Assembly (NCBI RefSeq): GCF_030169785.1
Contig: NZ_CP125854.1
Location: forward strand, 2,480,001 to 2,544,000
Reading direction: 5' to 3'
From: Bdellovibrio sp. 22V
GTDB lineage: Bacteria; Bdellovibrionota; Bdellovibrionia; Bdellovibrionales; Bdellovibrionaceae
DNA length: 64,000 nt
The notes below the pieces were generated by a model that was not told where the DNA came from, searched no databases, and was given only the letters and a program-made list of their open reading frames with translations. Shown piece after piece: positions 1 through 64,000 of the stretch (positions are counted from its first letter, which is position 1; each line of letters opens with the position of its first letter). The translations under genes were made by a program, and so were the position numbers.

Positions 1-285
1 ACGATATTGCAGCATTACTTTTTCAAAAATCGAAGGATAGCCCGCGGTCGTGTCCGTTTGCGCGTTCACCTCGCACGAAATCAAATCGACTCTCATCTTT
101 TGCAGGATGGAGGCGACATCCATTCCCGAACAAACACAGATACTCGCTAAAAGCACTTCTTTCGGGCTTGGTCCTTGGTCCTTGCCGTTTTCGCCGCGGG
201 AGTCCATTACGAAGCTGTGCTGGCGAATTTGCGCCTCAAAACCGAGCCCACCCAACCATTTTGTTTTGCACTCCATATGCGACAT
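1..285 (-). CDS. OsmC-family protein, 5' part only (runs off the window start)
   Basis: A minus-strand frame starts with ATG at 285, preceded by a strong AGGAGG ribosome site, and stays open to base 1, giving 95 residues of an incomplete protein. The segment GPSPKEVLLASICVCSGMD is the hallmark of the OsmC/YhfA peroxiredoxin-like fold; the family reduces organic hydroperoxides with a cysteine in this helix, and Cys residues are present here. An ATG also occurs at codon 4, but the first one fits the ribosome site better. It is divergent from rny and shares the intergenic region holding an FNR-type site. A second OsmC-like gene lies at 8638-9093 and shares the GPSPKE motif. The C-terminal half is outside the window, so the second catalytic Cys cannot be judged. 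Confidence 0.85.
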   Translation of the reverse strand, partial: MSHMECKTKWLGGLGFEAQIRQHSFVMDSRGENGKDQGPSPKEVLLASICVCSGMDVASILQKMRVDLISCEVNAQTDTTAGYPSIFEKVMLQYR

Positions 286-363
286 ACGTCCTCCTGCACT
301 TTCCTAGGCTACATTTCATAACGCCAGAAGTAAAGAAGACCTCAAATAACACGAGAATTTGCG

Positions 364-377
364 TTGATTCACATCAA
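364..377. promoter_or_regulatory. Perfect FNR/ANR-type site TTGAT-N4-ATCAA
   Basis: TTGATTCACATCAA matches the FNR/ANR consensus at every defined base; arms extend to seven bases (CGTTGAT/ATCAACG, 362-379). It lies 34-47 bases before the rny ATG, between the divergent OsmC-like gene and rny. A weak promoter (TTGCGT, 17 bases, TACACT) overlaps it. Function is inferred from the consensus. Confidence 0.55.
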
Positions 378-410
378 CGGCTACACTTGTATGGTTAGGA
401 GTAACACAGA

Positions 411-1994
411 ATGATTGCAATGATTGCTACAGCCCTTTTCGCACTTATCGCCGGTGGTGGCGCAGGCTGGGCCTTGCACAAATTTCAGAATGCACGCACG
501 TTACGCCATGCTCGTGAAGAAGCTCAAGATATCGTCGGTGAAGCCAAAGAAGCCGCCGAACTCAAAGCCCTCGAAGAGCGCGAACGCGTCCAAGAAATTG
601 AAATGGAGATGTGGACCAAAGTTGAACCTGATATGTTGAAGGTTGAAGGCCGCATCGAAGAACTGCAAGAGCTTGCCAGCGAGAAAAAATCCAAAGCCGA
701 CTCGATCGTTCATGAAGAAAAGAAAAAGCTTCAGGAGCGTGAGGCCGACATCAAAGCGCAAGAACAAGTTTTGCGCTCTCAAGAAAGCGAACTTAATAAA
801 CTCAAAGACACGCAGAAATCTTTTAATAAAGATCTTGTGCAAAAGCTGACTGAAAAGCTGGGAACGTCCGCGGAGGAATTTAAAACTCAATTGAAAAATC
901 AATTGGAAGAAGAGTCCCGCCGTCGCGCCGCCCGTTTCATTCAGGAGTCTGAAGAAGATTTGAAAGAGCATGCCGAAACCAGAGCCAAGCGCATTTTAAG
1001 TTTGGTTATTGACCGTTTCGCGCGTCCGTACTGTGCGGAACGCGGTATCGGCGCGGTGAACTTTCCCGACAATCACATTCGCAAACTTTTCTGCGATCCC
1101 GCAGGAAACAACATCAAGGCCGTTCAAGATGCATGCGGTTGTGACATTATCGTCGAAGAAGGCATGGATATGGTCGGCGTCGCCGGCTTCGATCCAGTTC
1201 GCCGTGAACTGACGCGCAGAACGCTGGAGCGTATTTTCAAAGAAAAGAAAAATATCAATCCTGATTTCATCAGAAAAATCGCTGAGAATCAGAAAAAAGA
1301 ACTTTTCAAAAACATCAAACACGATGGCGACGCTCTCGCAAAAGAATTGAAACTTGAAGGACTCAATGCCGAGATCCGTCAGATGATGGGTTCTTTGCGT
1401 TATCGTTATTCCTTCACGCAGAACCAATATTTTCACTGTGGTGAGGTCGGCTGGCTTGCGGGCCTTATGGCAGCAGAGCTTGGTCTTGATATTAAAAAAG
1501 CGCGCCGTGTGGGCATGCTTCACGATATCGGTAAATCTATGGACCACGTGATGGAAGGCGGCCACGCCGTGATCGGTGCGGATTTTATTGCCGCTCGCGG
1601 GGAAGCGCCGGATGTGGTTCATGCCGTTAAAGCCCATCACTTTGATGAACAACCTTCCACAGATCATGCGTTCCTTGTGATCGCCGCCGATGCTGTGTCA
1701 GGAGCTCGCCCGGGGGCGCGTCGTTCAACAATTGAATCCTACAATCAAAAAGTTTCCGAACTTCAAGATATCGCCCGCAGCTTTCCTGGAGTTACAGACT
1801 GCTTCGTGTTAAGTGGTGGCCGCGAATGTCGCGTCCTTGTGAATGGAAAAAAAGTCGACGACACACAAGCGCTCGATTTGTCCCGCAAGATTGCCGCACG
1901 TATTGAAGAAGAGTGTAATTATCCCGGCCAAATCAAAGTGGTCGTTGTTCGCGAAACTGTTGTCACAGAACAAACAAGGAAAGAGCTCGCATAA
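411..1994 (+). CDS. rny: Ribonuclease Y (membrane-anchored endoribonuclease)
   Basis: The 527-residue product has the RNase Y layout: a Gly/Ala-rich N-terminal membrane segment (about 2-20), a long charged coiled coil (25-195), a KH domain (about 210-275) and an HD domain with first His at 342 and the HD pair at H371/D372 (GMLHDIGK). RNase Y starts mRNA decay at the inner membrane. The start ATG follows a TTAGGAG ribosome site. Odd point: the KH GxxG loop, GREG in most RNase Y proteins, reads DPAG here (229-232), while the following N-I-K/R and the GFDP-RRE segment are kept. The HD residues look intact, so nuclease activity is expected; RNA binding by the KH domain may differ. Length is close to the family norm. 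Confidence 0.93.
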   Translation: MIAMIATALFALIAGGGAGWALHKFQNARTLRHAREEAQDIVGEAKEAAELKALEERERVQEIEMEMWTKVEPDMLKVEGRIEELQELASEKKSKADSIVHEEKKKLQEREADIKAQEQVLRSQESELNKLKDTQKSFNKDLVQKLTEKLGTSAEEFKTQLKNQLEEESRRRAARFIQESEEDLKEHAETRAKRILSLVIDRFARPYCAERGIGAVNFPDNHIRKLFCDPAGNNIKAVQDACGCDIIVEEGMDMVGVAGFDPVRRELTRRTLERIFKEKKNINPDFIRKIAENQKKELFKNIKHDGDALAKELKLEGLNAEIRQMMGSLRYRYSFTQNQYFHCGEVGWLAGLMAAELGLDIKKARRVGMLHDIGKSMDHVMEGGHAVIGADFIAARGEAPDVVHAVKAHHFDEQPSTDHAFLVIAADAVSGARPGARRSTIESYNQKVSELQDIARSFPGVTDCFVLSGGRECRVLVNGKKVDDTQALDLSRKIAARIEEECNYPGQIKVVVVRETVVTEQTRKELA

Positions 1995-2120
1995 AACGCG
2001 AGTTCTTTCTCTGTCCCTTTAGACCTTTCATTAAAATCCCATCATTATAGCTCTTTTAGAAGATTCTCAGATCTACATCAGTTCAAATAAGGAAGTACTT
2101 TTAAAAGGGAGATAACAAAA

Positions 2121-2546
2121 ATGGTGATCGAAACGTCTCTTGAAAAACAGCACACGCAACGTGTTCTGGTTATCGATGATAGCTTGGACTCTGTAAAGCT
2201 AATGTCGCACATTCTTGATCACTATAAGTGTGATGTCACAATGGCCTTTGACGGTCAGGATGCGATACCTCTTCTTGTGAACAGACACTTTGATTTAGTG
2301 ATTTTAGACTGGCAGATGCCGCAAATGGGCGGCCGCGATACTTTGCTTTTAATGGATCGTCTTTTGACGGAAAGAAAAGTGCATAAGATCAGAAAGCCGA
2401 TTCCGGTTGTGATTTATACCGGGCATTCTGAAGAGGAACTCGAACTTCCTCTGGTGCGCAACTTCACCTACATGGGCTTTATCAATAAGCGCCAAGCCTT
2501 CAGTTCTATGATGAGATCTTTTAATTTTATTTTGCGTTCGATCTAG
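2121..2546 (+). CDS. Single-domain response regulator (CheY-like receiver)
   Basis: A 141-residue stand-alone receiver domain. The acidic pair D19/D20 (VIDDS), the phosphoacceptor D63 (VILDWQMPQMGG), a Thr in IYTGHS and the Lys in FINKRQ fit the phosphorylation site of the REC family. There is no output domain, so it should act by protein contact or in a phosphorelay. The start has an AAGGGAG ribosome site. No kinase is adjacent; the nearest hybrid kinase is at 53 kb. The partner is unknown. Confidence 0.9.
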   Translation: MVIETSLEKQHTQRVLVIDDSLDSVKLMSHILDHYKCDVTMAFDGQDAIPLLVNRHFDLVILDWQMPQMGGRDTLLLMDRLLTERKVHKIRKPIPVVIYTGHSEEELELPLVRNFTYMGFINKRQAFSSMMRSFNFILRSI

Positions 2547-2568
2547 CTCTGCTAGGAACGCAAGTCGA

Positions 2569-2599
2569 GGGGCTTCCGGATAAGACGCCCGGAGGCCCC
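2569..2599. terminator. GC-rich hairpin between convergent genes
   Basis: GGGGCTTCCGG and CCGGAGGCCCC pair over 11 positions with an 8-9 base loop (one G-U pair). It sits between the receiver gene and the convergent nuclease-like gene. No U-run follows on either strand, so termination is plausible but not certain. Confidence 0.5.
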
Positions 2600-2607
2600 C
2601 AACCCAT

Positions 2608-3180
2608 TTAAGGGCGTACGCACTGCCCTTGATTTTGACAGCGGATCATTTCGTAGCGATGAGTTTGCATCTCTTTGTGAGTGTACTCCATCTCTCTTTC
2701 ATAACCGACAGCGACTGTGCCTTTTTGTCCCATCGTGAAAAATTCTTCGACGTATTCAAACTTTTCGGCGTCGAAAACTTCTTTCGTTGAAGTGGATTTG
2801 AAAACCAACTGCTTGCTGGAGCGAATGCTTTTCAAGAAACGCGCACGTTGCTCAAGAGCTTTTTGTAGACCGCCACGCATGTCTTTCCAGCATTTGACTT
2901 CAGCGATCTTAATCACTTTTTGAATGTTTTTATCAAAGATCACAACATCAAGCTCACCAATCACGCGTGTGGCATCGCCATAGGCAATTCCCACGATCAC
3001 TTCATACTGAGGAGCTGGAAATTCTTTTTGCAAATCCAAGCGTGCGATTTCTTCGCAAATAGAACCGGAATCTTCATAGCTGCGGGGAATATTTTTTAAC
3101 TCTGCAAAGTCTTGCGCCCAATCGGCAAAAACAGTTGTCGAGGAAAGAATCACAGCGAAAAAGAAACCAAGCATCTTCAT
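2608..3180 (-). CDS. Secreted protein with PD-(D/E)XK nuclease-like core
   Basis: I place the start at 3180, not further upstream, because MKMLGFFFAVILSSTTVFA forms a signal peptide and GGAG lies about ten bases before this ATG; the product has 190 residues. The mature part has a PD-(D/E)XK pattern: Glu in a helix (E43/E44), D78 in GELDVVI, E94 and K96 in AEVKCW, then a helix with Q111 (KALEQRARFL). This order (helix Glu, Asp, E-x-K, Gln) is that of YraN/VRR-NUC-like and restriction-endonuclease-fold enzymes. An exported nuclease would suit a predator degrading prey DNA, but that role is inferred and fold assignment needs a profile search. Two late cysteines (C181, C187) could form a disulfide. 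Confidence 0.6.
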   Translation of the reverse strand: MKMLGFFFAVILSSTTVFADWAQDFAELKNIPRSYEDSGSICEEIARLDLQKEFPAPQYEVIVGIAYGDATRVIGELDVVIFDKNIQKVIKIAEVKCWKDMRGGLQKALEQRARFLKSIRSSKQLVFKSTSTKEVFDAEKFEYVEEFFTMGQKGTVAVGYEREMEYTHKEMQTHRYEMIRCQNQGQCVRP

Positions 3181-3464
3181 AAAAAGACTCCATATAAAAC
3201 GGTGCTGAACACCGCCTGACACATAAGGTTGAACTTGCGGCCTTTTATTTCGTTTAAATGACCGAAAGGCAATGACAAAGCCCTGGGAGGCGCACTGACG
3301 CGGCGCACTCATGATCCCGCTGGTAATTCTTACGGAGCGTATTGCGCTGCAACTTTCTAAAACTCCCCCTTCTCCCCTATACTCACCCTCTATGGACCCT
3401 GACCCTTACCGGACTCTTTTATTCTCAATCCCCTTTATAAATAGCTCTTTGCCTGGAGACCTCC

Positions 3465-4496
3465 GTGACTGAGGTTCTGGTCGTCGCTATTTGTCTTTTA
3501 TTTAATATGATTCTTTCTGGCTCCGAAATGGCCTTTGTGACCGTGAATAGACAGCAGCTTCGCCGTCTTGCCGGCACAGACCGACGGGCCCGATTGCTTT
3601 TGAAGCTCAAAGAGAATCCCGAAAGAACCCTTTCCGTGATTCAAATCGGCATCACCGTTGTTGGCGCTATTGCCGCAGCTGTCGGCGGTGCCGGAGCCGA
3701 AGAAGCGCTGACGCCTTACTTTATGCAGACCTTCGCTGTCGGAGAACAAACGGCCGAAGCGATTTCCATTGCCGCCGTTGTTATTCCGATTTCTTATTTG
3801 AGCGTTGTGATCGGCGAGCTGGTCCCTAAAACGGTGGCTCTGCGCAATCCGTTGTCGATCGCACTTTGGACATCGCAAGGACTCTACCTCGGAGAAAAAA
3901 TCTTATCTCCGGCCGTAACGGTTCTGGAGTCGTCGACGAACTTGATCTTAAAACTCACACGCATCAGCTTTAAAAGCGTTCCGCACGACCATCACGATAT
4001 CGCGCTGGAGGATCTGCCTCAGCAAACCAAGCAGTACGTTGTGAATATCGTCAGTGCGGATAAGAAAGTCGCGCGTGAGATCATGCTGCCTTGGAAAGAA
4101 GTCATTTACGTGCGTAAAGATGACGAGTTGGAAGACGTCGAAACGATTATCATGAATTCGCGCCACACACGTCTGCCGGTTTTAGACGGCGCTGAAGTCA
4201 TCGGTTTGATCAACACCAAGGAGTTTTTAACAGCTCGACGCTATGGCAACACCGACTGGCAAAGTTTGATTCGTCCGATTTTAAAATTCAAAGCGTTTGA
4301 ACCGTTATTTAAAATTCTTCTGCGCATGCAAGAGCAGAAATCGCACTTGGCTGTGATTTACGAACGCGACAACTGCGTGGGACTTGTCACCATGGAAGAC
4401 ATCTTTGAAGAAATCATCGGCGATGTCTTCGACGAAGACGACGACGGCTTGATCAAAAAGATCCTCGCCTCAAAATCCCGCCGCCGCCCTCTCTAA
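3465..4496 (+). CDS. CNNM/CorB-like membrane protein (DUF21 plus CBS pair)
   Basis: A 343-residue protein with an N-terminal DUF21 membrane domain (about 1-180, several hydrophobic segments, IGELVPKTVALRNP motif) followed by two CBS domains (about 200-265 and 275-330, ending GLVTMEDIFEEIIGDVFDE). Bacterial relatives include CorB/CorC-type magnesium transport proteins; the C-terminal CorC_HlyC domain found in many of them is absent here. The start is GTG at 3465 with GGAG seven bases upstream. The substrate, probably Mg2+ by family, is not shown by the sequence. An intrinsic terminator follows. Confidence 0.85.
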   Translation: MTEVLVVAICLLFNMILSGSEMAFVTVNRQQLRRLAGTDRRARLLLKLKENPERTLSVIQIGITVVGAIAAAVGGAGAEEALTPYFMQTFAVGEQTAEAISIAAVVIPISYLSVVIGELVPKTVALRNPLSIALWTSQGLYLGEKILSPAVTVLESSTNLILKLTRISFKSVPHDHHDIALEDLPQQTKQYVVNIVSADKKVAREIMLPWKEVIYVRKDDELEDVETIIMNSRHTRLPVLDGAEVIGLINTKEFLTARRYGNTDWQSLIRPILKFKAFEPLFKILLRMQEQKSHLAVIYERDNCVGLVTMEDIFEEIIGDVFDEDDDGLIKKILASKSRRRPL

Positions 4497-4520
4497 AAAT
4501 CACCGGGTTTTTATACAAAA

Positions 4521-4545
4521 AAGGCGCTGAGTTTATCAGCGCCTT
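4521..4545. terminator. Intrinsic terminator between convergent genes
   Basis: AAGGCGCTGA and TCAGCGCCTT form a perfect 10-bp stem with a 5-base loop. On the plus strand TTCTTTTTTAG follows; on the minus strand a T-rich tract follows as well, so it can serve both the CNNM-like gene and fadE. Confidence 0.85.
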
Positions 4546-4568
4546 TTCTTTTTTAGTTTGCAAATTTC

Positions 4569-7022
4569 TTAGAGAACTTTATTTGCGTGGTATTGCTCTT
4601 CAGAGAAGTCATCTACCAGGATCGCGTCGTAGCGAACGGCATCAGATTCTTGCATCAATTTGAATTCAGCATCTGTGATGACGTTTTTGCTGCGGGCTTC
4701 ATCCAACAACAAGTGCGCTTTCTTCTTAGGGAGAACGCCTTCGCGGATGGCTTTTTTGATTTTCTTTTCTGCCGCTTCAGATTGCAAAGACACAGAGAAA
4801 GCGTAATCAAGACGCGCCAGTTGCTGATCGCGCTCTTTTGGCAGGTAGATACCGTCAGTCAAACGATCACGGATACCGCCTTCTTTCATCATGGCAGAAG
4901 CAATTGCGTGGGACCAGCCGTCAGAAGCTTGCGAACCAACGGAGTTGATACGTGACCAAGCGCCGATCCAGCCTTTGAAGAACCAACGAAGTCCTGGGAT
5001 CTTCAAATTGTCGAAGATACCATCGAAACCTTTTTGGATCTCGGCCATGCAATGTTTCAAGTTGTAATGTGCGAATGCCAAGTCTTCATCACGGCGACCT
5101 TCCGCTTCAAAACGGCGCAGGATCGCTGTTGCAATGTACATATTTGCCAAGATATCGGCAAAACGACCTGTGATTTTCTCTCTCATTTTCAAAGAGCCAC
5201 CCAGAACGCCCATCGCCACGTCAGCCAACAAAGCGTAAGTCGCCGACGTCCAAGAAAGGCGGCGGAAGTACACTTTCATTTGCGGATGACACTCTGGAGT
5301 TGCTGCCAAGTAACCGCGCGAAAGAGAAAGCAAGATCGCGCGGCACGTGTTGCGCACGATATGACCGATATGACCGAAGAAGGCTCTGTCGAAACCTTTC
5401 AAGTCGTTTGCTTCGTATGCTTTGACTTCAGAATACGCAAATGGATGCGCACGCAAAGCGCCTTGACCAAAGATGATCAAAGTACGAGTCATGATGTTCG
5501 CACCCTCAACCGTAATACCGATTGGAGTTGCGATATAGATTTCAGCCAAAACGTTGCGAGGTCCCATAGAGATACCCGCACCACCCATGATATCCATCGC
5601 GTCGTTGATCACTTTACGACCCATTTCAGTCGCATAGTATTTTTGCATCGCTGTGATAACGCCCGGTTTGATACCTTTATCAAGAGCACCTAAGCAGTAT
5701 CTTCGCATCGCCTCAAGAGCGTATGTGGAAGCCCCGATGCGCGCCAAAGGTTCTTCAACACCTTCGAACTTACCGATAGAAACACCGAACTGACGGCGAA
5801 CAACAGCGTGTGCAGAAGTCACGCGTGTCGCAAGCTTCGCTCCGCCTGTCGCTTGTGCCGGCAAGGAGATACCACGACCTGCTGCCAAACACTCCATCAA
5901 CATCATCCAACCGCGACCAGCACCGGCAATACCACCAACGATCGCTTCTTCAGCGTCAACGATAACGTCTTTACCTTGCGTAGGACAGTTGTAAAAAGGA
6001 GTTCCCAATGGATCATGACGACGGCCCAAGACAACACCAGGAGTTGTCGCAGGGATCAACGCGCAAGTGATACCAAGATCTTCACCTTTACCCAAAAGAT
6101 TTTCTGGATCGCGAAGACGGAAAGCCAAACCGATCACAGAAGAAATCGCTGCCAAAGTGATCCAACGTTTGTTCCAATTTAATTTGATTTGGATTTTTCC
6201 ATCCGGACCTTTGAACAACACACCTGTGGAGTTGATCGCACCGGCATCAGATCCCGCCAAAGGCTCTGTCAAACCGAAACAAGGAATCTCGCGGCCATCC
6301 GCCAAACGCGGCAACCAGTGAGATTTTTGTTTTTCAGTTCCGTAGTGCGCAAGCAACTCTGCAGGGCCCAAAGAGTTTGGCACCATCACTTGAATCGCCA
6401 CTGGCAATGAACGCGAAGAGATTTTCATGATCACTTCCGAGTGACAAAGAGCCGAAAAGCCCAATCCGCCGTACTCTTTCGGAACGATCATGCCCAAGAA
6501 TTTTTCTTTACGGATATAATCCCAGATGTCTTGCGGGATTTCTTTTGTTTTATAGATGTTCCAGTGATCAATCATCTTACAAAGATTGTTCACAGGGCCT
6601 TCCATGAAAGCTTTTTCTTCCGGAGTCAGATCAGGGTAAGACTCTTTCATCAAGTTGGAGAAATTCGGTTTTCCAGAGAAGAGATCTTTCTCCACCCACA
6701 CGACACCCGCGTCCAAAGCCGCTTTTTCTGTATCTGAGATTTTTGGCAGGAATTCGAATTTTTTGAAAATGCCGAAAACGCCGGAAGTAATCAAAGCCGC
6801 GCGAATCGCTGGAATGTTAAAGATCACAGCCACAACAGCAAACACGATCCATAACCACGTCGGAGCACCGAATCCGAAAAGGATCGCTGCCAAAGCGATT
6901 GTCCACACAATCAGAGGGCTGCCAAAAAAGCCTACGAACAACAAGAGAACGAGGGAGCCCAGTATCCAAGCCCACGTGCAGTTCTCCAGAAAAAACCCGT
7001 ATAAAGAGTTGATAGAATCCAC
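4569..7022 (-). CDS. fadE: Acyl-CoA dehydrogenase, FadE type
   Basis: The 817-residue product matches the length of E. coli FadE (about 814) and has its layout: two or three N-terminal membrane segments (about 15-85), an acyl-CoA dehydrogenase core (FGLTEPLAGSDAGAI, GRGWMMLMECLAAGRG, GITVEGANIMTRTL) and the C-terminal DUF1974 region. It catalyses the FAD-dependent first step of fatty acid beta-oxidation at the inner membrane. The start is GTG at 7022 with AAGGAG about eight bases upstream. It stands alone, without other fad genes nearby. A 14-base palindrome lies 74-87 bases upstream of the start and may be an operator. Confidence 0.93.
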   Translation of the reverse strand: MDSINSLYGFFLENCTWAWILGSLVLLLFVGFFGSPLIVWTIALAAILFGFGAPTWLWIVFAVVAVIFNIPAIRAALITSGVFGIFKKFEFLPKISDTEKAALDAGVVWVEKDLFSGKPNFSNLMKESYPDLTPEEKAFMEGPVNNLCKMIDHWNIYKTKEIPQDIWDYIRKEKFLGMIVPKEYGGLGFSALCHSEVIMKISSRSLPVAIQVMVPNSLGPAELLAHYGTEKQKSHWLPRLADGREIPCFGLTEPLAGSDAGAINSTGVLFKGPDGKIQIKLNWNKRWITLAAISSVIGLAFRLRDPENLLGKGEDLGITCALIPATTPGVVLGRRHDPLGTPFYNCPTQGKDVIVDAEEAIVGGIAGAGRGWMMLMECLAAGRGISLPAQATGGAKLATRVTSAHAVVRRQFGVSIGKFEGVEEPLARIGASTYALEAMRRYCLGALDKGIKPGVITAMQKYYATEMGRKVINDAMDIMGGAGISMGPRNVLAEIYIATPIGITVEGANIMTRTLIIFGQGALRAHPFAYSEVKAYEANDLKGFDRAFFGHIGHIVRNTCRAILLSLSRGYLAATPECHPQMKVYFRRLSWTSATYALLADVAMGVLGGSLKMREKITGRFADILANMYIATAILRRFEAEGRRDEDLAFAHYNLKHCMAEIQKGFDGIFDNLKIPGLRWFFKGWIGAWSRINSVGSQASDGWSHAIASAMMKEGGIRDRLTDGIYLPKERDQQLARLDYAFSVSLQSEAAEKKIKKAIREGVLPKKKAHLLLDEARSKNVITDAEFKLMQESDAVRYDAILVDDFSEEQYHANKVL

Positions 7023-7095
7023 GATGTATCTCCTTTATTGAATACACCAATAATTAGACTCTTTAATGTGAGGATGTGCAAGAGCTTCAGGTCCA

Positions 7096-7109
7096 TATCT
7101 ATATAGATA
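7096..7109. promoter_or_regulatory. Perfect palindrome upstream of fadE
   Basis: TATCTATATAGATA is a perfect 14-base palindrome in the fadE leader region. Its position fits an operator, for instance of a TetR-type fatty-acid repressor, but no regulator is adjacent and AT-rich palindromes occur by chance. Confidence 0.3.
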
Positions 7110-7211
7110 CGAAAACGTGAGGAAGAGTTCCTTTCAAACAGCATGATTGTTCGAAGAGAGAACTTAATTATGTCGGGAGCAAAAACAGTTGAGTAAGAAC
7201 TCTAAAAAAGC

Positions 7212-7235
7212 AAAAGCCCTCTTGCGAGGGCTTTT
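7212..7235 (-). terminator. Intrinsic terminator of the Ala/Pro/Thr-rich small gene
   Basis: AAAAGCCCTC and GAGGGCTTTT form a perfect 10-bp stem with a TTGC loop; on the minus strand the sequence continues GCTTTTTTAG. It lies about 30 bases after the stop of the 7266-7481 gene. Confidence 0.85.
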
Positions 7236-7265
7236 CCAAATCTAAGTATTCAGCTTGCGCAGAGA

Positions 7266-7481
7266 TTACTTAGTTTCGCCAGCAGGAGCTGCAGGAGCTG
7301 CTTCTGTAGTAGCAGGAGCTGCTTCAGTAGTAGCTGCAGGAGTACCTTCAGCAGGAGCTGCTTCTGTTGTAGCAGGAGTAGCTTCAGTTGTTGGAGCTTG
7401 CTCAGCAGGTTGGTTTTTAGAGCAAGTGAAACCAGTTGTGAAAGAAAGTGCTAGCAAAGCAGCGATAACGATTGCTTTCAT
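7266..7481 (-). CDS. Small Ala/Pro/Thr/Glu-rich exported protein, possible lipoprotein
   Basis: A 71-residue product: a hydrophobic export signal (1-19) ending in TGFTCSK, then a low-complexity tail built from repeats of the type ATTEAAPA. Cys20 could be a lipidation site, but Thr at -1 is not canonical for a lipobox, so lipoprotein status is open. AAGGGA precedes the ATG and a strong terminator follows, which argues that this is a real monocistronic gene, not the plus-strand frame over the same bases. The tail would be extended and unstructured; it may act as an envelope spacer. The function is unknown. Confidence 0.65.
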   Translation of the reverse strand: MKAIVIAALLALSFTTGFTCSKNQPAEQAPTTEATPATTEAAPAEGTPAATTEAAPATTEAAPAAPAGETK

Positions 7482-7628
7482 TGTTGTTGTCCCTTCGTTT
7501 TTATTAATTTGTGCCTTCCCACCTTCGCCTTATCAGTTGGCTCGATGAGTCCGCATTTTTGTTTTCAAACTCGACTTAGGGCTTAAGTTACACAAAAACG
7601 CCGCCGCTTAGCAAACGAAATTTTAAAA

Positions 7629-8441
7629 TTATTTTTGGCAACGCGAACACCAGAAGGTGTTTCGTCCACCCAAGACTTGCGACTTCACCTGTTGCCCGCA
7701 AGTCACACAAGCTTCTTTCGCTCGGCCGTACACTTGAAAACTCATCTGAAAATATCCACTCTCCCCAGAGGCTTGAGCGAAATCACTGATCGAAGAACCA
7801 CCCTGCTCAATGGAGCGAGTTAAAATTTTTTTAATCTCTTTAACAAGCACTTCCGCACGTTCTGCAGACAGCTTTTGCGCCGGCAAAGTGGGCTTGATTC
7901 CCGCGGCAAACAAGGCTTCGCTGGCGTAGATATTTCCCACACCGACGACTATTTTCTGATCCATCAATGCCACTTTTAATGCGACATTTTTTCCCCGTAA
8001 GCTCTCCCACAGCACTCGCCCGGTGAAGTCCTTTGTTAAAGGCTCCGGCCCCAAACCCTTTAGTTTCGGGTGCTCTAGAGGATTTTGCACAAAATCGAAA
8101 TAACCAAAACGCCGAGGGTCCCGATACGCCAAGCGGAGGTTGCCGCTAAAGTGAAGATAAATATGATCATGCAAACGCTCATCCCCGGGCTCCGCCACCC
8201 GCCAGGTTCCAGTCATCCCCAAATGTGAAAGCATCGCGCCTTTGGGCGTCCACAAAAGAAGATATTTGGCTCGTCTTTCCACCGAAAGAAGCTTCTCCCC
8301 CACCAGCGTGCTTATTTTTTTCGCAGGAATAGGTTCACGCAAATCTTTACGCTTGAGTTCCACTTTTTCCAGCACCGGCTGTTCTTTAAGAATATTTTCA
8401 AGGCCGCGACGGACGACCTCAACCTCGGGAAGTTCGGGCAT
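7629..8441 (-). CDS. mutM: Formamidopyrimidine-DNA glycosylase (Fpg/MutM)
   Basis: The start is set at 8441 so that the protein begins MPELPEVE: Pro2 is the catalytic Schiff-base nucleophile and must follow the initiator Met, which excludes the six extra upstream codons. The 270-residue protein shows the family Lys/Glu N-terminus, the H2TH region (VGVGNIYASEALF) and a C-terminal four-cysteine zinc finger (CVTCGQQ...WCSRC). It removes 8-oxoguanine and ring-opened purines and nicks the abasic site. It is transcribed alone, divergent from the OsmC-like gene at 8638. Confidence 0.95.
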   Translation of the reverse strand: MPELPEVEVVRRGLENILKEQPVLEKVELKRKDLREPIPAKKISTLVGEKLLSVERRAKYLLLWTPKGAMLSHLGMTGTWRVAEPGDERLHDHIYLHFSGNLRLAYRDPRRFGYFDFVQNPLEHPKLKGLGPEPLTKDFTGRVLWESLRGKNVALKVALMDQKIVVGVGNIYASEALFAAGIKPTLPAQKLSAERAEVLVKEIKKILTRSIEQGGSSISDFAQASGESGYFQMSFQVYGRAKEACVTCGQQVKSQVLGGRNTFWCSRCQK

Positions 8442-8637
8442 AAGACACCTGCTTTTCAATCACCCATGACGCATATGCGTTAAAATTCTACGCCCCCATC
8501 TTACCCTATCGACGCGAAATTTCCACCGGAGACTTCAGCACCAAGCCTAGGGCCTCACATATTTCAAAGAAGGAACTTGAACAGAACTCCGAACCCGTTA
8601 TTTTCTAAGAGCACACAACGGAAGCGAAGGAGTTTTT

Positions 8638-9093
8638 ATGCGCGCCAAGGTCGAAAGAATAGATCAGCATCATTTTCGTTTTTCAATTCGCGGCATGACT
8701 GGAGACATTGACGTCGCGATTGAAGGAAAGCCGATGGGCCCTTCCCCCAAGGAGCTTCTGTTGGCCGCTCTTTGTGGCTGCACGGGCACGGACGTCATTG
8801 ATCTGCTCAAAAAATTCGCAGTTGAATATTCCCGCCTCGAACTCGAAGCGCGTGCTGATCTTACGGACACTCACCCTAAAGTTTTTAAACGGATTGATCT
8901 TCGGTATTCCCTCACAAGCGCGACAGAAAAGAAAGAATCCCTTCTCGAGGCCGTGAAAAGATCCACGCATCAATATAGCGGAACAGCCGCAATGCTCTCG
9001 AAAGCCTGCCCCATCGAGTACAAAATCTTTTTGAATGAAGAGCTTATCGGCAACGGAGTCGCTGAGTTTGCAGCGCCTTCGCCGTCGACGTAA
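8638..9093 (+). CDS. OsmC-family protein
   Basis: A 151-residue complete OsmC-like protein. GPSPKELLLAALCGCTGTDV carries the first redox Cys region and the second Cys lies in MLSKACPIEY, the expected two-cysteine arrangement of the OsmC/YhfA fold. The family reduces peroxides using bound thiols. GAAGGAG precedes the ATG. It shares the GPSPKE(V/L)LLA(S/A) motif with the partial gene at the window start, so the two are paralogues about 8 kb apart. Confidence 0.88.
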   Translation: MRAKVERIDQHHFRFSIRGMTGDIDVAIEGKPMGPSPKELLLAALCGCTGTDVIDLLKKFAVEYSRLELEARADLTDTHPKVFKRIDLRYSLTSATEKKESLLEAVKRSTHQYSGTAAMLSKACPIEYKIFLNEELIGNGVAEFAAPSPST

Positions 9094-9244
9094 GAGACCC
9101 TCGAGGATTCACACAAAGTGAACTTTCGCAGAAGTTAAGAACAGCCCTAGAAAGAGTTTAACGACGTTTGCTTTTTCATTTTTTTCTGGATGACTTGGTT
9201 TATATTTCGCTGAAGAAAAAAAATCATTCAGAAAGGATGAACAC

Positions 9245-9628
9245 ATGACATTGGTTTCTTTTAAAAAAGCGCTTTTGGCCGTTGCGATTCTCGCGGGCTT
9301 CACCTCTGTAGGTCAGGCCGCTCCCGGTGACTATGAAGAAATGAAGAAGATGTATAGCCAAGTGCTCGAAGACTTCGGTTATGCGGCGAACTCCATAGAG
9401 CCCCTGCAAGCGCGCCTCGAAATCGTCGTTTCTTATTCCAATGTGCTTCCTAAAGAAAATGCCCAGCTTGCCCACAATATCCTGACGGATATCAAAGAAC
9501 TTTTGAATACGCCTGCCGGAAATCTTTGCATCAAGGGCGGACTGGAACTTGGCGATAAATGCCGTTTGGTTCGCTATAACTATAAGAACCATTTGCTCCG
9601 CTTGGACAACGCCATTTTGAATCGCTAA
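9245..9628 (+). CDS. Secreted protein of unknown function
   Basis: A 127-residue protein with a clear signal peptide (MTLVSFKKALLAVAILAGF...VGQA, cleavage near residue 26). The mature part is predicted helical (LEDFGYAANSIEPLQARLEIV) with two cysteines in NLCIKGGLELGDKCRL that may pair. AGAAAGGATG precedes the ATG. I do not recognise a family. It is followed 60 bases later by an integral membrane protein gene on the same strand. Confidence 0.7.
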   Translation: MTLVSFKKALLAVAILAGFTSVGQAAPGDYEEMKKMYSQVLEDFGYAANSIEPLQARLEIVVSYSNVLPKENAQLAHNILTDIKELLNTPAGNLCIKGGLELGDKCRLVRYNYKNHLLRLDNAILNR

Positions 9629-9687
9629 CTTGTTCCTACGCACAGCGCAGCTTGCATTTTTGTCGGAAGACGACAAGGATGCTAGCT

Positions 9688-10404
9688 ATGCGCGCCGATA
9701 CTCCAGCTCAGAAACAAGAAAATGGATTGTGGAACCTCGTCTTTAACATCGTTCTTCCCGTCCTTATATTAAACAAACTCAGTAAATTTATCGGGCCGGT
9801 CGCCGCGCTTATTTTAGCGCTGGCTTTTCCCTTGGCGTACGGAACGTACGACCTTATTCAACGTAAGAAAGTGAATGCCTTTTCGGCGTTGGGTCTTCTC
9901 AATGTTCTCTTGACGGGAGGTCTCGCGCTTTTGGGTTTGCATGGTTTTTGGTTTGCCGTGAAAGAAGCCGCCTTTCCAACTCTTGTAGGTCTTTTTGTCC
10001 TGGGCTCGGCTTTTACGAAAAAACCTTTTGTCGAAACTCTGTTTTTAAATCCCTCCGTAATGAAAGTGGATTTGCTAGAGCAGCGTTTAGCCGAACATGG
10101 CAAACAAAAAGAATTTCATGATCACATGAGAAAAGCGACTTACTGGCTGTCTTTGTCGTTTGCTTTCAGCGCGGTCTGCAACTTCGTTCTTGCACGCAGT
10201 ATTTTCATTAATATAGACACGAATCTGACGGCGGAAGCGCAATCGCAAGTTCTCAATGAACAAATCGCGAAGATGACGACGTGGTCGATGGCCATCATCA
10301 TGGTGCCTTCTATGATTTTCCTCTTGGGAATCTTCTGGTACCTCATGCGAGGCATCAAACAATACGCCGGCCTTAAAACCGAAGAACTTCTGCGCGAATC
10401 TTAA
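9688..10404 (+). CDS. Integral membrane protein, VC0807-like
   Basis: About 238 residues with five or six hydrophobic segments. The arrangement NIVLPVLILNKLS, LAFPLAYGTYDLIQ, LNVLLTGGLALLGL and a late amphipathic region resemble the VC0807-family of inner membrane proteins, whose function is unknown. I chose ATG 9688, which has ACAAGGA upstream; ATG 9679 is an alternative and the far upstream start is unlikely. It may be co-transcribed with the secreted protein gene at 9245. Confidence 0.7.
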   Translation: MRADTPAQKQENGLWNLVFNIVLPVLILNKLSKFIGPVAALILALAFPLAYGTYDLIQRKKVNAFSALGLLNVLLTGGLALLGLHGFWFAVKEAAFPTLVGLFVLGSAFTKKPFVETLFLNPSVMKVDLLEQRLAEHGKQKEFHDHMRKATYWLSLSFAFSAVCNFVLARSIFINIDTNLTAEAQSQVLNEQIAKMTTWSMAIIMVPSMIFLLGIFWYLMRGIKQYAGLKTEELLRES

Positions 10405-10419
10405 AACGACAGCGCTCCT

Positions 10420-10998
10420 TTAGAAGTCTCCACCCTCATCACCGAAAGGTGGTGGCGGCGGCGGTGGTGGGAAATCACTTCCTCCACCAAATCCCCCTCC
10501 TCCAAAATCATCGCCAAAAGAAGGCGGTGGAGGTGGTGGTGGCGGCGGAACGTCTCCAAAATCATCTGACATATTTGGCGCTGGCACATACCCGCCATCA
10601 CCAAAATCATCAAAGGTCGGCGGCGGTGGGAACGAAGGCGACGGCGAAGATCCACCGGAATAACCGCCTCCACTCGAGGACGGTGTCCCTGACTTGCCAT
10701 ATTTCGGAGTCGCACCGAAAGCGGCGCGCTTACGATAATCATAGCGAGGACGCTCTTGATCTAAACCCAATTCCTGAGCTTGCGTAGGATAGCGAACTCC
10801 ATCACGCACTACTTCGTCGTAGGGTGTTTCGCGTGATGCAGACCCACCCCCGCCCCGCGATGATTGACTAACACCACAGTGTGTCCCATGCGCTGACATA
10901 AGAGCGCAGTTCTCTGCATGTAGTCTGCCGAGACGTCTCCAGAAAGACCATGAAAGAGACTCACAACGATATCGGAAGGACCCGGGAGATAAAAACAA
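10420..10998 (-). pseudogene. Proline/glycine-rich reading frame, probably a 3' remnant
   Basis: The last 110 or so residues are strongly patterned: runs of 7-9 prolines alternate with FDDFGD, SDDFGD, FGDDFGGGGFGGG and a terminal FGDEGGDF. The stretch before this (TPYDEVVRDGVRYPTQAQEL) looks like normal protein. Upstream of about 10855 the frame runs over the truncated hydrolase in another frame and does not look like a real N-terminus; there is no convincing start or ribosome site. The likeliest reading is the C-terminal end of a larger protein whose front was lost in a deletion that also cut the hydrolase. Which protein it came from is unknown. Confidence 0.45.
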
Positions 10999-11150
10999 AA
11001 AAGTCGATCTCCATCCGGAAGATCGACTTCAAAATTTTTCCCTAAATGATTGAGCTCAGGCGACTTAAGGAAATGCGCCCACAAAGTTTGTCCGTGACCG
11101 CTATCGGCCCAGAACGGAGCTTCACATGGAATTAGTTCAAGTCTTTGCAA
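10809..11150 (-). pseudogene. Truncated YheT-like alpha/beta hydrolase (N-terminal third)
   Basis: The 113-residue frame starts like YheT-family hydrolases: CEAPFWADSGHGQTLWAHF, then DLPDGDRLF, VSLFHGLSGD and VVLVNHRGAG. Full-length members have over 300 residues; here the frame stops shortly after NHRGAGVG, before the nucleophile elbow and the Asp/His of the triad, so no active enzyme can be made. The start is probably TTG at 11150, overlapping the end of the DUF3465 gene by 19 bases. The break lies in a G-rich tract at about 10850-10860, where the sequence passes into the proline-rich frame. Confidence 0.7.
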
Positions 11151-11635
11151 TAGTAATTCCCGTTCACGTAAACATATCCAGCAGGACGATTCCCACGCGG
11201 ATCTTTATGCAACCAGTGAAGCAGGCCTCCACGTTGTGTCCATACGAACTCGCCACCCATCGCGATTACATCACCTTTTTTAAGCGGCACACGCGGACAC
11301 ATATCCAAATTATACACAGCCTGCATCGTCTTTCCATTAGAAAGACGGACCGTCCATTTTTGATGTTCACGTCCGTTTGTGTCGTCAGGCAACACGCTCA
11401 CCACCGTCATACTGCCGCCCTCAACGAAATTCACGCGGCGTTGGTCGTTGATAGCACGAATAATATCCGAGTCACTCGCGGATTCATCCACAACAAAGGC
11501 CCCTTGTTGCGATCCTTTCTGAGTTTCAAATGTACGAGAAGATCTTGGCTCTTGGCCGTGACGGCGTTTTGCTTCCGCAAAGTGAGATGAACAAACGATA
11601 GAAACCGACAATGCACAAAGAATAAGTGATTTCAT
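11132..11635 (-). CDS. DUF3465 secreted protein
   Basis: Start set at 11635 (MKSLILCALSVSIVCSSHFAEA, signal peptide; a run of G directly upstream serves as ribosome site). The mature domain matches DUF3465: GREHQKWTVRLSNGKTM, YNLDMCPRVPLKKGDVIAMGGEFVW and the GLLHWLHKDPRGNRPAGYV block. The family is predicted to be an OB-like envelope domain of unknown role. The protein has 167 residues. It ends inside the start of the truncated hydrolase, so the two formed an operon before the hydrolase was damaged. Confidence 0.8.
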   Translation of the reverse strand: MKSLILCALSVSIVCSSHFAEAKRRHGQEPRSSRTFETQKGSQQGAFVVDESASDSDIIRAINDQRRVNFVEGGSMTVVSVLPDDTNGREHQKWTVRLSNGKTMQAVYNLDMCPRVPLKKGDVIAMGGEFVWTQRGGLLHWLHKDPRGNRPAGYVYVNGNYYCKDLN

Positions 11636-11716
11636 GGACCCCCCGATTAAACGGAGTGTCCCCAATTCTTCCCGCAAAGACAAACAATAAAATGATCTTA
11701 AAGAAGACTGAAAAAT

Positions 11717-12193
11717 TTACTTGTATTCGACATTCTCGATCGTGACGAATTCTTCTCCGGCGGGTTTAACAATTCGCACTTCGTCGCCCCGTTTTTTTCC
11801 GAGAAGAGCTCGCGCTACCGGCGACTTCCAGGATATTTTTCCTTTTTTTGGGTCAAACTCATCCTCGCCGACGATTTGGTAAACGACTTCGTCACCGTCT
11901 TCATTTACTAAGGTGACCGTGGCACTGAACAAAACCTTTTCCCCCGTCATCTGCTTAGGATCAACGAGCTCGGCATCTTCAATTCTTTTCGTCAAAAAAT
12001 GCACGCGCTTATCGATTTCGCGCAAACGTCTTTTACCATATTGATAATCCGCGTTTTCGGAACGATCGCCATTGCTCGCGGCCCAGGCGACGACTTCAAC
12101 AAGCTTGGGTCTTTCGACATGCATTAATTCATGATACTCGGCTTTGAGTTTTGCTAGACCTTCGGGGGTGATGTAGTTCTTGTTGTTATCCAT
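11717..12193 (-). CDS. greB: Transcription elongation factor GreB
   Basis: Start at 12193 (MDNNKNYITPEG); upstream codons are not GreA/B-like. The 158-residue protein has the N-terminal coiled coil with the acidic tip region (NGDRSENADYQYGKRRLREID) and the C-terminal FKBP-like domain (SPVARALLGKKRGDEV). The QYGKRRLREIDKRVHFLTKRIE segment is typical of GreB rather than GreA. It binds the RNA polymerase secondary channel and stimulates cleavage of backtracked RNA. The ribosome site is weak. Confidence 0.9.
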   Translation of the reverse strand: MDNNKNYITPEGLAKLKAEYHELMHVERPKLVEVVAWAASNGDRSENADYQYGKRRLREIDKRVHFLTKRIEDAELVDPKQMTGEKVLFSATVTLVNEDGDEVVYQIVGEDEFDPKKGKISWKSPVARALLGKKRGDEVRIVKPAGEEFVTIENVEYK

Positions 12194-12330
12194 ATTGCAA
12201 GACTCTAGACCATCTCCCAGCAAAGTGCCAGAGCCAGATCTTAACAAAATTTCAACAGCGGGTCTTACCTAGACTTAAGCTCCATTTAATATCGCGACAT
12301 ATCCTCCGAAAAAGAATTGAGGAGGTTTTG

Positions 12331-14142
12331 ATGAAAAAACAGTGGAAACGTCTGCTTGTCGCGGCGTTGATTTCATCTTCTGTTTTCGCAGTGACGTGGT
12401 ACTGGTATCAGTCCACAGGCGCGCGCAATTCCTCTTACGGAAATGAAAAACCTTTAGCGTACGTGGGTAAAGTTGTTGATGATATTCAACGCCGTCCCGC
12501 CTCCCGTCTTCTGTGGCAACTCGTTAACACCGGTGAACCTCTTTACAACGGCGAAGCCATTCGTACGAGTGAAGCGGGCGAGGTGCGCATTCAATTCGTC
12601 GACTCCGATCGCTATTTGGATTTGGAGCCGGAGTCTTTGATCGTGATTAAAAAATCCGAAGGCGAAATCGCTCTTGATTTGATGGAAGGTAGTTTGTTCG
12701 TTAACGCCAAGTCCGGTGGAGAAGAAAAAGACGCTCCGGGGCTTGTCTTGAATTCAGCAAATGGAAAAGTCGACCTCTCGCAAGCTTCGGCGTCTCTTTC
12801 AAAAGGTCGCGGCAATAACGTCGATGTCCATGTCCTGGAAGGTAAAGCTTCGATCAAAGGCAATGATGGTCAAAGCAAAGATCTGACGTCACGCACGGAA
12901 GTGAAAATCCTGACTCCCCTTCCACAAAAACCGATCGCTATGGATGCGGAGGCTCTTCAGCCGATTCCGTTCCAATGGACAGGCTTCCCTGCAAACACGC
13001 AAGTGTCTTTGTTGGCGGGCCCTAATCGTAAAAACTTGAAAGAGATCAGCAAAGCTTCTTTGAATCAAAATCAATTAATGGCTCCGCTTTCCTTCGGACG
13101 TCACTACTGGAAACTTGTAGCGATGTCACCAGAAGGAAAGATGGTCGCCGAAAGCCCGATCTATAAAACAGAGGTGCTCGCCCGCTATGCACCGACAGTC
13201 GTCTTCCCGACAGCGGATGCCGAGATCCCCGCAACGGCGACTCCATTTGATATGACTTTCAAATGGCAAAAAGGCGATGATACAAAACAGATGACTTTGG
13301 AAGTCTGGACGGACGCGACTTTAAAACAAAAGCTCACGGCGAAAACTTTCACCAAAGAAGACTCGTACACTTTACCTGGCTTAAATGCGGGAACTTATTA
13401 CTGGCGCATGAGTTCTTACTATATGGATTCTGAAAAACCTCTTTTAGGCAAAGTTCAGAAGTTCACTGTGAAACCGGCCGCCCAAGTGCAAGCGAAGGTG
13501 GAACGACCTCCGCTTGTGCCTGTGCAGGTTGACTTCACAATTCCGCAAACTCAGTACACTCAATATTACGTCGAAAAACCAAGTCTGGGTCTGAGCTGGA
13601 AAGTCGACAAAGCGGACCAAGTCAGCACATGGCGCGTGAAATACCATGCGGAAAATGAAGATCCTGCTTTGGCCGAAACGATGGAAGTCAAAGAAACCAA
13701 AGCCGTGGCTCCGGTACCTAAACCGGGTCGCTACATCGCTTCGATTGAGGCCTTGAATAAAGACGGTGAAGTTTTAGGAACGGCGGCATCACAAACTTTG
13801 ACCGTGTCACCTCTGCCATTGTTGCAAGCACCGCAATTCGTGCCTGCAGAAGGAACATTGCAAGCTTCCTTGGACGGTCGCACGCAACTTGAGTGGAGCA
13901 AACTCGAAGGTGCTAAAGAATACTGGCTCACGATCAGCAAAAATGGCAAAGAGCTGAAGCGCACGCGCTACACGAATAACATGACGTCATTAAAGAATCT
14001 TCTTCCCGGTGAATACGAAGTGGAAGTTTTCGCCACAGATAATTATGGACGCGCGAGTGAAACAAGCGGTGTTCGTCGTTTGTTGGTGCCTGACAAATCC
14101 AACGTTCGCGCGCCGACACTGAAGAAAATCAAGGTGAATTGA
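12331..14142 (+). CDS. FecR-domain envelope protein with C-terminal beta-sandwich repeats
   Basis: GAGGAGG precedes ATG 12331. The 603-residue protein has one N-terminal membrane anchor (about 8-24), a FecR-type domain (about 45-180: GEPLYNGEAIRTSEAGEVRIQF, LDLMEGSLFVN, VHVLEGKASIKG) and about four Fn3-like repeats, each with a W near an extended strand and an AG.YYW or PGEYEVEV turn. FecR domains usually sense or transmit envelope signals. It begins a three-gene operon: its TGA overlaps the ATG of the barrel gene, and a nucleotide cyclase follows. I infer an inner-membrane-anchored periplasmic protein that works with these partners; the ligand is unknown. Confidence 0.8.
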   Translation: MKKQWKRLLVAALISSSVFAVTWYWYQSTGARNSSYGNEKPLAYVGKVVDDIQRRPASRLLWQLVNTGEPLYNGEAIRTSEAGEVRIQFVDSDRYLDLEPESLIVIKKSEGEIALDLMEGSLFVNAKSGGEEKDAPGLVLNSANGKVDLSQASASLSKGRGNNVDVHVLEGKASIKGNDGQSKDLTSRTEVKILTPLPQKPIAMDAEALQPIPFQWTGFPANTQVSLLAGPNRKNLKEISKASLNQNQLMAPLSFGRHYWKLVAMSPEGKMVAESPIYKTEVLARYAPTVVFPTADAEIPATATPFDMTFKWQKGDDTKQMTLEVWTDATLKQKLTAKTFTKEDSYTLPGLNAGTYYWRMSSYYMDSEKPLLGKVQKFTVKPAAQVQAKVERPPLVPVQVDFTIPQTQYTQYYVEKPSLGLSWKVDKADQVSTWRVKYHAENEDPALAETMEVKETKAVAPVPKPGRYIASIEALNKDGEVLGTAASQTLTVSPLPLLQAPQFVPAEGTLQASLDGRTQLEWSKLEGAKEYWLTISKNGKELKRTRYTNNMTSLKNLLPGEYEVEVFATDNYGRASETSGVRRLLVPDKSNVRAPTLKKIKVN

Positions 14143-15758
14143 TGCAGCGGATTTGCACATTCTTTATTCTCCTCTTCACTTTCTGGGCGGCGACGGCCTG
14201 GGCGGCGCCTTATCGCCGTTTAGTGAACTTTGAGTGGGAAGCCATTGAAGGTGCAAAGTCTTACGAGATCGAACTGCAACAAGTCAAACAGTCCGAAAAA
14301 GACGAAGCGAAAACTTTTACTTTCAAAGTGAAAGAAGCCGCGTGGAACGGACGTTTGACTCCTGGAAAGTACATGATGAAACTGCGTTCGCGCGACTATC
14401 GTGGCGTTCCTGGGGACTGGTCCCCGCCAAGTGAATTCAACGTCGGTCTGGAAACGGCTGTTTTGAAATTCCCGGCTTCACGTTCGCGTATCGCAACGAA
14501 AGAAAATGACAAAGTGAAGATGGATTTCCAATGGGCTCCGGTCGGTGGCGCTGATGAATACCAATTCGTTTTAACTTCCGAAGACGGCAAAACCCAAATC
14601 ACGGAAACACTGAAAGAGACCAAACTCTCTTTAGAAGTTCCCGTTGCGATGAACTATACGTGGAAAGTTTCTTCTTCCAATAAAGAAGGCATCGTCAGCG
14701 ACGCGACTTCCGTGGGACAATTCTCTGTTCTTGGTAAGGCTTTAGAAAATCCAAAAATCGAAAAGCCTGAAAGCGAATTCGTGCGTGAAATCCGCTGGAC
14801 ACGTCCCGACAACGTAACAAAGTACGACGTCTACGTTCTTCGTTTCGATGAGGCATCGAAGAAATGGGAAAAATACAAAGTCATTCAAGACACGCAGGAA
14901 GAAACTTTGCCATTCGACGAAACATGGCCCGGTGGTCGCTATCAAGTGGCTGTGCGCGCGAAATCAGAAATGCGCCCGAGCTCTCCATTAGCAAAACAAA
15001 GCTTTAAGGTTCGTCATGGCGATCGTTCTCCGGCAGCGGAGTATACGGCGTTAGTGCGTAAGTCCATCGACCGCGTCACCGGATGGTATGCGGTGGCGAG
15101 TTACCTCATCACCGAGATGCAATTCCGCGGTTCTAACCCTGAAAAGAACTCTGCAGTTGCTTACAGCGCTTTGGGCGGCACAGGCCGCGTGGGTCTTGGC
15201 TGGTTCAGCCCCTACACGCCGTGGGGATTTTTAGGTATCGTTGACATGAGTGGTTTTACGTTCAACGGAAAAACTCAGACATTTGCTTCCGCAGAAGCGA
15301 ATGCCGTTTATCGCAAAACCATGGGCGATCGCGGCGAACTGCGTTTCCAGATTGGACCCTACTACAAAGAACTTCCTGAAACTGTGGGTGATCCTTTCTC
15401 GGGCTCCTCTCAGGATCTAAAAATCACTTCGGCGGGTCCGCACTTTGGTGCGGAATACTGGTTCTCTTTGACTCCAAAGCTGGGTATTCAAGTCAATGCG
15501 CACATGTATATGTCGTTGATGAAAATCAGCACTCCGAATGGCGAGCCGCTGACGCCTTCGTTATCAACTCAATATGGATTCTTAGGAAGCTACCGTTTCA
15601 CACCCACTTTCACAGGCCTTGTAGGCTATGCACGCCGCGAAGACAAAATGTCTTACAAAGCCGTGCCTGCCGCCGACAACTTCGCTGTGGAAGGTGACGT
15701 GAACGAGTCCACGATCGTAGGGAACTATTTAAATATTTTCGCCGAGTGGGCCTTCTAG
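14142..15758 (+). CDS. Outer-membrane beta-barrel protein with periplasmic beta-sandwich repeats
   Basis: Start ATG 14142 overlaps the stop of the FecR-domain gene (TGATG), implying coupled translation. The 538-residue protein has a signal peptide (about 1-22), three repeats of the FNFEWEAIEGAKSYEIEL / DFQWAPVGGADEYQFVL kind (about 25-300), which resemble the repeats of the upstream protein, and a C-terminal region (about 320-538) of alternating aromatic strands ending in F (NYLNIFAEWAF), typical of outer-membrane barrels. It could place its repeats in the periplasm against those of the FecR protein. No known family is recognised. Confidence 0.75.
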   Translation: MQRICTFFILLFTFWAATAWAAPYRRLVNFEWEAIEGAKSYEIELQQVKQSEKDEAKTFTFKVKEAAWNGRLTPGKYMMKLRSRDYRGVPGDWSPPSEFNVGLETAVLKFPASRSRIATKENDKVKMDFQWAPVGGADEYQFVLTSEDGKTQITETLKETKLSLEVPVAMNYTWKVSSSNKEGIVSDATSVGQFSVLGKALENPKIEKPESEFVREIRWTRPDNVTKYDVYVLRFDEASKKWEKYKVIQDTQEETLPFDETWPGGRYQVAVRAKSEMRPSSPLAKQSFKVRHGDRSPAAEYTALVRKSIDRVTGWYAVASYLITEMQFRGSNPEKNSAVAYSALGGTGRVGLGWFSPYTPWGFLGIVDMSGFTFNGKTQTFASAEANAVYRKTMGDRGELRFQIGPYYKELPETVGDPFSGSSQDLKITSAGPHFGAEYWFSLTPKLGIQVNAHMYMSLMKISTPNGEPLTPSLSTQYGFLGSYRFTPTFTGLVGYARREDKMSYKAVPAADNFAVEGDVNESTIVGNYLNIFAEWAF

Positions 15759-15772
15759 GACATGGAGATGTT

Positions 15773-17602
15773 ATGAGAATACCTATTTCAACAAAACTCA
15801 TTACCGTCACGATCCTTATCCTGGTTGCCGCAACCGGAACGATCACTTGGATTTCTTCTGAATACTTCGAGAAAAAAGCCGCCGAACAAGTCGACATCTC
15901 GAACTTGGAATCCGCTTCTGCAAAAGCGAAGGAAGTTGAAAACATCATCAGTTCATTGGTCGACAAAGCCCGCACCAGTGCTTCCCTTTTGGTGAAAGGC
16001 ACGAACTCGCAAACCTCCACAAGTGATGACTTCGACTTTGCTTTCACAAAAGATAAAAACTTTGTCGCCCTTGAAGTTTTGAAACTCGATGGTACGTCCG
16101 TTGAAACGGTCGCTCGCCGTGTGAAAGACGATGTGCTGAAACCGTACGGTTTAAGCGGCAACTACATGATCAACGTTCGCGCTTGGCAGAAGTTTCCTTT
16201 GCGTTCCGTCGCACAAGGAACTGTCGAACTTAAGAACGCCTCTTATCCAAAAGCTCCTGCGATGGTGACGATTGGTATCCCGCTCATTCGTGATGCCAAC
16301 GGCAAAATCACGCACATTGCTTTAGCCGACGTGACACTTGCTCCATTTGAAAAACCATTTACGGATCCTTCAGAGCGCACGCAATACCTGATCGACCGTC
16401 ACGGCGAATTGATCGCGCACAAAGACGAGCAAAAAGCGATGGCTCGCTACAATATGGGCAAGTACCCGATTGTACAAAAAGCTTTGGTGCAAAAATCCCC
16501 GCAATTCCAGACGAAGTTTATTGATCCCGACACCGATAAAAACTTTTTCGGAGCCTCCGTTAAAACTTCTTTCGGTGTGACGGTGATTTCGCAAACTTCC
16601 GAAGAAACTATTTTAGAAGTATCGAACGAGGTCAAGCGCCGAGCGATTTTCGTCGCAGGTTCTGCGATCTCGATGGCGATCTTTTTTATCTTCTTATTCT
16701 CAATGACCCTCACCTCCCCGATTGAAAAATTGGCCGAGATGATCAACTTGGTTTCTAAAGGTAACTTCGATGTGAAAGCCCGCACACAGGTCAAATCCCA
16801 TGACGAAGTGGGCGACCTCGCCGAAGCCTTCGATCACATGACGGAAGGTCTTAAAGAACGCGACAAAGTAAAAAGTCTTTTTTCGAAGTTCCACGGCTCC
16901 TCTGTTGCGGAAGATTTGATCAGCAAGGACATCGGTGTCGGCGGTCAATCTAAAGACGTTGTCGTCTTCTTCTCGGACATCCGTGGATTCACGGCTTTCT
17001 CTGAAAAACGTTCTCCGGAAGAAGTCGTTGAAATGTTGAATGAGTATTTTGGTGTGATGGTTAAAATCATCAACGCTCACGGCGGTGTCGTCGATAAATT
17101 TATCGGTGACGCGATCATGGCCGTATGGGGCGCGCCGAGAAGCACCGACCGCGACTCACACAACGCCGTTCGCGCTTGTTTGGAAATGCGCAAAGCTTTG
17201 GAAGGCCTGAACGAACTGCGCATCTCTCGCGGCCAGCCTGCCATCAACATCGGTATGGGCCTGCACGCCGGCACGGCAATTTCAGGAACGATCGGTTCTG
17301 ACGAACGCATGGAGTACACGGTCATCGGAAACACAGTGAACACGGCATCCCGTATCGAAGCTTCAACGAAAGCCTTCGGCGCTGACTTGTTAGTCACTGA
17401 CTCCGTCATTGAAAAAGTCGGCGAAGAATTCAAAGTCGAACTCGCCGGCGCCGCCGAAGTCAAAGGCCGCTCCGAAGCCCTCAAAATGTACAAAGTCCGA
17501 GGCTACCGCGCCGCCGACGGCACAATGATCGAAGTAAAAACCCCGTACTCCGACTACGAAGCCGAAGCCGCCGACAAAGTAAAAATCAAAGACGCTGCTT
17601 AA
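15773..17602 (+). CDS. Class III adenylate/guanylate cyclase with dCache and HAMP domains
   Basis: Start at ATG 15773 (MRIPISTKLITV) with GGAG upstream; earlier codons overlap the barrel gene. The 609-residue protein has two membrane helices (about 10-28 and 285-310) around a periplasmic dCache-like sensor, a HAMP linker (SPIEKLAEMINLVSKGNF) and a catalytic domain. The metal aspartates are in FFSDIRGFT and FIGDAIMAVWG; the transition-state residues are in VIGNTVNTASRIE. It should make cAMP or cGMP; substrate is not decided by sight. It is the third gene of the FecR-barrel-cyclase operon and ends at a terminator. Its last 40 codons are rich in acidic and lysine residues. Confidence 0.9.
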   Translation: MRIPISTKLITVTILILVAATGTITWISSEYFEKKAAEQVDISNLESASAKAKEVENIISSLVDKARTSASLLVKGTNSQTSTSDDFDFAFTKDKNFVALEVLKLDGTSVETVARRVKDDVLKPYGLSGNYMINVRAWQKFPLRSVAQGTVELKNASYPKAPAMVTIGIPLIRDANGKITHIALADVTLAPFEKPFTDPSERTQYLIDRHGELIAHKDEQKAMARYNMGKYPIVQKALVQKSPQFQTKFIDPDTDKNFFGASVKTSFGVTVISQTSEETILEVSNEVKRRAIFVAGSAISMAIFFIFLFSMTLTSPIEKLAEMINLVSKGNFDVKARTQVKSHDEVGDLAEAFDHMTEGLKERDKVKSLFSKFHGSSVAEDLISKDIGVGGQSKDVVVFFSDIRGFTAFSEKRSPEEVVEMLNEYFGVMVKIINAHGGVVDKFIGDAIMAVWGAPRSTDRDSHNAVRACLEMRKALEGLNELRISRGQPAINIGMGLHAGTAISGTIGSDERMEYTVIGNTVNTASRIEASTKAFGADLLVTDSVIEKVGEEFKVELAGAAEVKGRSEALKMYKVRGYRAADGTMIEVKTPYSDYEAEAADKVKIKDAA

Positions 17603-17611
17603 AAAAAAGAA

Positions 17612-17632
17612 AAGGGAGCCAAAAGCTCCCTT
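17612..17632 (+). terminator. Intrinsic terminator after the cyclase gene
   Basis: AAGGGAGC and GCTCCCTT pair perfectly around CAAAA, preceded by an A-run and followed by TTAACTTTTC. It closes the FecR-barrel-cyclase operon. Confidence 0.75.
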
Positions 17633-17819
17633 AACTTTTCCACCCCTCAACCCCAACGTTCCGTCCACAGAAACAGGGCCTGAACCGGATCGCGGTGTTG
17701 AGAAAAACCACTCAAACCTAATTTTCATTCCGAATATCAAGGATCTTATTCTCGCTATTTCTTTGGAAGATTTTTTTGCCAAAGCCGACCCGCTTAACCA
17801 AACAAGAAGAAGGCAAAAA

Positions 17820-17844
17820 AAAGGGAGCCATAAAGACTCCCTTT
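17820..17844 (-). terminator. Intrinsic terminator after the RRM protein gene
   Basis: AAAGGGAG and CTCCCTTT pair around a 9-base loop; on the minus strand a run of eight or more T follows. The stem sequence is nearly the same as that of the terminator at 17612, 200 bases away. The 170 bases between the two hold no gene that I can support. Confidence 0.8.
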
Positions 17845-17870
17845 ATCATTCTTCGAATAAAGAAGAAAAA

Positions 17871-18200
17871 TTAGTTGCGAGAACGGTTGCCGAAACCACC
17901 GCGGCCGCCGCCACGGTTGCCACCACCGAAGCCACCACGATTTTCACGAGGAGCCATTGGTTTAGCTTCGCTAACGTTCATAGCACGACCAGCAAGTTCA
18001 ACGCCGTTCAATTTAGAAATAGCAAGTTGAGCTTCTTCGTCAGTAGACATTTCTACGAAAGCGAAACCTTTGCTGCGACCTGTTTCACGATCAGTTACGA
18101 TACGTGCAGATTCTACGTTACCGTATTGAGCAAAAGCGTCTGCAATTGATTGATCATCCAAAGAGTAGGATAGATTTCCTACGTAAATTTTCTTACCCAT
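17871..18200 (-). CDS. RRM-type RNA-binding protein
   Basis: Start at 18200 with GGAGG upstream. The 109-residue protein is a single RRM: RNP2 is KIYVGNLSY (2-10) and RNP1 is KGFAFVEM; the tail is a short Gly/Arg-rich segment (GGFGGGNRGGGRGGFG). Such small bacterial RRM proteins resemble eukaryotic glycine-rich RNA-binding proteins and are often abundant and cold-responsive. The target RNAs are unknown. It has its own strong terminator, which suggests a monocistronic, well-expressed gene. Confidence 0.93.
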   Translation of the reverse strand: MGKKIYVGNLSYSLDDQSIADAFAQYGNVESARIVTDRETGRSKGFAFVEMSTDEEAQLAISKLNGVELAGRAMNVSEAKPMAPRENRGGFGGGNRGGGRGGFGNRSRN

Positions 18201-18342
18201 TATAACCTCCACTGGCATTTGGGAGCCCTAAGAGGAAACGGGCACCATGCCCTAAGCACTCTACAGAGACTGATTTGAAACTGATTGATAAACCAATTCA
18301 TTCACGTTTCATAGTTAAAAAAAAGTAGGGTCCAGGAAAATA

Positions 18343-18370
18343 TTGACACACATGGACAAAGGTATAGACT
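18343..18370 (+). promoter_or_regulatory. Sigma-70-type promoter of the GST gene
   Basis: TTGACA (18343-18348), a 16-base spacer and TAGACT (18365-18370). The start codon of the GST gene lies about 15 bases after the expected transcription start. Confidence 0.6.
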
Positions 18371-18391
18371 GAGGGTCAAAAGGAGCCCGGA

Positions 18392-19063
18392 ATGACCTAC
18401 CACGTACATAGCGATAAGCCCGTGTTTGAACTCATTATTGGCGATAAAACCTACTCTTCTTGGTCGATGCGGGCATGGCTGGTGGCGGTCCAATCGGGCC
18501 TGCCATTTAAGGAAATTCTTATAAAGCTCGACACCCCTAAAACGGGGCAAAACATAGCAAAATATACAAACTCCGGCAAAGTCCCCGCCCTCAAACACGG
18601 GAAAACCATTGTATGGGATTCCTTAGCTATTGCGGAATACCTCAACGAACTGTCCCCAGAGGCTCAGCTTTGGCCGGCGGATCCTGCCCTTCGCGCATTG
18701 GCTCGCAGTTACTCTGCCGAAGTGCATTCCGGCTTCATGTCCTTGCGCTCGCAACTCAGCATGGATTTGCAATTAAAGTCAGAGGCGCGCCACCTATTGA
18801 GCGGCACCGTGAAAGACATCGAACGCATTCTCTTTATGTGGGAAGGGGCCCTCCAAAAAAGCGAAGGCCCGTATCTTTTCGGTGAGTTCACGATTGCCGA
18901 CGCCTTCTTTGCACCGATCGTTTTCCGCTTCCTCTCTTACGGAGTAAAAATCAAAAACAAAACCGCCCTGAGCTACATGGAAAACATCCAAGAACACCAC
19001 GGCGTTCAATTCTGGCTTGAAGAAGCTCTTGCAGAAAAAAACACAACACCCATCTTTAAATAA
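18392..19063 (+). CDS. Glutathione S-transferase family protein
   Basis: A 223-residue protein with a thioredoxin-like N-terminal domain (ELIIGDKTYSSWSMRAWLVAV, then TNSGKVPALKHGKTIVWDSLAIAEYL, which holds the cis-Pro and the glutathione-contacting D-S pair) and an all-helical C-terminal domain (YLFGEFTIADAFFAPIV). The YSSWSMRAW start resembles YfcF-type enzymes, with Ser as candidate catalytic residue. AAAAGGAG precedes the ATG. It likely conjugates or reduces electrophiles in the cytoplasm; the actual substrate is unknown. Confidence 0.9.
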   Translation: MTYHVHSDKPVFELIIGDKTYSSWSMRAWLVAVQSGLPFKEILIKLDTPKTGQNIAKYTNSGKVPALKHGKTIVWDSLAIAEYLNELSPEAQLWPADPALRALARSYSAEVHSGFMSLRSQLSMDLQLKSEARHLLSGTVKDIERILFMWEGALQKSEGPYLFGEFTIADAFFAPIVFRFLSYGVKIKNKTALSYMENIQEHHGVQFWLEEALAEKNTTPIFK

Positions 19064-19068
19064 GAAAA

Positions 19069-19136
19069 GTGCCCGGTGATTTTTTTACGTCTACAGCGCA
19101 TTTAACGCTGCGTGGACGCATAAAAGCACCGTGCAC
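19069..19136. terminator. Compound hairpin between convergent genes
   Basis: An outer stem (GTGCCCGGTG with CACCGTGCAC, one mismatch) encloses an inner imperfect stem (CGTCTACAGCG with CGCTGCGTGGACG). CTTTTTTTAG follows on the plus strand, so it can terminate the GST transcript; it directly abuts the end of the permease gene. Confidence 0.6.
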
Positions 19137-19141
19137 CTTTT

Positions 19142-20407
19142 TTAGAGTCTTACGGAGAGGCCGTCTTTGAGTGCGAGTTTTTGCGCGCGCAGTGCGGGGA
19201 TAAGGCCGATGATTGTTCCGCCGACAAAGGTCACAAGCACGTAGATCAGTTCGCGCGATGTGAAAAGCGGGCCTTGCAAGTAAAGACCGAATTCCATTTC
19301 AATCCATGGGCGCAGAATCAGCGCCAAAGCCCACGACAAGAAAATGCCAAGAAGGATGCCCGCTCCGGTCAAGACCGCAGACTCAAAAACCAAGAGTCCC
19401 ACGATTTGCCCGGACTTCGCGCCAACAGCGCGCAGAATCGCCATCTCACGGCGGCGCTCGTTCAATGTTGTTGTTAAAGCGATCAGCATCGCCATAAATC
19501 CAACGACAACAACCATCCAAGAAATAATACGCAGAACGTTTTCAACATAAGAAAGGTTTTGCCACAACTCACTTAAGGTCACACCGGGAATGATCGCAAG
19601 AAGCGGTTCCTCTTTGTAGGTGTTGATGTCTCTTTGCAGTTTCAAAGTTTCAATACGCGACTTCGTGCCGATAAAGAACGAAGTGATCGTGTGAATCTGT
19701 AAACTGTCTTTGTTAATCTTATCGAAAGGAATGGCTTTATCCGCTGTAGGTGCCGCCCCTTCCTGCCAATCGATGTGCAAGGCTTCCATTCCTTCTAAAG
19801 AAAGATAAAGAGCACGGTCCAATGGCGTCCCCGTCGGCTTCATGATCCCGGAGACGACAAATGGTTTGTCATCATGTTGTTGCACACCCTCACCCCGAGT
19901 CACGCCGTGAGAAACAACAATGCGATCTCCCAAACGATAATTCAAGGTGCGTGCAACATCGGCGCCGATCACAACATCCCAAAGACGTTGAAACTCGACA
20001 CCTTGTGCAAGCTCGACTTTACGGTCGCCACGGAAATGATAGTGCTTAAAGAAATCATTATTCGTACCCACCACGCGAAACCCGCGGTGACCATCCCCCA
20101 AAGAATACGGAATCGTCCAGGCAATGGCCGGATGTTTTTTAATGTCCTGATAGCTCTCATAGGAAACATTGTGAGTCGCATTTCCCATATTGAAAACTGT
20201 ATAAAGAATCAGTTGCAATGGACCACTGCGCGCACCAACAATCAAATCCGTTTTGCTGATTGTTTGCGTGAAGCCTTCTTCCGCAGCTCGTTTGGCTCTT
20301 TCCACCGAGAACAATAAAGCCACGCTCAGAGCAATAGAAATAACCGTCAATGCCGTGGCAAAAGCGCGATTCTTCAAAGACTTCAGGGCCAATTTTAAGA
20401 AGATCAT
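19142..20407 (-). CDS. ABC transporter permease, FtsX/MacB/LolE type
   Basis: ATG at 20407 overlaps the stop of the ATPase gene (TGATG), so translation is coupled. The 421-residue protein has the four-helix plan of this group: one helix at the N-terminus (about 15-40), a large periplasmic domain (40-280) and three helices near the C-terminus (about 285-315, 335-365, 385-405), with NERRREMAILRAVGAKSGQI typical of FtsX domains. With the ATPase and the DUF2796 and DUF3299 proteins it forms a set like the ZrgABCDE zinc uptake genes described in Vibrio cholerae. Such permeases usually do mechanical work on a periplasmic partner rather than pass a substrate. Confidence 0.85.
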   Translation of the reverse strand: MIFLKLALKSLKNRAFATALTVISIALSVALLFSVERAKRAAEEGFTQTISKTDLIVGARSGPLQLILYTVFNMGNATHNVSYESYQDIKKHPAIAWTIPYSLGDGHRGFRVVGTNNDFFKHYHFRGDRKVELAQGVEFQRLWDVVIGADVARTLNYRLGDRIVVSHGVTRGEGVQQHDDKPFVVSGIMKPTGTPLDRALYLSLEGMEALHIDWQEGAAPTADKAIPFDKINKDSLQIHTITSFFIGTKSRIETLKLQRDINTYKEEPLLAIIPGVTLSELWQNLSYVENVLRIISWMVVVVGFMAMLIALTTTLNERRREMAILRAVGAKSGQIVGLLVFESAVLTGAGILLGIFLSWALALILRPWIEMEFGLYLQGPLFTSRELIYVLVTFVGGTIIGLIPALRAQKLALKDGLSVRL

Positions 20408-21102
20408 CACACAACCTTGTTAATAGAGTTCAACGAGATGGAACGAGTGAAAAGTTTTTCAATGCTGCGATCATGTGAGACGAAGATAACGGTCGTCCCG
20501 TAGAGCTCCGCCAATTCAAACAGAAGTTTCAAAAATTTTTCGCGGTGATCAGCGTCTAACGCTGAGGTCGGTTCATCCGCCAAAAGCAGATCCGGTTTTC
20601 CCAACAACGCACGAGCCACAGCGACACGCTGTTGCTGCCCGACGCTCAGTTCAGTCACTTTTTTATCGAGAAGCTCGGCAATACCAAGATTCCCGCACAG
20701 GGCGCGCACCACCATCTCGGTATCTACCGTCGTACCCAAACGCGCTTTGCGTGCAGGACTTAAATACAACGGCAATTCGATGTTTTCACGCACGGACAGA
20801 TAAGGAATCAAATTAAAGCTTTGAAACACATAGCCCATGTGTTCCGCCCGGAACGCATCACGCTCCGGAGCACTCATTGTCATCAAATCACGACCTAAAA
20901 TTTTCAAACTGCCTTTGCTCGGTTGAAGAACACCGGAAAGGAGTTCAAGAAGCGTCGTTTTACCGGCACCACTTGGCCCAAAGAGGAACAACTCCTCGCC
21001 CTTTTTCACCGAAAACTCGGAAATCTCAAGAGTGGGAGTCGTTTGATTAGGATAAGTGAACTGCAGATCGCGAATCTCGACAAGAGGACTATTTGAGTTC
21101 AA
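20407..21102 (-). CDS. ABC transporter ATPase, LolD/MacB type
   Basis: A 231-residue nucleotide-binding subunit with Walker A GPSGAGKTT, Q-loop region YVFQSFNLIPYLSV, signature LSVGQQQRVAVARAL, Walker B DLLLADEPTSALD and the H-loop FVSHD. Family and neighbours pair it with the FtsX-type permease that starts at its stop codon. It overlaps the DUF2796 gene end by 14 bases, so the three are one operon. Confidence 0.93.
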   Translation of the reverse strand: MNSNSPLVEIRDLQFTYPNQTTPTLEISEFSVKKGEELFLFGPSGAGKTTLLELLSGVLQPSKGSLKILGRDLMTMSAPERDAFRAEHMGYVFQSFNLIPYLSVRENIELPLYLSPARKARLGTTVDTEMVVRALCGNLGIAELLDKKVTELSVGQQQRVAVARALLGKPDLLLADEPTSALDADHREKFLKLLFELAELYGTTVIFVSHDRSIEKLFTRSISLNSINKVV

Positions 21103-21571
21103 GACTGTCTCCGTTCTTCAGTACTTGCACTGATTTTTGAACGCCGTCAGCAATGACATCGACTTGAACTTTTTTAAGATGCGGAAACACTTTTTGGATA
21201 TTGAAAGTCATCGTGCTGCCCGCAGGCGCCTGTTCACAACTGATATTGAACTCCGCTTCGATATCAGCATGTTTCGTTTCTTGATTCACTTCGAAGATTT
21301 CTTTTTTGATTTCGCACTTCAACGAAGGATCAAAAGAAACCATCTCGGAAATTTTCTCTTCCAGCTTCAATAAAGCCGCATCCTTTTTTTGTTTGTCTTT
21401 TTTTGAAGTGGCTTGATGCTCAAATCCCATGATGGAATTCGCCGGCGCATGCAATTCGATTTTTCCTTTTTTACCATCGATACCGATGCTCATGTGACCT
21501 TCACCATGAACATGGGCTCCGTGCTCGCGTGCCGCCAGGGCCATCATCGAAAAGAGAAGAACTTTTAACAT
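21089..21571 (-). CDS. DUF2796 / ZrgA-like periplasmic metal-binding protein
   Basis: A 160-residue exported protein; the signal peptide is followed at once by a His-rich mature N-terminus (REHGAHVHGEGHMSIG) typical of DUF2796 proteins. ZrgA of Vibrio cholerae, which belongs to this family, takes part in zinc uptake. The Lys/Asp-rich middle and two cysteines (near LKCEIKK and NISCEQ) fit the family. It lies between the DUF3299 and ABC genes. Binding of Zn2+ is inferred from the His cluster and the family. Confidence 0.8.
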   Translation of the reverse strand: MLKVLLFSMMALAAREHGAHVHGEGHMSIGIDGKKGKIELHAPANSIMGFEHQATSKKDKQKKDAALLKLEEKISEMVSFDPSLKCEIKKEIFEVNQETKHADIEAEFNISCEQAPAGSTMTFNIQKVFPHLKKVQVDVIADGVQKSVQVLKNGDSLELK

Positions 21572-21589
21572 AAGTACCTCCTTGAAAAT

Positions 21590-22048
21590 TTATTTGTACG
21601 GCTCCACGACTTCACCAACGAGCTCAAACGAAGCATCACCGTACATCGACTTTTTAGTGACTAAATTTAAAGTGCCATGCACCCAGATCGGTCCCACCGC
21701 GACTTCCGTCCCCTTGCGCATCTTCACATACACCATTTGATTCGGCGGCGGAGGAGGAACGTGAATGCAAGCCTGCGGGCTCGGCACTAGGAGGAACTCA
21801 ACTACATCGCGTTGATTATCCTCCAACGGGACCATAAAGCCGGGAATTTTCACTGCCTGGCCATTGAGAGCTTTTAATTCGGAAGAAGAACTGCCGGTAA
21901 TGTAGTCCATTTCGCCAAGAAGACGCCAATCGACCTCTACACCATTCAGGGAAGCCGCGCCACGGGACCCCACGACTTGATAGATCACCGCACCCGCGAT
22001 GGCCGCCATAATAAAAACACCTGCAAGGACCCACTTCTTCATATCCAT
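21590..22048 (-). CDS. DUF3299 protein of the zrg-like operon
   Basis: I set the start at 22048 (MDMKKWVLAG); the long frame upstream runs antisense through hisS and is not real. The 152-residue protein has an N-terminal membrane anchor (about 5-25) and the DUF3299 core: KIPGFMVPLE, FLLVPSPQACIHVPPPPPNQMVYV and WVHGTLNL. The CIHVPPPPPNQ segment is the family signature. DUF3299, DUF2796 and MacB-like ABC genes occur together in several Proteobacteria. It is the first gene of the operon, 99 bases from the divergent hisS. Confidence 0.8.
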   Translation of the reverse strand: MDMKKWVLAGVFIMAAIAGAVIYQVVGSRGAASLNGVEVDWRLLGEMDYITGSSSSELKALNGQAVKIPGFMVPLEDNQRDVVEFLLVPSPQACIHVPPPPPNQMVYVKMRKGTEVAVGPIWVHGTLNLVTKKSMYGDASFELVGEVVEPYK

Positions 22049-22147
22049 AAATCTATTAAAGATCGGCCCCCTCTTAATTGCAATAGCTTTGCGCACTGCC
22101 CGGCGCTCTGATATAAAGGAAATTCCTGATAAGAGTGAGGCCGAAAT

Positions 22148-23398
22148 ATGAGCAATAAAATCCAGAGAGTGCGCGGCACCCGTGATCTTCTTCCCGAGGA
22201 CAGCATTGTCTTCCGTTTTGTCGAAGAATCTGCCTACGAAAAGGCTCTTTTGTACGGTTACGGCGAGATTGAAACTCCTATTTTCGAATTTTCTGACGTT
22301 TTTCATCGCACTTTGGGCGAAACTTCCGACGTTGTGAATAAAGAGACTTATGATTTTACAGATCGCGGCGGAGAAAAACTCACATTGAGACCCGAAGGGA
22401 CTGCGGGAGTTGCACGCGCTTTTATCTCTGAAGGCATGATGCAGAACCTGCCATTGAAGTTTTATTATTCCGGTCCCATGTTTCGTTATGAGCGACCACA
22501 AAAAGGTCGATATCGTCAATTTTACCAATTGGGCGCAGAGTGTTTAGGTTATGACTCTCCTCTTGCGGACGTCGAATGCATCGCACTTGCGTGGGATCTC
22601 CTACAAAAGATCGGTATTTCCGCAGAGTGTACGTTGGAAATCAACACTTTGGGAGACAGCGAAAGCCGCGCCGCTTATCGCGACGCTCTTGTTCAATATT
22701 TTACCACTCACCAAGAGCAGCTTTCTGCGGATAGCAAAATGCGCTTGGAAAAAAATCCGCTGCGCATTTTGGATTCCAAAGACGAAGGCGACAAAAAATT
22801 AAACGAAAACGCGCCGAAGCTTGAACAATACTTGAATGAAACGTCACAGACTTTCTTCAAGAAAGTTTTAGCTGGCATCGAGAGTTTGGGAATTCCTTAT
22901 AAAGTAAATTCTCATCTCGTGCGCGGCTTAGATTATTACTGTCACACCGTTTTTGAGTTCACGACATCGAAACTCGGCGCACAAGGCACTGTTCTTGCCG
23001 GCGGTCGCTACGATGGTTTGATTGAAACAATGGGCGGCCCGAAAACTCCCGGAGTCGGCTGGGCTGCGGGCATCGACCGTCTTGCCGATTTGACTCCGAA
23101 AGAACTCGCGAACAAAAAAGAAGTTTTGATCGCGGTGATTGGCGCTGACGATCAGGGCGAAGACGAAAGTGTGAAAGTGGCCCACGAAATTCGCGCCCGC
23201 GGCTTAAAGGCAGAAAATTTCTTGTCAGGAAAAATGGGCAAGAAAATGCAAAAAGCCAATAAAGTCGGCGCGCACTACGCTCTTATTTTGGGCGGCAACG
23301 AAGTCGCAAACAAAACTGTGACGGTGAAGAACTTCTCTTCTGGAGAGCAGTTCGAGATCAGCCGCGAAAATCTGAAGACCTTCGATTTCAAAATTTAA
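22148..23398 (+). CDS. hisS: Histidyl-tRNA synthetase
   Basis: A 416-residue class II synthetase. Motif 2 is in [20 protein letters not shown], the histidine-binding segment is [12 protein letters not shown], motif 3 is [12 protein letters not shown], and the C-terminal anticodon-binding domain follows (from about 325). GTGAGG precedes the ATG. It charges tRNA-His with histidine. Length and motifs are normal. A terminator follows closely. Confidence 0.97.
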
Positions 23399-23405
23399 AA
23401 AATCA

Positions 23406-23429
23406 AAAGGGCTCGGTGACGGGCCCTTT
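23406..23429 (+). terminator. Intrinsic terminator after hisS
   Basis: AAAGGGC and GCCCTTT form a stem around a 10-base loop, followed by GTTTTTTC. It lies eight bases after the stop codon of hisS. The 200 bases after it, up to the peptidase gene, hold no gene that I can see. Confidence 0.8.
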
Positions 23430-23635
23430 GTTTTTTCAGCGTTTAACACTTGGCCAAAGTCTAAAACATTAAACTTCTCGCCGTTTTTGCAGATCTGTTT
23501 TGTCAAAAAAATATGTCGATCTTTCAAACGCAAAAGCGCTATTGTCTCCTCGCATTCGGATTTGTTGCCAGAATTCATCTAGGGAACTTTGCAGTTTGTC
23601 TTCTAATATATTTAAAAAAATTAGGAGAATCTTGA

Positions 23636-25468
23636 ATGAAGAATTATTTAAAACCTGTCGGAGTCGCGATTTCTCTGACACTAAGTCTGTACGTTTCTCC
23701 TTCCATCGCGCAAGTTACCTTCGAACGTCCAGGTCTTAAAGAGATGACGAAGGAAGAAAATCAAAAACTGCACAAAAGAAAAATCAAAAAGGTTCGTCCC
23801 AATCGTTTGGGTGTTGAGCGTGTGAACAAAGAACGTCGCGCGCGCGGCGAAGCTCCGATCGCGGAGAATCCTTCTTTGCCTGAATTAGAAGTGGAAGAAA
23901 CCAATGGAGCTACATCTTCCGGAGACATGGCGCAAGCTACTTTAGGCTCAGCTCCTGCGCAAGTGGACAACTCCAATCTTCCCGCCTTTCCTGCGATTGC
24001 CAATCAAGGCTCGATCGGCTCTTGCGTCGGTTTCGCGTCGACTTACTATATGATGAGCCACGAAGTGTGTCTGACATTGGGCTGTGACAACAAGACACAA
24101 AGAGCCCGCGTTTACTCTCCGAAGTGGACTTACAATATGATCAACGGTGGCGTCGACAACGGTTCGGCTTTCTCTGACGCTTTTGCCGTACAGGAAAAAC
24201 ATGGCGCCGCTTTGATGACGGACTTTCCCTACGATGCCGATGTGCGCGGATGGGATATGAATTCAGAGCACTGGAAGCGCGCGATCAATTCGCGTTTGAA
24301 ACCTAATACCTATATGGTCATCAACACCGACGCGGGAATGGCGAACGTAAAGCAGTTCCTTGCCAACGGTCACGTGGTTGTTGTCGGAACTTATATTAAC
24401 AGCTGGGTCTTCCGTAGCGTTCAAGCGAATCCGCTTGTGGGTTCAAATCCATTCGTGGGTCAATACATTGCCACTCACTTGAATGGAAAAATCGCAGGAC
24501 ATGCGATGACGATTGTCGGTTATGACGACAACATTTGGGTCGACATCAACAACAACGGAGCCGTCGAAAGCCAAGAGCTGGGTGCGTTTAAATTCGCAAA
24601 CTCTTTTGGCACAGGCTGGGGAAATCAAGGCTATGCGTGGGCTTCTTATGATGCTTTCCGTGCGACGTCGACAGTTCCTAACTTTGCTCCAACAGGTCGT
24701 GTCCAACTGACTCAAAGCGGTTATTCATTCAATCAAATTTACACGCCTTATACGCCGAAACTTTTGGCACAAGTGAATATGTCACATGCTCTGCGCTCGC
24801 AAATGGCGTTGACGTTCGGTTCTTCCGCGAACACGGCAAGCACTCCTTCACTAACGTGGACTCCGTTTGCTTTCGTGAACCGTGGTGGCGGATATGCGTT
24901 TGATGGAACTACGGTTGAAAAAGCGGGCTCCTTCTACTTCGATATTTCTTCTTTGGCTGCTTCGGATATCAACACGCAGAAGTTTTATCTGACGTTGAAA
25001 GATTCCACTGCGGGATCTGCATTGACGACGTCCGCATTTAATATCGTGAATCCAAGCGTAGGAAACACCCTGCTTTCCGCTCCTGGAGTTCCGGTCGCGG
25101 TCGATGCGACATCCCGAATTCTCGTGGCGGGTACAACACCCGCGCCAACGCCGACACCCACACCAACTCCGGTGCCGTCCGTTGATACAACAGCGCCAAG
25201 TGTGCCGCAGAACTTCTCTGCCAACTTGCGCACGATTCGCGGTGGTAAAGCTGCGCGCGTAAATCTGGCGTGGAGCGCTTCCAGCGATAACGTCGGTGTT
25301 CATAAATACTACATCTATCGCAACGGTGTGAAGTATGCGGAAACAACGTACTTGAACTACACAGACAACAACATTGCCCGAGGAGTGACATACACTTACC
25401 AAGTAGCTGCTGTCGATGCCGCAGGAAACATCTCAGCGAAATCGGTATCGATCTCGCGAGTCTGGTAA
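23636..25468 (+). CDS. Secreted papain-like (C1) cysteine peptidase with Fn3 domain
   Basis: A 610-residue exported protein: signal peptide (1-25), a basic pro-like segment (30-75), a C1 peptidase domain (about 110-345), a beta-rich domain (345-490), a PTPTPTP linker and a C-terminal Fn3 domain (about 515-610). Catalytic residues are visible: Q124 and C130 (NQGSIGSCVGFAS), H289 (AGHAMTIVGYDD) and N322 (FANSFGTGWG). Between His and Asn there is an EF-hand-like loop D303-I-N-N-N-G-A-V-E-S-Q-E314, which fits calcium binding. AGGAG precedes the ATG. It could digest prey or environmental protein. ppk2 follows after 32 bases without a terminator. Confidence 0.92.
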   Translation: MKNYLKPVGVAISLTLSLYVSPSIAQVTFERPGLKEMTKEENQKLHKRKIKKVRPNRLGVERVNKERRARGEAPIAENPSLPELEVEETNGATSSGDMAQATLGSAPAQVDNSNLPAFPAIANQGSIGSCVGFASTYYMMSHEVCLTLGCDNKTQRARVYSPKWTYNMINGGVDNGSAFSDAFAVQEKHGAALMTDFPYDADVRGWDMNSEHWKRAINSRLKPNTYMVINTDAGMANVKQFLANGHVVVVGTYINSWVFRSVQANPLVGSNPFVGQYIATHLNGKIAGHAMTIVGYDDNIWVDINNNGAVESQELGAFKFANSFGTGWGNQGYAWASYDAFRATSTVPNFAPTGRVQLTQSGYSFNQIYTPYTPKLLAQVNMSHALRSQMALTFGSSANTASTPSLTWTPFAFVNRGGGYAFDGTTVEKAGSFYFDISSLAASDINTQKFYLTLKDSTAGSALTTSAFNIVNPSVGNTLLSAPGVPVAVDATSRILVAGTTPAPTPTPTPTPVPSVDTTAPSVPQNFSANLRTIRGGKAARVNLAWSASSDNVGVHKYYIYRNGVKYAETTYLNYTDNNIARGVTYTYQVAAVDAAGNISAKSVSISRVW

Positions 25469-25500
25469 AAAAAACTTCTCAACAAAGAAAAGAGGAGAGC

Positions 25501-26337
25501 ATGGCCAAGGAAAAAGATTTCTTCTTAGGTAAAAAGAGCCTCTCCTCTTTTCCCACTCACGGCGATCATTTCGTGCATCTTCGCAACAGCGAGTTGGAAG
25601 AAAAAACGAACCGCCTGGGTGACAAGCTTGCGGATCTTCAGGAAGTTATTTTTGCCGAACGCAAGCATAAGATACTCATCGTCTTACAAGGCCTTGATAC
25701 CTCTGGAAAGGATGGAACCGTAAAACATGTTTTCGGTACGACGAATCCCCAGGGGGTCAAGGTCGTCTCATTCAAAACGCCGACGGATCTTGAAATGTCT
25801 TACGACTATCTTTGGCGAATCCACCAAAATGTTCCCGCGAAAGGCGAACTGGTGATTTTCAATCGCAGTCACTATGAAGACTATGTTGTGCCAAGAGTTC
25901 ACAAAACATTACCTTCAGACATGACCAAACAACGCCTCAAAGACATTCGCGGCTTTGAACGCATGCTCATAGACGAGGGAACCGTCCTGCTAAAATTCTT
26001 CCTGCACATCAGTTTGAATGAACAAGCGCATCGTTTACAACAGCGCCTCGACAACCCTAATAAACACTGGAAATTTTCTTTAAGCGATCTCACCGAACGC
26101 AGATACTGGGACAAGTATCACGACGCCTACGAAGAAGCGATCACCGCCACCCACACCGAAGAATGCCCGTGGTTCATCATCCCTGCCGATAACAAGCGCC
26201 TGCGCAACTACATCATCTCCAAAATCCTGGTCAAACGCCTCGAATCCCTCAACCCCAAACTCCCCGAATTCGACCCAAAACTCATCAAACAACTAAAATC
26301 CGAAGCCAACCGAGTCCTCGGCACCGCCAACAAATAG
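25501..26337 (+). CDS. ppk2: Polyphosphate kinase 2 (polyphosphate:nucleotide phosphotransferase)
   Basis: A 278-residue single-domain PPK2. Walker A is LQGLDTSGKDGTVKH, the lid/Walker B region is VIFNRSHYEDYVVPRVH, and WKFSLSDLTERRYWDKYHDAYEEAI is typical. These enzymes move phosphate between polyphosphate and nucleotides, often ADP or AMP. The substrate class is not decided by sight. AAGAGGAGAG precedes the ATG. Its last 120 bases are strikingly C-rich and G-poor (by hand 44 C and 14 G), and no intrinsic terminator follows. Confidence 0.93.
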   Translation: MAKEKDFFLGKKSLSSFPTHGDHFVHLRNSELEEKTNRLGDKLADLQEVIFAERKHKILIVLQGLDTSGKDGTVKHVFGTTNPQGVKVVSFKTPTDLEMSYDYLWRIHQNVPAKGELVIFNRSHYEDYVVPRVHKTLPSDMTKQRLKDIRGFERMLIDEGTVLLKFFLHISLNEQAHRLQQRLDNPNKHWKFSLSDLTERRYWDKYHDAYEEAITATHTEECPWFIIPADNKRLRNYIISKILVKRLESLNPKLPEFDPKLIKQLKSEANRVLGTANK

Positions 26338-26458
26338 AAATATCAAGACACCTTTAAACAAAGAAAAGCCTGCAAAGCACAGCATCTATCAGTTGAGTTA
26401 AAGTCTTCTCTGATGCGAAAGCATTTCATCAATTGAATTGAAATTTTCTTTAACGCAA

Positions 26459-26598
26459 TTTTGGAGTTCAGAAGCGGCTTTGATGACCGAGTGAGACCTT
26501 CGCGGGGCCTGGATGGCCCCCTGCCTAAGGCAGGAGCGACAAGGGCAGGAGGCCCGGGTCGAACGAAGCGTCAGCAAAGACGCTTCTGAACTCCAAAA
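26459..26598. repeat. 140-base long inverted-repeat element after lgt
   Basis: The outer arms, 26459-26488 and 26569-26598, match at 27 of 30 positions; the outer 18 (TTTTGGAGTTCAGAAGCG) match perfectly. Inside are GGCC-TGGAT-GGCC and CCTGCC-TAA-GGCAGG hairpins. The element fills the space between convergent ppk2 and lgt, 18 bases from the lgt stop. No U-run follows. It may be a mobile palindromic repeat, a structured 3' end, or a Rho-linked terminator. Confidence 0.75.
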
Positions 26599-26616
26599 CC
26601 TCGCGCTTACAAGAAA

Positions 26617-27675
26617 CTACTTGCGATTCAACTTGATGGAATGCCCTCTGCCCCATCCAGGAATATTCAAAGAACTAGCACGAGTCCAAACGAACATCAT
26701 GATCAAGCCGACAACAAACATGGCCACCGACAACCACTGCCCGCGAGTCAAACCCAGCCATTGGAAACCAATGTGCGCATCAGGCATACGGAAGTGTTCA
26801 TCAACAACGCGAACCACGGCGTAGATCAAAATAAAACAAGCAGCGATAAAGCCCGGCTTACGCGGTTTTCTCCACAAGAAGAAAAGCACAAGGAAAACAA
26901 GCAAGCCTTCACCGACAGCAGCAAACAACTGCGACGGATAACGAGGCGTCAACAACGGAGCTATAGCTTCTTTCACCGCCGTGTTGCCCTCTTGGATCGA
27001 CTCGACAACTTTATTCATCACAGAATAAACCTGATCGCGGGCAGCAACATCGAAGCGGAATTTATCGACCAGCTCCAACCATTGTTCGCGTGTTACACCC
27101 ACTTTTTCAACGACAGGAGAAAGCTCTGCCACTTTCGCCATATCTTGCCCCGGCCATGCGAAAATATCTTGCGGGAACTTCACAGCCAAAGGGTAAGAAG
27201 GATCGCAAGGACGACCAACAAGTTCGCCATTGATAAAGTTGGCGATACGACCAAAGAACACACCGACAGGACCGGAAACGGCGACAAGGTCAAAAAGATA
27301 AAGAGCGTTCACAGAGTATTTACGCGCGTAAAGCAAACACGCCACAACGATACCGATCATGCCTCCGTGGCTCGCCATCCCGCCTTCGTTGACAGCAAGC
27401 ACTCCCCAAAAGGGAAAGGACGATTTGAATTTCCAGAGAAGATCTGGAGCATAGAACAAAACGTATCCCAAACGACCGCCCACCAAAGTGCCAATCGCCG
27501 CGTACGTGATAAAGTCACCGACCATGTTGGGTGCAAGCCCTGCTCTTTGTCTTTGCGCCAACCACTTGATCAACAAGTAAGCGCAGATGAAACCCATCAT
27601 ATAAGAGAGTCCGTACCAACGAATTCCAAAATCACCGGAAATTCTTAATGCAAAGGGATCAAAATCATGAACCAC
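26617..27675 (-). CDS. lgt: Prolipoprotein diacylglyceryl transferase
   Basis: A 352-residue integral membrane enzyme with about seven helices. GRIANFINGELVGRP is the Lgt signature, and the NEGGMASHGGMIG and IRWYGLSYMMGF segments are typical. It transfers diacylglycerol from phosphatidylglycerol to the lipobox cysteine of prolipoproteins. It is longer than most Lgt proteins (about 290), mainly because of an inserted segment at about 175-225 between the signature and the late helices. The start is GTG at 27675 with AAGGA upstream. A lipoprotein substrate candidate in this window is the M16 protein at 41616. Confidence 0.95.
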   Translation of the reverse strand: MVHDFDPFALRISGDFGIRWYGLSYMMGFICAYLLIKWLAQRQRAGLAPNMVGDFITYAAIGTLVGGRLGYVLFYAPDLLWKFKSSFPFWGVLAVNEGGMASHGGMIGIVVACLLYARKYSVNALYLFDLVAVSGPVGVFFGRIANFINGELVGRPCDPSYPLAVKFPQDIFAWPGQDMAKVAELSPVVEKVGVTREQWLELVDKFRFDVAARDQVYSVMNKVVESIQEGNTAVKEAIAPLLTPRYPSQLFAAVGEGLLVFLVLFFLWRKPRKPGFIAACFILIYAVVRVVDEHFRMPDAHIGFQWLGLTRGQWLSVAMFVVGLIMMFVWTRASSLNIPGWGRGHSIKLNRK

Positions 27676-27758
27676 AACGTATCCTTTTCTGAGACGTTAA
27701 CGTCGTATCAATATGGGATTTCTTAGACCTTCCCACATAAAAGCGAGAAAATAGGGAC

Positions 27759-28526
27759 ATGTCTAGGTTTTCATCTTTGCTTCTACTGTGCATTATCACG
27801 TTTTCAGCCATGGCCGAGGCTCAGAGCGGCCGCCGCTGGGGCAGCGGTATCGACTTCACTCAGAGAGCTGCCAATCGCGAAAAAGGTCGCTGGTCTCTGA
27901 CGGAATGGCTGGAGATGAAAAATCGCAATCGCATGATGGATATGTGGCTGTCGATGAACTCACCTTCGCCGTTTGAATTCATGCTCGGCGGTTCTTACAA
28001 TTCACTCAAAACGGAAGTGCAAGGCACGACTCCGAGTGAAACTTCTTTTACGTCCTATGCAGGACAGCTGTCTGCTTACGCGCAGTTTGTGGGCCTGACA
28101 GGAGAATATGAAAACAACACCGAAGAACATTTCACAGATACGACGGGAATGCTGAACATCAGGCTTTTAGGAAACTCGATTCAGAACACAAGTTTTACGA
28201 TTCATTATGGACTGCGCACGCGCGAATACGCGGATAGCGCTCAGGGCCGCTTGTCACAACAATTTGGACAGGCGTCTTTGCAGGTTTATTTAACAAAGTA
28301 TTTTGGTCTTGATGGAAGTTATCGTTATTTCCTTCCCACCTCCACGGATGAATTAGGAGATGTCGAAGGAAGTATCACTGAAGCAGGGCTTTTTATAGAC
28401 TTCAAAGCCGTGCGCATATTCGGTGCCTGGTACAAGGAGAGCCAGAAAACAAAGATCCCTGCTGCGACGGATGACACAGTCACCGATCGCGCAGGGATTA
28501 GGTCAGGCCTCAAGATTTTCTTTTAG
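27759..28526 (+). CDS. Exported beta-rich protein, probable outer-membrane barrel
   Basis: A 255-residue protein with a signal peptide (1-21, ending AEAQS). From residue 70 on there are alternating strands (FEFMLGGSYNSLKTE, FTSYAGQLSAYAQFVGLTGEYE, SFTIHYGLRTREY, YFGLDGSYRYF) and a terminal phenylalanine (GLKIFF), which is typical of small outer-membrane barrels. The region 25-65 is rich in basic residues and Met. No family recognised. It is divergent from lgt and converges with the secreted protein gene at 28539. Confidence 0.7.
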   Translation: MSRFSSLLLLCIITFSAMAEAQSGRRWGSGIDFTQRAANREKGRWSLTEWLEMKNRNRMMDMWLSMNSPSPFEFMLGGSYNSLKTEVQGTTPSETSFTSYAGQLSAYAQFVGLTGEYENNTEEHFTDTTGMLNIRLLGNSIQNTSFTIHYGLRTREYADSAQGRLSQQFGQASLQVYLTKYFGLDGSYRYFLPTSTDELGDVEGSITEAGLFIDFKAVRIFGAWYKESQKTKIPAATDDTVTDRAGIRSGLKIFF

Positions 28527-28538
28527 CCGAAGTGCAAA

Positions 28539-29279
28539 CTAGTCTAGTTGAATAAGTTTGTTCTCACCGCTTACGAAGTAAGACTCAACAGATTGCTCAT
28601 GCGCCATTGGAGAAGTTACTTTCCACTCCATGTTCATTTGCATACCCGCTACTGGATCACGCTTTGAACCTGTGTTGAATACAGAAGGGATCACAGCTGT
28701 TGCATCCAATTGGAAGCCCCAACCAACAGAAACGTTCGCAGGTTGGAAAGTCGCGTTTGTGATGTATTTACCGATACCGTCAGCAGAACCACCCGCAGTG
28801 TAAGTCACGCGGTAAGAGTAATCGACAACAACCATATCGAAACCGTTCAAGTATTGAACGTTGTAAACTTTAGATTGAGGAATGTTCCAGCCAGAAAGAT
28901 CAGACCAGCAAGTCAAACCTTTTGGAAGAGCGTTCGCAGTGTCGATCTTGATGTTCACTACAGGACGACCTGCATTGATCACGTTGAAGATCTTTTTACC
29001 GATGTTGATGATTTGGTCTACGATCAACTCAACAGCATCCAAAGGATTTACAGAACCCAAAGTTTTGTCGCCAGTGAATTTTGGCTCCAAAGGCAATTGA
29101 GAAGAGTTGCAGTCTTGGTTCAAACCGTTCACGCCGCTCGCGAACAATTCTTTTTGAGCGTATTGCTCTGTAACGTCAGATACTTTTACTTTTTTGATTT
29201 CGAAGTATGCTTTGTCGATTGCGAAAGCTGAAGAAGCCATTCCCAAAGTCAAAGCCATAGCTACTAGTGAACGAATCAT
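28539..29279 (-). CDS. Secreted protein of unknown function
   Basis: A 246-residue protein with a signal peptide (1-20, ending AFAID). The mature part is beta-rich (VYNVQYLNGFDMVVVDYSYRV, GWGFQLDATAV) with two cysteines (QDCNSS and LTCWSD) that could pair. Codon use is biased towards a small set (GGGGGTCC leader, many AAC/GTT/GAC choices), which suggests high expression. I do not recognise the family. Confidence 0.72.
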   Translation of the reverse strand: MIRSLVAMALTLGMASSAFAIDKAYFEIKKVKVSDVTEQYAQKELFASGVNGLNQDCNSSQLPLEPKFTGDKTLGSVNPLDAVELIVDQIINIGKKIFNVINAGRPVVNIKIDTANALPKGLTCWSDLSGWNIPQSKVYNVQYLNGFDMVVVDYSYRVTYTAGGSADGIGKYITNATFQPANVSVGWGFQLDATAVIPSVFNTGSKRDPVAGMQMNMEWKVTSPMAHEQSVESYFVSGENKLIQLD

Positions 29280-29375
29280 TTAGGACCCCCTGTTTGTTGC
29301 CCAGGGGTTCTATCAAGGTGAATACGAGCTTTCAAATGAAAAGACACGGAACAGGCAATTATTCGTCCTGGTGCG

Positions 29376-29936
29376 TCACCACTGCTTCGTGAAGCCTAAC
29401 ATGGGGAATATCCAGGACTTAGAGTTCGAAGCACTCGATTCCACGCCGCTCACAGTCTTTTTTGTGTAATTCGCGAGGTAATAATTTATGGAAGCTCCGA
29501 CGTGCAATCCCGGCTTCAATTCGGGCATCAAGCCGAACTGAATCCAGAAACTTGTCCCCTGCCAGCTTTCGCTGGTTGTGCCATCCGAGAAAGTACCGCG
29601 GCTCAAAATATTATAGGCGGCGCTCAGACTGTAAAATTCGTTTTTGCCGAACTGCCATTTCATGTAAGGACCGGTGTCTTGAGAGGTGAACGTCGTCGTC
29701 TCTGTCACTTTATCAGTGTGCGAGATGCCCGAATAATTCCACCCGCCCCAAATCGTCTTTTTGAAATTAAAAAGAATGCCGACGTTATAGAAATACTTCG
29801 TCGAAGTCGTCGTACTCGATGTCGTGAGATTGTCAGACAAATAAGTACCGCCCACTTCGACAAGAGTTCCCGCCAAAGAGGACGTTGCTAAGAAGTGAGT
29901 CACCGCAAAACTAAGAAAGATAAAGAACTTTTTCAC
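29376..29936 (-). CDS. Small outer-membrane beta-barrel protein
   Basis: A 186-residue protein starting at GTG 29936 with a signal peptide (1-22). The rest alternates strands with aromatic girdles (FYNVGILFNFKKTIWGGWNY, GPYMKWQFGKNEFYSLSAAY, FWIQFGLMPELKPGLHVGASI) and ends in W, consistent with an eight-stranded barrel. The start has no strong ribosome site. No function can be given. Confidence 0.65.
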   Translation of the reverse strand: MKKFFIFLSFAVTHFLATSSLAGTLVEVGGTYLSDNLTTSSTTTSTKYFYNVGILFNFKKTIWGGWNYSGISHTDKVTETTTFTSQDTGPYMKWQFGKNEFYSLSAAYNILSRGTFSDGTTSESWQGTSFWIQFGLMPELKPGLHVGASINYYLANYTKKTVSGVESSASNSKSWIFPMLGFTKQW

Positions 29937-29993
29937 AGAATCTTTATCGGACGAAGGGGGCCTAAAACTCAGGGCCCCACAGCGATTTTTGGA

Positions 29994-31181
29994 CTATCGT
30001 CTTTCAAGAAGAGCGGCATAGAAGCCGTCGTAACCTTCTTTATCTGGACGAAGGTGAATTTGCTTGAGCAAAGTCCAGTGCTCTCCGTGCTCGGCCATGA
30101 ATTTTTCAATCTGCTTTTCATTCTCACTCGGCAGAAGGCTGCACGTCGCATAGACCATCTTCCCGCCTTTTTTCGTCATATCCGAATAAGTCGTAAGAAT
30201 TTCATACTGCAGCTGTTGCAAGCGCGAGATCTCATCGTTAGTCAGCTTCCATTTTGAATCAGGATTACGGCGCAGAACGCCCATGCCGGAACAAGGTACA
30301 TCCAACAACACGCGATCCGCCGTTTGACTCATACGTTTGATGACTTTGCTGGAGTCAATCACACGCGTTTCAATCACATCCACACCGTCGCGGCGAGCGC
30401 GCACTTTGAGTTCTTTCAGTTTCCACTCATGAATGTCCAAAGAAATAATTTTCCCTTTGTTCTTCATCAAGGAAGCCATGTGCAGACTCTTGCCTCCGGC
30501 GCCGGCGCAAGCATCGACGACGCGATGACCCGGTTGCACATCCAAAAGAGGCACCACCATTTGTGAAGCGGCGTCTTGCACTTCGAAAAGACCTTTTTTG
30601 AAAGGTTCGGTGATGAAAACATTTTTTCTTTCCGTGAGTTTCAAGGCGTGCGGCAAATCCGGCGACACTTTCGTTGCAGAAATTCCTGCATCTGCCAAAG
30701 TCTTCAGTAATTCATCCGGAGTTGTTTTCAAAATATTCGTGCGCAAGAAAACTTCCGCCGGTTGGTTCAAAGCACGCACGACATCTTTGTATTCCGCTCC
30801 CAACTCTTGCGCCAAACGCTCGTCCATCCAGTTTGGAATCGACTGCGCCACGGCGAATGAAGGGATGTCTTTTTGCCGAGCCAAAACTTGTTGCGCCGAC
30901 AAACCTTCCAGTTCATCCCATTGCGGAAGCTCGTGCCCTTGACGAACCCAGTAAGCTCCCCAGATTTTCCAGAAATCATTGTCATCCGCTAAATAACTAA
31001 GAAGGCGTTCCCAACGCACAATCTCATAGACAGTCTCCGCAAAAAAACGACGGTCGCGAGAGCCCCATTGTTTTTGCGCTTTCAAATTTCTTTGAATCAC
31101 TTTGTCGGCGTATTGCCCTTGTTCAAAGACTTCATCAAGGGCCGAGATCACTGTTTCTACGAGATGTTTATGAATTTTCAA
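29994..31181 (-). CDS. RsmB/NOP-family RNA (cytosine-C5) methyltransferase
   Basis: A 395-residue SAM-dependent enzyme. The SAM site is DACAGAGGKSLHMA, motif IV with a catalytic Cys is LDVPCSGMGVLRRNPDSKW, and motif VI is YATCSLLPSENE with the second Cys. An N-terminal NusB-like/RNA-binding region precedes the core. It probably methylates a C in rRNA; the exact target cannot be read. The start is TTG at 31181, overlapping the stop of the upstream barrel gene (TTGA), and no nearby ATG exists, so translation is coupled. Confidence 0.92.
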   Translation of the reverse strand: MKIHKHLVETVISALDEVFEQGQYADKVIQRNLKAQKQWGSRDRRFFAETVYEIVRWERLLSYLADDNDFWKIWGAYWVRQGHELPQWDELEGLSAQQVLARQKDIPSFAVAQSIPNWMDERLAQELGAEYKDVVRALNQPAEVFLRTNILKTTPDELLKTLADAGISATKVSPDLPHALKLTERKNVFITEPFKKGLFEVQDAASQMVVPLLDVQPGHRVVDACAGAGGKSLHMASLMKNKGKIISLDIHEWKLKELKVRARRDGVDVIETRVIDSSKVIKRMSQTADRVLLDVPCSGMGVLRRNPDSKWKLTNDEISRLQQLQYEILTTYSDMTKKGGKMVYATCSLLPSENEKQIEKFMAEHGEHWTLLKQIHLRPDKEGYDGFYAALLERR

Positions 31182-31810
31182 AATGTAAATACCAAGCCAG
31201 CGGCTAAAAAGGTTCCGTTCAACTGCCCAGAAGAGAGCAAAAGCAGGTGGTTTTTTAAACCAGCTTCAATGAAGAATCCAGTGTTTTCCAAGATATCGAA
31301 AAAGCGTGCGCCCAAAACCAACTGATAATCGAGCGAAAGAGCGGATTTGCTGTCGACTTGTTTTAAAAACACGCCAAGGCCTGCACCAGCTCCGAAATAG
31401 AGAGGGAAACGTGAACCCGCATCAGGAAAGGTGATCAACGGCATGAAAGAAAGTTTTGAAGGTTTTTCACCCGTAAGATCATAATCCGCATACTCGATAC
31501 GAATGTTGAGATCCATGGAGTTGTACCACTCGCCCACGCGATAAGTGACACCGAAAGAATTTCCTCCGACGTCATCCTCTTGCCCGCTCGGTCCCCAATC
31601 ATAAGATTGCGAAGAGATATAACGGCCAAAGTGCAAAGCCAGATAATGATCCGATGACGAACCACCTTGATAAGATGTTTGCGCTGGATCTCTTTTTTGA
31701 AAATACTTCGCAGCGGCTTCACGGCCGACAATGGGTTGAGATTCCTGTGCCAAAGCGACTGTGCTTAAGAACAAGGGCAAAATCATTGATAGAAAAGTCT
31801 TCACACGCAC
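31178..31810 (-). CDS. Outer-membrane beta-barrel protein
   Basis: About 210 residues: signal peptide (ending VALAQ) and a barrel pattern (HYLALHFGRYI, SFGVTYRVGEWYNSMDLNIRIEY, FPLYFGAGAGLGVFL) ending GLVFTF with a C-terminal Phe. GTG at 31810 or the GTG two codons later (31804) may be the start; the GAGG motif is close to both. It overlaps the methyltransferase gene by four bases. This pairing of a barrel with an RNA methyltransferase is odd but may only reflect gene packing. Confidence 0.7.
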   Translation of the reverse strand: MRVKTFLSMILPLFLSTVALAQESQPIVGREAAAKYFQKRDPAQTSYQGGSSSDHYLALHFGRYISSQSYDWGPSGQEDDVGGNSFGVTYRVGEWYNSMDLNIRIEYADYDLTGEKPSKLSFMPLITFPDAGSRFPLYFGAGAGLGVFLKQVDSKSALSLDYQLVLGARFFDILENTGFFIEAGLKNHLLLLSSGQLNGTFLAAGLVFTF

Positions 31811-31900
31811 CTCATTTTCTAAGCTCTATTTTAGCCAGGTTTTAACTCGGTGGGTAAGTCTATGACGCATAATGCTATTTGATCCTGGACATAATGAGTA

Positions 31901-31929
31901 TTGACTCATAGAGCCCCTCTCCCTAATCT
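31901..31929 (+). promoter_or_regulatory. Promoter of nrdR with overlapping inverted repeat
   Basis: TTGACT (31901-31906), 17 bases, TAATCT (31924-31929). An inverted repeat ATGAGT-ATTG-ACTCAT (31894-31909) covers the -35 box and could be an operator. Confidence 0.5.
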
Positions 31930-31962
31930 CCAGGCAGCTTTTGAAGGACGGGACTAAAGACT

Positions 31963-32547
31963 ATGAAATGCCCATTTTGTGGACATGCTGATGACCGGGT
32001 TCTAGATACTCGCGTGCAAAAAGACGGAAGCATCCGTCGTCGTCGCGAATGTCTGGAATGCAAGGCGCGTTTCTCGACAGTCGAGACCATCATGTTGGCC
32101 TTCCCGTTCATCATCAAAAAAGACGGTCGCCGCGAACCTTTCAGCAAAGAAAAAATCCTTAAAGGACTTCAAGCTGCCTGCCAAAAACGTCCTGTGAGTT
32201 TGGCACAGATTGATGCTGTCGTGGAAAGAATCGCTTCTTGGGTTGTGAACCGCGGAGAAAGCGAAATCTCTTCCCGTCTTATCGGCAAAAAGGTTATGGC
32301 CGAACTCAAGCAACTGGATGACGTGGCTTACGTTCGCTTTGCCAGCGTGTACAGAACCTTCAAAGACGTGCAAGAGTTTGTGGAGACTCTTGAGGACGCT
32401 GAACTGCTTGATTTTGTCGATGCAAATAATCCACAATTAAGTCTCACAGCGATGAACTTTGTAGAAAACGAAAAGAAGCCGAATAATGAAACTGACAGCA
32501 AGACGACAAGCCCGCGAACTCGCACTCCAAATCCTTTTTCAAACTGA
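31963..32547 (+). CDS. nrdR: Transcriptional repressor NrdR
   Basis: The N-terminal zinc ribbon has four cysteines (CPFCGHADDRVLDTR...CLECKARFST) and an ATP-cone domain follows (about 50-140, IKKDGRREPFSKEKILKGL). NrdR represses ribonucleotide reductase genes when dATP is bound. The protein has 194 residues, 35-40 more than usual; the extra C-terminus is hydrophilic and its last 62 bases overlap nusB. No nrd gene is in the window. The start fits the GAAGGACGGGAC segment upstream. Confidence 0.95.
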   Translation: MKCPFCGHADDRVLDTRVQKDGSIRRRRECLECKARFSTVETIMLAFPFIIKKDGRREPFSKEKILKGLQAACQKRPVSLAQIDAVVERIASWVVNRGESEISSRLIGKKVMAELKQLDDVAYVRFASVYRTFKDVQEFVETLEDAELLDFVDANNPQLSLTAMNFVENEKKPNNETDSKTTSPRTRTPNPFSN

Positions 32548-32893
32548 GTTCGCTCCTCAGATCAGTTACCAAACTTTCCTAGACGTGTTCGAGCAAAGCC
32601 TTGATCCTGAAGTGATCAGCTATGCCGACCTGCTTGTGACAGGCGTGCAACAGAACAAAGCGGCTATTGATTCTAAAATCCAAGCATCCAGCGCCCACTG
32701 GAAAGTCGAGCGCATGGCAACGATCGATCGTAACATTTTACGTGTCGCGGTTTACGAAATGAAATTCTCGCACGAGCCGATCAAAGAAAACATCGCGATC
32801 AACGAAGCTGTAGAGATCGCGAAAAAATACGGCACGACAGAATCTGCAAGCTTCGTAAACGGCCTTCTTGATCAAGTAAGCAAGGTGCACTGA
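32486..32893 (+). CDS. nusB: Transcription antitermination factor NusB
   Basis: A 135-residue all-helical protein: ARRQARELALQILFQTEFA at the N-terminus and RMATIDRNILRVAVYEM plus INEAVEIAKKYGTTESASFVNGLLD at the C-terminus are NusB signatures. It binds boxA RNA with S10 in rRNA antitermination. It overlaps nrdR by 62 bases and ends one base into the next gene (TGATG). The nrdR-nusB order is common, usually with ribE/ribH, which are absent here. Confidence 0.96.
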   Translation: MKLTARRQARELALQILFQTEFAPQISYQTFLDVFEQSLDPEVISYADLLVTGVQQNKAAIDSKIQASSAHWKVERMATIDRNILRVAVYEMKFSHEPIKENIAINEAVEIAKKYGTTESASFVNGLLDQVSKVH

Positions 32894-33345
32894 TGGCGAT
32901 GAGCGTGCTTTCCCAAGCCAGCGCCCTCAATCCCGGTTCCGACCTGTGGATCGTGCCTGACTTGGACAAGTCGCAATGGACAGCTAAGCTCGATTGGTAT
33001 TTGAATTTTCAAATTTGTAAATCGACTCGTCACCTCTCCCCGTCTCTTCCCAACTATTTGCGCACAGTCTTAGCCGAGACGGAGCTCGAGAAAAAATCCA
33101 TCGACATCAAACCGTCGGCGCCTTTGATGATTGCAACTCACGAACTTCTGCCGAACAAATGGGTTGTTCTGCTTCCGTGGGACGGCAATCTGAAACAATG
33201 GACCACGCAAGTTTTTGAAATTTGGCAAAAGTTGAAAGAGCCATCATTGCGTGTTTTCTTGCCACCTGGACAAAGTACCGGGAACCTGCAACTCGCGTGG
33301 CAGACTCACCACACCTTCGAAGATTTCACTGTCGTGCTTGATTAA
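32893..33345 (+). CDS. Conserved-looking protein of unknown function in the nusB operon
   Basis: A 150-residue soluble protein whose ATG overlaps the nusB stop. It has no signal peptide. Segments such as GSDLWIVPDLDKSQWTAKLDWYLNFQ and HELLPNKWVVLLPWDGNLKQWTTQVFEIW are Trp-rich. I do not recognise a family. Its tight coupling to nusB suggests co-expression. Confidence 0.75.
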   Translation: MAMSVLSQASALNPGSDLWIVPDLDKSQWTAKLDWYLNFQICKSTRHLSPSLPNYLRTVLAETELEKKSIDIKPSAPLMIATHELLPNKWVVLLPWDGNLKQWTTQVFEIWQKLKEPSLRVFLPPGQSTGNLQLAWQTHHTFEDFTVVLD

Positions 33346-33399
33346 AAGCCGAATCCTCCCCAAAATAAAAGTGACACAGCTTAGCGGGAGCATTCACGG

Positions 33400-33957
33400 A
33401 TGGAAAAATTGTCGCAAACTTTAGTTTCAAAAATCACCATGTTGCAAAGACGTTTCGAGTCTTTCTTGGACAATGATTTTGAAAGCAAAGTGGAAGAGAC
33501 CGATCGCAAACAAGCGCCTTTCGAAGCATCCCGCGATCTGGCTTTGGTGCGCGGCCTTTCTCACGGTTTACCTGAAGATCACATTGATCGCGCGATTGTC
33601 GTGTTCTCGCGTCTTGCTTTGCTTTTTGATGCCGGCATACTTTTGGAAAACAACGACGGGCAATGGCGCGCGCAAGCGTCTTTTTACAAAGGCGCGTCTC
33701 AGCTTCTTAAAAACAACGCAAAGATGATCGTGAAAGTTCCCGAGATGACGATGATGTCGATTCTGCGCACGGACTCCCAAGCAATGCTTGAAAAACTTCA
33801 TCTACAACATTTAGATCCTGAAAATAAAACGACATGCTTGCTGATGAAAGCGAGTCCCGATTTCGCATTCTTATTGTTTTCAGAGATGGCGGATTTGTGG
33901 TTGAAAGAACATATCGAAAACGTGCGTCGCGCATTGATTAATGGATTTGCCGACTAA
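33400..33957 (+). CDS. Cytoplasmic protein of unknown function
   Basis: A 185-residue protein; the N-terminus is helical (LSQTLVSKITMLQRRFESFLDN) and the rest mixes strands and helices (IVVFSRLALLFDAGILLENNDGQW, TCLLMKASPDFAFLLFSEMAD), a pattern compatible with a GAF-like fold though no motif proves it. Its stop overlaps the start of the kinase/pyrophosphorylase regulatory gene (TAATG), which suggests a functional or at least expression link. Confidence 0.72.
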   Translation: MEKLSQTLVSKITMLQRRFESFLDNDFESKVEETDRKQAPFEASRDLALVRGLSHGLPEDHIDRAIVVFSRLALLFDAGILLENNDGQWRAQASFYKGASQLLKNNAKMIVKVPEMTMMSILRTDSQAMLEKLHLQHLDPENKTTCLLMKASPDFAFLLFSEMADLWLKEHIENVRRALINGFAD

Positions 33958-34805
33958 TGACTGACGGCGGTTCTAACACCTACACGATTTATATTCTCTC
34001 GGACAGTACTGGCGAAACGGCGGCGACGATGATTCGTGCGGCGCTTGTGCAGTATTCAACCAAAGACATCAATATCATTCGTTGTAAAAACGTGCGCACA
34101 GAAACCCAAGCCGAAGCCGTCATTGAGGAATGTTTCGAGCGTCGCGGAATGCTCGCATATACGGTGGCAAGCCAGCATTTGCGCGCAAAGATTCGCGAAA
34201 TGGCGTCAGGCAAAGGCATTCCTCATTATGATTTGCTGGGGCCTTTACTTTCCACTTTAGATACTTTCTTTGGCGAGCACTCCGAGGACCAAGTGGGTGC
34301 TTTGCGTGCCGTGGATGAGCGTTACTTCAAGCGTATTGAAGCCATTGAGTACACAGTGAAACACGACGACGGAAAAACGTTTGCAGAGCTGGATAAAGCC
34401 GACATCGTTTTAGTCGGCATTTCCCGTACAAGTAAAACGCCTTTGTCGATCTTCCTCAGTCATAAAGGCTGGAAGGTCGCGAATGTCCCGTTGGTGTTGG
34501 ATACACCCCTGCCAGAAGAGTTATTTAAGATTGATCAGCGCCGCGTGGTTGGACTGATTATCGATATGGATTCACTACAAAGAATTCGTAAAAGTCGATT
34601 GGAAAAATTCGGGCAAGATCCCGGCGGCTCTTACGCTTCGATGAGCCACATCGCCAAAGAGATCGAATACGCCGAGAAAATATTCAAACAAAACCGCCGC
34701 TGGCCTGTCTTCAACGTGACAGAACGCGCTTTGGAAGAAACCGCGAGTGAAATCGTGCGTATCATCGCGGCTCGTTTGGGTCTTCCTGACAGCGTGATCT
34801 TTTAA
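33957..34805 (+). CDS. PPDK / PEP-synthase regulatory protein (kinase-pyrophosphorylase, DUF299)
   Basis: A 282-residue protein of the DUF299 family. YILSDSTGETAATMIRAAL at the N-terminus and the P-loop-like VGISRTSKTPLSIFLSHKGWKVANVPLV are family signatures. These enzymes add phosphate with ADP to, and remove it by phosphorolysis from, a Thr of pyruvate phosphate dikinase or PEP synthetase, so they set flow between pyruvate and PEP. No target enzyme gene is in the window. Translation is coupled to the upstream gene. Confidence 0.92.
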   Translation: MTDGGSNTYTIYILSDSTGETAATMIRAALVQYSTKDINIIRCKNVRTETQAEAVIEECFERRGMLAYTVASQHLRAKIREMASGKGIPHYDLLGPLLSTLDTFFGEHSEDQVGALRAVDERYFKRIEAIEYTVKHDDGKTFAELDKADIVLVGISRTSKTPLSIFLSHKGWKVANVPLVLDTPLPEELFKIDQRRVVGLIIDMDSLQRIRKSRLEKFGQDPGGSYASMSHIAKEIEYAEKIFKQNRRWPVFNVTERALEETASEIVRIIAARLGLPDSVIF

Positions 34806-34872
34806 TTCTACTTTGCTCTTTCAGCACCGCGTTTTTGCGTCAAAACGGAAATACGCCCTTTACTAAGGTTGA

Positions 34873-35073
34873 TCACAAAAAATCTTGCATAGAGCTTTCA
34901 AAGGAAACTTCCAAATCAGCAGAAGGTGTTACACCCAACTGCTCTGCAGAAACGGATGGCGTAAAGCGCATGGCGCAAGTGGCTGCCTCGGCGTTACGTC
35001 CACATTGAATTTTGATGCTCTCATCAGAAGTGATCACATCTAAACTGTCCGTGGCACCAAGAACAGCCATCAT
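34873..35073 (-). pseudogene. 66-codon open frame, possible gene remnant
   Basis: The frame reads like the end of an exported protein: SARLAG before the first ATG and MMAVLGATDSLD after it look like a broken signal region, and there are two cysteines (IQCGRN, ATCAMR). It lies beyond a perfect terminator (35097-35125) with only 24 bases between and no ribosome site at the right distance. The stretch 34806-35143 otherwise holds only the terminator. I regard it as a remnant or chance frame. Confidence 0.35.
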
Positions 35074-35096
35074 TCCTGCAAGGCGTGCTGAAGCCG

Positions 35097-35125
35097 AAAA
35101 GGAAGGACTTTGCGTCCTTCCTTTT
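35097..35125. terminator. Perfect 12-bp terminator hairpin
   Basis: AAAAGGAAGGAC and GTCCTTCCTTTT form a perfect 12-bp stem around TTTGC. It follows the small secreted protein gene (minus strand) by 18 bases. Confidence 0.8.
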
Positions 35126-35143
35126 CATTTTTTGGGGATTCAG

Positions 35144-35509
35144 TTATGGAAGATTCGGATATTGGCAGAGCAAAGAGTCTGACTGTCCTACACTCAACAC
35201 AGCATTTTCTTTTTTCGCGGTTAACACGGTCATCTTGTCGAAGTAGATAGAGAAGATGTCACCTTCCCACGTCGTCGTGCCTTCAACAAACTGCCCGCGG
35301 TCTTGAGCAACCACTGTGTTTCCGAGGAGAACAATAACATCGATCGCGCCCGTGTATTCATCTGCAATACCTACAACCTCTAAAGCGGAGTCAACATAGG
35401 GAAGACTTCCACAGACAAAAACATCGTGACTTTCTTGTGAATCGCGCGCCATAGCCGCCGTTGAGATTAAAGTCAGAGCTGCCATCATTACCACCAAGTT
35501 CATTTTCAT
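35144..35509 (-). CDS. Small secreted two-cysteine protein
   Basis: Start at 35509 (MKMNLVVMMAALTLISTAAMA, signal peptide; GAAAGGAAC upstream). The 121-residue product is beta-rich with one Cys near the mature N-terminus (DVFVCGSLP) and one near the end (SLLCQYP). Its plan, F-x-C near the start, the G..(I/V).V.(V/L).G segment, a GxF strand and a late Cys, resembles the protein at 35621, so the two are probably distant paralogues. A three-half-site palindrome lies 80-100 bases upstream. The function is unknown. Confidence 0.72.
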   Translation of the reverse strand: MKMNLVVMMAALTLISTAAMARDSQESHDVFVCGSLPYVDSALEVVGIADEYTGAIDVIVLLGNTVVAQDRGQFVEGTTTWEGDIFSIYFDKMTVLTAKKENAVLSVGQSDSLLCQYPNLP

Positions 35510-35580
35510 AAAGAGTTCCTTTCGTAGGGTTTGAAGTTGCGGCACTTCTACGATGAACTCTTATTGAACTCCAGTTTTTT

Positions 35581-35610
35581 TGACACAATATGTGTCAGCT
35601 TCTGACACAG
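35581..35610 (-). promoter_or_regulatory. Operator with three TGTGTCA/TGACACA half-sites
   Basis: TGACACA-ATA-TGTGTCA-GCTTC-TGACACAG. The right-hand pair (35591-35609) has the same half-sites and the same 5-base spacing as the palindrome before the TIGR02147 regulator (36817-36841). It lies upstream of the 35144-35509 gene and in the 3' flank of the 35621-35965 gene. Confidence 0.65.
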
Positions 35611-35620
35611 GAAGTTTCTA

Positions 35621-35965
35621 CTAGTACGTGCAGTTTACAGAGAGCGAGTAGTACATTCTGCCCCAGCTATAGATCATTCCTCCAGGCGTGCCCAACGTGA
35701 GTTTAACATCGGGGCCCGAGTAGGTGAGATTGTCCGCGTAAAACACACCTTCTTCCTCGAGAATAATCTGCGCGCCTCTATACACCGTGACTGACATTTT
35801 TTCGCCGCCAAGTGATGAGCCTTTCACACTGATTGGATGACCGCCTTCGGCACTTTCACAATAAAAGGAAACACTGTCCCCGCCGCCCTCTTTAAATCTT
35901 GCCATCGCCGAGTCCGCGACAAGAAGGCTAAGACCTATGATGGAAAGAATGATGTGCATTTTCAT
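35621..35965 (-). CDS. Small secreted two-cysteine protein, coupled to the TIGR02147 gene
   Basis: The likely start is ATG 35965 (MKMHIILSIIGLSLLVADSAMA, signal peptide) with GAAAGGAA upstream; an ATG at 35980 overlaps the regulator stop (ATGA) and could add five residues. The 114-residue protein is beta-rich with cysteines in VSFYCESAE and SVNCTY. It resembles the neighbour at 35144 in layout and cysteine positions. It is expressed with the regulator, which suggests it is part of the same response. The function is unknown. Confidence 0.75.
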   Translation of the reverse strand: MKMHIILSIIGLSLLVADSAMARFKEGGGDSVSFYCESAEGGHPISVKGSSLGGEKMSVTVYRGAQIILEEEGVFYADNLTYSGPDVKLTLGTPGGMIYSWGRMYYSLSVNCTY

Positions 35966-35976
35966 AACTATTCCTT

Positions 35977-36765
35977 TCATTTTTTTGTGGTTAAAGGAAA
36001 AAAACTAATCTGCATTTGATAAACTTCTTTGCCGTTTTTAGGACGACGGAATTCCCGTGCAAAAGCGCGGCGGAATTCCGTAATTCTTTTTACGGCCTCT
36101 GTCATGTCGGCGGCGTCAAAACAGAAGGTCGCTGACGTATGATTACGCTGAGTTAACTCGACCTCTTGCACGGTTCTTTGGGAAAGCTCAAGAAGCTGAA
36201 TTTGATATTTTCTTGCTGCATCCGAAGTTTGCGCCGGAGTTAAATGCGTCAACTCTCCATTTTCCGAAGTTTCCACCCAGTGATGGCTTTTCTCTTTGCG
36301 GAGTAAGTTCATGCGAAACAAACGTTCGATCGCAATATTTGCTTCCGACTTAGTGATTCCCAAGCGGCGACTAATCCATCCCGACTCCGGTTTAAAATCA
36401 AACACGTGAGTCAGTTCTAATATCGCGTAATGATACCAATCCGAAATCAGGGCAAACTCGTCCAAACTTTGCTTTTGAGGTTCATGCGAGTTGAATGACT
36501 CTTCTTGTTCAGAGACTGGTAGACGACGAATTTGCTCAACCGAAAGCCCCAAGGCAGACCCCAGGCGCAGCTTCATTTTCTCTGTGATAGGACGCTTGCC
36601 ATTAATCATTTGGGACAACGCCGACGGCTCTACACGCAAGGAGCGCGCAAAGGCCCTTAAAGAGTAGCTGGGGTTAAAGCGGCATCTTTCCACAAGCTCA
36701 GCCTGCAGAAGACTTCTGAAGTTGGTCGCGGTGACCTTTTTACGTTTTTCCCGGGAAGGTTCCAT
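35977..36765 (-). CDS. TIGR02147-family transcriptional regulator
   Basis: A 262-residue protein with an N-terminal HTH (about 28-75: YSLRAFARSLRVEPSALSQMINGKRPIT) and a C-terminal domain typical of TIGR02147 (SDWYHYAILELTHVF, ISRRLGITKSEANIAIERLFRMNLL, then FCFDAADMTEAVKRITEFRRAFARE). This family is abundant in Bdellovibrio and Fibrobacter. It lies just downstream of a 10-bp-arm palindrome and overlaps a small secreted protein gene. A near-identical palindrome precedes a second small secreted protein gene, so the simplest reading is a regulator acting on its own promoter and on that gene. Confidence 0.85.
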   Translation of the reverse strand: MEPSREKRKKVTATNFRSLLQAELVERCRFNPSYSLRAFARSLRVEPSALSQMINGKRPITEKMKLRLGSALGLSVEQIRRLPVSEQEESFNSHEPQKQSLDEFALISDWYHYAILELTHVFDFKPESGWISRRLGITKSEANIAIERLFRMNLLRKEKSHHWVETSENGELTHLTPAQTSDAARKYQIQLLELSQRTVQEVELTQRNHTSATFCFDAADMTEAVKRITEFRRAFAREFRRPKNGKEVYQMQISFFPLTTKK

Positions 36766-36816
36766 GCAGCGAACGATCTACACCCCTCGGTTTCGACCGT
36801 CCACTATTTTGAAACA

Positions 36817-36841
36817 AACTGTGTCAACTTCTGACACAGTT
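36817..36841 (-). promoter_or_regulatory. Palindromic operator upstream of the TIGR02147 regulator
   Basis: AACTGTGTCA-ACTTC-TGACACAGTT: perfect 10-bp arms, 5-base spacer. On the minus strand it contains TTGACA, a good -35 box, 52-75 bases before the regulator start. The half-sites recur at 35581-35610. Confidence 0.7.
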
Positions 36842-36866
36842 GAAATTATTGCCTGAAGCTAAGAGC

Positions 36867-38756
36867 TTAAGCCGCTTTCGAAGCAGCTACCTTTGCAGAT
36901 TCGAAAGAAATCACCTGAGCGGAGGCAGAAGCTTCACGCTCGCCGTAAACAACGAGGTTCAACTCGTCAACGACCGCTTTCATGATTTGCGCTTGCGTGT
37001 TGATTTCGTCCGCCGTGCCTGCAATCTCTTCTGACGATGCCGCATTCGACTGAACGGATTGATCCAATTGATTCATCGCTTTACTGATCTGTTGAATTCC
37101 CGTGGACTGTTCTTCACTCGCCAACGAAATTTCCGTGTTCAAATCAGAAACCTTTTTCACGGACTGAACGATATTCTTCAACATATCGCCTGACTTCGCA
37201 GACTTTTGAGTACCGCGTTCAATTTTCTCTACAGATTCTTTGATAAGACCTGTGATGTCTTTGGCTGCGGAGGCAGATCTTTGCGCCAAAGAACGAACGG
37301 CTTCAGCAACAACTGCGAATCCTTTTCCATGTTCGCCAGCGCGGGCCGCTTCGACAGAAGCATTGAGCGCCAGAAGATTTGTTTGGAAAGCGATATCGTC
37401 GATGACGTTGATGATCTCTTCAATTTGTTTTGAAGATGCGGAAATCTCTGTCATAGAAGACAATAGCTCTTGCATCTCTTTTTCACCTTGAACCGCCACG
37501 TCCGAAGACGCCGCAGAAAGGGACGCCGCTTGTTTCGCATTGTCAGAGTTCATTTTCACCATGGATGTCATTTCTTCCAAAGCAGCGACAGTTTCTTCTA
37601 AAGAAGCCGCCGATTCGCTGGAAGATTGAGACAATGACTGTCCCGCAATGGACAACTGCTGAATCGCCGTTGACACTTGATCGCCGGAGTTCTGCAATTT
37701 CTCTGAAAGACGGCTGACTGATTTAGAAATGTAACGAGCGATTAAAATAACCGCAGCTAGCAGGAATAAAACGCCTGTTAAGGCAATGATCATCTGTGTC
37801 CACACCATAGAGTTCGCTTCCGCCAAAACCGTTTTTGTCGGCGTGCGCACGATCAGAGCCCAAGGCTCTTCGGTGTTACCCACAGGCAACGGTGTAACGA
37901 CATAGAGGTACTCCAATTGATCTTTAGGATCCACACCCGTTACAACAAACTCTTCACCTTTTGAAATCGCGGCTTTAAATTTATCCGCTTCAAACGGATA
38001 CTCCGCAGGCTTCGTAATAAGTTTTTCGTCAGGATGAGAAACAAAGTTTCCGTGCGCTGTCACAAGATAGGCTTCGGAAGTTTCGAAAGGTTTGATGGAA
38101 GACGCTTTCTTTTGAATCTCCTTCAGAGGCAAATCCACACCGGCAACACCCAGGAATTTACCGTCAAGCACGATAGGCACAACAGCCGAAGTCATAAGAA
38201 CTTGCACGCCGTCGATAGGATAAAGGTAAGGCTCTACCATTGTTTCTTTTTGACGATTCTTTGGAACAAGGTAGTAATCGCCTTCCCCCGGATTCGAATA
38301 ACCAATCAGGGGAGTTAAGGATGCTTTGCCACCCTCCCAGTTCATATACGGAACGAAGCGACCTGTTTGATCGTGTCCTTTTGCAGAAACGTAATCACTG
38401 TCGCGACCGTCCCAAGCATTCGGCTCCCAACCCGTCCATGCCCCGATAAGAAATTTATTTTTCACCAGGATTTCACGAAGGGCATCAGCTACGGAGTCGC
38501 GGTTCGTGTGACCGTTCTTTTTATAAGCCTCTAAAAAATGCGCCACGTTGCGAGAGATATCAAGACCATGCTCGACTTCCAAACGCATTTCTGTCGCGTA
38601 AGCGCGGGCTGTTGCAACGGTTTTATCTGTCGCCGCTTTTTTCGCGGTTTCATGTCCTTTGCGCGCCATTAAAAAAGTCATCGTGCCTAATACAAGAAGC
38701 GCGATAAGAATAATGGGAACTGCAAGTTTCACTTGAATGGAGCGATGTTTCGTCAT
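36867..38756 (-). CDS. Methyl-accepting chemotaxis protein with dCache sensor
   Basis: Start at 38756 (MTKHRSIQVKL) with AAAGGA upstream. The 629-residue chemoreceptor has two membrane helices (about 10-30 and 300-325) around a dCache-type sensor (GYSNPGEGDYYLVP, VLMTSAVVPIVLDGKFLGVAGVDL) and a signalling domain whose tip is EIINVIDDIAFQTNLLALNASVEAARAGE. A HAMP domain is short or not evident. There is no C-terminal CheR-binding pentapeptide. The ligand is unknown; dCache sensors often bind amino acids or related molecules. A sigma-28-type promoter precedes it. Confidence 0.93.
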   Translation of the reverse strand: MTKHRSIQVKLAVPIILIALLVLGTMTFLMARKGHETAKKAATDKTVATARAYATEMRLEVEHGLDISRNVAHFLEAYKKNGHTNRDSVADALREILVKNKFLIGAWTGWEPNAWDGRDSDYVSAKGHDQTGRFVPYMNWEGGKASLTPLIGYSNPGEGDYYLVPKNRQKETMVEPYLYPIDGVQVLMTSAVVPIVLDGKFLGVAGVDLPLKEIQKKASSIKPFETSEAYLVTAHGNFVSHPDEKLITKPAEYPFEADKFKAAISKGEEFVVTGVDPKDQLEYLYVVTPLPVGNTEEPWALIVRTPTKTVLAEANSMVWTQMIIALTGVLFLLAAVILIARYISKSVSRLSEKLQNSGDQVSTAIQQLSIAGQSLSQSSSESAASLEETVAALEEMTSMVKMNSDNAKQAASLSAASSDVAVQGEKEMQELLSSMTEISASSKQIEEIINVIDDIAFQTNLLALNASVEAARAGEHGKGFAVVAEAVRSLAQRSASAAKDITGLIKESVEKIERGTQKSAKSGDMLKNIVQSVKKVSDLNTEISLASEEQSTGIQQISKAMNQLDQSVQSNAASSEEIAGTADEINTQAQIMKAVVDELNLVVYGEREASASAQVISFESAKVAASKAA

Positions 38757-38791
38757 TGCCTGTCCTTTATGTGCCATAGTTTCAATGAGTT

Positions 38792-38819
38792 ACTTCGGCA
38801 AAAAAGCGAACAATGTTTA
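38792..38819 (-). promoter_or_regulatory. Sigma-28 (FliA)-type promoter of the chemoreceptor gene
   Basis: On the minus strand: TAAA (38819-38816), 16 bases, GCCGAAGT (38799-38792), against the consensus TAAA-N15-GCCGATAA. It lies 36 bases before the start codon. Chemoreceptor genes are often under FliA. Confidence 0.5.
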
Positions 38820-38865
38820 ATGTTCCAACCATTAAGGAATTATTCTGGACTCGACCAAATTCCGG

Positions 38866-38969
38866 AAGAACGCTCAAGCACGTCCAAATCCAAGGCGGAA
38901 GGAGGAAGCCGTATTTAAAAGTACGGCGACGACGCCTAACGCAGGAGTTGGGCGTGATCGAGCGTTCTT
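38866..38969. repeat. Long inverted-repeat element A, abutting the LysR-gene stop
   Basis: AAGAACGCTC (38866-38875) and GAGCGTTCTT (38960-38969) are perfect arms that continue imperfectly to about 22 bases. Inside, GGCG...CGCC and GCCGTA...TACGGC make a nested stem-loop. The right arm ends in the stop codon of the LysR gene. Its core (CAAGGCGG-AGGAGGAAG.CGTA ... CGACGACGCC.AACGCAG.AGTTG) is similar to the core of element B at 47024-47117. Confidence 0.75.
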
Positions 38970-39874
38970 TAGCCTTTTTCTTGTTGGGCCATGGTTTGGT
39001 AGAAGATATCGATCAGAGGTTTGTTCTCGGAATTCTTTTTACTATAGAACATCAGGTCGATTTCATAGTGCAGATCCTTGACATAGACGCGATTCAAACG
39101 CCCTGAACGCACTTGTTTTTTTATTGAATGCGCCGGCAAGAACCCCCAACCTAACCCCGCTTCGATAACACGTTTCAGTGTTCCTACGTTGGCAGATTCA
39201 AAGATGGACGGCACCTGGAGGCTGTTCGCCTTCATTTTTTCATTCACAAGATGCGTGAAACCGGGGAACTCCTCTGTGAAGTTCACCAATGCAAAGGCGC
39301 CGATATCTTTAAAAGAAATTTGCTGCGGCATCTTTTCGTCTTTACTGGAGCCGACAAGCCACATCTCCTCTTTAACCAAAAATTTCGCATCGGAGTTTTC
39401 TAGTTCCGTCGCGAACTCGGTCTTCACATCCGGCAGAATCAGAATATCGTACTGGCCTTTTTTGAAACTTTTAATGAGTTCATCGCCGCGGTCGTAATCA
39501 ATCTTCAACATGAGATCGGGATTATGGCGCATCAAGCGACCAACGATGGGACTCATCAAGTGCAGTCCTAAAGAGTTGAGCGTTCCAATGCGCAACTGCC
39601 CTTTCATTTGATTGCCGATGGATTTGATCGCGATTTCCGCTTGCTGAGTCAGATTGATAATTTTTTTAGCGTACTCATAAAGAACTTCACCCTGCGGCGT
39701 CGCCTTGATCTGACGTACACCGCGCACAAGCAGCTCAACACCTAGATCTTCCTCTAGGTTCCGGATCTGCTGGCTCACCGCCGGCTGAGTAAGATAAAGC
39801 TTGTCTGCCGCTGCAGTCATGCTTCCCTCGCTGATGACAGTCACAAAGGTCGTCAGTTGATAAAGATTCTTCAC
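38969..39874 (-). CDS. LysR-family transcriptional regulator
   Basis: A 301-residue LTTR with an N-terminal winged HTH (LTTFVTVISEGSMTAAADKLYLTQPAVSQQIRNLEEDLGVELL) and a substrate-binding domain (GQLRIGTLNSLGLHLMSPIV to GLGWGFLPAHSI). The start is GTG at 39874 with AGGAG upstream. A GTTA-N7-TAAC site lies in the 77-base space before the divergent secreted protein gene, which is therefore a candidate target along with the regulator itself. The effector is unknown. Confidence 0.93.
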   Translation of the reverse strand: MKNLYQLTTFVTVISEGSMTAAADKLYLTQPAVSQQIRNLEEDLGVELLVRGVRQIKATPQGEVLYEYAKKIINLTQQAEIAIKSIGNQMKGQLRIGTLNSLGLHLMSPIVGRLMRHNPDLMLKIDYDRGDELIKSFKKGQYDILILPDVKTEFATELENSDAKFLVKEEMWLVGSSKDEKMPQQISFKDIGAFALVNFTEEFPGFTHLVNEKMKANSLQVPSIFESANVGTLKRVIEAGLGWGFLPAHSIKKQVRSGRLNRVYVKDLHYEIDLMFYSKKNSENKPLIDIFYQTMAQQEKG

Positions 39875-39913
39875 AGAAAAATTCTCCTTTGCTCTTTGAT
39901 CCGAAGGTAAATT

Positions 39914-39928
39914 GTTATTATACTTAAC
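39914..39928. promoter_or_regulatory. LysR-type box overlapping divergent -10 elements
   Basis: GTTA-TTATACT-TAAC fits the T-N11-A dyad of LysR regulators. It covers TATACT on the plus strand (with a weak TTTGAT 18 bases upstream) and TATAAT on the minus strand. Confidence 0.5.
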
Positions 39929-39951
39929 GCATTACCAACTAAGAGGTCAGC

Positions 39952-40674
39952 ATGAAGTCTCAAATTTTCGCATCACTCGCTGTTATTCTACTCAGTTTTA
40001 GCGCCCATGCAAAAGTCTTTCGTAATGCTTATATAGCATTCGAAATGCCAGAGACTTGGAAGTGCAATCTGGAACAAACCGAGTGGGTCTGTCGTTCTGA
40101 ACAAACAAAAGAAGCTAAAGAAGCCATTATCATTCTTACAGCCAAAGAAGTGGGCCCCACAGACACCTTCGCCCTTTACGAATCTCACTTGAACTCTCCT
40201 ATCACGATCAACCTTAAAGGCGGCGGCGTGAGCGAGTCGAAAATCGTTTATAAAGCGAAGAGCGTACAAATCAATGACCAGACATGGGTGGACTCTTTGC
40301 ACTTGGGTTCGGAAGTCCCGAACTACTTCACTCGTTATCTAGCGACAATCAAAGACAAAATCGCGATTCTTGTGACGTTCAGCGCGCACAAACAATACTA
40401 CACGAAGTACAGTCAGGACTTCTTTAAAGCCGTCATGAGCTTGCGTGTGATCGCTTCAAAAAATCTGACTTTAAAACCCGAGTTGGGACCAATCCGCCCT
40501 GGATCTGAAACTTTGGGTGCTCCGATCAGTTCTGCGATGCCTGCAGATATGCTTCAAGGCGATGGCACTGAAGGCGGAGGTAACAAGAATAAGAACCTTC
40601 TTTTAGGCGGAGCTCTTCTTCTGGCCGCTTTGGGCGCCTTTATCTTTCTTAAAGCGCGTAAAAGACGAAAGTAA
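39952..40674 (+). CDS. Exported protein with C-terminal membrane/basic sorting-like tail
   Basis: A 240-residue protein with a signal peptide (1-20) and a mature domain resembling uncharacterised periplasmic proteins (YIAFEMPETWKCNLEQTEWVC, then DSLHLGSEVPNYFTRYLATI). The end is notable: GDGTEGGGNKNK, a hydrophobic stretch LLLGGALLLAALGAFIFL, and KARKRRK. This three-part tail (Gly-rich, helix, basic) resembles C-terminal sorting signals such as GlyGly-CTERM. It is divergent from the LysR gene and shares its control region. Confidence 0.75.
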   Translation: MKSQIFASLAVILLSFSAHAKVFRNAYIAFEMPETWKCNLEQTEWVCRSEQTKEAKEAIIILTAKEVGPTDTFALYESHLNSPITINLKGGGVSESKIVYKAKSVQINDQTWVDSLHLGSEVPNYFTRYLATIKDKIAILVTFSAHKQYYTKYSQDFFKAVMSLRVIASKNLTLKPELGPIRPGSETLGAPISSAMPADMLQGDGTEGGGNKNKNLLLGGALLLAALGAFIFLKARKRRK

Positions 40675-40690
40675 TTCCTTAGAAACTCTA

Positions 40691-40713
40691 AGGGCGCACG
40701 ATCTGTGCGCCCT
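40691..40713 (+). terminator. Intrinsic terminator after the tail-anchored exported protein
   Basis: AGGGCGCAC and GTGCGCCCT, a perfect 9-bp stem around GATCT, followed by a T-run. Confidence 0.88.
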
Positions 40714-40797
40714 TTTTTTATTTTCCGGCTAAACAAAATTCGAACAATTGCAGAATCTTAAGATACAGCGAAAAGATGGTTATGTTACGTTGCGCGC

Positions 40798-41571
40798 ATG
40801 TTGAGCATTCGTGCTTTTCTTACTGCGCTTCTAATAGTGCTTTTCTGTCTTGCGGGGCAGGCACATAAGATCCTGGTTGAGGACAGTTGGCCGCCCTTTG
40901 CATTTAAGAAGGACAATTTTCCGGTCGGTCTTTCCGTGGACCTGGTTTCAGAAGCATTTTTCCTGGCTGGGGAACCTCTTGAGCTGATGCAAGTCCCCTA
41001 TCCCCGCTGTATCGCTCTTACAGCCAACGGAAAATACCCTGCTTGTTTTAATTCTGCCTACAGTGCCGAGATGAAAGAGTTTTTGTTCCCCAAAGAGCCG
41101 CTTTTCAAAAGCCGCGGCTTGATTGTTTTTAATATTCAAAAAAAGGAAAACCACGTTCATAGCTTAAAAGACCTTGAAGGCAAACAGGTGGCCCTTCCGA
41201 CGGGATTTCCCTTCGGTACAGCTTTCGACGAAAACAAAAAAATTCTGAAAGTCTTTACAGCGAATGACTTTAACAGTTTACGTATGGTTCACACCCAAAG
41301 GATTTCCTTCGCCGCCGTGGATGAATTCGTTCTTTATTATTATTTGAAACATCATCCGGAGTTCAGAAAAACGTTGCGCATCACTTTGCATCTCAGTGAA
41401 GAGCCCATCTTTGTGCACTTTGCGAAAAACTCGGAAGGAAAAGTTCTTTTGCGGAAATTCGAAACCGGACTTATTAAACTTAAAAAGTCCGCTCGCTACA
41501 AAGAGATTCTGGAAAAATGGGTCGGGAAAGAGGGCTTAAACAAGGTCGCCTTGAAATCTCCCCGCCAATAA
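40798..41571 (+). CDS. Family-3 extracellular solute-binding-like protein
   Basis: A 257-residue exported protein (signal peptide 1-22). VEDSWPPFAF and GLSVDLVSEAF are the N-terminal signature of periplasmic amino-acid-binding (SBP_bac_3) folds; LKDLEGKQVALPTGFPFG starts the second lobe, and SARYKEILEKWV is typical for the end. No permease or ATPase is nearby. It may feed a distant transporter or act as a sensor. Related orphan proteins lie at 55586 and 61646. Confidence 0.82.
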   Translation: MLSIRAFLTALLIVLFCLAGQAHKILVEDSWPPFAFKKDNFPVGLSVDLVSEAFFLAGEPLELMQVPYPRCIALTANGKYPACFNSAYSAEMKEFLFPKEPLFKSRGLIVFNIQKKENHVHSLKDLEGKQVALPTGFPFGTAFDENKKILKVFTANDFNSLRMVHTQRISFAAVDEFVLYYYLKHHPEFRKTLRITLHLSEEPIFVHFAKNSEGKVLLRKFETGLIKLKKSARYKEILEKWVGKEGLNKVALKSPRQ

Positions 41572-41574
41572 AAA

Positions 41575-41599
41575 AAGGCGTACTTTCCGCACGCCCTTT
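41575..41599. terminator. Bidirectional terminator between convergent genes
   Basis: AAGGCGT pairs with ACGCCCTT with one bulge; A/T tracts flank both sides, so it can serve the solute-binding protein gene and the M16 gene. Confidence 0.7.
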
Positions 41600-41615
41600 T
41601 TGGTTTTTCGCCGAT

Positions 41616-43025
41616 CTATTTTACTCTTTGAATTTCCGGCTTGTACTTTTCAAACTGCGGAATAATTTTCTCATCCCCGTAAACGACAACTTTGAAATTT
41701 GTCGGGCTGAGGTGCTTATTGATGCTGTTGTTGGCTTCTTTCACGCTGATACCTGCGACGTTTTTATTAAAATTCGTCAGGTAATCCACCGGAATTCCGT
41801 AAAAATCCAAAGCCAAAAGGTTGTAAGCCAAACGGTCGGCCGTTTCGATCGCACGCGGGAATTGACCAATCAATTGGTTTCTTGCACCTGCCAACTCCGC
41901 TTCCTGAGAACCTTTTGTGACGTAGTCGCTGACGACCTTCAACGTTTCTTCCAATGTTTTTCCTGCAGTTTCATTCTTTGTGAATGTCGAAACTTCGAAG
42001 CTGCCTTTTTCTTTTCTTACGTCAAAATAGGAATAGATCGAATACGTCAGGCCCAAATCATCGCGCACCTTCTGATTCAATCGGCTGGCAAAACTGCCGC
42101 CCAAGGCTTCATTGCTTAAACGCAAGCGAAGATAATCTTCGTCACTGCGGGCAATACCCAGTTGGGCGACACGCACTTGGGTCTGCTGGAGGCCTTTTTT
42201 AACGATCAGTTTCACTTTCAAACCGTCAATCGCCGGAGCGGCCTCTGCTGTCACGACAGGAATGGTTCTTTTTGTCCACTTCGAAAAAACTTCTTTCACT
42301 TTCTTTTCATAGTCTTCGTTGAAGTTTCCGACCACGGCCAAAGAAGCATTGTTAGGACGATAGAAAGTCAGATAATGCTTAATAACGTCTTGTTTCGTAA
42401 TCGCTTTCAGACCTTCGGGAGTACCGTTGATATCTCTTCCATAAGGGTGCGCACCGAAAAGGTATTGGTCCATTTGGTCGTCTGCATACGAAGATGGATT
42501 GTCGATTTTCTTTTGCAAACCTGCGAGCATTTGCGAACGCAGACGCTGGATCTCGCCGTCTTTAAACGCCGGATTCATTGTCACGTCAGCGAATAAATCC
42601 AAAAGAAAATCAGAGCCGGTGATCAATGCGTCCGCATAGACCGTCGTCGCATCAGCGCCCGGAGTGATATCAATGCCCGAGCCCAATTGACCAAAATCAT
42701 CGGCGATTCTCATGGCGTCACGGCTTTGCGTTCCTTGCTCTAAAAGATAAGATGTCAATGCATTCAATCCCGCTTTGGCAGCGGGTTCCTGTACAGAACC
42801 CGTTTTCAACATCAAAGTAAGACTCACGCGCGGCAGACTGTTGTCGCGAATAAAGAAAACTTTCAAACCATTATCCAAAGAAAGTTCTTTGTAAGGCTGC
42901 AACTTGAACGAGCCGTTGCCTTTGCTGACATAACCCGCGGGAATGTCTTTTTTAGAGGAGCTCGAACATGCTATGAAAGTGCTGCAAATAAGAGGCAGAG
43001 TGATTGCCAGTGAAATTCTTTTCAT
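41616..43025 (-). CDS. M16 peptidase-like lipoprotein, probably the non-catalytic subunit
   Basis: A 469-residue protein with a lipoprotein-type signal (STFIAC, Cys20). It has two M16 domains, but the zinc motif HxxEH is replaced (AGLNALTSYLLEQG at about 85-98). GLTYSIYSYF in the second domain matches the R/Y substrate-binding region kept in non-catalytic partners. It directly follows the catalytic M16 gene with two bases between. The two probably form a heterodimer, with this subunit anchoring it in a membrane. Confidence 0.9.
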   Translation of the reverse strand: MKRISLAITLPLICSTFIACSSSSKKDIPAGYVSKGNGSFKLQPYKELSLDNGLKVFFIRDNSLPRVSLTLMLKTGSVQEPAAKAGLNALTSYLLEQGTQSRDAMRIADDFGQLGSGIDITPGADATTVYADALITGSDFLLDLFADVTMNPAFKDGEIQRLRSQMLAGLQKKIDNPSSYADDQMDQYLFGAHPYGRDINGTPEGLKAITKQDVIKHYLTFYRPNNASLAVVGNFNEDYEKKVKEVFSKWTKRTIPVVTAEAAPAIDGLKVKLIVKKGLQQTQVRVAQLGIARSDEDYLRLRLSNEALGGSFASRLNQKVRDDLGLTYSIYSYFDVRKEKGSFEVSTFTKNETAGKTLEETLKVVSDYVTKGSQEAELAGARNQLIGQFPRAIETADRLAYNLLALDFYGIPVDYLTNFNKNVAGISVKEANNSINKHLSPTNFKVVVYGDEKIIPQFEKYKPEIQRVK

Positions 43026-43027
43026 AA

Positions 43028-44428
43028 CTATTCCTTCTTCGCCTTAGGTTCAAGAGTGATGATCGAACGCTGCGTTTGTTGCGTGTACTTGTCCGCGACC
43101 TTTTTAATATCGTCGGCAGTCACTGCCTGATACTTCTCAAGATCCGTGAAAAGACTTTCATAAGTTCCTGTGACGATTTCATTCACCGCCAAGGCGCGCG
43201 CTTTACCATCCATCGTTTTCAAACTATCAACCAAGTCTTTCATCACTTGGGTTTTAGCTTTCTCGAGCTCTTTGTCCGAAACTTTTTGATTTCTTAGTTT
43301 CCAAATCTCATTGTAAACGATATCCAGAGCTTCTTGTGTTCCAAGGCCTGGCTTCATATTCACGCCGACACCCATCACACCGGCTTCTTTCATCGCATAG
43401 TTATATGCGTAAGCTGATGTCGCGATTTGTTTTTGATAAACCAGACGTTTATGCAAACGACTGGACGTGCCATAGCCCAAAATGTTGGCTGCAAGATCCA
43501 AAGCATACATGTCTTGAGAGCCCTGCTCGGGGCTGCGGAACGCGACAACGAAAGAACTGTTCTGTACGTCTTTTCTTAAAATCGCGTTTTGTTGCACCTT
43601 CTGCGGAGGCTCGGTCAAAAGTTTTCTTTCCGGCAACGCGCGAGAAGGCAATTTGCCATAATATTTTTCAATCAGGCTTTTAACTTTAGAAGTTTTGAAG
43701 TCTCCGACAAGAACAAGAACCGCGTTGTTCGGTACGTAAAACGTATTATAGAAGAAGCGCAGTTTTTCCGAGTCATAGTTGTCGATGTCCTTCATATAAC
43801 CAATGACCGGCCATTTATAAGGAAGCACCTTAAACATCGTTCCCATCATCAGTTCGCGCAACAATCCCATCGGATTGTTATCCACGCGCCAACGGCGCTC
43901 TTCTTTTACAACTTCTTTTTCACTCTTTAAATCTTCCGGGCTGATCGAAAGTGAACTCATACGGTCCACTTCCATATCCATCACCAACTCGAGCTTTGAA
44001 CTTGGCAGGTTTTCATAAAAACCCGTGTAGTCGTTTGTTGTGAAAGCGTTGTTCGTGATCCCGTTTTCGTGGAAGATACGATCAAAGGCTTTACCGTCAT
44101 ATTTCTTAGCACCCTTAAACATCATGTGCTCGAGCATGTGCGCCGCGCCCGTGACACCCGGATACTCATCGCGCGATCCAACACGGTACCATGTGTGATA
44201 ACTCACCATCGGGACCGCATGGTCTTCCAACAAAATCACTGTCAGACCGTTATCCAAAACGAACTTCGTGACCGGCAAAGAAATCTTTAAAGAATCCTGA
44301 GCCGTCCACCCTTTGATGGCACCGAGCGGCTCTTTGACTTCCGGTTTCGTGTTAGGTGTGGGATCGATGGCTTGTGCTGTTAAGGAAATGCAAAGCCCCA
44401 AAAGCAAAATCGAGAAACGTGTCTTCAT
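43028..44428 (-). CDS. M16 zinc peptidase, catalytic subunit
   Basis: A 466-residue exported M16 peptidase (signal peptide 1-20). The inverted zinc motif is intact: HMLEHMMFKG at about 102-111, with the downstream Glu in LKSEKEVVKEERRWRVDN. The C-terminal domain carries GYGTSSRLHKRLVYQKQIA, a region kept in the family. With the lipoprotein partner just downstream it should form a two-chain peptidase that degrades peptides in the periplasm. Confidence 0.93.
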   Translation of the reverse strand: MKTRFSILLLGLCISLTAQAIDPTPNTKPEVKEPLGAIKGWTAQDSLKISLPVTKFVLDNGLTVILLEDHAVPMVSYHTWYRVGSRDEYPGVTGAAHMLEHMMFKGAKKYDGKAFDRIFHENGITNNAFTTNDYTGFYENLPSSKLELVMDMEVDRMSSLSISPEDLKSEKEVVKEERRWRVDNNPMGLLRELMMGTMFKVLPYKWPVIGYMKDIDNYDSEKLRFFYNTFYVPNNAVLVLVGDFKTSKVKSLIEKYYGKLPSRALPERKLLTEPPQKVQQNAILRKDVQNSSFVVAFRSPEQGSQDMYALDLAANILGYGTSSRLHKRLVYQKQIATSAYAYNYAMKEAGVMGVGVNMKPGLGTQEALDIVYNEIWKLRNQKVSDKELEKAKTQVMKDLVDSLKTMDGKARALAVNEIVTGTYESLFTDLEKYQAVTADDIKKVADKYTQQTQRSIITLEPKAKKE

Positions 44429-44530
44429 AGATGCTTCTTTCGTTGAATATACAATAGGTTCTAGTTTGAAACCCTAGACGACTGAATTCAACGACTTGAG
44501 GACTTTTAAGACTTTTGGCAGAGGTGTGTT

Positions 44531-45040
44531 CTATTGCACAACGAAGTCAGAGAAAAACACATCCTTCACGACGCCGCGATGAAGAATGCCGTTCACTTCT
44601 CCGGCAATTTTATCTTTAAGGAAAAGTTTGCCTTGGATGCTGTCGAGCTCGGCAAAATTTTTATCATTTAAAAGACGGACAATGCGGTCACGAGCTTTGG
44701 CGCGGTTTTCCGGCTCCATCACTTCTTCAAAACCTTCTTTGCCCAACATTTGCAAATTCACCTCAAGACGGATCGTGCGCTTCGGTTCGCCACCGAGGTT
44801 CACAGTGAACTTATCCATTGTGTAAACCAACGGTGCTGTGTCTTCTTCCGAGGTCGAGGCCAATTCTCTTTCCGCTTCTTCTTCCGTCACTTTGGGACTC
44901 TCCCATCCCATTGTCGAGGCATACACCATGTAACCGCCGGCACCCATCACAGCAAGATTCAAAACGGCGAATGCCACTTGAAAAATCATTGCCATGTTTT
45001 TTGGTTTTTGTGCGGGAGCCTGCGCTTGTGTTTCAGCCAT
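44531..45040 (-). CDS. fliL: Flagellar basal-body protein FliL
   Basis: A 169-residue protein with one membrane helix (about 18-42), a Glu-rich linker (VTEEEAERELASTSEED) and the FliL periplasmic domain (MDKFTVNLGG...KRTIRLEVNLQM, then ARDRIVRLLNDKNFAELDSIQGKLFLKDKI). FliL associates with the stator and hook-basal body. It stands alone here, apart from other flagellar genes; Bdellovibrio-like bacteria carry several flagellar clusters and FliL copies. The pairing with a nearby L,D-transpeptidase on the other strand may be chance. Confidence 0.88.
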   Translation of the reverse strand: MAETQAQAPAQKPKNMAMIFQVAFAVLNLAVMGAGGYMVYASTMGWESPKVTEEEAERELASTSEEDTAPLVYTMDKFTVNLGGEPKRTIRLEVNLQMLGKEGFEEVMEPENRAKARDRIVRLLNDKNFAELDSIQGKLFLKDKIAGEVNGILHRGVVKDVFFSDFVVQ

Positions 45041-45162
45041 GTAAACCTCGTATCATTGAAGGTATCGGTGAATCAGGCGAAGGTCTTAAGATCTTGGGCT
45101 GCTTTTTTTCAGCGGAAATGTTGCCGAAAATGTCCAAGCTTTAAACACACCTGGACGAGCAC

Positions 45163-45193
45163 TTGACAAGACTGAGACATGTCCGCGCATAAT
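45163..45193 (+). promoter_or_regulatory. Candidate promoter giving a leaderless L,D-transpeptidase mRNA
   Basis: TTGACA (45163-45168) and CATAAT (45188-45193), spacer 19. The expected start of transcription, about 45199-45201, coincides with ATG 45200, which has no ribosome site. The long spacer makes this uncertain. Confidence 0.35.
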
Positions 45194-45199
45194 AAAGTC

Positions 45200-46204
45200 A
45201 TGAGACTTTTCCTCACAGGCTGCGCTTTATATTTAATCAGTCTGCCATCTTGGGCGGGCCCTGCTGCTATGCCCTCGTCTCAAAACGAAACTGCGGATTC
45301 TCTTCCCGCACCTCTTCTGCAAATCTCTGAAACCGATGCATTTTCTCGCTATGTTTTTCTTGTCGATAAAGAGCAGCGCAAGCTGACCGTCTTCGAACGC
45401 AATGGTGAGAAGATTAAAAAAGTAGACGAGTACCCTGCCGACATCGGTAAAGCCGGTGGAAATAAAACCAAGCGTGACGATCACAAAACGCCGGAGGGCA
45501 TTTACTTCCTTGAGCAGCGTTTGACTCAGCCGAAAATTCCTTTCAGCTTGTATGGCGCGTTGGCTTTCACAACCAACTACCCGAATCTTTTCGATCAACG
45601 CGAAAAGAAAACAGGTTCAGGCATTTGGCTGCATGCGATTCCCGATACAGTTCCTTTGACTCGCGGTTCGCGCGGTTGTGTGGTTGTTCGTAATGAGGTC
45701 ATCAAAAAACTCGACGACTATATCAAACTTCGTGAAACGCCGATTTTGATTTTTGATCACGTCAATTACTTGTCTAAAGACGAACACGAAAAACGCCGTG
45801 TCAGCATGAATGCTTTCGTGGAGTCTTGGCGCCAAGCTTGGGAACAACAAGACATTGAAAAATACATGAACTTCTATGACAAAGACTTCAAAGCTCCCGG
45901 CTTTAACTTTGATTCATGGAAAAATCATAAATCGAACTTGAAGAGCAAGTACGAGTACATCAAAGTTCACCTCTCGCAACCTTACATCGTTCAACATAAC
46001 GATCAGCTGTTGGTGAAAACTTTGCAGCGCTACGAATCTGACAAACACGTCGACTACGGCGTGAAGACAATCTATGCGTTGAAAGCCGGCGACTCTTACA
46101 AAATCATTCGTGAAGAGTGGACGCCGTTTAATCAAAAAGAAGTTGCTGCAGCGATCGCTCGCGACAACTCGATGACGGCGCAAGCCAACCAATCTCAACA
46201 ATAA
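45200..46204 (+). CDS. L,D-transpeptidase (YkuD) with C-terminal NTF2-like domain
   Basis: The start may be ATG 45200 (MRLFLTGCALYLISLPSWA, signal peptide) or ATG 45179, seven codons earlier. The 334-residue product has a YkuD domain (about 50-195) with the catalytic segment H..IPDTVPLTRGSRGCVVV, where Cys is the nucleophile. A second domain follows (about 205-325: FVESWRQAWEQQDIEKYMNFY to YALKAGDSYKIIREEW) with an NTF2/SnoaL-like pattern. Such enzymes make 3-3 or other L,D cross-links in peptidoglycan; predatory Bdellovibrio uses them on prey walls. A role in prey or self wall is not decided by the sequence. Confidence 0.9.
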   Translation: MRLFLTGCALYLISLPSWAGPAAMPSSQNETADSLPAPLLQISETDAFSRYVFLVDKEQRKLTVFERNGEKIKKVDEYPADIGKAGGNKTKRDDHKTPEGIYFLEQRLTQPKIPFSLYGALAFTTNYPNLFDQREKKTGSGIWLHAIPDTVPLTRGSRGCVVVRNEVIKKLDDYIKLRETPILIFDHVNYLSKDEHEKRRVSMNAFVESWRQAWEQQDIEKYMNFYDKDFKAPGFNFDSWKNHKSNLKSKYEYIKVHLSQPYIVQHNDQLLVKTLQRYESDKHVDYGVKTIYALKAGDSYKIIREEWTPFNQKEVAAAIARDNSMTAQANQSQQ

Positions 46205-46207
46205 AAA

Positions 46208-46233
46208 AAGCCCCGTCATTTCTGACGAGGCTT
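46208..46233. terminator. Terminator between the L,D-transpeptidase and a small gene
   Basis: AAGCCCCGTCA and TGACGAGGCTT pair with one mismatch around TTTC, preceded by an A-run that is a T-run on the minus strand. Confidence 0.7.
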
Positions 46234-46266
46234 AGCCGATACATCTTATTTTATTTTAAAAAAATC

Positions 46267-46458
46267 TTAGTGAGATTCTTCTGTGCTTGTAGAAGCGTTC
46301 TTACCGTCGATTGTGAACTTCTCAACGTTGTGAGAAAGATCAGGAAGTTGTTCCAAGTGCTTTTGCCACTCTTCTTTAGAAACTTCACCTACAGTGAGAT
46401 TTCTCTCAGTCATTCTTTTATCGAATTTCAAATTTTTATTAGCCTGAGCCAAAGACAT
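46267..46458 (-). CDS. Small hydrophilic protein of unknown function
   Basis: Start at 46458 (MSLAQANKNLKFDKRMTERNL) with AAAGGGG upstream; the frame before it is not gene-like. The 63-residue product is charged and probably helical, with EEWQKHLEQLPDLSHNVEKF in the middle and a Ser/Thr/Glu tail. It has no signal peptide. It may be an abundant small cytoplasmic protein. I do not recognise it. Confidence 0.62.
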   Translation of the reverse strand: MSLAQANKNLKFDKRMTERNLTVGEVSKEEWQKHLEQLPDLSHNVEKFTIDGKNASTSTEESH

Positions 46459-46560
46459 AGTAAAAGCCCCTTTATAGTTGAAGAATTCTTTATAGCGAAT
46501 TGGACCGAGGTTGTCCAGTCCTTGAGCAACCCCGACCGGCGCCAAATCGCATTATTTGCA

Positions 46561-46929
46561 TTACATGCTATAGAAGAACTCTTCTTTCACGATTTTGCCG
46601 TCCCGGACCGTATAGAGCCCGACTTCCTCGCCCTGCTCCCGCTGTTGGGTGTCTTTATTGACGGTATCGTACTTAAAATGCACGACAAAGCGGTCTCCCA
46701 AGGGAAAGGGGCCATGGGCCTCTACGGAGTTGATCTGGTGGTGATCCAGCCACCACTGGTTCTTTTTACGAATCTCATCAATGCCCTTAGCCTGAGATGG
46801 AAAATTCGGCATCGACATCGCCTCAATACTGACAATGTCAGGAGAATAAAGCTTCTCCACCGCATCTAAATTCTTACCCTGCTTACAAAACTCAACAAGC
46901 TTCTTACCCACTTCAAGAGACGTTTCCAT
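46561..46929 (-). CDS. NTF2/SnoaL-like domain protein
   Basis: Start at 46929 (METSLEVGKKLVEFC) with CAGGAGGAC upstream. The 122-residue protein has the NTF2-like plan: helices at the start (GKNLDAVEKLYSPDIVSIEAM), KGIDEIRKKNQWWLDHH, then strands (GDRFVVHFKYDTVNKD, EVGLYTVRDGKIVKEEFFY). Members of this fold may be enzymes or binding proteins; the active site cannot be read. Its cytoplasmic fold resembles the second domain of the nearby L,D-transpeptidase only in general. Confidence 0.8.
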   Translation of the reverse strand: METSLEVGKKLVEFCKQGKNLDAVEKLYSPDIVSIEAMSMPNFPSQAKGIDEIRKKNQWWLDHHQINSVEAHGPFPLGDRFVVHFKYDTVNKDTQQREQGEEVGLYTVRDGKIVKEEFFYSM

Positions 46930-47023
46930 AACAAAGTCCTCCTGAAACCACGGTAACAAAGCCAGGATACCAACAAAATTTATAAACAGTTAATGTGCGA
47001 ACAATCGTAAAAAACGGTTAACC

Positions 47024-47117
47024 GGTTCTAAAAACCGCAAATGCAAGGCGCGAGGAGAAAGGCGTACTCCGAGTCTGCCGCCGACGAGCGACGCAGTCAG
47101 TTGCGGCTTTTAGGACC
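47024..47117. repeat. Long inverted-repeat element B, next to the rhomboid-gene stop
   Basis: The arms 47024-47040 and 47101-47117 match at 15 of 17 positions (GGTTCTAAAAACCGCAA against GGTCCTAAAAGCCGCAA). The core between them (CAAGGCGCGAGGAGAAAGGCGTA ... GCCGACGAGCGACGCAGTCAGTTG, described by key parts) is similar to that of element A. The right arm ends one base before the rhomboid stop codon. Confidence 0.75.
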
Positions 47118-47118
47118 G

Positions 47119-47865
47119 TTAGTTCCAGTACTTTGGGGGTTTGTTGTTTTTTTCGTTATCTACAACGAGGCGAAGGTTACGACCCTTGGATTTGGATTTT
47201 TTCTTCCACTCATTGCGGTCAAACCACGATTTGATTTTCAAACACACGTAACCGGAGACAAGGCCGCCCAAGTGCGCCAGATAAGCGACTTCGCCGCCGC
47301 TCACACTGGAGGTCATCATCGATGCTAATTGCACAAGCCCCATCAACGCGACAAAGTAGCGAGTCTTCATTGGGAAAAGCATAAAGAAGTAAACGATACG
47401 CTCACCAAAGATGATTCCTTGTGCGAGCAAAAGCCCGAAGACCGCACCCGAAGCGCCGATCACAGGAACGATCAAACCTGTTTGTGAGCCCGTAGCCAAA
47501 GCGTAAATCCAGACGCCCAAACAGTAAAGAATCGCAGCCCCGATGCCAGAAACGAAGTAATAGATCAGGAAAAATTTCGTGCCCCAGCGTTGCTCAAGCT
47601 CGGCGCCGAAGAACCACAACATCAACATGTTGAAAAGAATATGAGTGACCTGCAAAGAGTGCAGGAACATGTAGGTGCCTAGTTGCCAGATCTGAAAATC
47701 GAAAAGAACTTTACCCGGGAAAAGACCAAAGATGGACGTAAAAGGCACGCGCAAGAAACCTTCCATGATTACCTGGAAGATAAACCACACAGCCACATTG
47801 ATGATGAGCAACCACTTCACTGCTGGAGTTAGCGGAGCCGTTTGGAAGGTCATGCCTCTGTTCAT
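47119..47865 (-). CDS. Rhomboid-family intramembrane serine protease
   Basis: ATG 47865 overlaps the stop of the HIT gene (ATGA). The 248-residue protein has six or seven membrane helices. The catalytic Ser is in VIGASGAVFGLL and the His in AHLGGLVSGY; HILFNMLMLWFFG holds the conserved loop His-N residues. Rhomboids cut single-pass proteins within the membrane. The C-terminal tail is strongly basic (KSWFDRNEWKKKSKSKGRN). A candidate substrate in this window is the tail-anchored exported protein at 39952, by inference only. Confidence 0.93.
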   Translation of the reverse strand: MNRGMTFQTAPLTPAVKWLLIINVAVWFIFQVIMEGFLRVPFTSIFGLFPGKVLFDFQIWQLGTYMFLHSLQVTHILFNMLMLWFFGAELEQRWGTKFFLIYYFVSGIGAAILYCLGVWIYALATGSQTGLIVPVIGASGAVFGLLLAQGIIFGERIVYFFMLFPMKTRYFVALMGLVQLASMMTSSVSGGEVAYLAHLGGLVSGYVCLKIKSWFDRNEWKKKSKSKGRNLRLVVDNEKNNKPPKYWN

Positions 47866-48461
47866 TTTTTTAAAATACTCCAAAGCTTCTCGTAGGTCTG
47901 CTCGAGACTTTCAACCAAGACCTTAGTCTCAGCGATCAACGGGAAGAAATTAAGGTCGCCGGCCCATCGTGGGATTAAATGATAATGCAAGTGTTCAGGA
48001 ATGCCCGCCCCGGCGACGGCGCCATGATTCAGTCCCAGGTTGATGCCCCCGGGTTCGTAGACTTCCGTCAGAGCCTTCATCGTCAAACGAATGGTATCCT
48101 GCAAATCGCGAAATTCTTCCTCTGACAATTTGAGTAGATCTCCGCAATGTCTTTGCGGCAATACAAGCACATGCCCACTGTTATAAGGAAACTTATTAAG
48201 AACAACCATGGAGTGCTTGGTTTTATGCACGCACAAAGTTTCGAATGAAACATCTTCCTTCGCCGCTCGACAAAAAACGCAGCCTTCCGGCTTTATCAGT
48301 TTGCGCACATACTTCATCCGGTCAGGACGGAAAAGAACGTCACGCTCCATCGGCCAAACATCTTGAGCGATTTGAATCCGTGCGGCTGAAGAGGCCGAAG
48401 CCTTTCCTTTTTTCGCCATCTTCTTCGTCGCTTTTGATTTCGTTTTTTTCTTTACGGCCAT
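47862..48461 (-). CDS. HIT-family nucleotide-binding protein
   Basis: A 199-residue protein with the HIT motif HLHYHLIPRW and CVFCRAAKED near the start of the domain, which resembles Ap4A-phosphorylase-like or Hint hydrolases. NKFPYNSGHVLVLPQRH is typical. It has an unusual N-terminal tail of about 25 residues rich in Lys, Ala and Ser (MAVKKKTKSKATKKMAKKG), which could bind nucleic acid. It lies between sppA and the rhomboid gene in one tightly spaced operon. Confidence 0.9.
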   Translation of the reverse strand: MAVKKKTKSKATKKMAKKGKASASSAARIQIAQDVWPMERDVLFRPDRMKYVRKLIKPEGCVFCRAAKEDVSFETLCVHKTKHSMVVLNKFPYNSGHVLVLPQRHCGDLLKLSEEEFRDLQDTIRLTMKALTEVYEPGGINLGLNHGAVAGAGIPEHLHYHLIPRWAGDLNFFPLIAETKVLVESLEQTYEKLWSILKK

Positions 48462-48467
48462 TCCCGG

Positions 48468-49436
48468 CTACTCCCAGTAACCAGGCATCAACAATAAAGG
48501 TTGATTCAGGAATTGGGCACGCAAGATAAACTTCATCGCGCCTTCAATATCAGGTCCGAAAGATTTGCCCTTCAGAATATCCGCATACTCTGCAAGACTG
48601 TTGACGTCGTCTTCGCGATCGTCAGCACCCAAATCGAAAATGCTCACGCGTTTTTTGGGAACCTCAAAGATGTCGTAATCGTCACCCAGCTTTGCAGTCT
48701 CTGCCGCCAACTTCACGGCGTCTTCAAAGAAACCTTCTTGGTCCGCAAAACCCATTTTTACAGCCGTCGCGCCTGTGAAAACACGGCCATCGGCGTACTC
48801 TGATACAACGTCTTCTTTGAGATTGCGCTCTTTCATCACAGTCGTTTTAAACTGACCGTACACTTCGTCGATCATCGTTTGAAAAAGAGCTCTTTCATCT
48901 TCACGCATCGCTCTGTATTCAGCACCAGAGTCTTTGAATTTTCCGGAAGTGATCGAGAAGCGAGAGATCTTCGCCCACTCGTAAAGTTTTTCGATGTTCG
49001 CGAATTCCATGATGACGCCGATCGAACCGATCAGTGCGCCCGGAGCCACCACGATTTTGTCGCAGGCTACAGCGGCATAATAAGCGCCGCTCGCCATGAC
49101 TCCGGTTGTGACACAGATCACGGGCTTCTTAAGTTCTTCGCGCACGCGCTTGATCTCGTGGAAGATTTCTTGCGAAGGCCCCACCGCCCCGCCTGGAGAA
49201 TTGATATTGATAAGGATCGCTTTCACCTTATCTTCTTCTCTGTATTTTTTGAGATTTTTAAGGAACTTCTTTCCGTTTAAGATCACGCCATTCATATCCA
49301 ATTGAAGAATGGTGTTTCTTGCCGTCACTCGTTTTTCAGCATCACCGAAAAAGTCGCCGCCCATTTTGAGCAAAGCCCCAATGCCGACAAAAACGAGAAA
49401 AATGATCACTAACTTCTTAAGAAAAGAACCTTTCAT
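48468..49436 (-). CDS. sppA: Signal peptide peptidase SppA (short form)
   Basis: A 322-residue membrane-anchored protease (helix about 5-25). The catalytic Ser is in TGVMASGAYYAA and the general-base Lys in ITSGKFKDSG; SPGGAVGPSQEI is the ClpP/crotonase-like strand. Length and single domain match the short SppA form of Gram-positive and many other bacteria. It degrades cleaved signal peptides. It heads the sppA-HIT-rhomboid operon, so two intramembrane or membrane proteases are expressed together. A terminator pair separates it from rpsA upstream. Confidence 0.93.
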   Translation of the reverse strand: MKGSFLKKLVIIFLVFVGIGALLKMGGDFFGDAEKRVTARNTILQLDMNGVILNGKKFLKNLKKYREEDKVKAILININSPGGAVGPSQEIFHEIKRVREELKKPVICVTTGVMASGAYYAAVACDKIVVAPGALIGSIGVIMEFANIEKLYEWAKISRFSITSGKFKDSGAEYRAMREDERALFQTMIDEVYGQFKTTVMKERNLKEDVVSEYADGRVFTGATAVKMGFADQEGFFEDAVKLAAETAKLGDDYDIFEVPKKRVSIFDLGADDREDDVNSLAEYADILKGKSFGPDIEGAMKFILRAQFLNQPLLLMPGYWE

Positions 49437-49482
49437 ATGGCACCTGCACTTGATGAAGAGTCCTAGACCTTAAATGGTAAAA

Positions 49483-49500
49483 GGACCCAGATTAGGGTCC
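49483..49500. terminator. Second terminator of the rpsA-sppA gap
   Basis: GGACCC and GGGTCC pair around AGATTA; T-runs follow on both strands. The stem is the same as that of the rpsA terminator 100 bases away. Confidence 0.7.
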
Positions 49501-49583
49501 CTTTTTTAGACTTTACAGTCAATGCCAGGCGCAGAGGACCCCTACCATTGGCACGTAAGTCCTAGAGGCGCCTCAGCAAAAAA

Positions 49584-49607
49584 AAAGGACCCTTTTCAGG
49601 GTCCTTT
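49584..49607 (-). terminator. Intrinsic terminator of rpsA
   Basis: AAAGGACCC and GGGTCCTTT, a perfect 9-bp stem around TTTTCA; on the minus strand a run of nine T follows. It lies about 35 bases after the rpsA stop. Confidence 0.9.
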
Positions 49608-49640
49608 CTTAAGACATTTCAGTCAGAGTCTAAAAGACAA

Positions 49641-51437
49641 TTACTGCTTGTCAGTTTTTACGTTTTTCAACTGGTCAGCAAACAAGTCACCGAAAGTAGA
49701 CTTGGAAGTTGCAGTCGCTTTTTTAACGTAATCGTCAACATCCGCTTTTGCTTCACGAAGTTTAACGAGTTTTGCAGACAAACCGATCTTACGAGCGTCT
49801 TTGTCGATAGAGATAACTTCAGCTTTTACAGTTTGACCTGGCTTAATGAAGTCTTCAACTGAGTTGATTTTGTCAGTTGTAAGTTCAGAAATGTGGATCA
49901 AACCTTCGATATCAGACTCAAGCTCAACGAAAGCACCAAAATCAGCTGTCTTAGTTACTTTAACGTCGTGTTGTGTTCCGATAGCGTATTTGTTCTCGAT
50001 GTTAGCCCAAGGATCAGATTCAAGTTGTTTGATACCCAAAGAGAATCTTTCGTTCTCGATGTCTACACCTAGAACAACCGCGCGTACTTTTTGACCTTTA
50101 GTGAACATTTCACTTGGGTGGTTCACGCGTTTAGTCCAAGAGAAGTCAGAGATGTGAACTAGACCGTCGATGCCTTCTTCGATGCCGATGAAGATACCGA
50201 AGTCAGTTACAGACTTCACTTCGCCTTCGATGATTGTTCCTGGAGGATAAGATTCTTTCATCTCAACCCAAGGATTTGCTTGAAGCTGTTTCATACCCAA
50301 GCTGATGCGGCGGTTCTCAGTGTCAACCTCAAGAACTACAACTTCAACTTCTTGGTCTACAGCTACGATTTGAGAAGGATGTTTTACACGTTTTGTCCAA
50401 GACATTTCAGAAACGTGGATCAAACCTTCGATGCCTTCGCCAAGTTCAACGAATGCGCCGTATTCAGCCAAAGAAACAACTTTTCCTTTAAGCTTAGTGC
50501 CTGGAGGATAAGAAGCTTTAACAGATTCCCAAGGATCAGAAGTCAATTGCTTCATGCCCAAAGAAACGCGTTCTTTTTCTTTGTCGTATTTAAGAACTTT
50601 AACTTGGATTTCGTCGCCAACATTCAACATTTCTGATGGATGTTTTACGCGGCCCCAAGACATGTCTGTGATGTGCAACAAACCGTCCATGCCACCAAGG
50701 TCGATGAATGCTCCGTAGTCAGTGATGTTTTTAACAACACCAGTAACGATAGAACCTTCCGCCATAGTGTCCAAAGTTTGTGAACGGAGACTGTCACGTT
50801 CTTCTTCAAGAAGCGCACGGCGAGAAAGAACGATGTTGCCACGTTTCTTGTTGAATTTGATAACTTTGAATTTGAACTTTTTGCCAAGGTATACGTCCAT
50901 GTTGCGAACAGGGCGTAGATCGATTTGAGATCCAGGCAAGAATGCTTTAACGCCGATATCAACGCTCAAGCCGCCTTTAACTTTAGCAACAACAGTACCT
51001 TCGATAACTTCTTCGTTCTCAGCTGCTTTAGAGATATCAGTCCATGCGCGAAGCATGTCAGCTTTGTCTTTAGAAAGAACGATCATACCGTTTTCATTTT
51101 CGATACGGTCGATAAGAACTTCTACTTTGTCTCCAGCTTTCACTTCACGAACGCCGTCAACAATACGGAATTCATTGATCGCGATCAAACCTTCAGACTT
51201 GTAGTTAATGTCTACTAGAACATAGTCAGATTGAACTTCTACTACAGTACCAGTGACAACGTCGCCGACTTTGAAGTCTTGCTCTTTCATGGAAGCTTCG
51301 AATAGATTTTCGAAATCTCCTTTGTCTGCTTTTGCACTCAAGATGCCAGGATTTGCAGGAACTTTAGAGTCTTCCGCATCCAAGAAAGCTAGAACTTTCT
51401 GTTTTTCAAGCTCGGCTTTGTTTAATTGTTTCGTCAT
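49641..51437 (-). CDS. rpsA: 30S ribosomal protein S1
   Basis: A 598-residue protein with six S1 (OB-fold) domains; repeats of the type EGLIHVSEMSWTKRVKHPSQ are seen in domains 3-5 and the first two are more divergent, as usual. It binds mRNA on the 30S subunit and helps start translation. It is somewhat longer than E. coli S1 (557), through extra residues at both ends. Codon use is strongly biased, as expected for a highly expressed gene. In many genomes cmk lies next to rpsA; here they are 4.8 kb apart. Confidence 0.97.
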   Translation of the reverse strand: MTKQLNKAELEKQKVLAFLDAEDSKVPANPGILSAKADKGDFENLFEASMKEQDFKVGDVVTGTVVEVQSDYVLVDINYKSEGLIAINEFRIVDGVREVKAGDKVEVLIDRIENENGMIVLSKDKADMLRAWTDISKAAENEEVIEGTVVAKVKGGLSVDIGVKAFLPGSQIDLRPVRNMDVYLGKKFKFKVIKFNKKRGNIVLSRRALLEEERDSLRSQTLDTMAEGSIVTGVVKNITDYGAFIDLGGMDGLLHITDMSWGRVKHPSEMLNVGDEIQVKVLKYDKEKERVSLGMKQLTSDPWESVKASYPPGTKLKGKVVSLAEYGAFVELGEGIEGLIHVSEMSWTKRVKHPSQIVAVDQEVEVVVLEVDTENRRISLGMKQLQANPWVEMKESYPPGTIIEGEVKSVTDFGIFIGIEEGIDGLVHISDFSWTKRVNHPSEMFTKGQKVRAVVLGVDIENERFSLGIKQLESDPWANIENKYAIGTQHDVKVTKTADFGAFVELESDIEGLIHISELTTDKINSVEDFIKPGQTVKAEVISIDKDARKIGLSAKLVKLREAKADVDDYVKKATATSKSTFGDLFADQLKNVKTDKQ

Positions 51438-51697
51438 ATCGTTTTTTTAAAACCTCCCACGTAGTAAGTTCTCCTGGAACCTACCCGTTACCTTTCTTCA
51501 CCTCTTTGGGCGAATCACTGGTTTAGCGAGCTAAGGGGGCGAAAGTCAAAGGTTTTACGCATGGCGCCGACAGCTCCTTTGAAAGCCTTCAACGGAGGGG
51601 CGTCAAAACGAACCTATTTGATTTGAGGCAAGGATTCACTCTTTTCACTGACAAGTCTGGGATTCTTCAAAAGCATTATCCCGCGGCGGAGGGATCT

Positions 51698-52987
51698 ATG
51701 CGTGGCCTTGGAATCGGAGCTTTCCTACTCTTACTGCCCCTCATTTCAGGGGCGCGTCCCATCTATCACAAAGAAATCACGTCGGCCTTGCGCTTTCTTG
51801 AAGCCTATCAAACAACAGGGGACGACGGCTACGACGTCGGCCAGTGGCGCGCGCGTGTGACGTCCTACGTGCCGAGTGCGATTGGCGTCGGCAAATTCAA
51901 CGTGCCCTTCGAAGAACCCACCGCTTTTGTCGCCTCTTCCGTCGCGAATGTTTTGGCAGAGATTTATTTTCTTGATGATCGTTACGATCGCATCCCCGCG
52001 ATGATTGCACGCACCGTAGACGGTTATCAAAAATATTATTGGGGAAGTTTGTTCAACTTTTATCCTCCCGCGCGCTTTAAAGGAGTCAAAGTCCGCCAGC
52101 CCCGCTACATGTACTTAGCGCCGCAGTGGAAAGGTTTCGCGAACATTCCGCCGGACGCCGATACGACTTCTGTTGCTTACACGACTCTGCACTACTTGCA
52201 AAAAATCAAAGGTCAAACACCGGCCGAGCTCCCCGCACAAGTGCTTAATGCTTTTTCGTCCGCCCGCGATTTGCACCGAGCGCCTCATGTTTACAACGCT
52301 GCTCAAGGGCATTTTCAAACGGGCGCCTTTCTAACGTGGCTTTGGGACGAAAAAAATCCTGCGATGCCACGAAATATTTTTGCAGCTCCTCATCGCGGCA
52401 CACGCATTCCATTTAATTTTAATGACGTGGATTGTGTCGTGAATGCGAATGTCGTGAAACTTCTGACGGCGGCGGGGAAAACTTCCGGCCCCGGCTATCG
52501 CGCCGCTTGCGATCATCTCAATCGCGTGGTCCGACAAAAACAGTTTTATTTTTGCGGAATGTACTATCCCAGCTACTATGCACTTCCCTACACCATCGCC
52601 ACGGCTCTTGACGGCGGCGCCTCCTGTTTAGAGTCCGCGCAAGAACGAGTGCTTAATTTTATCATTGCGAAACAACATCGCGACGGCTCGTGGCGAAACA
52701 GTTTCTTGGCAAGACCAGATTATATTCAATCCACCGCATGGGCTTTGAACACATTGATGATCTTGGGCGATCCTGAGAATGAACTGCATCGCAAGCGCAT
52801 CCGTCGCGGCCTGCGTTTTTTATTGTCACAAGCAGAGCGTGACTCTTCAGGACGTCTTTATTGGCCCGGCCAGGTTTTTTATGCCGCCACCTTTATTGCG
52901 CGCTATCCGGTCGTATGGCGATCTACATCCTACACCACCGCATTAGCCGCGAAAGCTTTGTTGATGGCAGATCGGTTTCTCGAATAG
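51698..52987 (+). CDS. Secreted alpha/alpha-toroid protein, prenyltransferase/squalene-cyclase-like
   Basis: Start at 51698 (MRGLGIGAFLLLLPLISGA, signal peptide) with GGAGGG upstream; earlier codons are not gene-like. The 429-residue protein has helix-turn-helix repeats of the prenyltransferase/squalene cyclase toroid kind: KQHRDGSWRNSFLARPDYIQSTAWALNTLMIL and FNDVDCVVNANVVKLLTAAGKT. The DxDD cyclase motif is not seen, and such toroid proteins also include lyase-like enzymes. Export argues against a role in isoprenoid synthesis. The substrate may be a polymer; this is open. Confidence 0.7.
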   Translation: MRGLGIGAFLLLLPLISGARPIYHKEITSALRFLEAYQTTGDDGYDVGQWRARVTSYVPSAIGVGKFNVPFEEPTAFVASSVANVLAEIYFLDDRYDRIPAMIARTVDGYQKYYWGSLFNFYPPARFKGVKVRQPRYMYLAPQWKGFANIPPDADTTSVAYTTLHYLQKIKGQTPAELPAQVLNAFSSARDLHRAPHVYNAAQGHFQTGAFLTWLWDEKNPAMPRNIFAAPHRGTRIPFNFNDVDCVVNANVVKLLTAAGKTSGPGYRAACDHLNRVVRQKQFYFCGMYYPSYYALPYTIATALDGGASCLESAQERVLNFIIAKQHRDGSWRNSFLARPDYIQSTAWALNTLMILGDPENELHRKRIRRGLRFLLSQAERDSSGRLYWPGQVFYAATFIARYPVVWRSTSYTTALAAKALLMADRFLE

Positions 52988-53099
52988 CAAAATAGCCATG
53001 AACAGTTTGTCAGCCTGCACGCAGACGTCGTTGCACAAACATTTCTTTGCAAAACAAAATTAGCTAGGCCCCTATAAACACAGTGATATTATAGAGAGC

Positions 53100-55496
<2,397 letters not shown>

Positions 55497-55585
55497 AAAA
55501 ACATTCCCTTGTTAACTTTTATTGCATTTTACTTTTTTGGCAGAACCTCTTTGCCAAGACTTCTTTAGAGACTTACTCTTTATCA

Positions 55586-56260
55586 ATGTCAGGTATCGTC
55601 GTTTTCTTAATTCTCTTTCCGTTCTTGGCGAAAGCACAAACTCTGCAAGTGGGAATGTCCGATGTGGCGCCTTTTGCTTATGAAGAACAAGGGCAGATCA
55701 AAGGCATTCACTACGATCTCTTTTCTCAACTCGCCAAAGAGTCCGGTCTGCACTTTGAATATACAATTTACCCGCATGCCCGCATGGTCAACGCCATGGC
55801 GACTTCAAGCCCCGATCTTGCGATATTCTTTTCAGTGACGTGTTTGAAGTACAAACAACACTACGAGATCCAGGAAAAACTTTACACATCCACGCCTAAA
55901 ATTTATTTGAAGGACTCCGTGGATATTAAAAAACACAATTTACGAATCGGTCGGTTGCGCGGCACCTGTACCGATCTTATCAGTCAGTATGTAAAACCGG
56001 AGATGCTCACTGAGGTCACAACTATGGAACAGGCCATTGAAATGCTGAAATCCAATCGGCTTCAGGGTGTCTGTGGATTGGTATCGGTGATTGATTTCTA
56101 TAAAGAGAAAGCTCAGTACTCAGAAAAACTCGTCGCCTATCACAGCAATAACAAGCCCTTAGAGGCTGTTATCTGCCGTAAGAAAAGTCTGCCCGAAGAA
56201 ACTAAAAAGAAATTGGAAGCGGCTGCAAAGAAACTTAAAAAAGTGCACCTTGCAGAATAA
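55586..56260 (+). CDS. Family-3 extracellular solute-binding-like protein
   Basis: A 224-residue exported protein (signal peptide 1-17, ending AKAQT). LQVGMSDVAPFAYEEQGQIKGIHYDLFSQLAKESG is the typical N-terminal lobe, and LRIGRLRGTCTDLI starts the second lobe. Three cysteines are present. No transporter genes lie nearby. It is the second of three orphan proteins of this type in the window and lies directly after the MHYT kinase, which may point to a sensing partnership. Confidence 0.82.
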   Translation: MSGIVVFLILFPFLAKAQTLQVGMSDVAPFAYEEQGQIKGIHYDLFSQLAKESGLHFEYTIYPHARMVNAMATSSPDLAIFFSVTCLKYKQHYEIQEKLYTSTPKIYLKDSVDIKKHNLRIGRLRGTCTDLISQYVKPEMLTEVTTMEQAIEMLKSNRLQGVCGLVSVIDFYKEKAQYSEKLVAYHSNNKPLEAVICRKKSLPEETKKKLEAAAKKLKKVHLAE

Positions 56261-56268
56261 AAAGACGC

Positions 56269-56916
56269 TTAGATTTTGCCTTTAACGAATTCAACGACTT
56301 TATCGACGACCTGAGTAAGGTTCATTGTCGTTGTATCCACGACAAACGCATCCTCTGGAACGGCCATGGGCGCGACCTTTCGAGTAGAATCTTGGTGATC
56401 GCGCTTTTGTTGTGCTTTCACCATGTCTTCATGCTCAAGACCCAGCTCCGCAGCACGGCGAGCCGCACGATGTTCACTGGAAGCCGTCAAATAAACTTTC
56501 GCTTCCGCTTGAGGAAACACGACGGTTCCGCAGTCACGGCCTTCCGCCACCAAACCTTGCGGACCATTGGAGCAATCTCTTTGTTTGTCGAGAAGAGCTT
56601 TGCGAACTTCAGGGTAATGACTCACCTTGCTTGCAAAATTGCCGACATCTTCATGAGCGATCAAATCTGTGACGTCTTGATCTTTGAAGAACACGCGCGT
56701 GCGCTCTTCATCCATGCGCACACTCCACACCGGATTGTGAGTTAATTCCGTCAACGCTTTGACGTCATCAAGGTCGATTTGCAATTGAAGAGCAGCGAAT
56801 GCCAAGCCACGATAGAAAGCACCTGTAGAAACCCAATTCCAGCCCAAACGACGAGCCAATTCGCGACTCACCGAAGATTTTCCAGAGGCCGCAGGCCCGT
56901 CTATCGTAATGACCAT
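56269..56916 (-). CDS. cmk: Cytidylate kinase
   Basis: I chose ATG 56916 (MVITIDGPAASGKSS), the canonical N-terminus with the P-loop, and GGAG at the right distance; two upstream ATG codons overlap the ribosome site. The 215-residue protein has VSTGAFYRGLAFAA, GLVAEGRDCGTVVFP and KVYLTASSEHRAARRAAEL, all family motifs. It makes CDP and dCDP. It follows hisC by 22 bases in one operon. Confidence 0.95.
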   Translation of the reverse strand: MVITIDGPAASGKSSVSRELARRLGWNWVSTGAFYRGLAFAALQLQIDLDDVKALTELTHNPVWSVRMDEERTRVFFKDQDVTDLIAHEDVGNFASKVSHYPEVRKALLDKQRDCSNGPQGLVAEGRDCGTVVFPQAEAKVYLTASSEHRAARRAAELGLEHEDMVKAQQKRDHQDSTRKVAPMAVPEDAFVVDTTTMNLTQVVDKVVEFVKGKI

Positions 56917-56938
56917 TCCCATATATCTCCAAACCAAA

Positions 56939-58057
56939 CTAAAGAGGTGGAATCTCTTTCAGAACCTCAGCGAGGGCCTGCAGAGCCGCCTCATTTTCGT
57001 GCTCCAACCCTACACTCAAACGCAGATGCGTCTTGAACCCATAGTTCAATAGCGGTCTCATAATAATACCGCGACGTAACAAGGCTTCATTCACCTTGGC
57101 GGCGTCACGGAGGGTGTCAAACATGACAAAATTCCCTTGAGATGGAATGTAAGGCAGGCCTAATTCTTCTAACTTCTTGTAGAAGTAATCAAGCCCTTTC
57201 CAGCAAATCTGCTGCGAACGCTCAATAAATTCTTTATCTTGCAGAGCCGCATTTGCAGCCACTTGCGCTAAATCGTTGACATTAAAAGGTTTGCGCACGC
57301 GGTTAAAGACTTCCACCACCTCCGGCGGAGCAATCATAGCGCCCAAGCGGAAACCCGCCAAACCATAGATCTTCGAGAAAGTGCGCAGAACGATCAGATT
57401 CTTATATTTATTGATGTATTTTTGCGCAGAAACATACTGCGGATCGCGCACGAATTCATTGTAAGCTTCGTCGAAAACGATCATCACATCGTCGCGATTC
57501 CCCACTTTTTCAAAGAACGCTTCCATCTCGTCTTTCGTTGCGAAAGTCCCCGTAGGATTGTTCGGATTCGACACGAAAATAAGACGGATATTTTGTTCAG
57601 GATGCGCGAAAAAATAATCCGCGATCTTTGGTAAATCGAAACGATAATCTTTCGTCAAAGGCACACGCAAAATCGCCGCACGATTGGCCTGCGCGCTGAC
57701 TTCATAGGCATTGAAGGCCGCGACGGAAGTTAAAACGCCCTCTTTCGGCTCACAAAAAATGCGAGTCAACAAATCAATCAGCTCATCACTTCCGTTGCCA
57801 ATCGCCAATTGTTTGGTCGGAAACCCCCACTCTTTGGAAATCGTCTGCAAAAGTTCATAGTGAGAAGGATCCGGATAAAGATTTTGGCGCGCCAAAGCTT
57901 CTTTGACCGCGGCCATCGCTTTCGGGCTAGGACCTAAAGGATTTTCATTACTTGCAAGTTTATAAACTGTTGTGAGTCCGTACTCGCGTTGTGTTTCTGA
58001 AATCGGCTTACCAGGTTTGTAGGGAACCAGGTTCAGAATTTCGGGAGAAATCTTCAC
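56939..58057 (-). CDS. hisC: Histidinol-phosphate aminotransferase
   Basis: A 372-residue fold-type I PLP enzyme. YKLASNENPLGPSPKA is the N-terminal signature, VSNPNNPTGTF and VFDEAYNEF bind PLP, and the Schiff-base Lys is in RTFSKIYGLAGFRLG. It transfers an amino group in histidine synthesis, though some members act on aromatic amino acids. There are no other his biosynthesis genes in the window, and predatory Bdellovibrio lack much of the pathway, so the enzyme may serve another aminotransfer. Confidence 0.92.
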   Translation of the reverse strand: MKISPEILNLVPYKPGKPISETQREYGLTTVYKLASNENPLGPSPKAMAAVKEALARQNLYPDPSHYELLQTISKEWGFPTKQLAIGNGSDELIDLLTRIFCEPKEGVLTSVAAFNAYEVSAQANRAAILRVPLTKDYRFDLPKIADYFFAHPEQNIRLIFVSNPNNPTGTFATKDEMEAFFEKVGNRDDVMIVFDEAYNEFVRDPQYVSAQKYINKYKNLIVLRTFSKIYGLAGFRLGAMIAPPEVVEVFNRVRKPFNVNDLAQVAANAALQDKEFIERSQQICWKGLDYFYKKLEELGLPYIPSQGNFVMFDTLRDAAKVNEALLRRGIIMRPLLNYGFKTHLRLSVGLEHENEAALQALAEVLKEIPPL

Positions 58058-58150
58058 TTTAGAATCCTTTTCTTAGGGGGATTATTTTGCTATACCTGTG
58101 CGACTAGCTTTAACATATTCCAGTGTAATTTCAATAGAGAGCGTTTAAAA

Positions 58151-59512
58151 ATGCAAAACCGTTTCTTGTTAGGCGTGAGTGTCGGAGAATCCTTCGCTGA
58201 ATACTCGTTCCTGTCAGGCTCAGAGCCCATTTCGCAAAAAAGGGTCTACCTTTCCCGCGAAAATTTAAAACAATCGTTACAACAATTTGTATCGCAGCAC
58301 GCAGATAAAAAGCTCGAGCACGTTTTCGTCAGCCTGCGCCTTCCTAAAAAACTTTTGAGTTTTCAATTAAGCGGCGCGGTTGCGCACGTCACGACGGAAG
58401 GCTTCGAACACTGGTTGAGTCTCTCTGGAAATACGACATTTCCTTTGACCAATAAAGATCTGCTTTTTGCCGTGCGCGAGCGCACTCTGGCTGACGGCAC
58501 CGTGGAAATTCCTGTCGAAACAGCGGATCTCGAAGCGATTGCCGCGAAGTTGCAAATGATGGACTGTAAAAAAGTCTGTCTTCACTTCCTGCACTCCTCG
58601 ACACAACCTGAGAATGCGCTTAAGGCGCAACAAGTCTTGAGTGAAAAAGGTTTGGAAGTTTTTATTCCGGAAAAAACAGACAATCCCGATGAAGTGTCAC
58701 GCTGGAATAAAAACGCCTTGAACGCCACTGTTTCCAGTGTTTTTAGCGAACGCAAGGCCGAGATTCTTTCCGCCCTCGAAGGTGTCGCGAAAGAAAATAT
58801 TCATTTCATCGACTCTCAAGGACAGCTGTTTCAAGAAGAACCGAGCCGCCAGATTGGCAGCTTGTTTTCAGCTTCGACTTCTTTAGGCTTGGCTCTGGCC
58901 AACAAAAAGAAGGCCGATGTTTTGTATTTGGGTTTGGAAAACTTCTGGCTAATTTCCGGCGATCAATGGGAAACAAAGTGGAACAGTTCATGGGGTTCCG
59001 TTGAAATGCCGCATCTGCGTGTTCAGGAACTCGGCATCCAACCGACCTTGGGCATTAGTTTGAATGACTTCCACCGCTTTGATTTTTCAAAACAACAAGA
59101 AGGCTGGGAGCCAGGTCCGATGCTTTTAGGTCGCGGGCAAAAACTCACGCTCTTGGATCTTTGGTCGGAAAATACGAAGCTCACAAAACTGCACGGTTTG
59201 GAGGATCGTTTTTCCGCACAAGGTATTCAGCGTTTTAAAAATGCCCTTTTGGCTCTTTCCAAAGTCAGCCAAAGTCGCAATACCGACATCAATCATGTTA
59301 CGAAGGAATTGCAAAGCCTCGCCTTTCAAAGATTGGCGATGGAAGCGGCTCTGCACCGTCGTAAAGAAAAAATGTTTGTCACGGGCCCCTTGGTATCCGT
59401 GTTTGCTAACGCGTTTAAAAAAGATCCGCACTCTATCATCGATACGAACGAATTTAGTGAATCCCAAGCCGTCGCGCTTTGTGGGTGGACCGCTTTGCAG
59501 GAGAATGCATGA
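58151..59512 (+). CDS. Divergent hydantoinase A / N-methylhydantoinase-like subunit
   Basis: A 453-residue protein. The N-terminus (RFLLGVSVGESFAEYSFLSGS) resembles the actin-fold start of HyuA proteins, and the C-terminus (LGRGQKLTLLDLW, QRLAMEAALHRRKEKMFVTGP, AVALCGWTA) fits the HyuA plan. However, the usual G-G-T-S/T-x-D motif is not evident and the protein is much shorter than typical HyuA (600-700). Its stop overlaps the start of a hydantoinase B-type gene. A reduced, possibly altered, two-subunit enzyme is likely; the substrate is unknown. Confidence 0.62.
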   Translation: MQNRFLLGVSVGESFAEYSFLSGSEPISQKRVYLSRENLKQSLQQFVSQHADKKLEHVFVSLRLPKKLLSFQLSGAVAHVTTEGFEHWLSLSGNTTFPLTNKDLLFAVRERTLADGTVEIPVETADLEAIAAKLQMMDCKKVCLHFLHSSTQPENALKAQQVLSEKGLEVFIPEKTDNPDEVSRWNKNALNATVSSVFSERKAEILSALEGVAKENIHFIDSQGQLFQEEPSRQIGSLFSASTSLGLALANKKKADVLYLGLENFWLISGDQWETKWNSSWGSVEMPHLRVQELGIQPTLGISLNDFHRFDFSKQQEGWEPGPMLLGRGQKLTLLDLWSENTKLTKLHGLEDRFSAQGIQRFKNALLALSKVSQSRNTDINHVTKELQSLAFQRLAMEAALHRRKEKMFVTGPLVSVFANAFKKDPHSIIDTNEFSESQAVALCGWTALQENA

Positions 59513-60909
59513 GTTACCAAATCGAACTTTTTCACTCTCTTTTAAATGACTTTCTTGACGGCGAATCCGCTCTTCTGACTTTGGATGGCGATGTCTTGGG
59601 CGTGCGCGGCTCACAGGCCGTCAGCTTCGGCACTTTGACAACAGCCGCATCCACGGCATCAAAGTATTTGAAGCTGCAAGAAGGCGACATCGTTCTTTTG
59701 AACGATCCTTACAGCGGTGGCAGCATTCTTTGCGACATGACTTTCGTGATGGCGGTTTCCGAGGATCTTTTGTGGGTCACTCGCCGTTCATTGGGTTCCT
59801 CTGTTAAATTGGCGAAATCAATCGAAGAAGAAGGCTTGCGTATTCCGCCGACGCCTTTGCGCCAAAAAAATCAACTCAATGAAATGATTTTGTCGGCGAT
59901 GTCGGCGCATCCCGCCTGCCCGGCGCACTTCGTGCCTTGGCTTAAAGAGCAATGTGCGGATTTAACTTTGAAAGCGAAAAAACTTGTCGAAGCCATCGAA
60001 TACACCGGTTTCACAATCACGGCCGAATTGATTGCGGAGTATTTGGAACTTTCCCGTCAGTCGGCAACACAAAAGATCGGCGAAAAAGCGTCGGGCGAAG
60101 CGCGCGTTGACGTGGTTTTAGATAGCGGCGAACTCTTGCGCTTGAATTTGGAAATTCATGATGGCCGCGTGTCCATGGACTTCAGTGGCACAACCAGCGC
60201 AAAAACAGTCTCTCTGACCGAGTCCGCAACATATGGGGCTTGTTTTCACGCGATCAGCCGTTTTTACGGATTCACGCACTTTGCCAACACAGGATCTTTT
60301 TCAATTCTCCAGATCACAAAACCGACAGGTTGTTGGCTTGTAGGAAAATATCCGGCACCAAGTTTTAAAGGCATGACGTGCGGAGTGGCTGCTCTGAATA
60401 CTGCCATCGAGCTCGCGTTAACCCAGATCCATCAAAAACAAGAAAAAGCTCTTTCCAGTTACTGCCCGTTGCACTTCGATTTGCAGCATGAAGGCAAAAA
60501 TACTTTTCTGACTTTGCCTGGCGGCGAAGGCGCTACGTCGGCGCACGACGGAGAGTGTGCGCACGTCAGTTCTTTTTCTGTGGAACAATTGGAAAGAAAC
60601 TTCCCCGTGAAAGTGCAACGTGTGGATTTGCGCCAGTCTGCGGGCGGCAAAGGCAAATTCAACGGTGGACGTGGTGTTGTTTTAAAAATGGAAGTCCGCG
60701 AGCCTGTGCAAGCTTCTTGGTTGACTGATTTGACGTTGCACCGCCCTCGCCTTCCCAAAAATTGTTCACAAGGGGATGCTTGCGAAGTCACGATGGAACA
60801 TCAGGGGACTCACAAAAATCTTCCCGTTTTGGGCCAACAGAACTTCGTGGCAGGAGACGTTTTAACACTTTGCTCAGGTTCCGGCGGTGGTTTCGGCCGT
60901 GCCGAATAA
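59509..60909 (+). CDS. Hydantoinase B / oxoprolinase-type subunit
   Basis: ATG 59509 overlaps the upstream stop (ATGA). The 466-residue protein has the HyuB signatures GDIVLLNDPYSGGSILCDMTF and, late, LRQSAGGKGKFNGGRGVV and GGGFGRAE. The usual H-H-x-D-x-G block after the NDPY segment is replaced by RRSLGSSVKL, so a metal or substrate contact may be lost. The family opens hydantoins or 5-oxoproline with ATP, together with HyuA. The pair looks coupled and specialised. Confidence 0.85.
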   Translation: MSYQIELFHSLLNDFLDGESALLTLDGDVLGVRGSQAVSFGTLTTAASTASKYLKLQEGDIVLLNDPYSGGSILCDMTFVMAVSEDLLWVTRRSLGSSVKLAKSIEEEGLRIPPTPLRQKNQLNEMILSAMSAHPACPAHFVPWLKEQCADLTLKAKKLVEAIEYTGFTITAELIAEYLELSRQSATQKIGEKASGEARVDVVLDSGELLRLNLEIHDGRVSMDFSGTTSAKTVSLTESATYGACFHAISRFYGFTHFANTGSFSILQITKPTGCWLVGKYPAPSFKGMTCGVAALNTAIELALTQIHQKQEKALSSYCPLHFDLQHEGKNTFLTLPGGEGATSAHDGECAHVSSFSVEQLERNFPVKVQRVDLRQSAGGKGKFNGGRGVVLKMEVREPVQASWLTDLTLHRPRLPKNCSQGDACEVTMEHQGTHKNLPVLGQQNFVAGDVLTLCSGSGGGFGRAE

Positions 60910-60954
60910 CAGTCGCCTCTAGCGGCAAACAGCAAAACTTGTTATGCTAATGAA

Positions 60955-61548
60955 ATGAAACGTCTCTTTAGCTGGCTTTTTGCTTTTATCGTCATGGCGT
61001 CTTTGAGCTCTCACGCGAAGTCCGTGAAGAAGAAAGGATCTTCTATGAATACAAAAACAGAAATCGCTTATTTGGCTGGTGGTTGTTTTTGGGGAATGGA
61101 AGATCTTTTGCGTAAGATTCCCGGAGTTGTCGGCACCGAAGTCGGTTACATGGGAGGAGACACTCCCAATGCGAACTACAACATCGTAAAAACCGGGACG
61201 ACCAATCACGCCGAATCCGTGAAAATCACTTTTGATCCGAGCAAATTGTCGTACGAAGAGTTGCTTGTGCATTTTTTTAAAATTCACGATCCAACAACAA
61301 GCAATCGTCAGGGCAACGACGTTGGAACGCAATATCGCAGCGCTATCTTTTACACGACTCCCCAACAAAAAGAAGACGCGGAACGCATGATCGTTCGTGT
61401 GGACAAATCAGGTGCTTGGAAAAAACCTGTTGTCACTCAAGTGGTCAAGGCTGGCGAATTCTGGAAGGCCGAAGAGTTCCATCAGGATTATTTACAAAAG
61501 AATCCTGGCGGTTACACGTGCCACTATGAAAGAAATCTCCAGTTCTAG
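60955..61548 (+). CDS. msrA: Peptide methionine sulfoxide reductase MsrA, exported form
   Basis: A 197-residue MsrA with the catalytic GCFWG ([17 protein letters not shown]) and YRSAIFY motifs. The first 30 residues form a signal peptide ([18 protein letters not shown]), so it should repair oxidised methionine in the periplasm. An in-frame ATG at residue 31 could also give a cytoplasmic form. No MsrB domain is fused, and no msrB is near. Confidence 0.93.
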
Positions 61549-61645
61549 AAATCTAGGTTACAACTCGGTAAAGCTCGGCTTTCCTCGTGCAACTTGTCTT
61601 TAGGCAAAGTATTCGCTTCGTTAGTTATGAGTGGAAGGGGGGGCC

Positions 61646-62527
61646 ATGAAACTCGTGATGATGAAGCTTTTGCTTTATGCTCTTGTGACTTTGTCCGCAT
61701 TACTTTCCAATCAAGTTCGCGCAGAGACGTTGTCGTTTCGTTCGGATTACTGGTGTCCTTACGTTTGCGAACCCGATTCTTCGCGTCCAGGCTACATGAT
61801 TGAAATTCTTCGCGCCGTTTTTGAAAAACACGGACACAAAGTCGAATTCAAATTAAGCAATTGGGTCCGCGCGATCAAAGACACTCGCTCGAACCGCGTT
61901 CATGGTTTGATTTCGGCGAGCCAATCGGATGCACCTGATTTCATTTATCCGCGCAAGTCCTTAGGTGTGATGAAGGCCGCTTACTTCACTAAGAAATCAT
62001 CTTCATGGACTTATAAAGGCCGCCATTCTTTGCACGGTCGACGCATTGGCGTAATCAACGGTTACACCTATGGCAACAGCATTGATACATTGGTAAAAAG
62101 CCGTCACAAATCCTTCATTCCTTTTTCTGGCGAGCGTCCGCTGGAACAAATATTGAAAATGCTCGATACGGGCCGCTTGGATGCCTTCGTAGAAAATCCG
62201 GTCGCTCTGCACTTTTATTTGATGGAGCACAAACGCGATGTCGATGATTTGCGTGTCGGCGGATGGGTGATCGGTGAAGATCCGTATTTATATGTGGGTT
62301 TTGCTCCCACCAACCCGAAATCCGCAGAGTATGCTGAGATCCTGAGTGGCGGGATAGATTCTCTTCGTCGCAGCGGGGAACTGCGGCGCATTTTAGAAAA
62401 GTATAATTTGGAAGATTGGGAAGTGAACCGAAAAATGGCGGCCCTAAGAGCTTTGGATGATTTTAGCTCCCGTCTCCTCCAAAGCCCGCTTGATCTTCTC
62501 GACATGTTCAATGCTCGAAGTCTCTAA
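61646..62527 (+). CDS. Family-3 extracellular solute-binding-like protein
   Basis: ATG 61646 has GGAAGGGGGGG upstream; the longer frame from GTG 61631 is unlikely. The 293-residue protein has a signal peptide (ending VRAE), DYWCPYVCEPDSSRPGYMIEILRAVFEKHG as first lobe, and LHGRRIGVINGYTYG in the second. It is longer than its two relatives, and its last 84 bases overlap the convergent ilvA gene on the other strand. No transporter is nearby. Confidence 0.8.
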   Translation: MKLVMMKLLLYALVTLSALLSNQVRAETLSFRSDYWCPYVCEPDSSRPGYMIEILRAVFEKHGHKVEFKLSNWVRAIKDTRSNRVHGLISASQSDAPDFIYPRKSLGVMKAAYFTKKSSSWTYKGRHSLHGRRIGVINGYTYGNSIDTLVKSRHKSFIPFSGERPLEQILKMLDTGRLDAFVENPVALHFYLMEHKRDVDDLRVGGWVIGEDPYLYVGFAPTNPKSAEYAEILSGGIDSLRRSGELRRILEKYNLEDWEVNRKMAALRALDDFSSRLLQSPLDLLDMFNARSL

Positions 62528-63655
62528 GACAAAATCAATTCGCGTTTCACGAAGCGAAAGACCTTTGGAAACGCGGTCGTGACGAACTTCCAAAATATTC
62601 GCTTTTTGTCCCGCAATCGCTTGCGTCAGCTTGCTGAGATTTCCCGGCAAATCATCCACGATCACAGACAACTCACAAAGACGACCGCGCAGAATTTGCC
62701 CGCGATCGATAATTTTTGAAACGATATTCAAATCGATGTTGCCGCCGCTGATAATAATACAGGTCTTTTTGCCAAGATCGAGTCCGCGCGACATTGCTGC
62801 CGCCATGGCTGCGGCTCCAGAGCCTTCTGCAACGGTTTTCGCCCGCTCCATCAAGAAGACGATAGCTTCGGCGATTTCATCATCACTCACTGTCACGATT
62901 TCATCGACGTATTTAGAAATAAAATTATCGCACATCACTGCCGAAGGATTTTTAATCGCGATCCCGTCGGCAATTGTCGGACTTCTTTTAATCGCGGTCA
63001 GCGGCTCCTTCTTGAAAAGATGCGCCATCCCCGGAGAGCGGTCACTCTGCACGCCAATCACGCGGATTTTCGGGTTGATTGATTTCACAGCCAAAGAGAT
63101 ACCGCTGATCAGGCCGCCACCGCCAATCGGCACGATCACAGAATCCAGATCTTGCACTTTTTCGAGAATTTCAATGCCGATCGTGCCTTGTCCTGCAATC
63201 ACATAAGGATCTTGATAAGGATGTACGAACGTGTAGCCGTGTTCTTTTTCAAGTTTTTGCGCGTATTCGAAAGCTTCATCGTAGATCTCGCCTTTGAGAA
63301 CGACTTGCGCTCCGTAAGCGCGAGTCGCAGAGGCTTTACTGATGGAAGCGTTTTCCGGCATGACGATGGTGGCTTTGACTCCCGCTAATGTCGCAGACAA
63401 TGCCACACCTTGAGCATGATTTCCTGCGGAGCTGGCAACAACGCCGCGGGATTTTTCTTCAGCTGTCAGATTGGAAATCTTATTGTAAGCACCCCGGAAT
63501 TTAAAACTTCCTGTGCGCTGGGTGTTTTCAAACTTAAAGTACACTTCGCTGTTGAGCAGTTTGCTCGCGCTGATGGAATGGCTCATTTCCGTCTGGCAGA
63601 TAATATCTTTAATAAGTTCGCGAGCTTTTTGGATGTCTGCAAAGGTGACTTTCAT
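62444..63655 (-). CDS. ilvA: Threonine ammonia-lyase with C-terminal ACT domain
   Basis: Start at 63655 (MKVTFADIQKARELI), four bases after the stop of the zinc-ribbon gene. The 403-residue enzyme has the PLP Lys in TGSFKFRGAYNK, SSAGNHAQGVAL and the glycine loop VPIGGGGLISGI, then an ACT domain from about 330 (CELSVIVDDLPGNLSKLTQAI). The length and single ACT domain suit the catabolic/IlvA short form. It makes 2-oxobutyrate and ammonia. The last 84 bases overlap the solute-binding protein gene antisense. Confidence 0.93.
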   Translation of the reverse strand: MKVTFADIQKARELIKDIICQTEMSHSISASKLLNSEVYFKFENTQRTGSFKFRGAYNKISNLTAEEKSRGVVASSAGNHAQGVALSATLAGVKATIVMPENASISKASATRAYGAQVVLKGEIYDEAFEYAQKLEKEHGYTFVHPYQDPYVIAGQGTIGIEILEKVQDLDSVIVPIGGGGLISGISLAVKSINPKIRVIGVQSDRSPGMAHLFKKEPLTAIKRSPTIADGIAIKNPSAVMCDNFISKYVDEIVTVSDDEIAEAIVFLMERAKTVAEGSGAAAMAAAMSRGLDLGKKTCIIISGGNIDLNIVSKIIDRGQILRGRLCELSVIVDDLPGNLSKLTQAIAGQKANILEVRHDRVSKGLSLRETRIDFVLETSSIEHVEKIKRALEETGAKIIQSS

Positions 63656-63660
63656 TTTCA

Positions 63661-63897
63661 CTAATCCCAGTAAACCGTTAGTCCCCAAACCGGAGGGTAC
63701 TCCTTATGAGGCAACCGAGTCTCTTCGTCATCAGGTGGATGTCTCGGCGGGGTCATTCCCATCGCCCTACTCTCGTCGAAAAAATAAAAGGGTGCAAGAT
63801 GCTTTCCGCAAGACTGGCAGGATGTCACAAGAGATCCCTCCGCCGAGTTCACGGTGCCACACTTGTGGCAGATGCGAAAATGAGTTTTGCGATCCAT
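63661..63897 (-). CDS. Small zinc-ribbon protein upstream of ilvA
   Basis: A 78-residue protein with two CxxC pairs (ICHKCGTVN and SCQSCGKHLAP), the plan of a zinc ribbon, followed by a Pro-rich tail (MTPPRHPPDDEE). GGGAG precedes the ATG. It ends five bases before the ilvA start, so the two form an operon. The role is unknown. The 100 bases from 63898 to the window end look like a promoter region but I cannot fix its elements. Confidence 0.75.
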   Translation of the reverse strand: MDRKTHFRICHKCGTVNSAEGSLVTSCQSCGKHLAPFYFFDESRAMGMTPPRHPPDDEETRLPHKEYPPVWGLTVYWD

Positions 63898-64000
63898 AGG
63901 CAGCTCCCTCTGTCCATCCAGACGTTTCGGTCTTTTGTACCGGAAACTAGAGTTTGTTGACTCTATGTGTTATTGATTCAGAAAGAGGCTCGGTCTTTTC

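Follow-up and report, generated by a model that had tools for sequence, protein, structure and literature searches.

A TIGR02147 regulator of Bdellovibrio sp. 22V with predicted triple half-site operators before its own gene and a small secreted protein gene

In PlcR-PapR and related RNPP systems, an XRE-type regulator has the gene for a secreted product immediately downstream, and a palindromic box stands before its own gene and before exoprotein genes. Small XRE/HigA-type factors as a rule repress their own genes. The locus described here, from the predatory bacterium Bdellovibrio sp. 22V, resembles PlcR-PapR in regulator type, downstream secreted product and palindromic box, but its partners are folded secreted proteins and its regulator has no Pfam TPR match and, where RNPP proteins have their TPR domain, is modelled with a winged HTH and two long helices; assignment to the RNPP (PlcR-like) family was rejected. 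Like the HigA-type XRE antitoxins and autoregulators (6chv, 7csw, 6lb3), the regulator combines an N-terminal HTH fold with putatively autoregulatory palindromes, but it has no HigB-type toxin neighbour, carries an added winged HTH, has secreted partners, and its array lies outside the core promoter. It was rejected as a HigA antitoxin, scoring 31.8 bits against a cut-off of 47.7, with small secreted proteins lacking a Pfam match as its neighbours. It is instead a member of the TIGR02147 (Fsuc_second)/DUF4423 proteins, for which no paper on TIGR02147 and no description of an operator, target or partner was found in the literature searched outside subscription papers; the only mention found is of the DUF4423 protein Bd3700, which is raised while the predator grows in prey (PMC12546842). 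Studies of the IclR and LacI families (PMC8222616, PMC4052901) likewise read transcription factor residues and operator letters from comparative genomics, but the present case differs in concerning a Bdellovibrionota family with no described operator and with close to one operator in each genome for each paralogue. The component parts, namely an XRE-type factor, a palindromic operator and a coupled target, are of known kinds; what appears to be new is the operator rule across the family, together with the residue code and the pairing with exoproteins.

The window, the whole stretch of 64,000 nucleotides that was analysed, carries the regulator gene, small gene 1 and small gene 2 in that order on the minus strand (Table 1). 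The original prediction had assigned the regulator to TIGR02147, and two profile models, both above their curated cut-offs, agree: TIGR02147 (E 1.5e-29, 103.3 bits, cut-off 50) and DUF4423 (PF14394; E 2.4e-35, 122.2 bits, cut-off 30). In the AlphaFold model (pLDDT 89) the N-terminal HTH (helices within residues 16-80) precedes the DUF4423 region; it resembles HigA folds in Foldseek (probability 1.00), and the Pfam HTH_31 score is slightly below cut-off. Translational coupling of small gene 1 to the regulator, as had been proposed, is plausible because its ATG overlaps the regulator stop (ATGA, 35980-35977), and the same -4 overlap recurs in four of six orthologous loci. Just past the end of small gene 2, a scan marked a strong 13-bp hairpin followed by ATTTTTT (35096-35126, plus strand), which is probably a terminator.

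Table 1 Features of the regulator locus, in positions of the window; operators and promoter elements are predicted
Feature	Position	Strand	Description
TIGR02147/DUF4423 regulator	35977..36765	-	262 aa; profile matches, AlphaFold, Foldseek
Regulator domains			HigA-like XRE HTH 16-80, recognition helix 47-54, winged HTH 96-165, C-terminal helices; AlphaFold
Small secreted protein 1	35621..35980	-	119 aa; signal peptide, then FKEGGGD motif; 2 Cys
Small secreted protein 2	35144..35509	-	121 aa, counted from MKMNLV start
Operator R, towards regulator	36810..36838	-	TGTGTCA-GAAGT-TGACACA-GTT-TGTTTCA; orthologous arrays in six other genomes
Predicted -35, regulator promoter	36798..36803	-	TGGACG; 15 bp from dyad centre 36818; family profile
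Predicted -10, regulator promoter	36775..36780	-	TAGATC; 17-bp spacer; ATG 10 bases further
Operator S, towards small protein 2	35581..35609	-	TGTGTCA-GAAGC-TGACACA-TAT-TGTGTCA; 21/21 of array consensus
Predicted -35, small gene 2 promoter	35568..35573	-	TGGAGT; 16 bp from dyad centre 35589
Predicted -10, small gene 2 promoter	35545..35550	-	TAGAAG; 17-bp spacer

Both palindromes described in the original prediction are present exactly where it had placed them: TGTGTCAACTTCTGACACA (36820-36838), inside AACTGTGTCA-N5-TGACACAGTT (36817-36841), before the regulator gene, and TGTGTCAGCTTCTGACACA (35591-35609) before small gene 2. The third half-site reported before small gene 2 exists (35581-35587), and the regulator promoter has one as well, a degenerate gene-proximal TGTTTCA (36810-36816) that had been missed. 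Given third half-sites at both promoters, the predicted operator unit is the triple half-site array TGTGTCA-N5-TGACACA-N3-TGTGTCA, which reads towards its gene and holds two dyads 11 bp apart. The N5 palindrome held up as an exact palindrome but not as the unit, the core being the N3 dyad TGACACA-N3-TGTGTCA with an extra upstream half-site, and the AAC/GTT at the outside of the AACTGTGTCA palindrome shows no conservation and corresponds to the N3 spacer. A pattern search of the 3,601,631-base genome, the motif scan that had been suggested, found exactly two exact matches to TGTGTCA-N5-TGACACA, both at this locus, and none to a backwards control pattern; the exact palindrome was absent from the 65 other genomes of the family searched.

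Orthology was called by similarity, the orthologous regulators being 64-70% identical to that of the window, and the orthologous loci were aligned (L047-L053; one is from Bdellovibrio bacteriovorus kdesi, L046/L053). In every one of the seven genomes that have an orthologue, the array precedes both the regulator and small gene 2 (14 promoters), in agreement with the proposal of a compact regulon in which the regulator and the secreted proteins share operators. All genes of the locus lie on one strand, head-to-tail, in the window and in G005, G008 and G023; the regulator and small gene 2 are divergent, head-to-head, in G006, G009 and G010, where two back-to-back arrays each face their own gene. 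The orientation of the array relative to its gene is unchanged in either gene order, and there are only two good array sites per genome. The palindrome had been expected to be conserved before related TIGR02147 genes, and this survived: the array is kept in orthologues, and many further TIGR02147 genes have a generalised form of it, in other letters, upstream. The array before the G023 regulator (L052) has lost its distal half-site, and the G008 regulator operator (L050 2315-2343) has changed coherently to TGTGGCA/TGCCACA half-sites while its small gene 2 operator stays TGACACA; the former is perhaps an operator in transition. The consensus scan also marks 35609-35591, 12 bases past the stop of small gene 1, as terminator-like, and the palindromes might on that account be RNA hairpins, for example the terminator of the regulator operon. 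However, a real U-run is absent, the divergent loci keep the array in a place that does not follow small gene 1, G005 has an intact N3 dyad but a disrupted N5 stem, and the spacing is tied to the downstream promoter; the probability of this reading is negligible.

A larger hidden regulon was considered and rejected, the extra sites not being common between genomes except in the close pair G006 and G009, where they lie downstream of lon; single sites with one mismatch occur at G000 1746104 and G010 1428130. The sites of the close pair (L101, G006 C1:75312; L102, G009 C1:3947513) are a near-perfect array (TGTGTCTCGTGATGACACACTTT) between a Lon-like protease gene and a small ORF.

About 20-30 TIGR02147 paralogues are present in this genome, and close relatives of this regulator occur in 205 of the 291 genomes of the phylum. 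Upstream of other TIGR02147 genes in the family stand dyads of like form, centred on CActtTG (TTGCACCActtTGGTGCAA, TCGGAACActtTGTTCCGA, TGACCTCActtTGAGGTCA), with letters that differ by paralogue. Dyads were scored as TGnnnCA-N3-TGnnnCA with at least 5 of 6 arm pairs, and a hold-out set of 79 TIGR02147 genes from other families of the phylum was fetched after the rule had been seen. Such a dyad was found in 31 of the 79 hold-out upstreams, against 0.55 in shuffles and 0 in coding controls, and in 20 of 97 upstreams of the family set, against 0.3 in shuffles and 2 in coding controls; the inner dinucleotide of perfect-core dyads was CA in 51, the next commonest core occurring 8 times. About 60-80% of TIGR02147 upstreams are without a dyad of exactly this form; some operators have another geometry (e.g. 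TGTTTCA-N5-TGAAACA-N1-TGTTTCA), and some further dyads may lie out of range. Third half-sites are common in the family too, with subfamily-specific spacing (N7/N3, N5/N1). The N5 palindrome alone was rejected as a general motif, a geometry grid over non-orthologous genes placing N7/N3 and N5/N1 first and N5/N3 15th; the common element across the family is the CAnnnTG-centred dyad. One paralogue operator, TGCACCA-N3-TGGTGCA, occurs once per genome in six of six genomes, always before its own regulator.

The identity of the binder was addressed by covariation. An unguided scan of 70 regulator-operator pairs placed the four strongest residue-base associations at residues 46, 47, 48 and 52, within the recognition helix, a position that agrees with the predicted structure. 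His47 accompanies C at base 6 in 16 of 17 operators, against 0 of 67 without His47 (84 operators, Fisher 2.7e-16); this pairing was first noticed in the family set and then held in later sets (2/2 versus 0/12 in the rows added later), with some His47 operators having C in one arm only. Base 6 is A with Pro47 (71/76 half-sites), G or T with Ser47 (Ser47-G6, p 1e-6) and T with Gln47; base 4 is C with Asp46 (34/36 half-sites) and A with Glu46; base 5 is C with Lys52 (30/36) and A with Glu52 (25/26). Within one clade, of helix DxSS(L/V)SQ, residue 47 and one operator base differ together (DPSS with TGCCACA, DHSS with TGCCCCA, DSSS with TGCCGCA). Part of the covariation reflects shared ancestry: the tree has eight changes of His47, and its well-supported branches give four independent pairs, of which all or nearly all go the expected way and none the opposite way, a number too small for a sign test (p 0.125). 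The window regulator, with Glu46, Pro47 and Gln52 (TTGACACA), fits the code. That recognition-helix residues predict half-site letters argues that the TIGR02147 protein itself very probably binds the arrays. Binding by another transcription factor is extremely unlikely, given that the half-site letters track the recognition helix of the adjacent TIGR02147 protein across the 84 operators and that the sites occur only in these loci.

Promoters were called by consensus. When 72 promoters were anchored on the dyad centre, TTG appeared at +16 to +18 and TA at +39 to +40, with a 17-bp spacer; the -35 lay at +15 to +17 in 55 of the 72, and within 14-21 bp of the dyad centre in 82% compared with 23% in shuffles. 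Nearly all of the 14 orthologous promoters have TGG (or TTGG) at +15/+16, with TA 17-18 bp on. The -35 is degenerate, keeping only its first letters (TTG/TGG), and regulator promoters have poor -10 boxes. For the window, starts of transcription are predicted near 36767 (regulator) and 35538 (small gene 2). The TTGC/TGG box was also considered as a sigma-54 element, a reading rejected on the grounds that its spacing, with a TA box 17 bp further, is that of a -35/-10 pair. The dyad is centred near -51 and the upstream dyad near -62, both outside the core promoter and in fixed phase, so that an operator stands at fixed spacing upstream of a weak -35, as at activator-dependent promoters; the evidence is positional. 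The position near -51, the fixed distance and the degenerate -35 favour activation, and it is fairly likely that the regulator activates both promoters. The same protein at the same operators could instead repress its own operon and small gene 2 until a ligand or signal relieves it, as would be usual for small XRE/HigA-type factors, with HigA antitoxins as the nearest folds, and cooperative arrays would fit this too. This is possible but rather improbable: the array overlaps neither the -35 nor the -10, and its near-constant distance to a TTG-only -35 has an activator-dependent look.

Small proteins 1 and 2 had been taken for distant paralogues with matching cysteines. A direct comparison (E 0.001) and one through relatives (E 5e-16, G023 small protein 1 against G006 small protein 2) both bear this out, and two cysteines are invariant across the small proteins. 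A profile of them has members in exactly the seven orthologue genomes of 66, always in this locus; it missed small protein 1 of G006 and G009, which is present but diverged, with a KEGGGD motif. Neither small protein has a Pfam match in a Pfam search, and both putatively function in the periplasm or outside the cell. An eight-stranded beta barrel (pLDDT 79.6) is predicted for small protein 2, with Cys33 and Cys115 on its first and last strands. Like the PliC/MliC periplasmic lysozyme inhibitors, it would be a secreted beta barrel, small and of comparable size, but the Pfam MliC profile gave no match in it, and the likeness to PliC 4mir_A, one of the nearest solved folds (Z 7.6, rmsd 3.4, 77 aligned residues), being below Z 8 and tied with unrelated barrels, is a lead only; membership of PliC/MliC was not accepted, Z 7.6 lying within the range of common barrels. 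Further small secreted proteins were seen near the orthologous loci: a conserved six-cysteine protein (RYCCIRRGGTYCDMGYYDRFGQPCSCFLGNNEYEGHVCR) about 130-520 bases upstream of the regulator in L048 and L050, and a third protein of about 112 aa with several cysteines (MKHLIALSALLI...) past small gene 2 (L049 562-900, G006; L051 2890-3228, G009), with a similar protein at L046 2441-2776.

Pairing with a secreted partner extends across the phylum. A signal-peptide-like gene, called by a home-made hydropathy rule and not by SignalP, came next (-20 to +60 bases) to 71 of the 79 hold-out TIGR02147 genes, within 10 bases in 61, against 8 of 57 of the window's long ORFs in general. Soon after the signal peptide, 55 of the 71 hold-out exoproteins and 0 of 42 controls carry a glycine motif (EGHGGD, GNGGD, EGGGG, QDRGGGD; EGxGG-like), by a pattern drawn up after viewing the family set, and small protein 1 (KEGGGD) belongs to this group. 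No general Pfam or NCBIfam family was found in the 11 full-length partners examined. In one partner (L066 2238-3500), a signal peptide and a GQDRGNGGDQC motif are followed by ankyrin repeats. A family of lipoproteins (CASxHPG..., about 221 aa) is paired with TIGR02147 in L069, L070, L073, L075, L111, L116, L132, L133, L144 and L145, and most of these regulators have TGTTTCA-N5-TGAAACA-N1-TGTTTCA-like operators. An XRE-type regulator, an overlapping secreted-protein gene, an autoregulatory operator and a motif so often just past the signal peptide would together suit a PlcR-PapR-like circuit, in which the regulator would sense a peptide cut from the coupled exoprotein at its conserved mature N-terminus (KEGGGD/EGHGG). 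Such a circuit is nonetheless very unlikely, as the TPR domain of RNPP proteins is replaced in the model, the motif is common while DNA specificity varies, and many exoproteins are 200-470 aa long. A speculative and doubtful extension would make TIGR02147 regulators and EGxGG exoproteins a single class of self-contained signalling cassettes throughout the phylum, with tens of them in a predatory genome and a separate half-site code insulating each regulator. The conserved mature N-terminus of the secreted partners would then be a common tag, serving in sorting or as a signal, with feedback on the regulator or on predation.

The best explanation of the whole, held with good confidence, is a self-dedicated XRE-type transcription factor that acts through triple arrays as an activator and is insulated from its paralogues. 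Its N-terminal HTH would bind the array just upstream of the -35 of two promoters, that of small gene 2 and its own, the latter also driving the translationally coupled small secreted protein 1. It would most likely activate, with the dyads at about -51 and -62 assisting RNA polymerase where the -35 is weak. Most of its roughly 20-30 paralogues would likewise be paired with an exoprotein gene, and cross-talk between them would be prevented by residues 46, 47, 48 and 52 reading paralogue-specific half-site letters. At the level of sequence comparison, the conservation and geometry of the arrays, their restriction to these promoters, the covariation and the gene pairing are demonstrated.

Few regulators of Bdellovibrionota are as multiplied as the TIGR02147 proteins, and no target was found described for any of them in the literature searched; the arrays are the first predicted DNA targets for this large uncharacterised family. 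With the operator rule and the residue-to-base code, targets would become readable from sequence, and it would become directly testable whether single residues insulate the paralogues from one another. The pairing indicates that predatory bacteria have many secreted proteins, as yet uncharacterised, that share an N-terminal motif.
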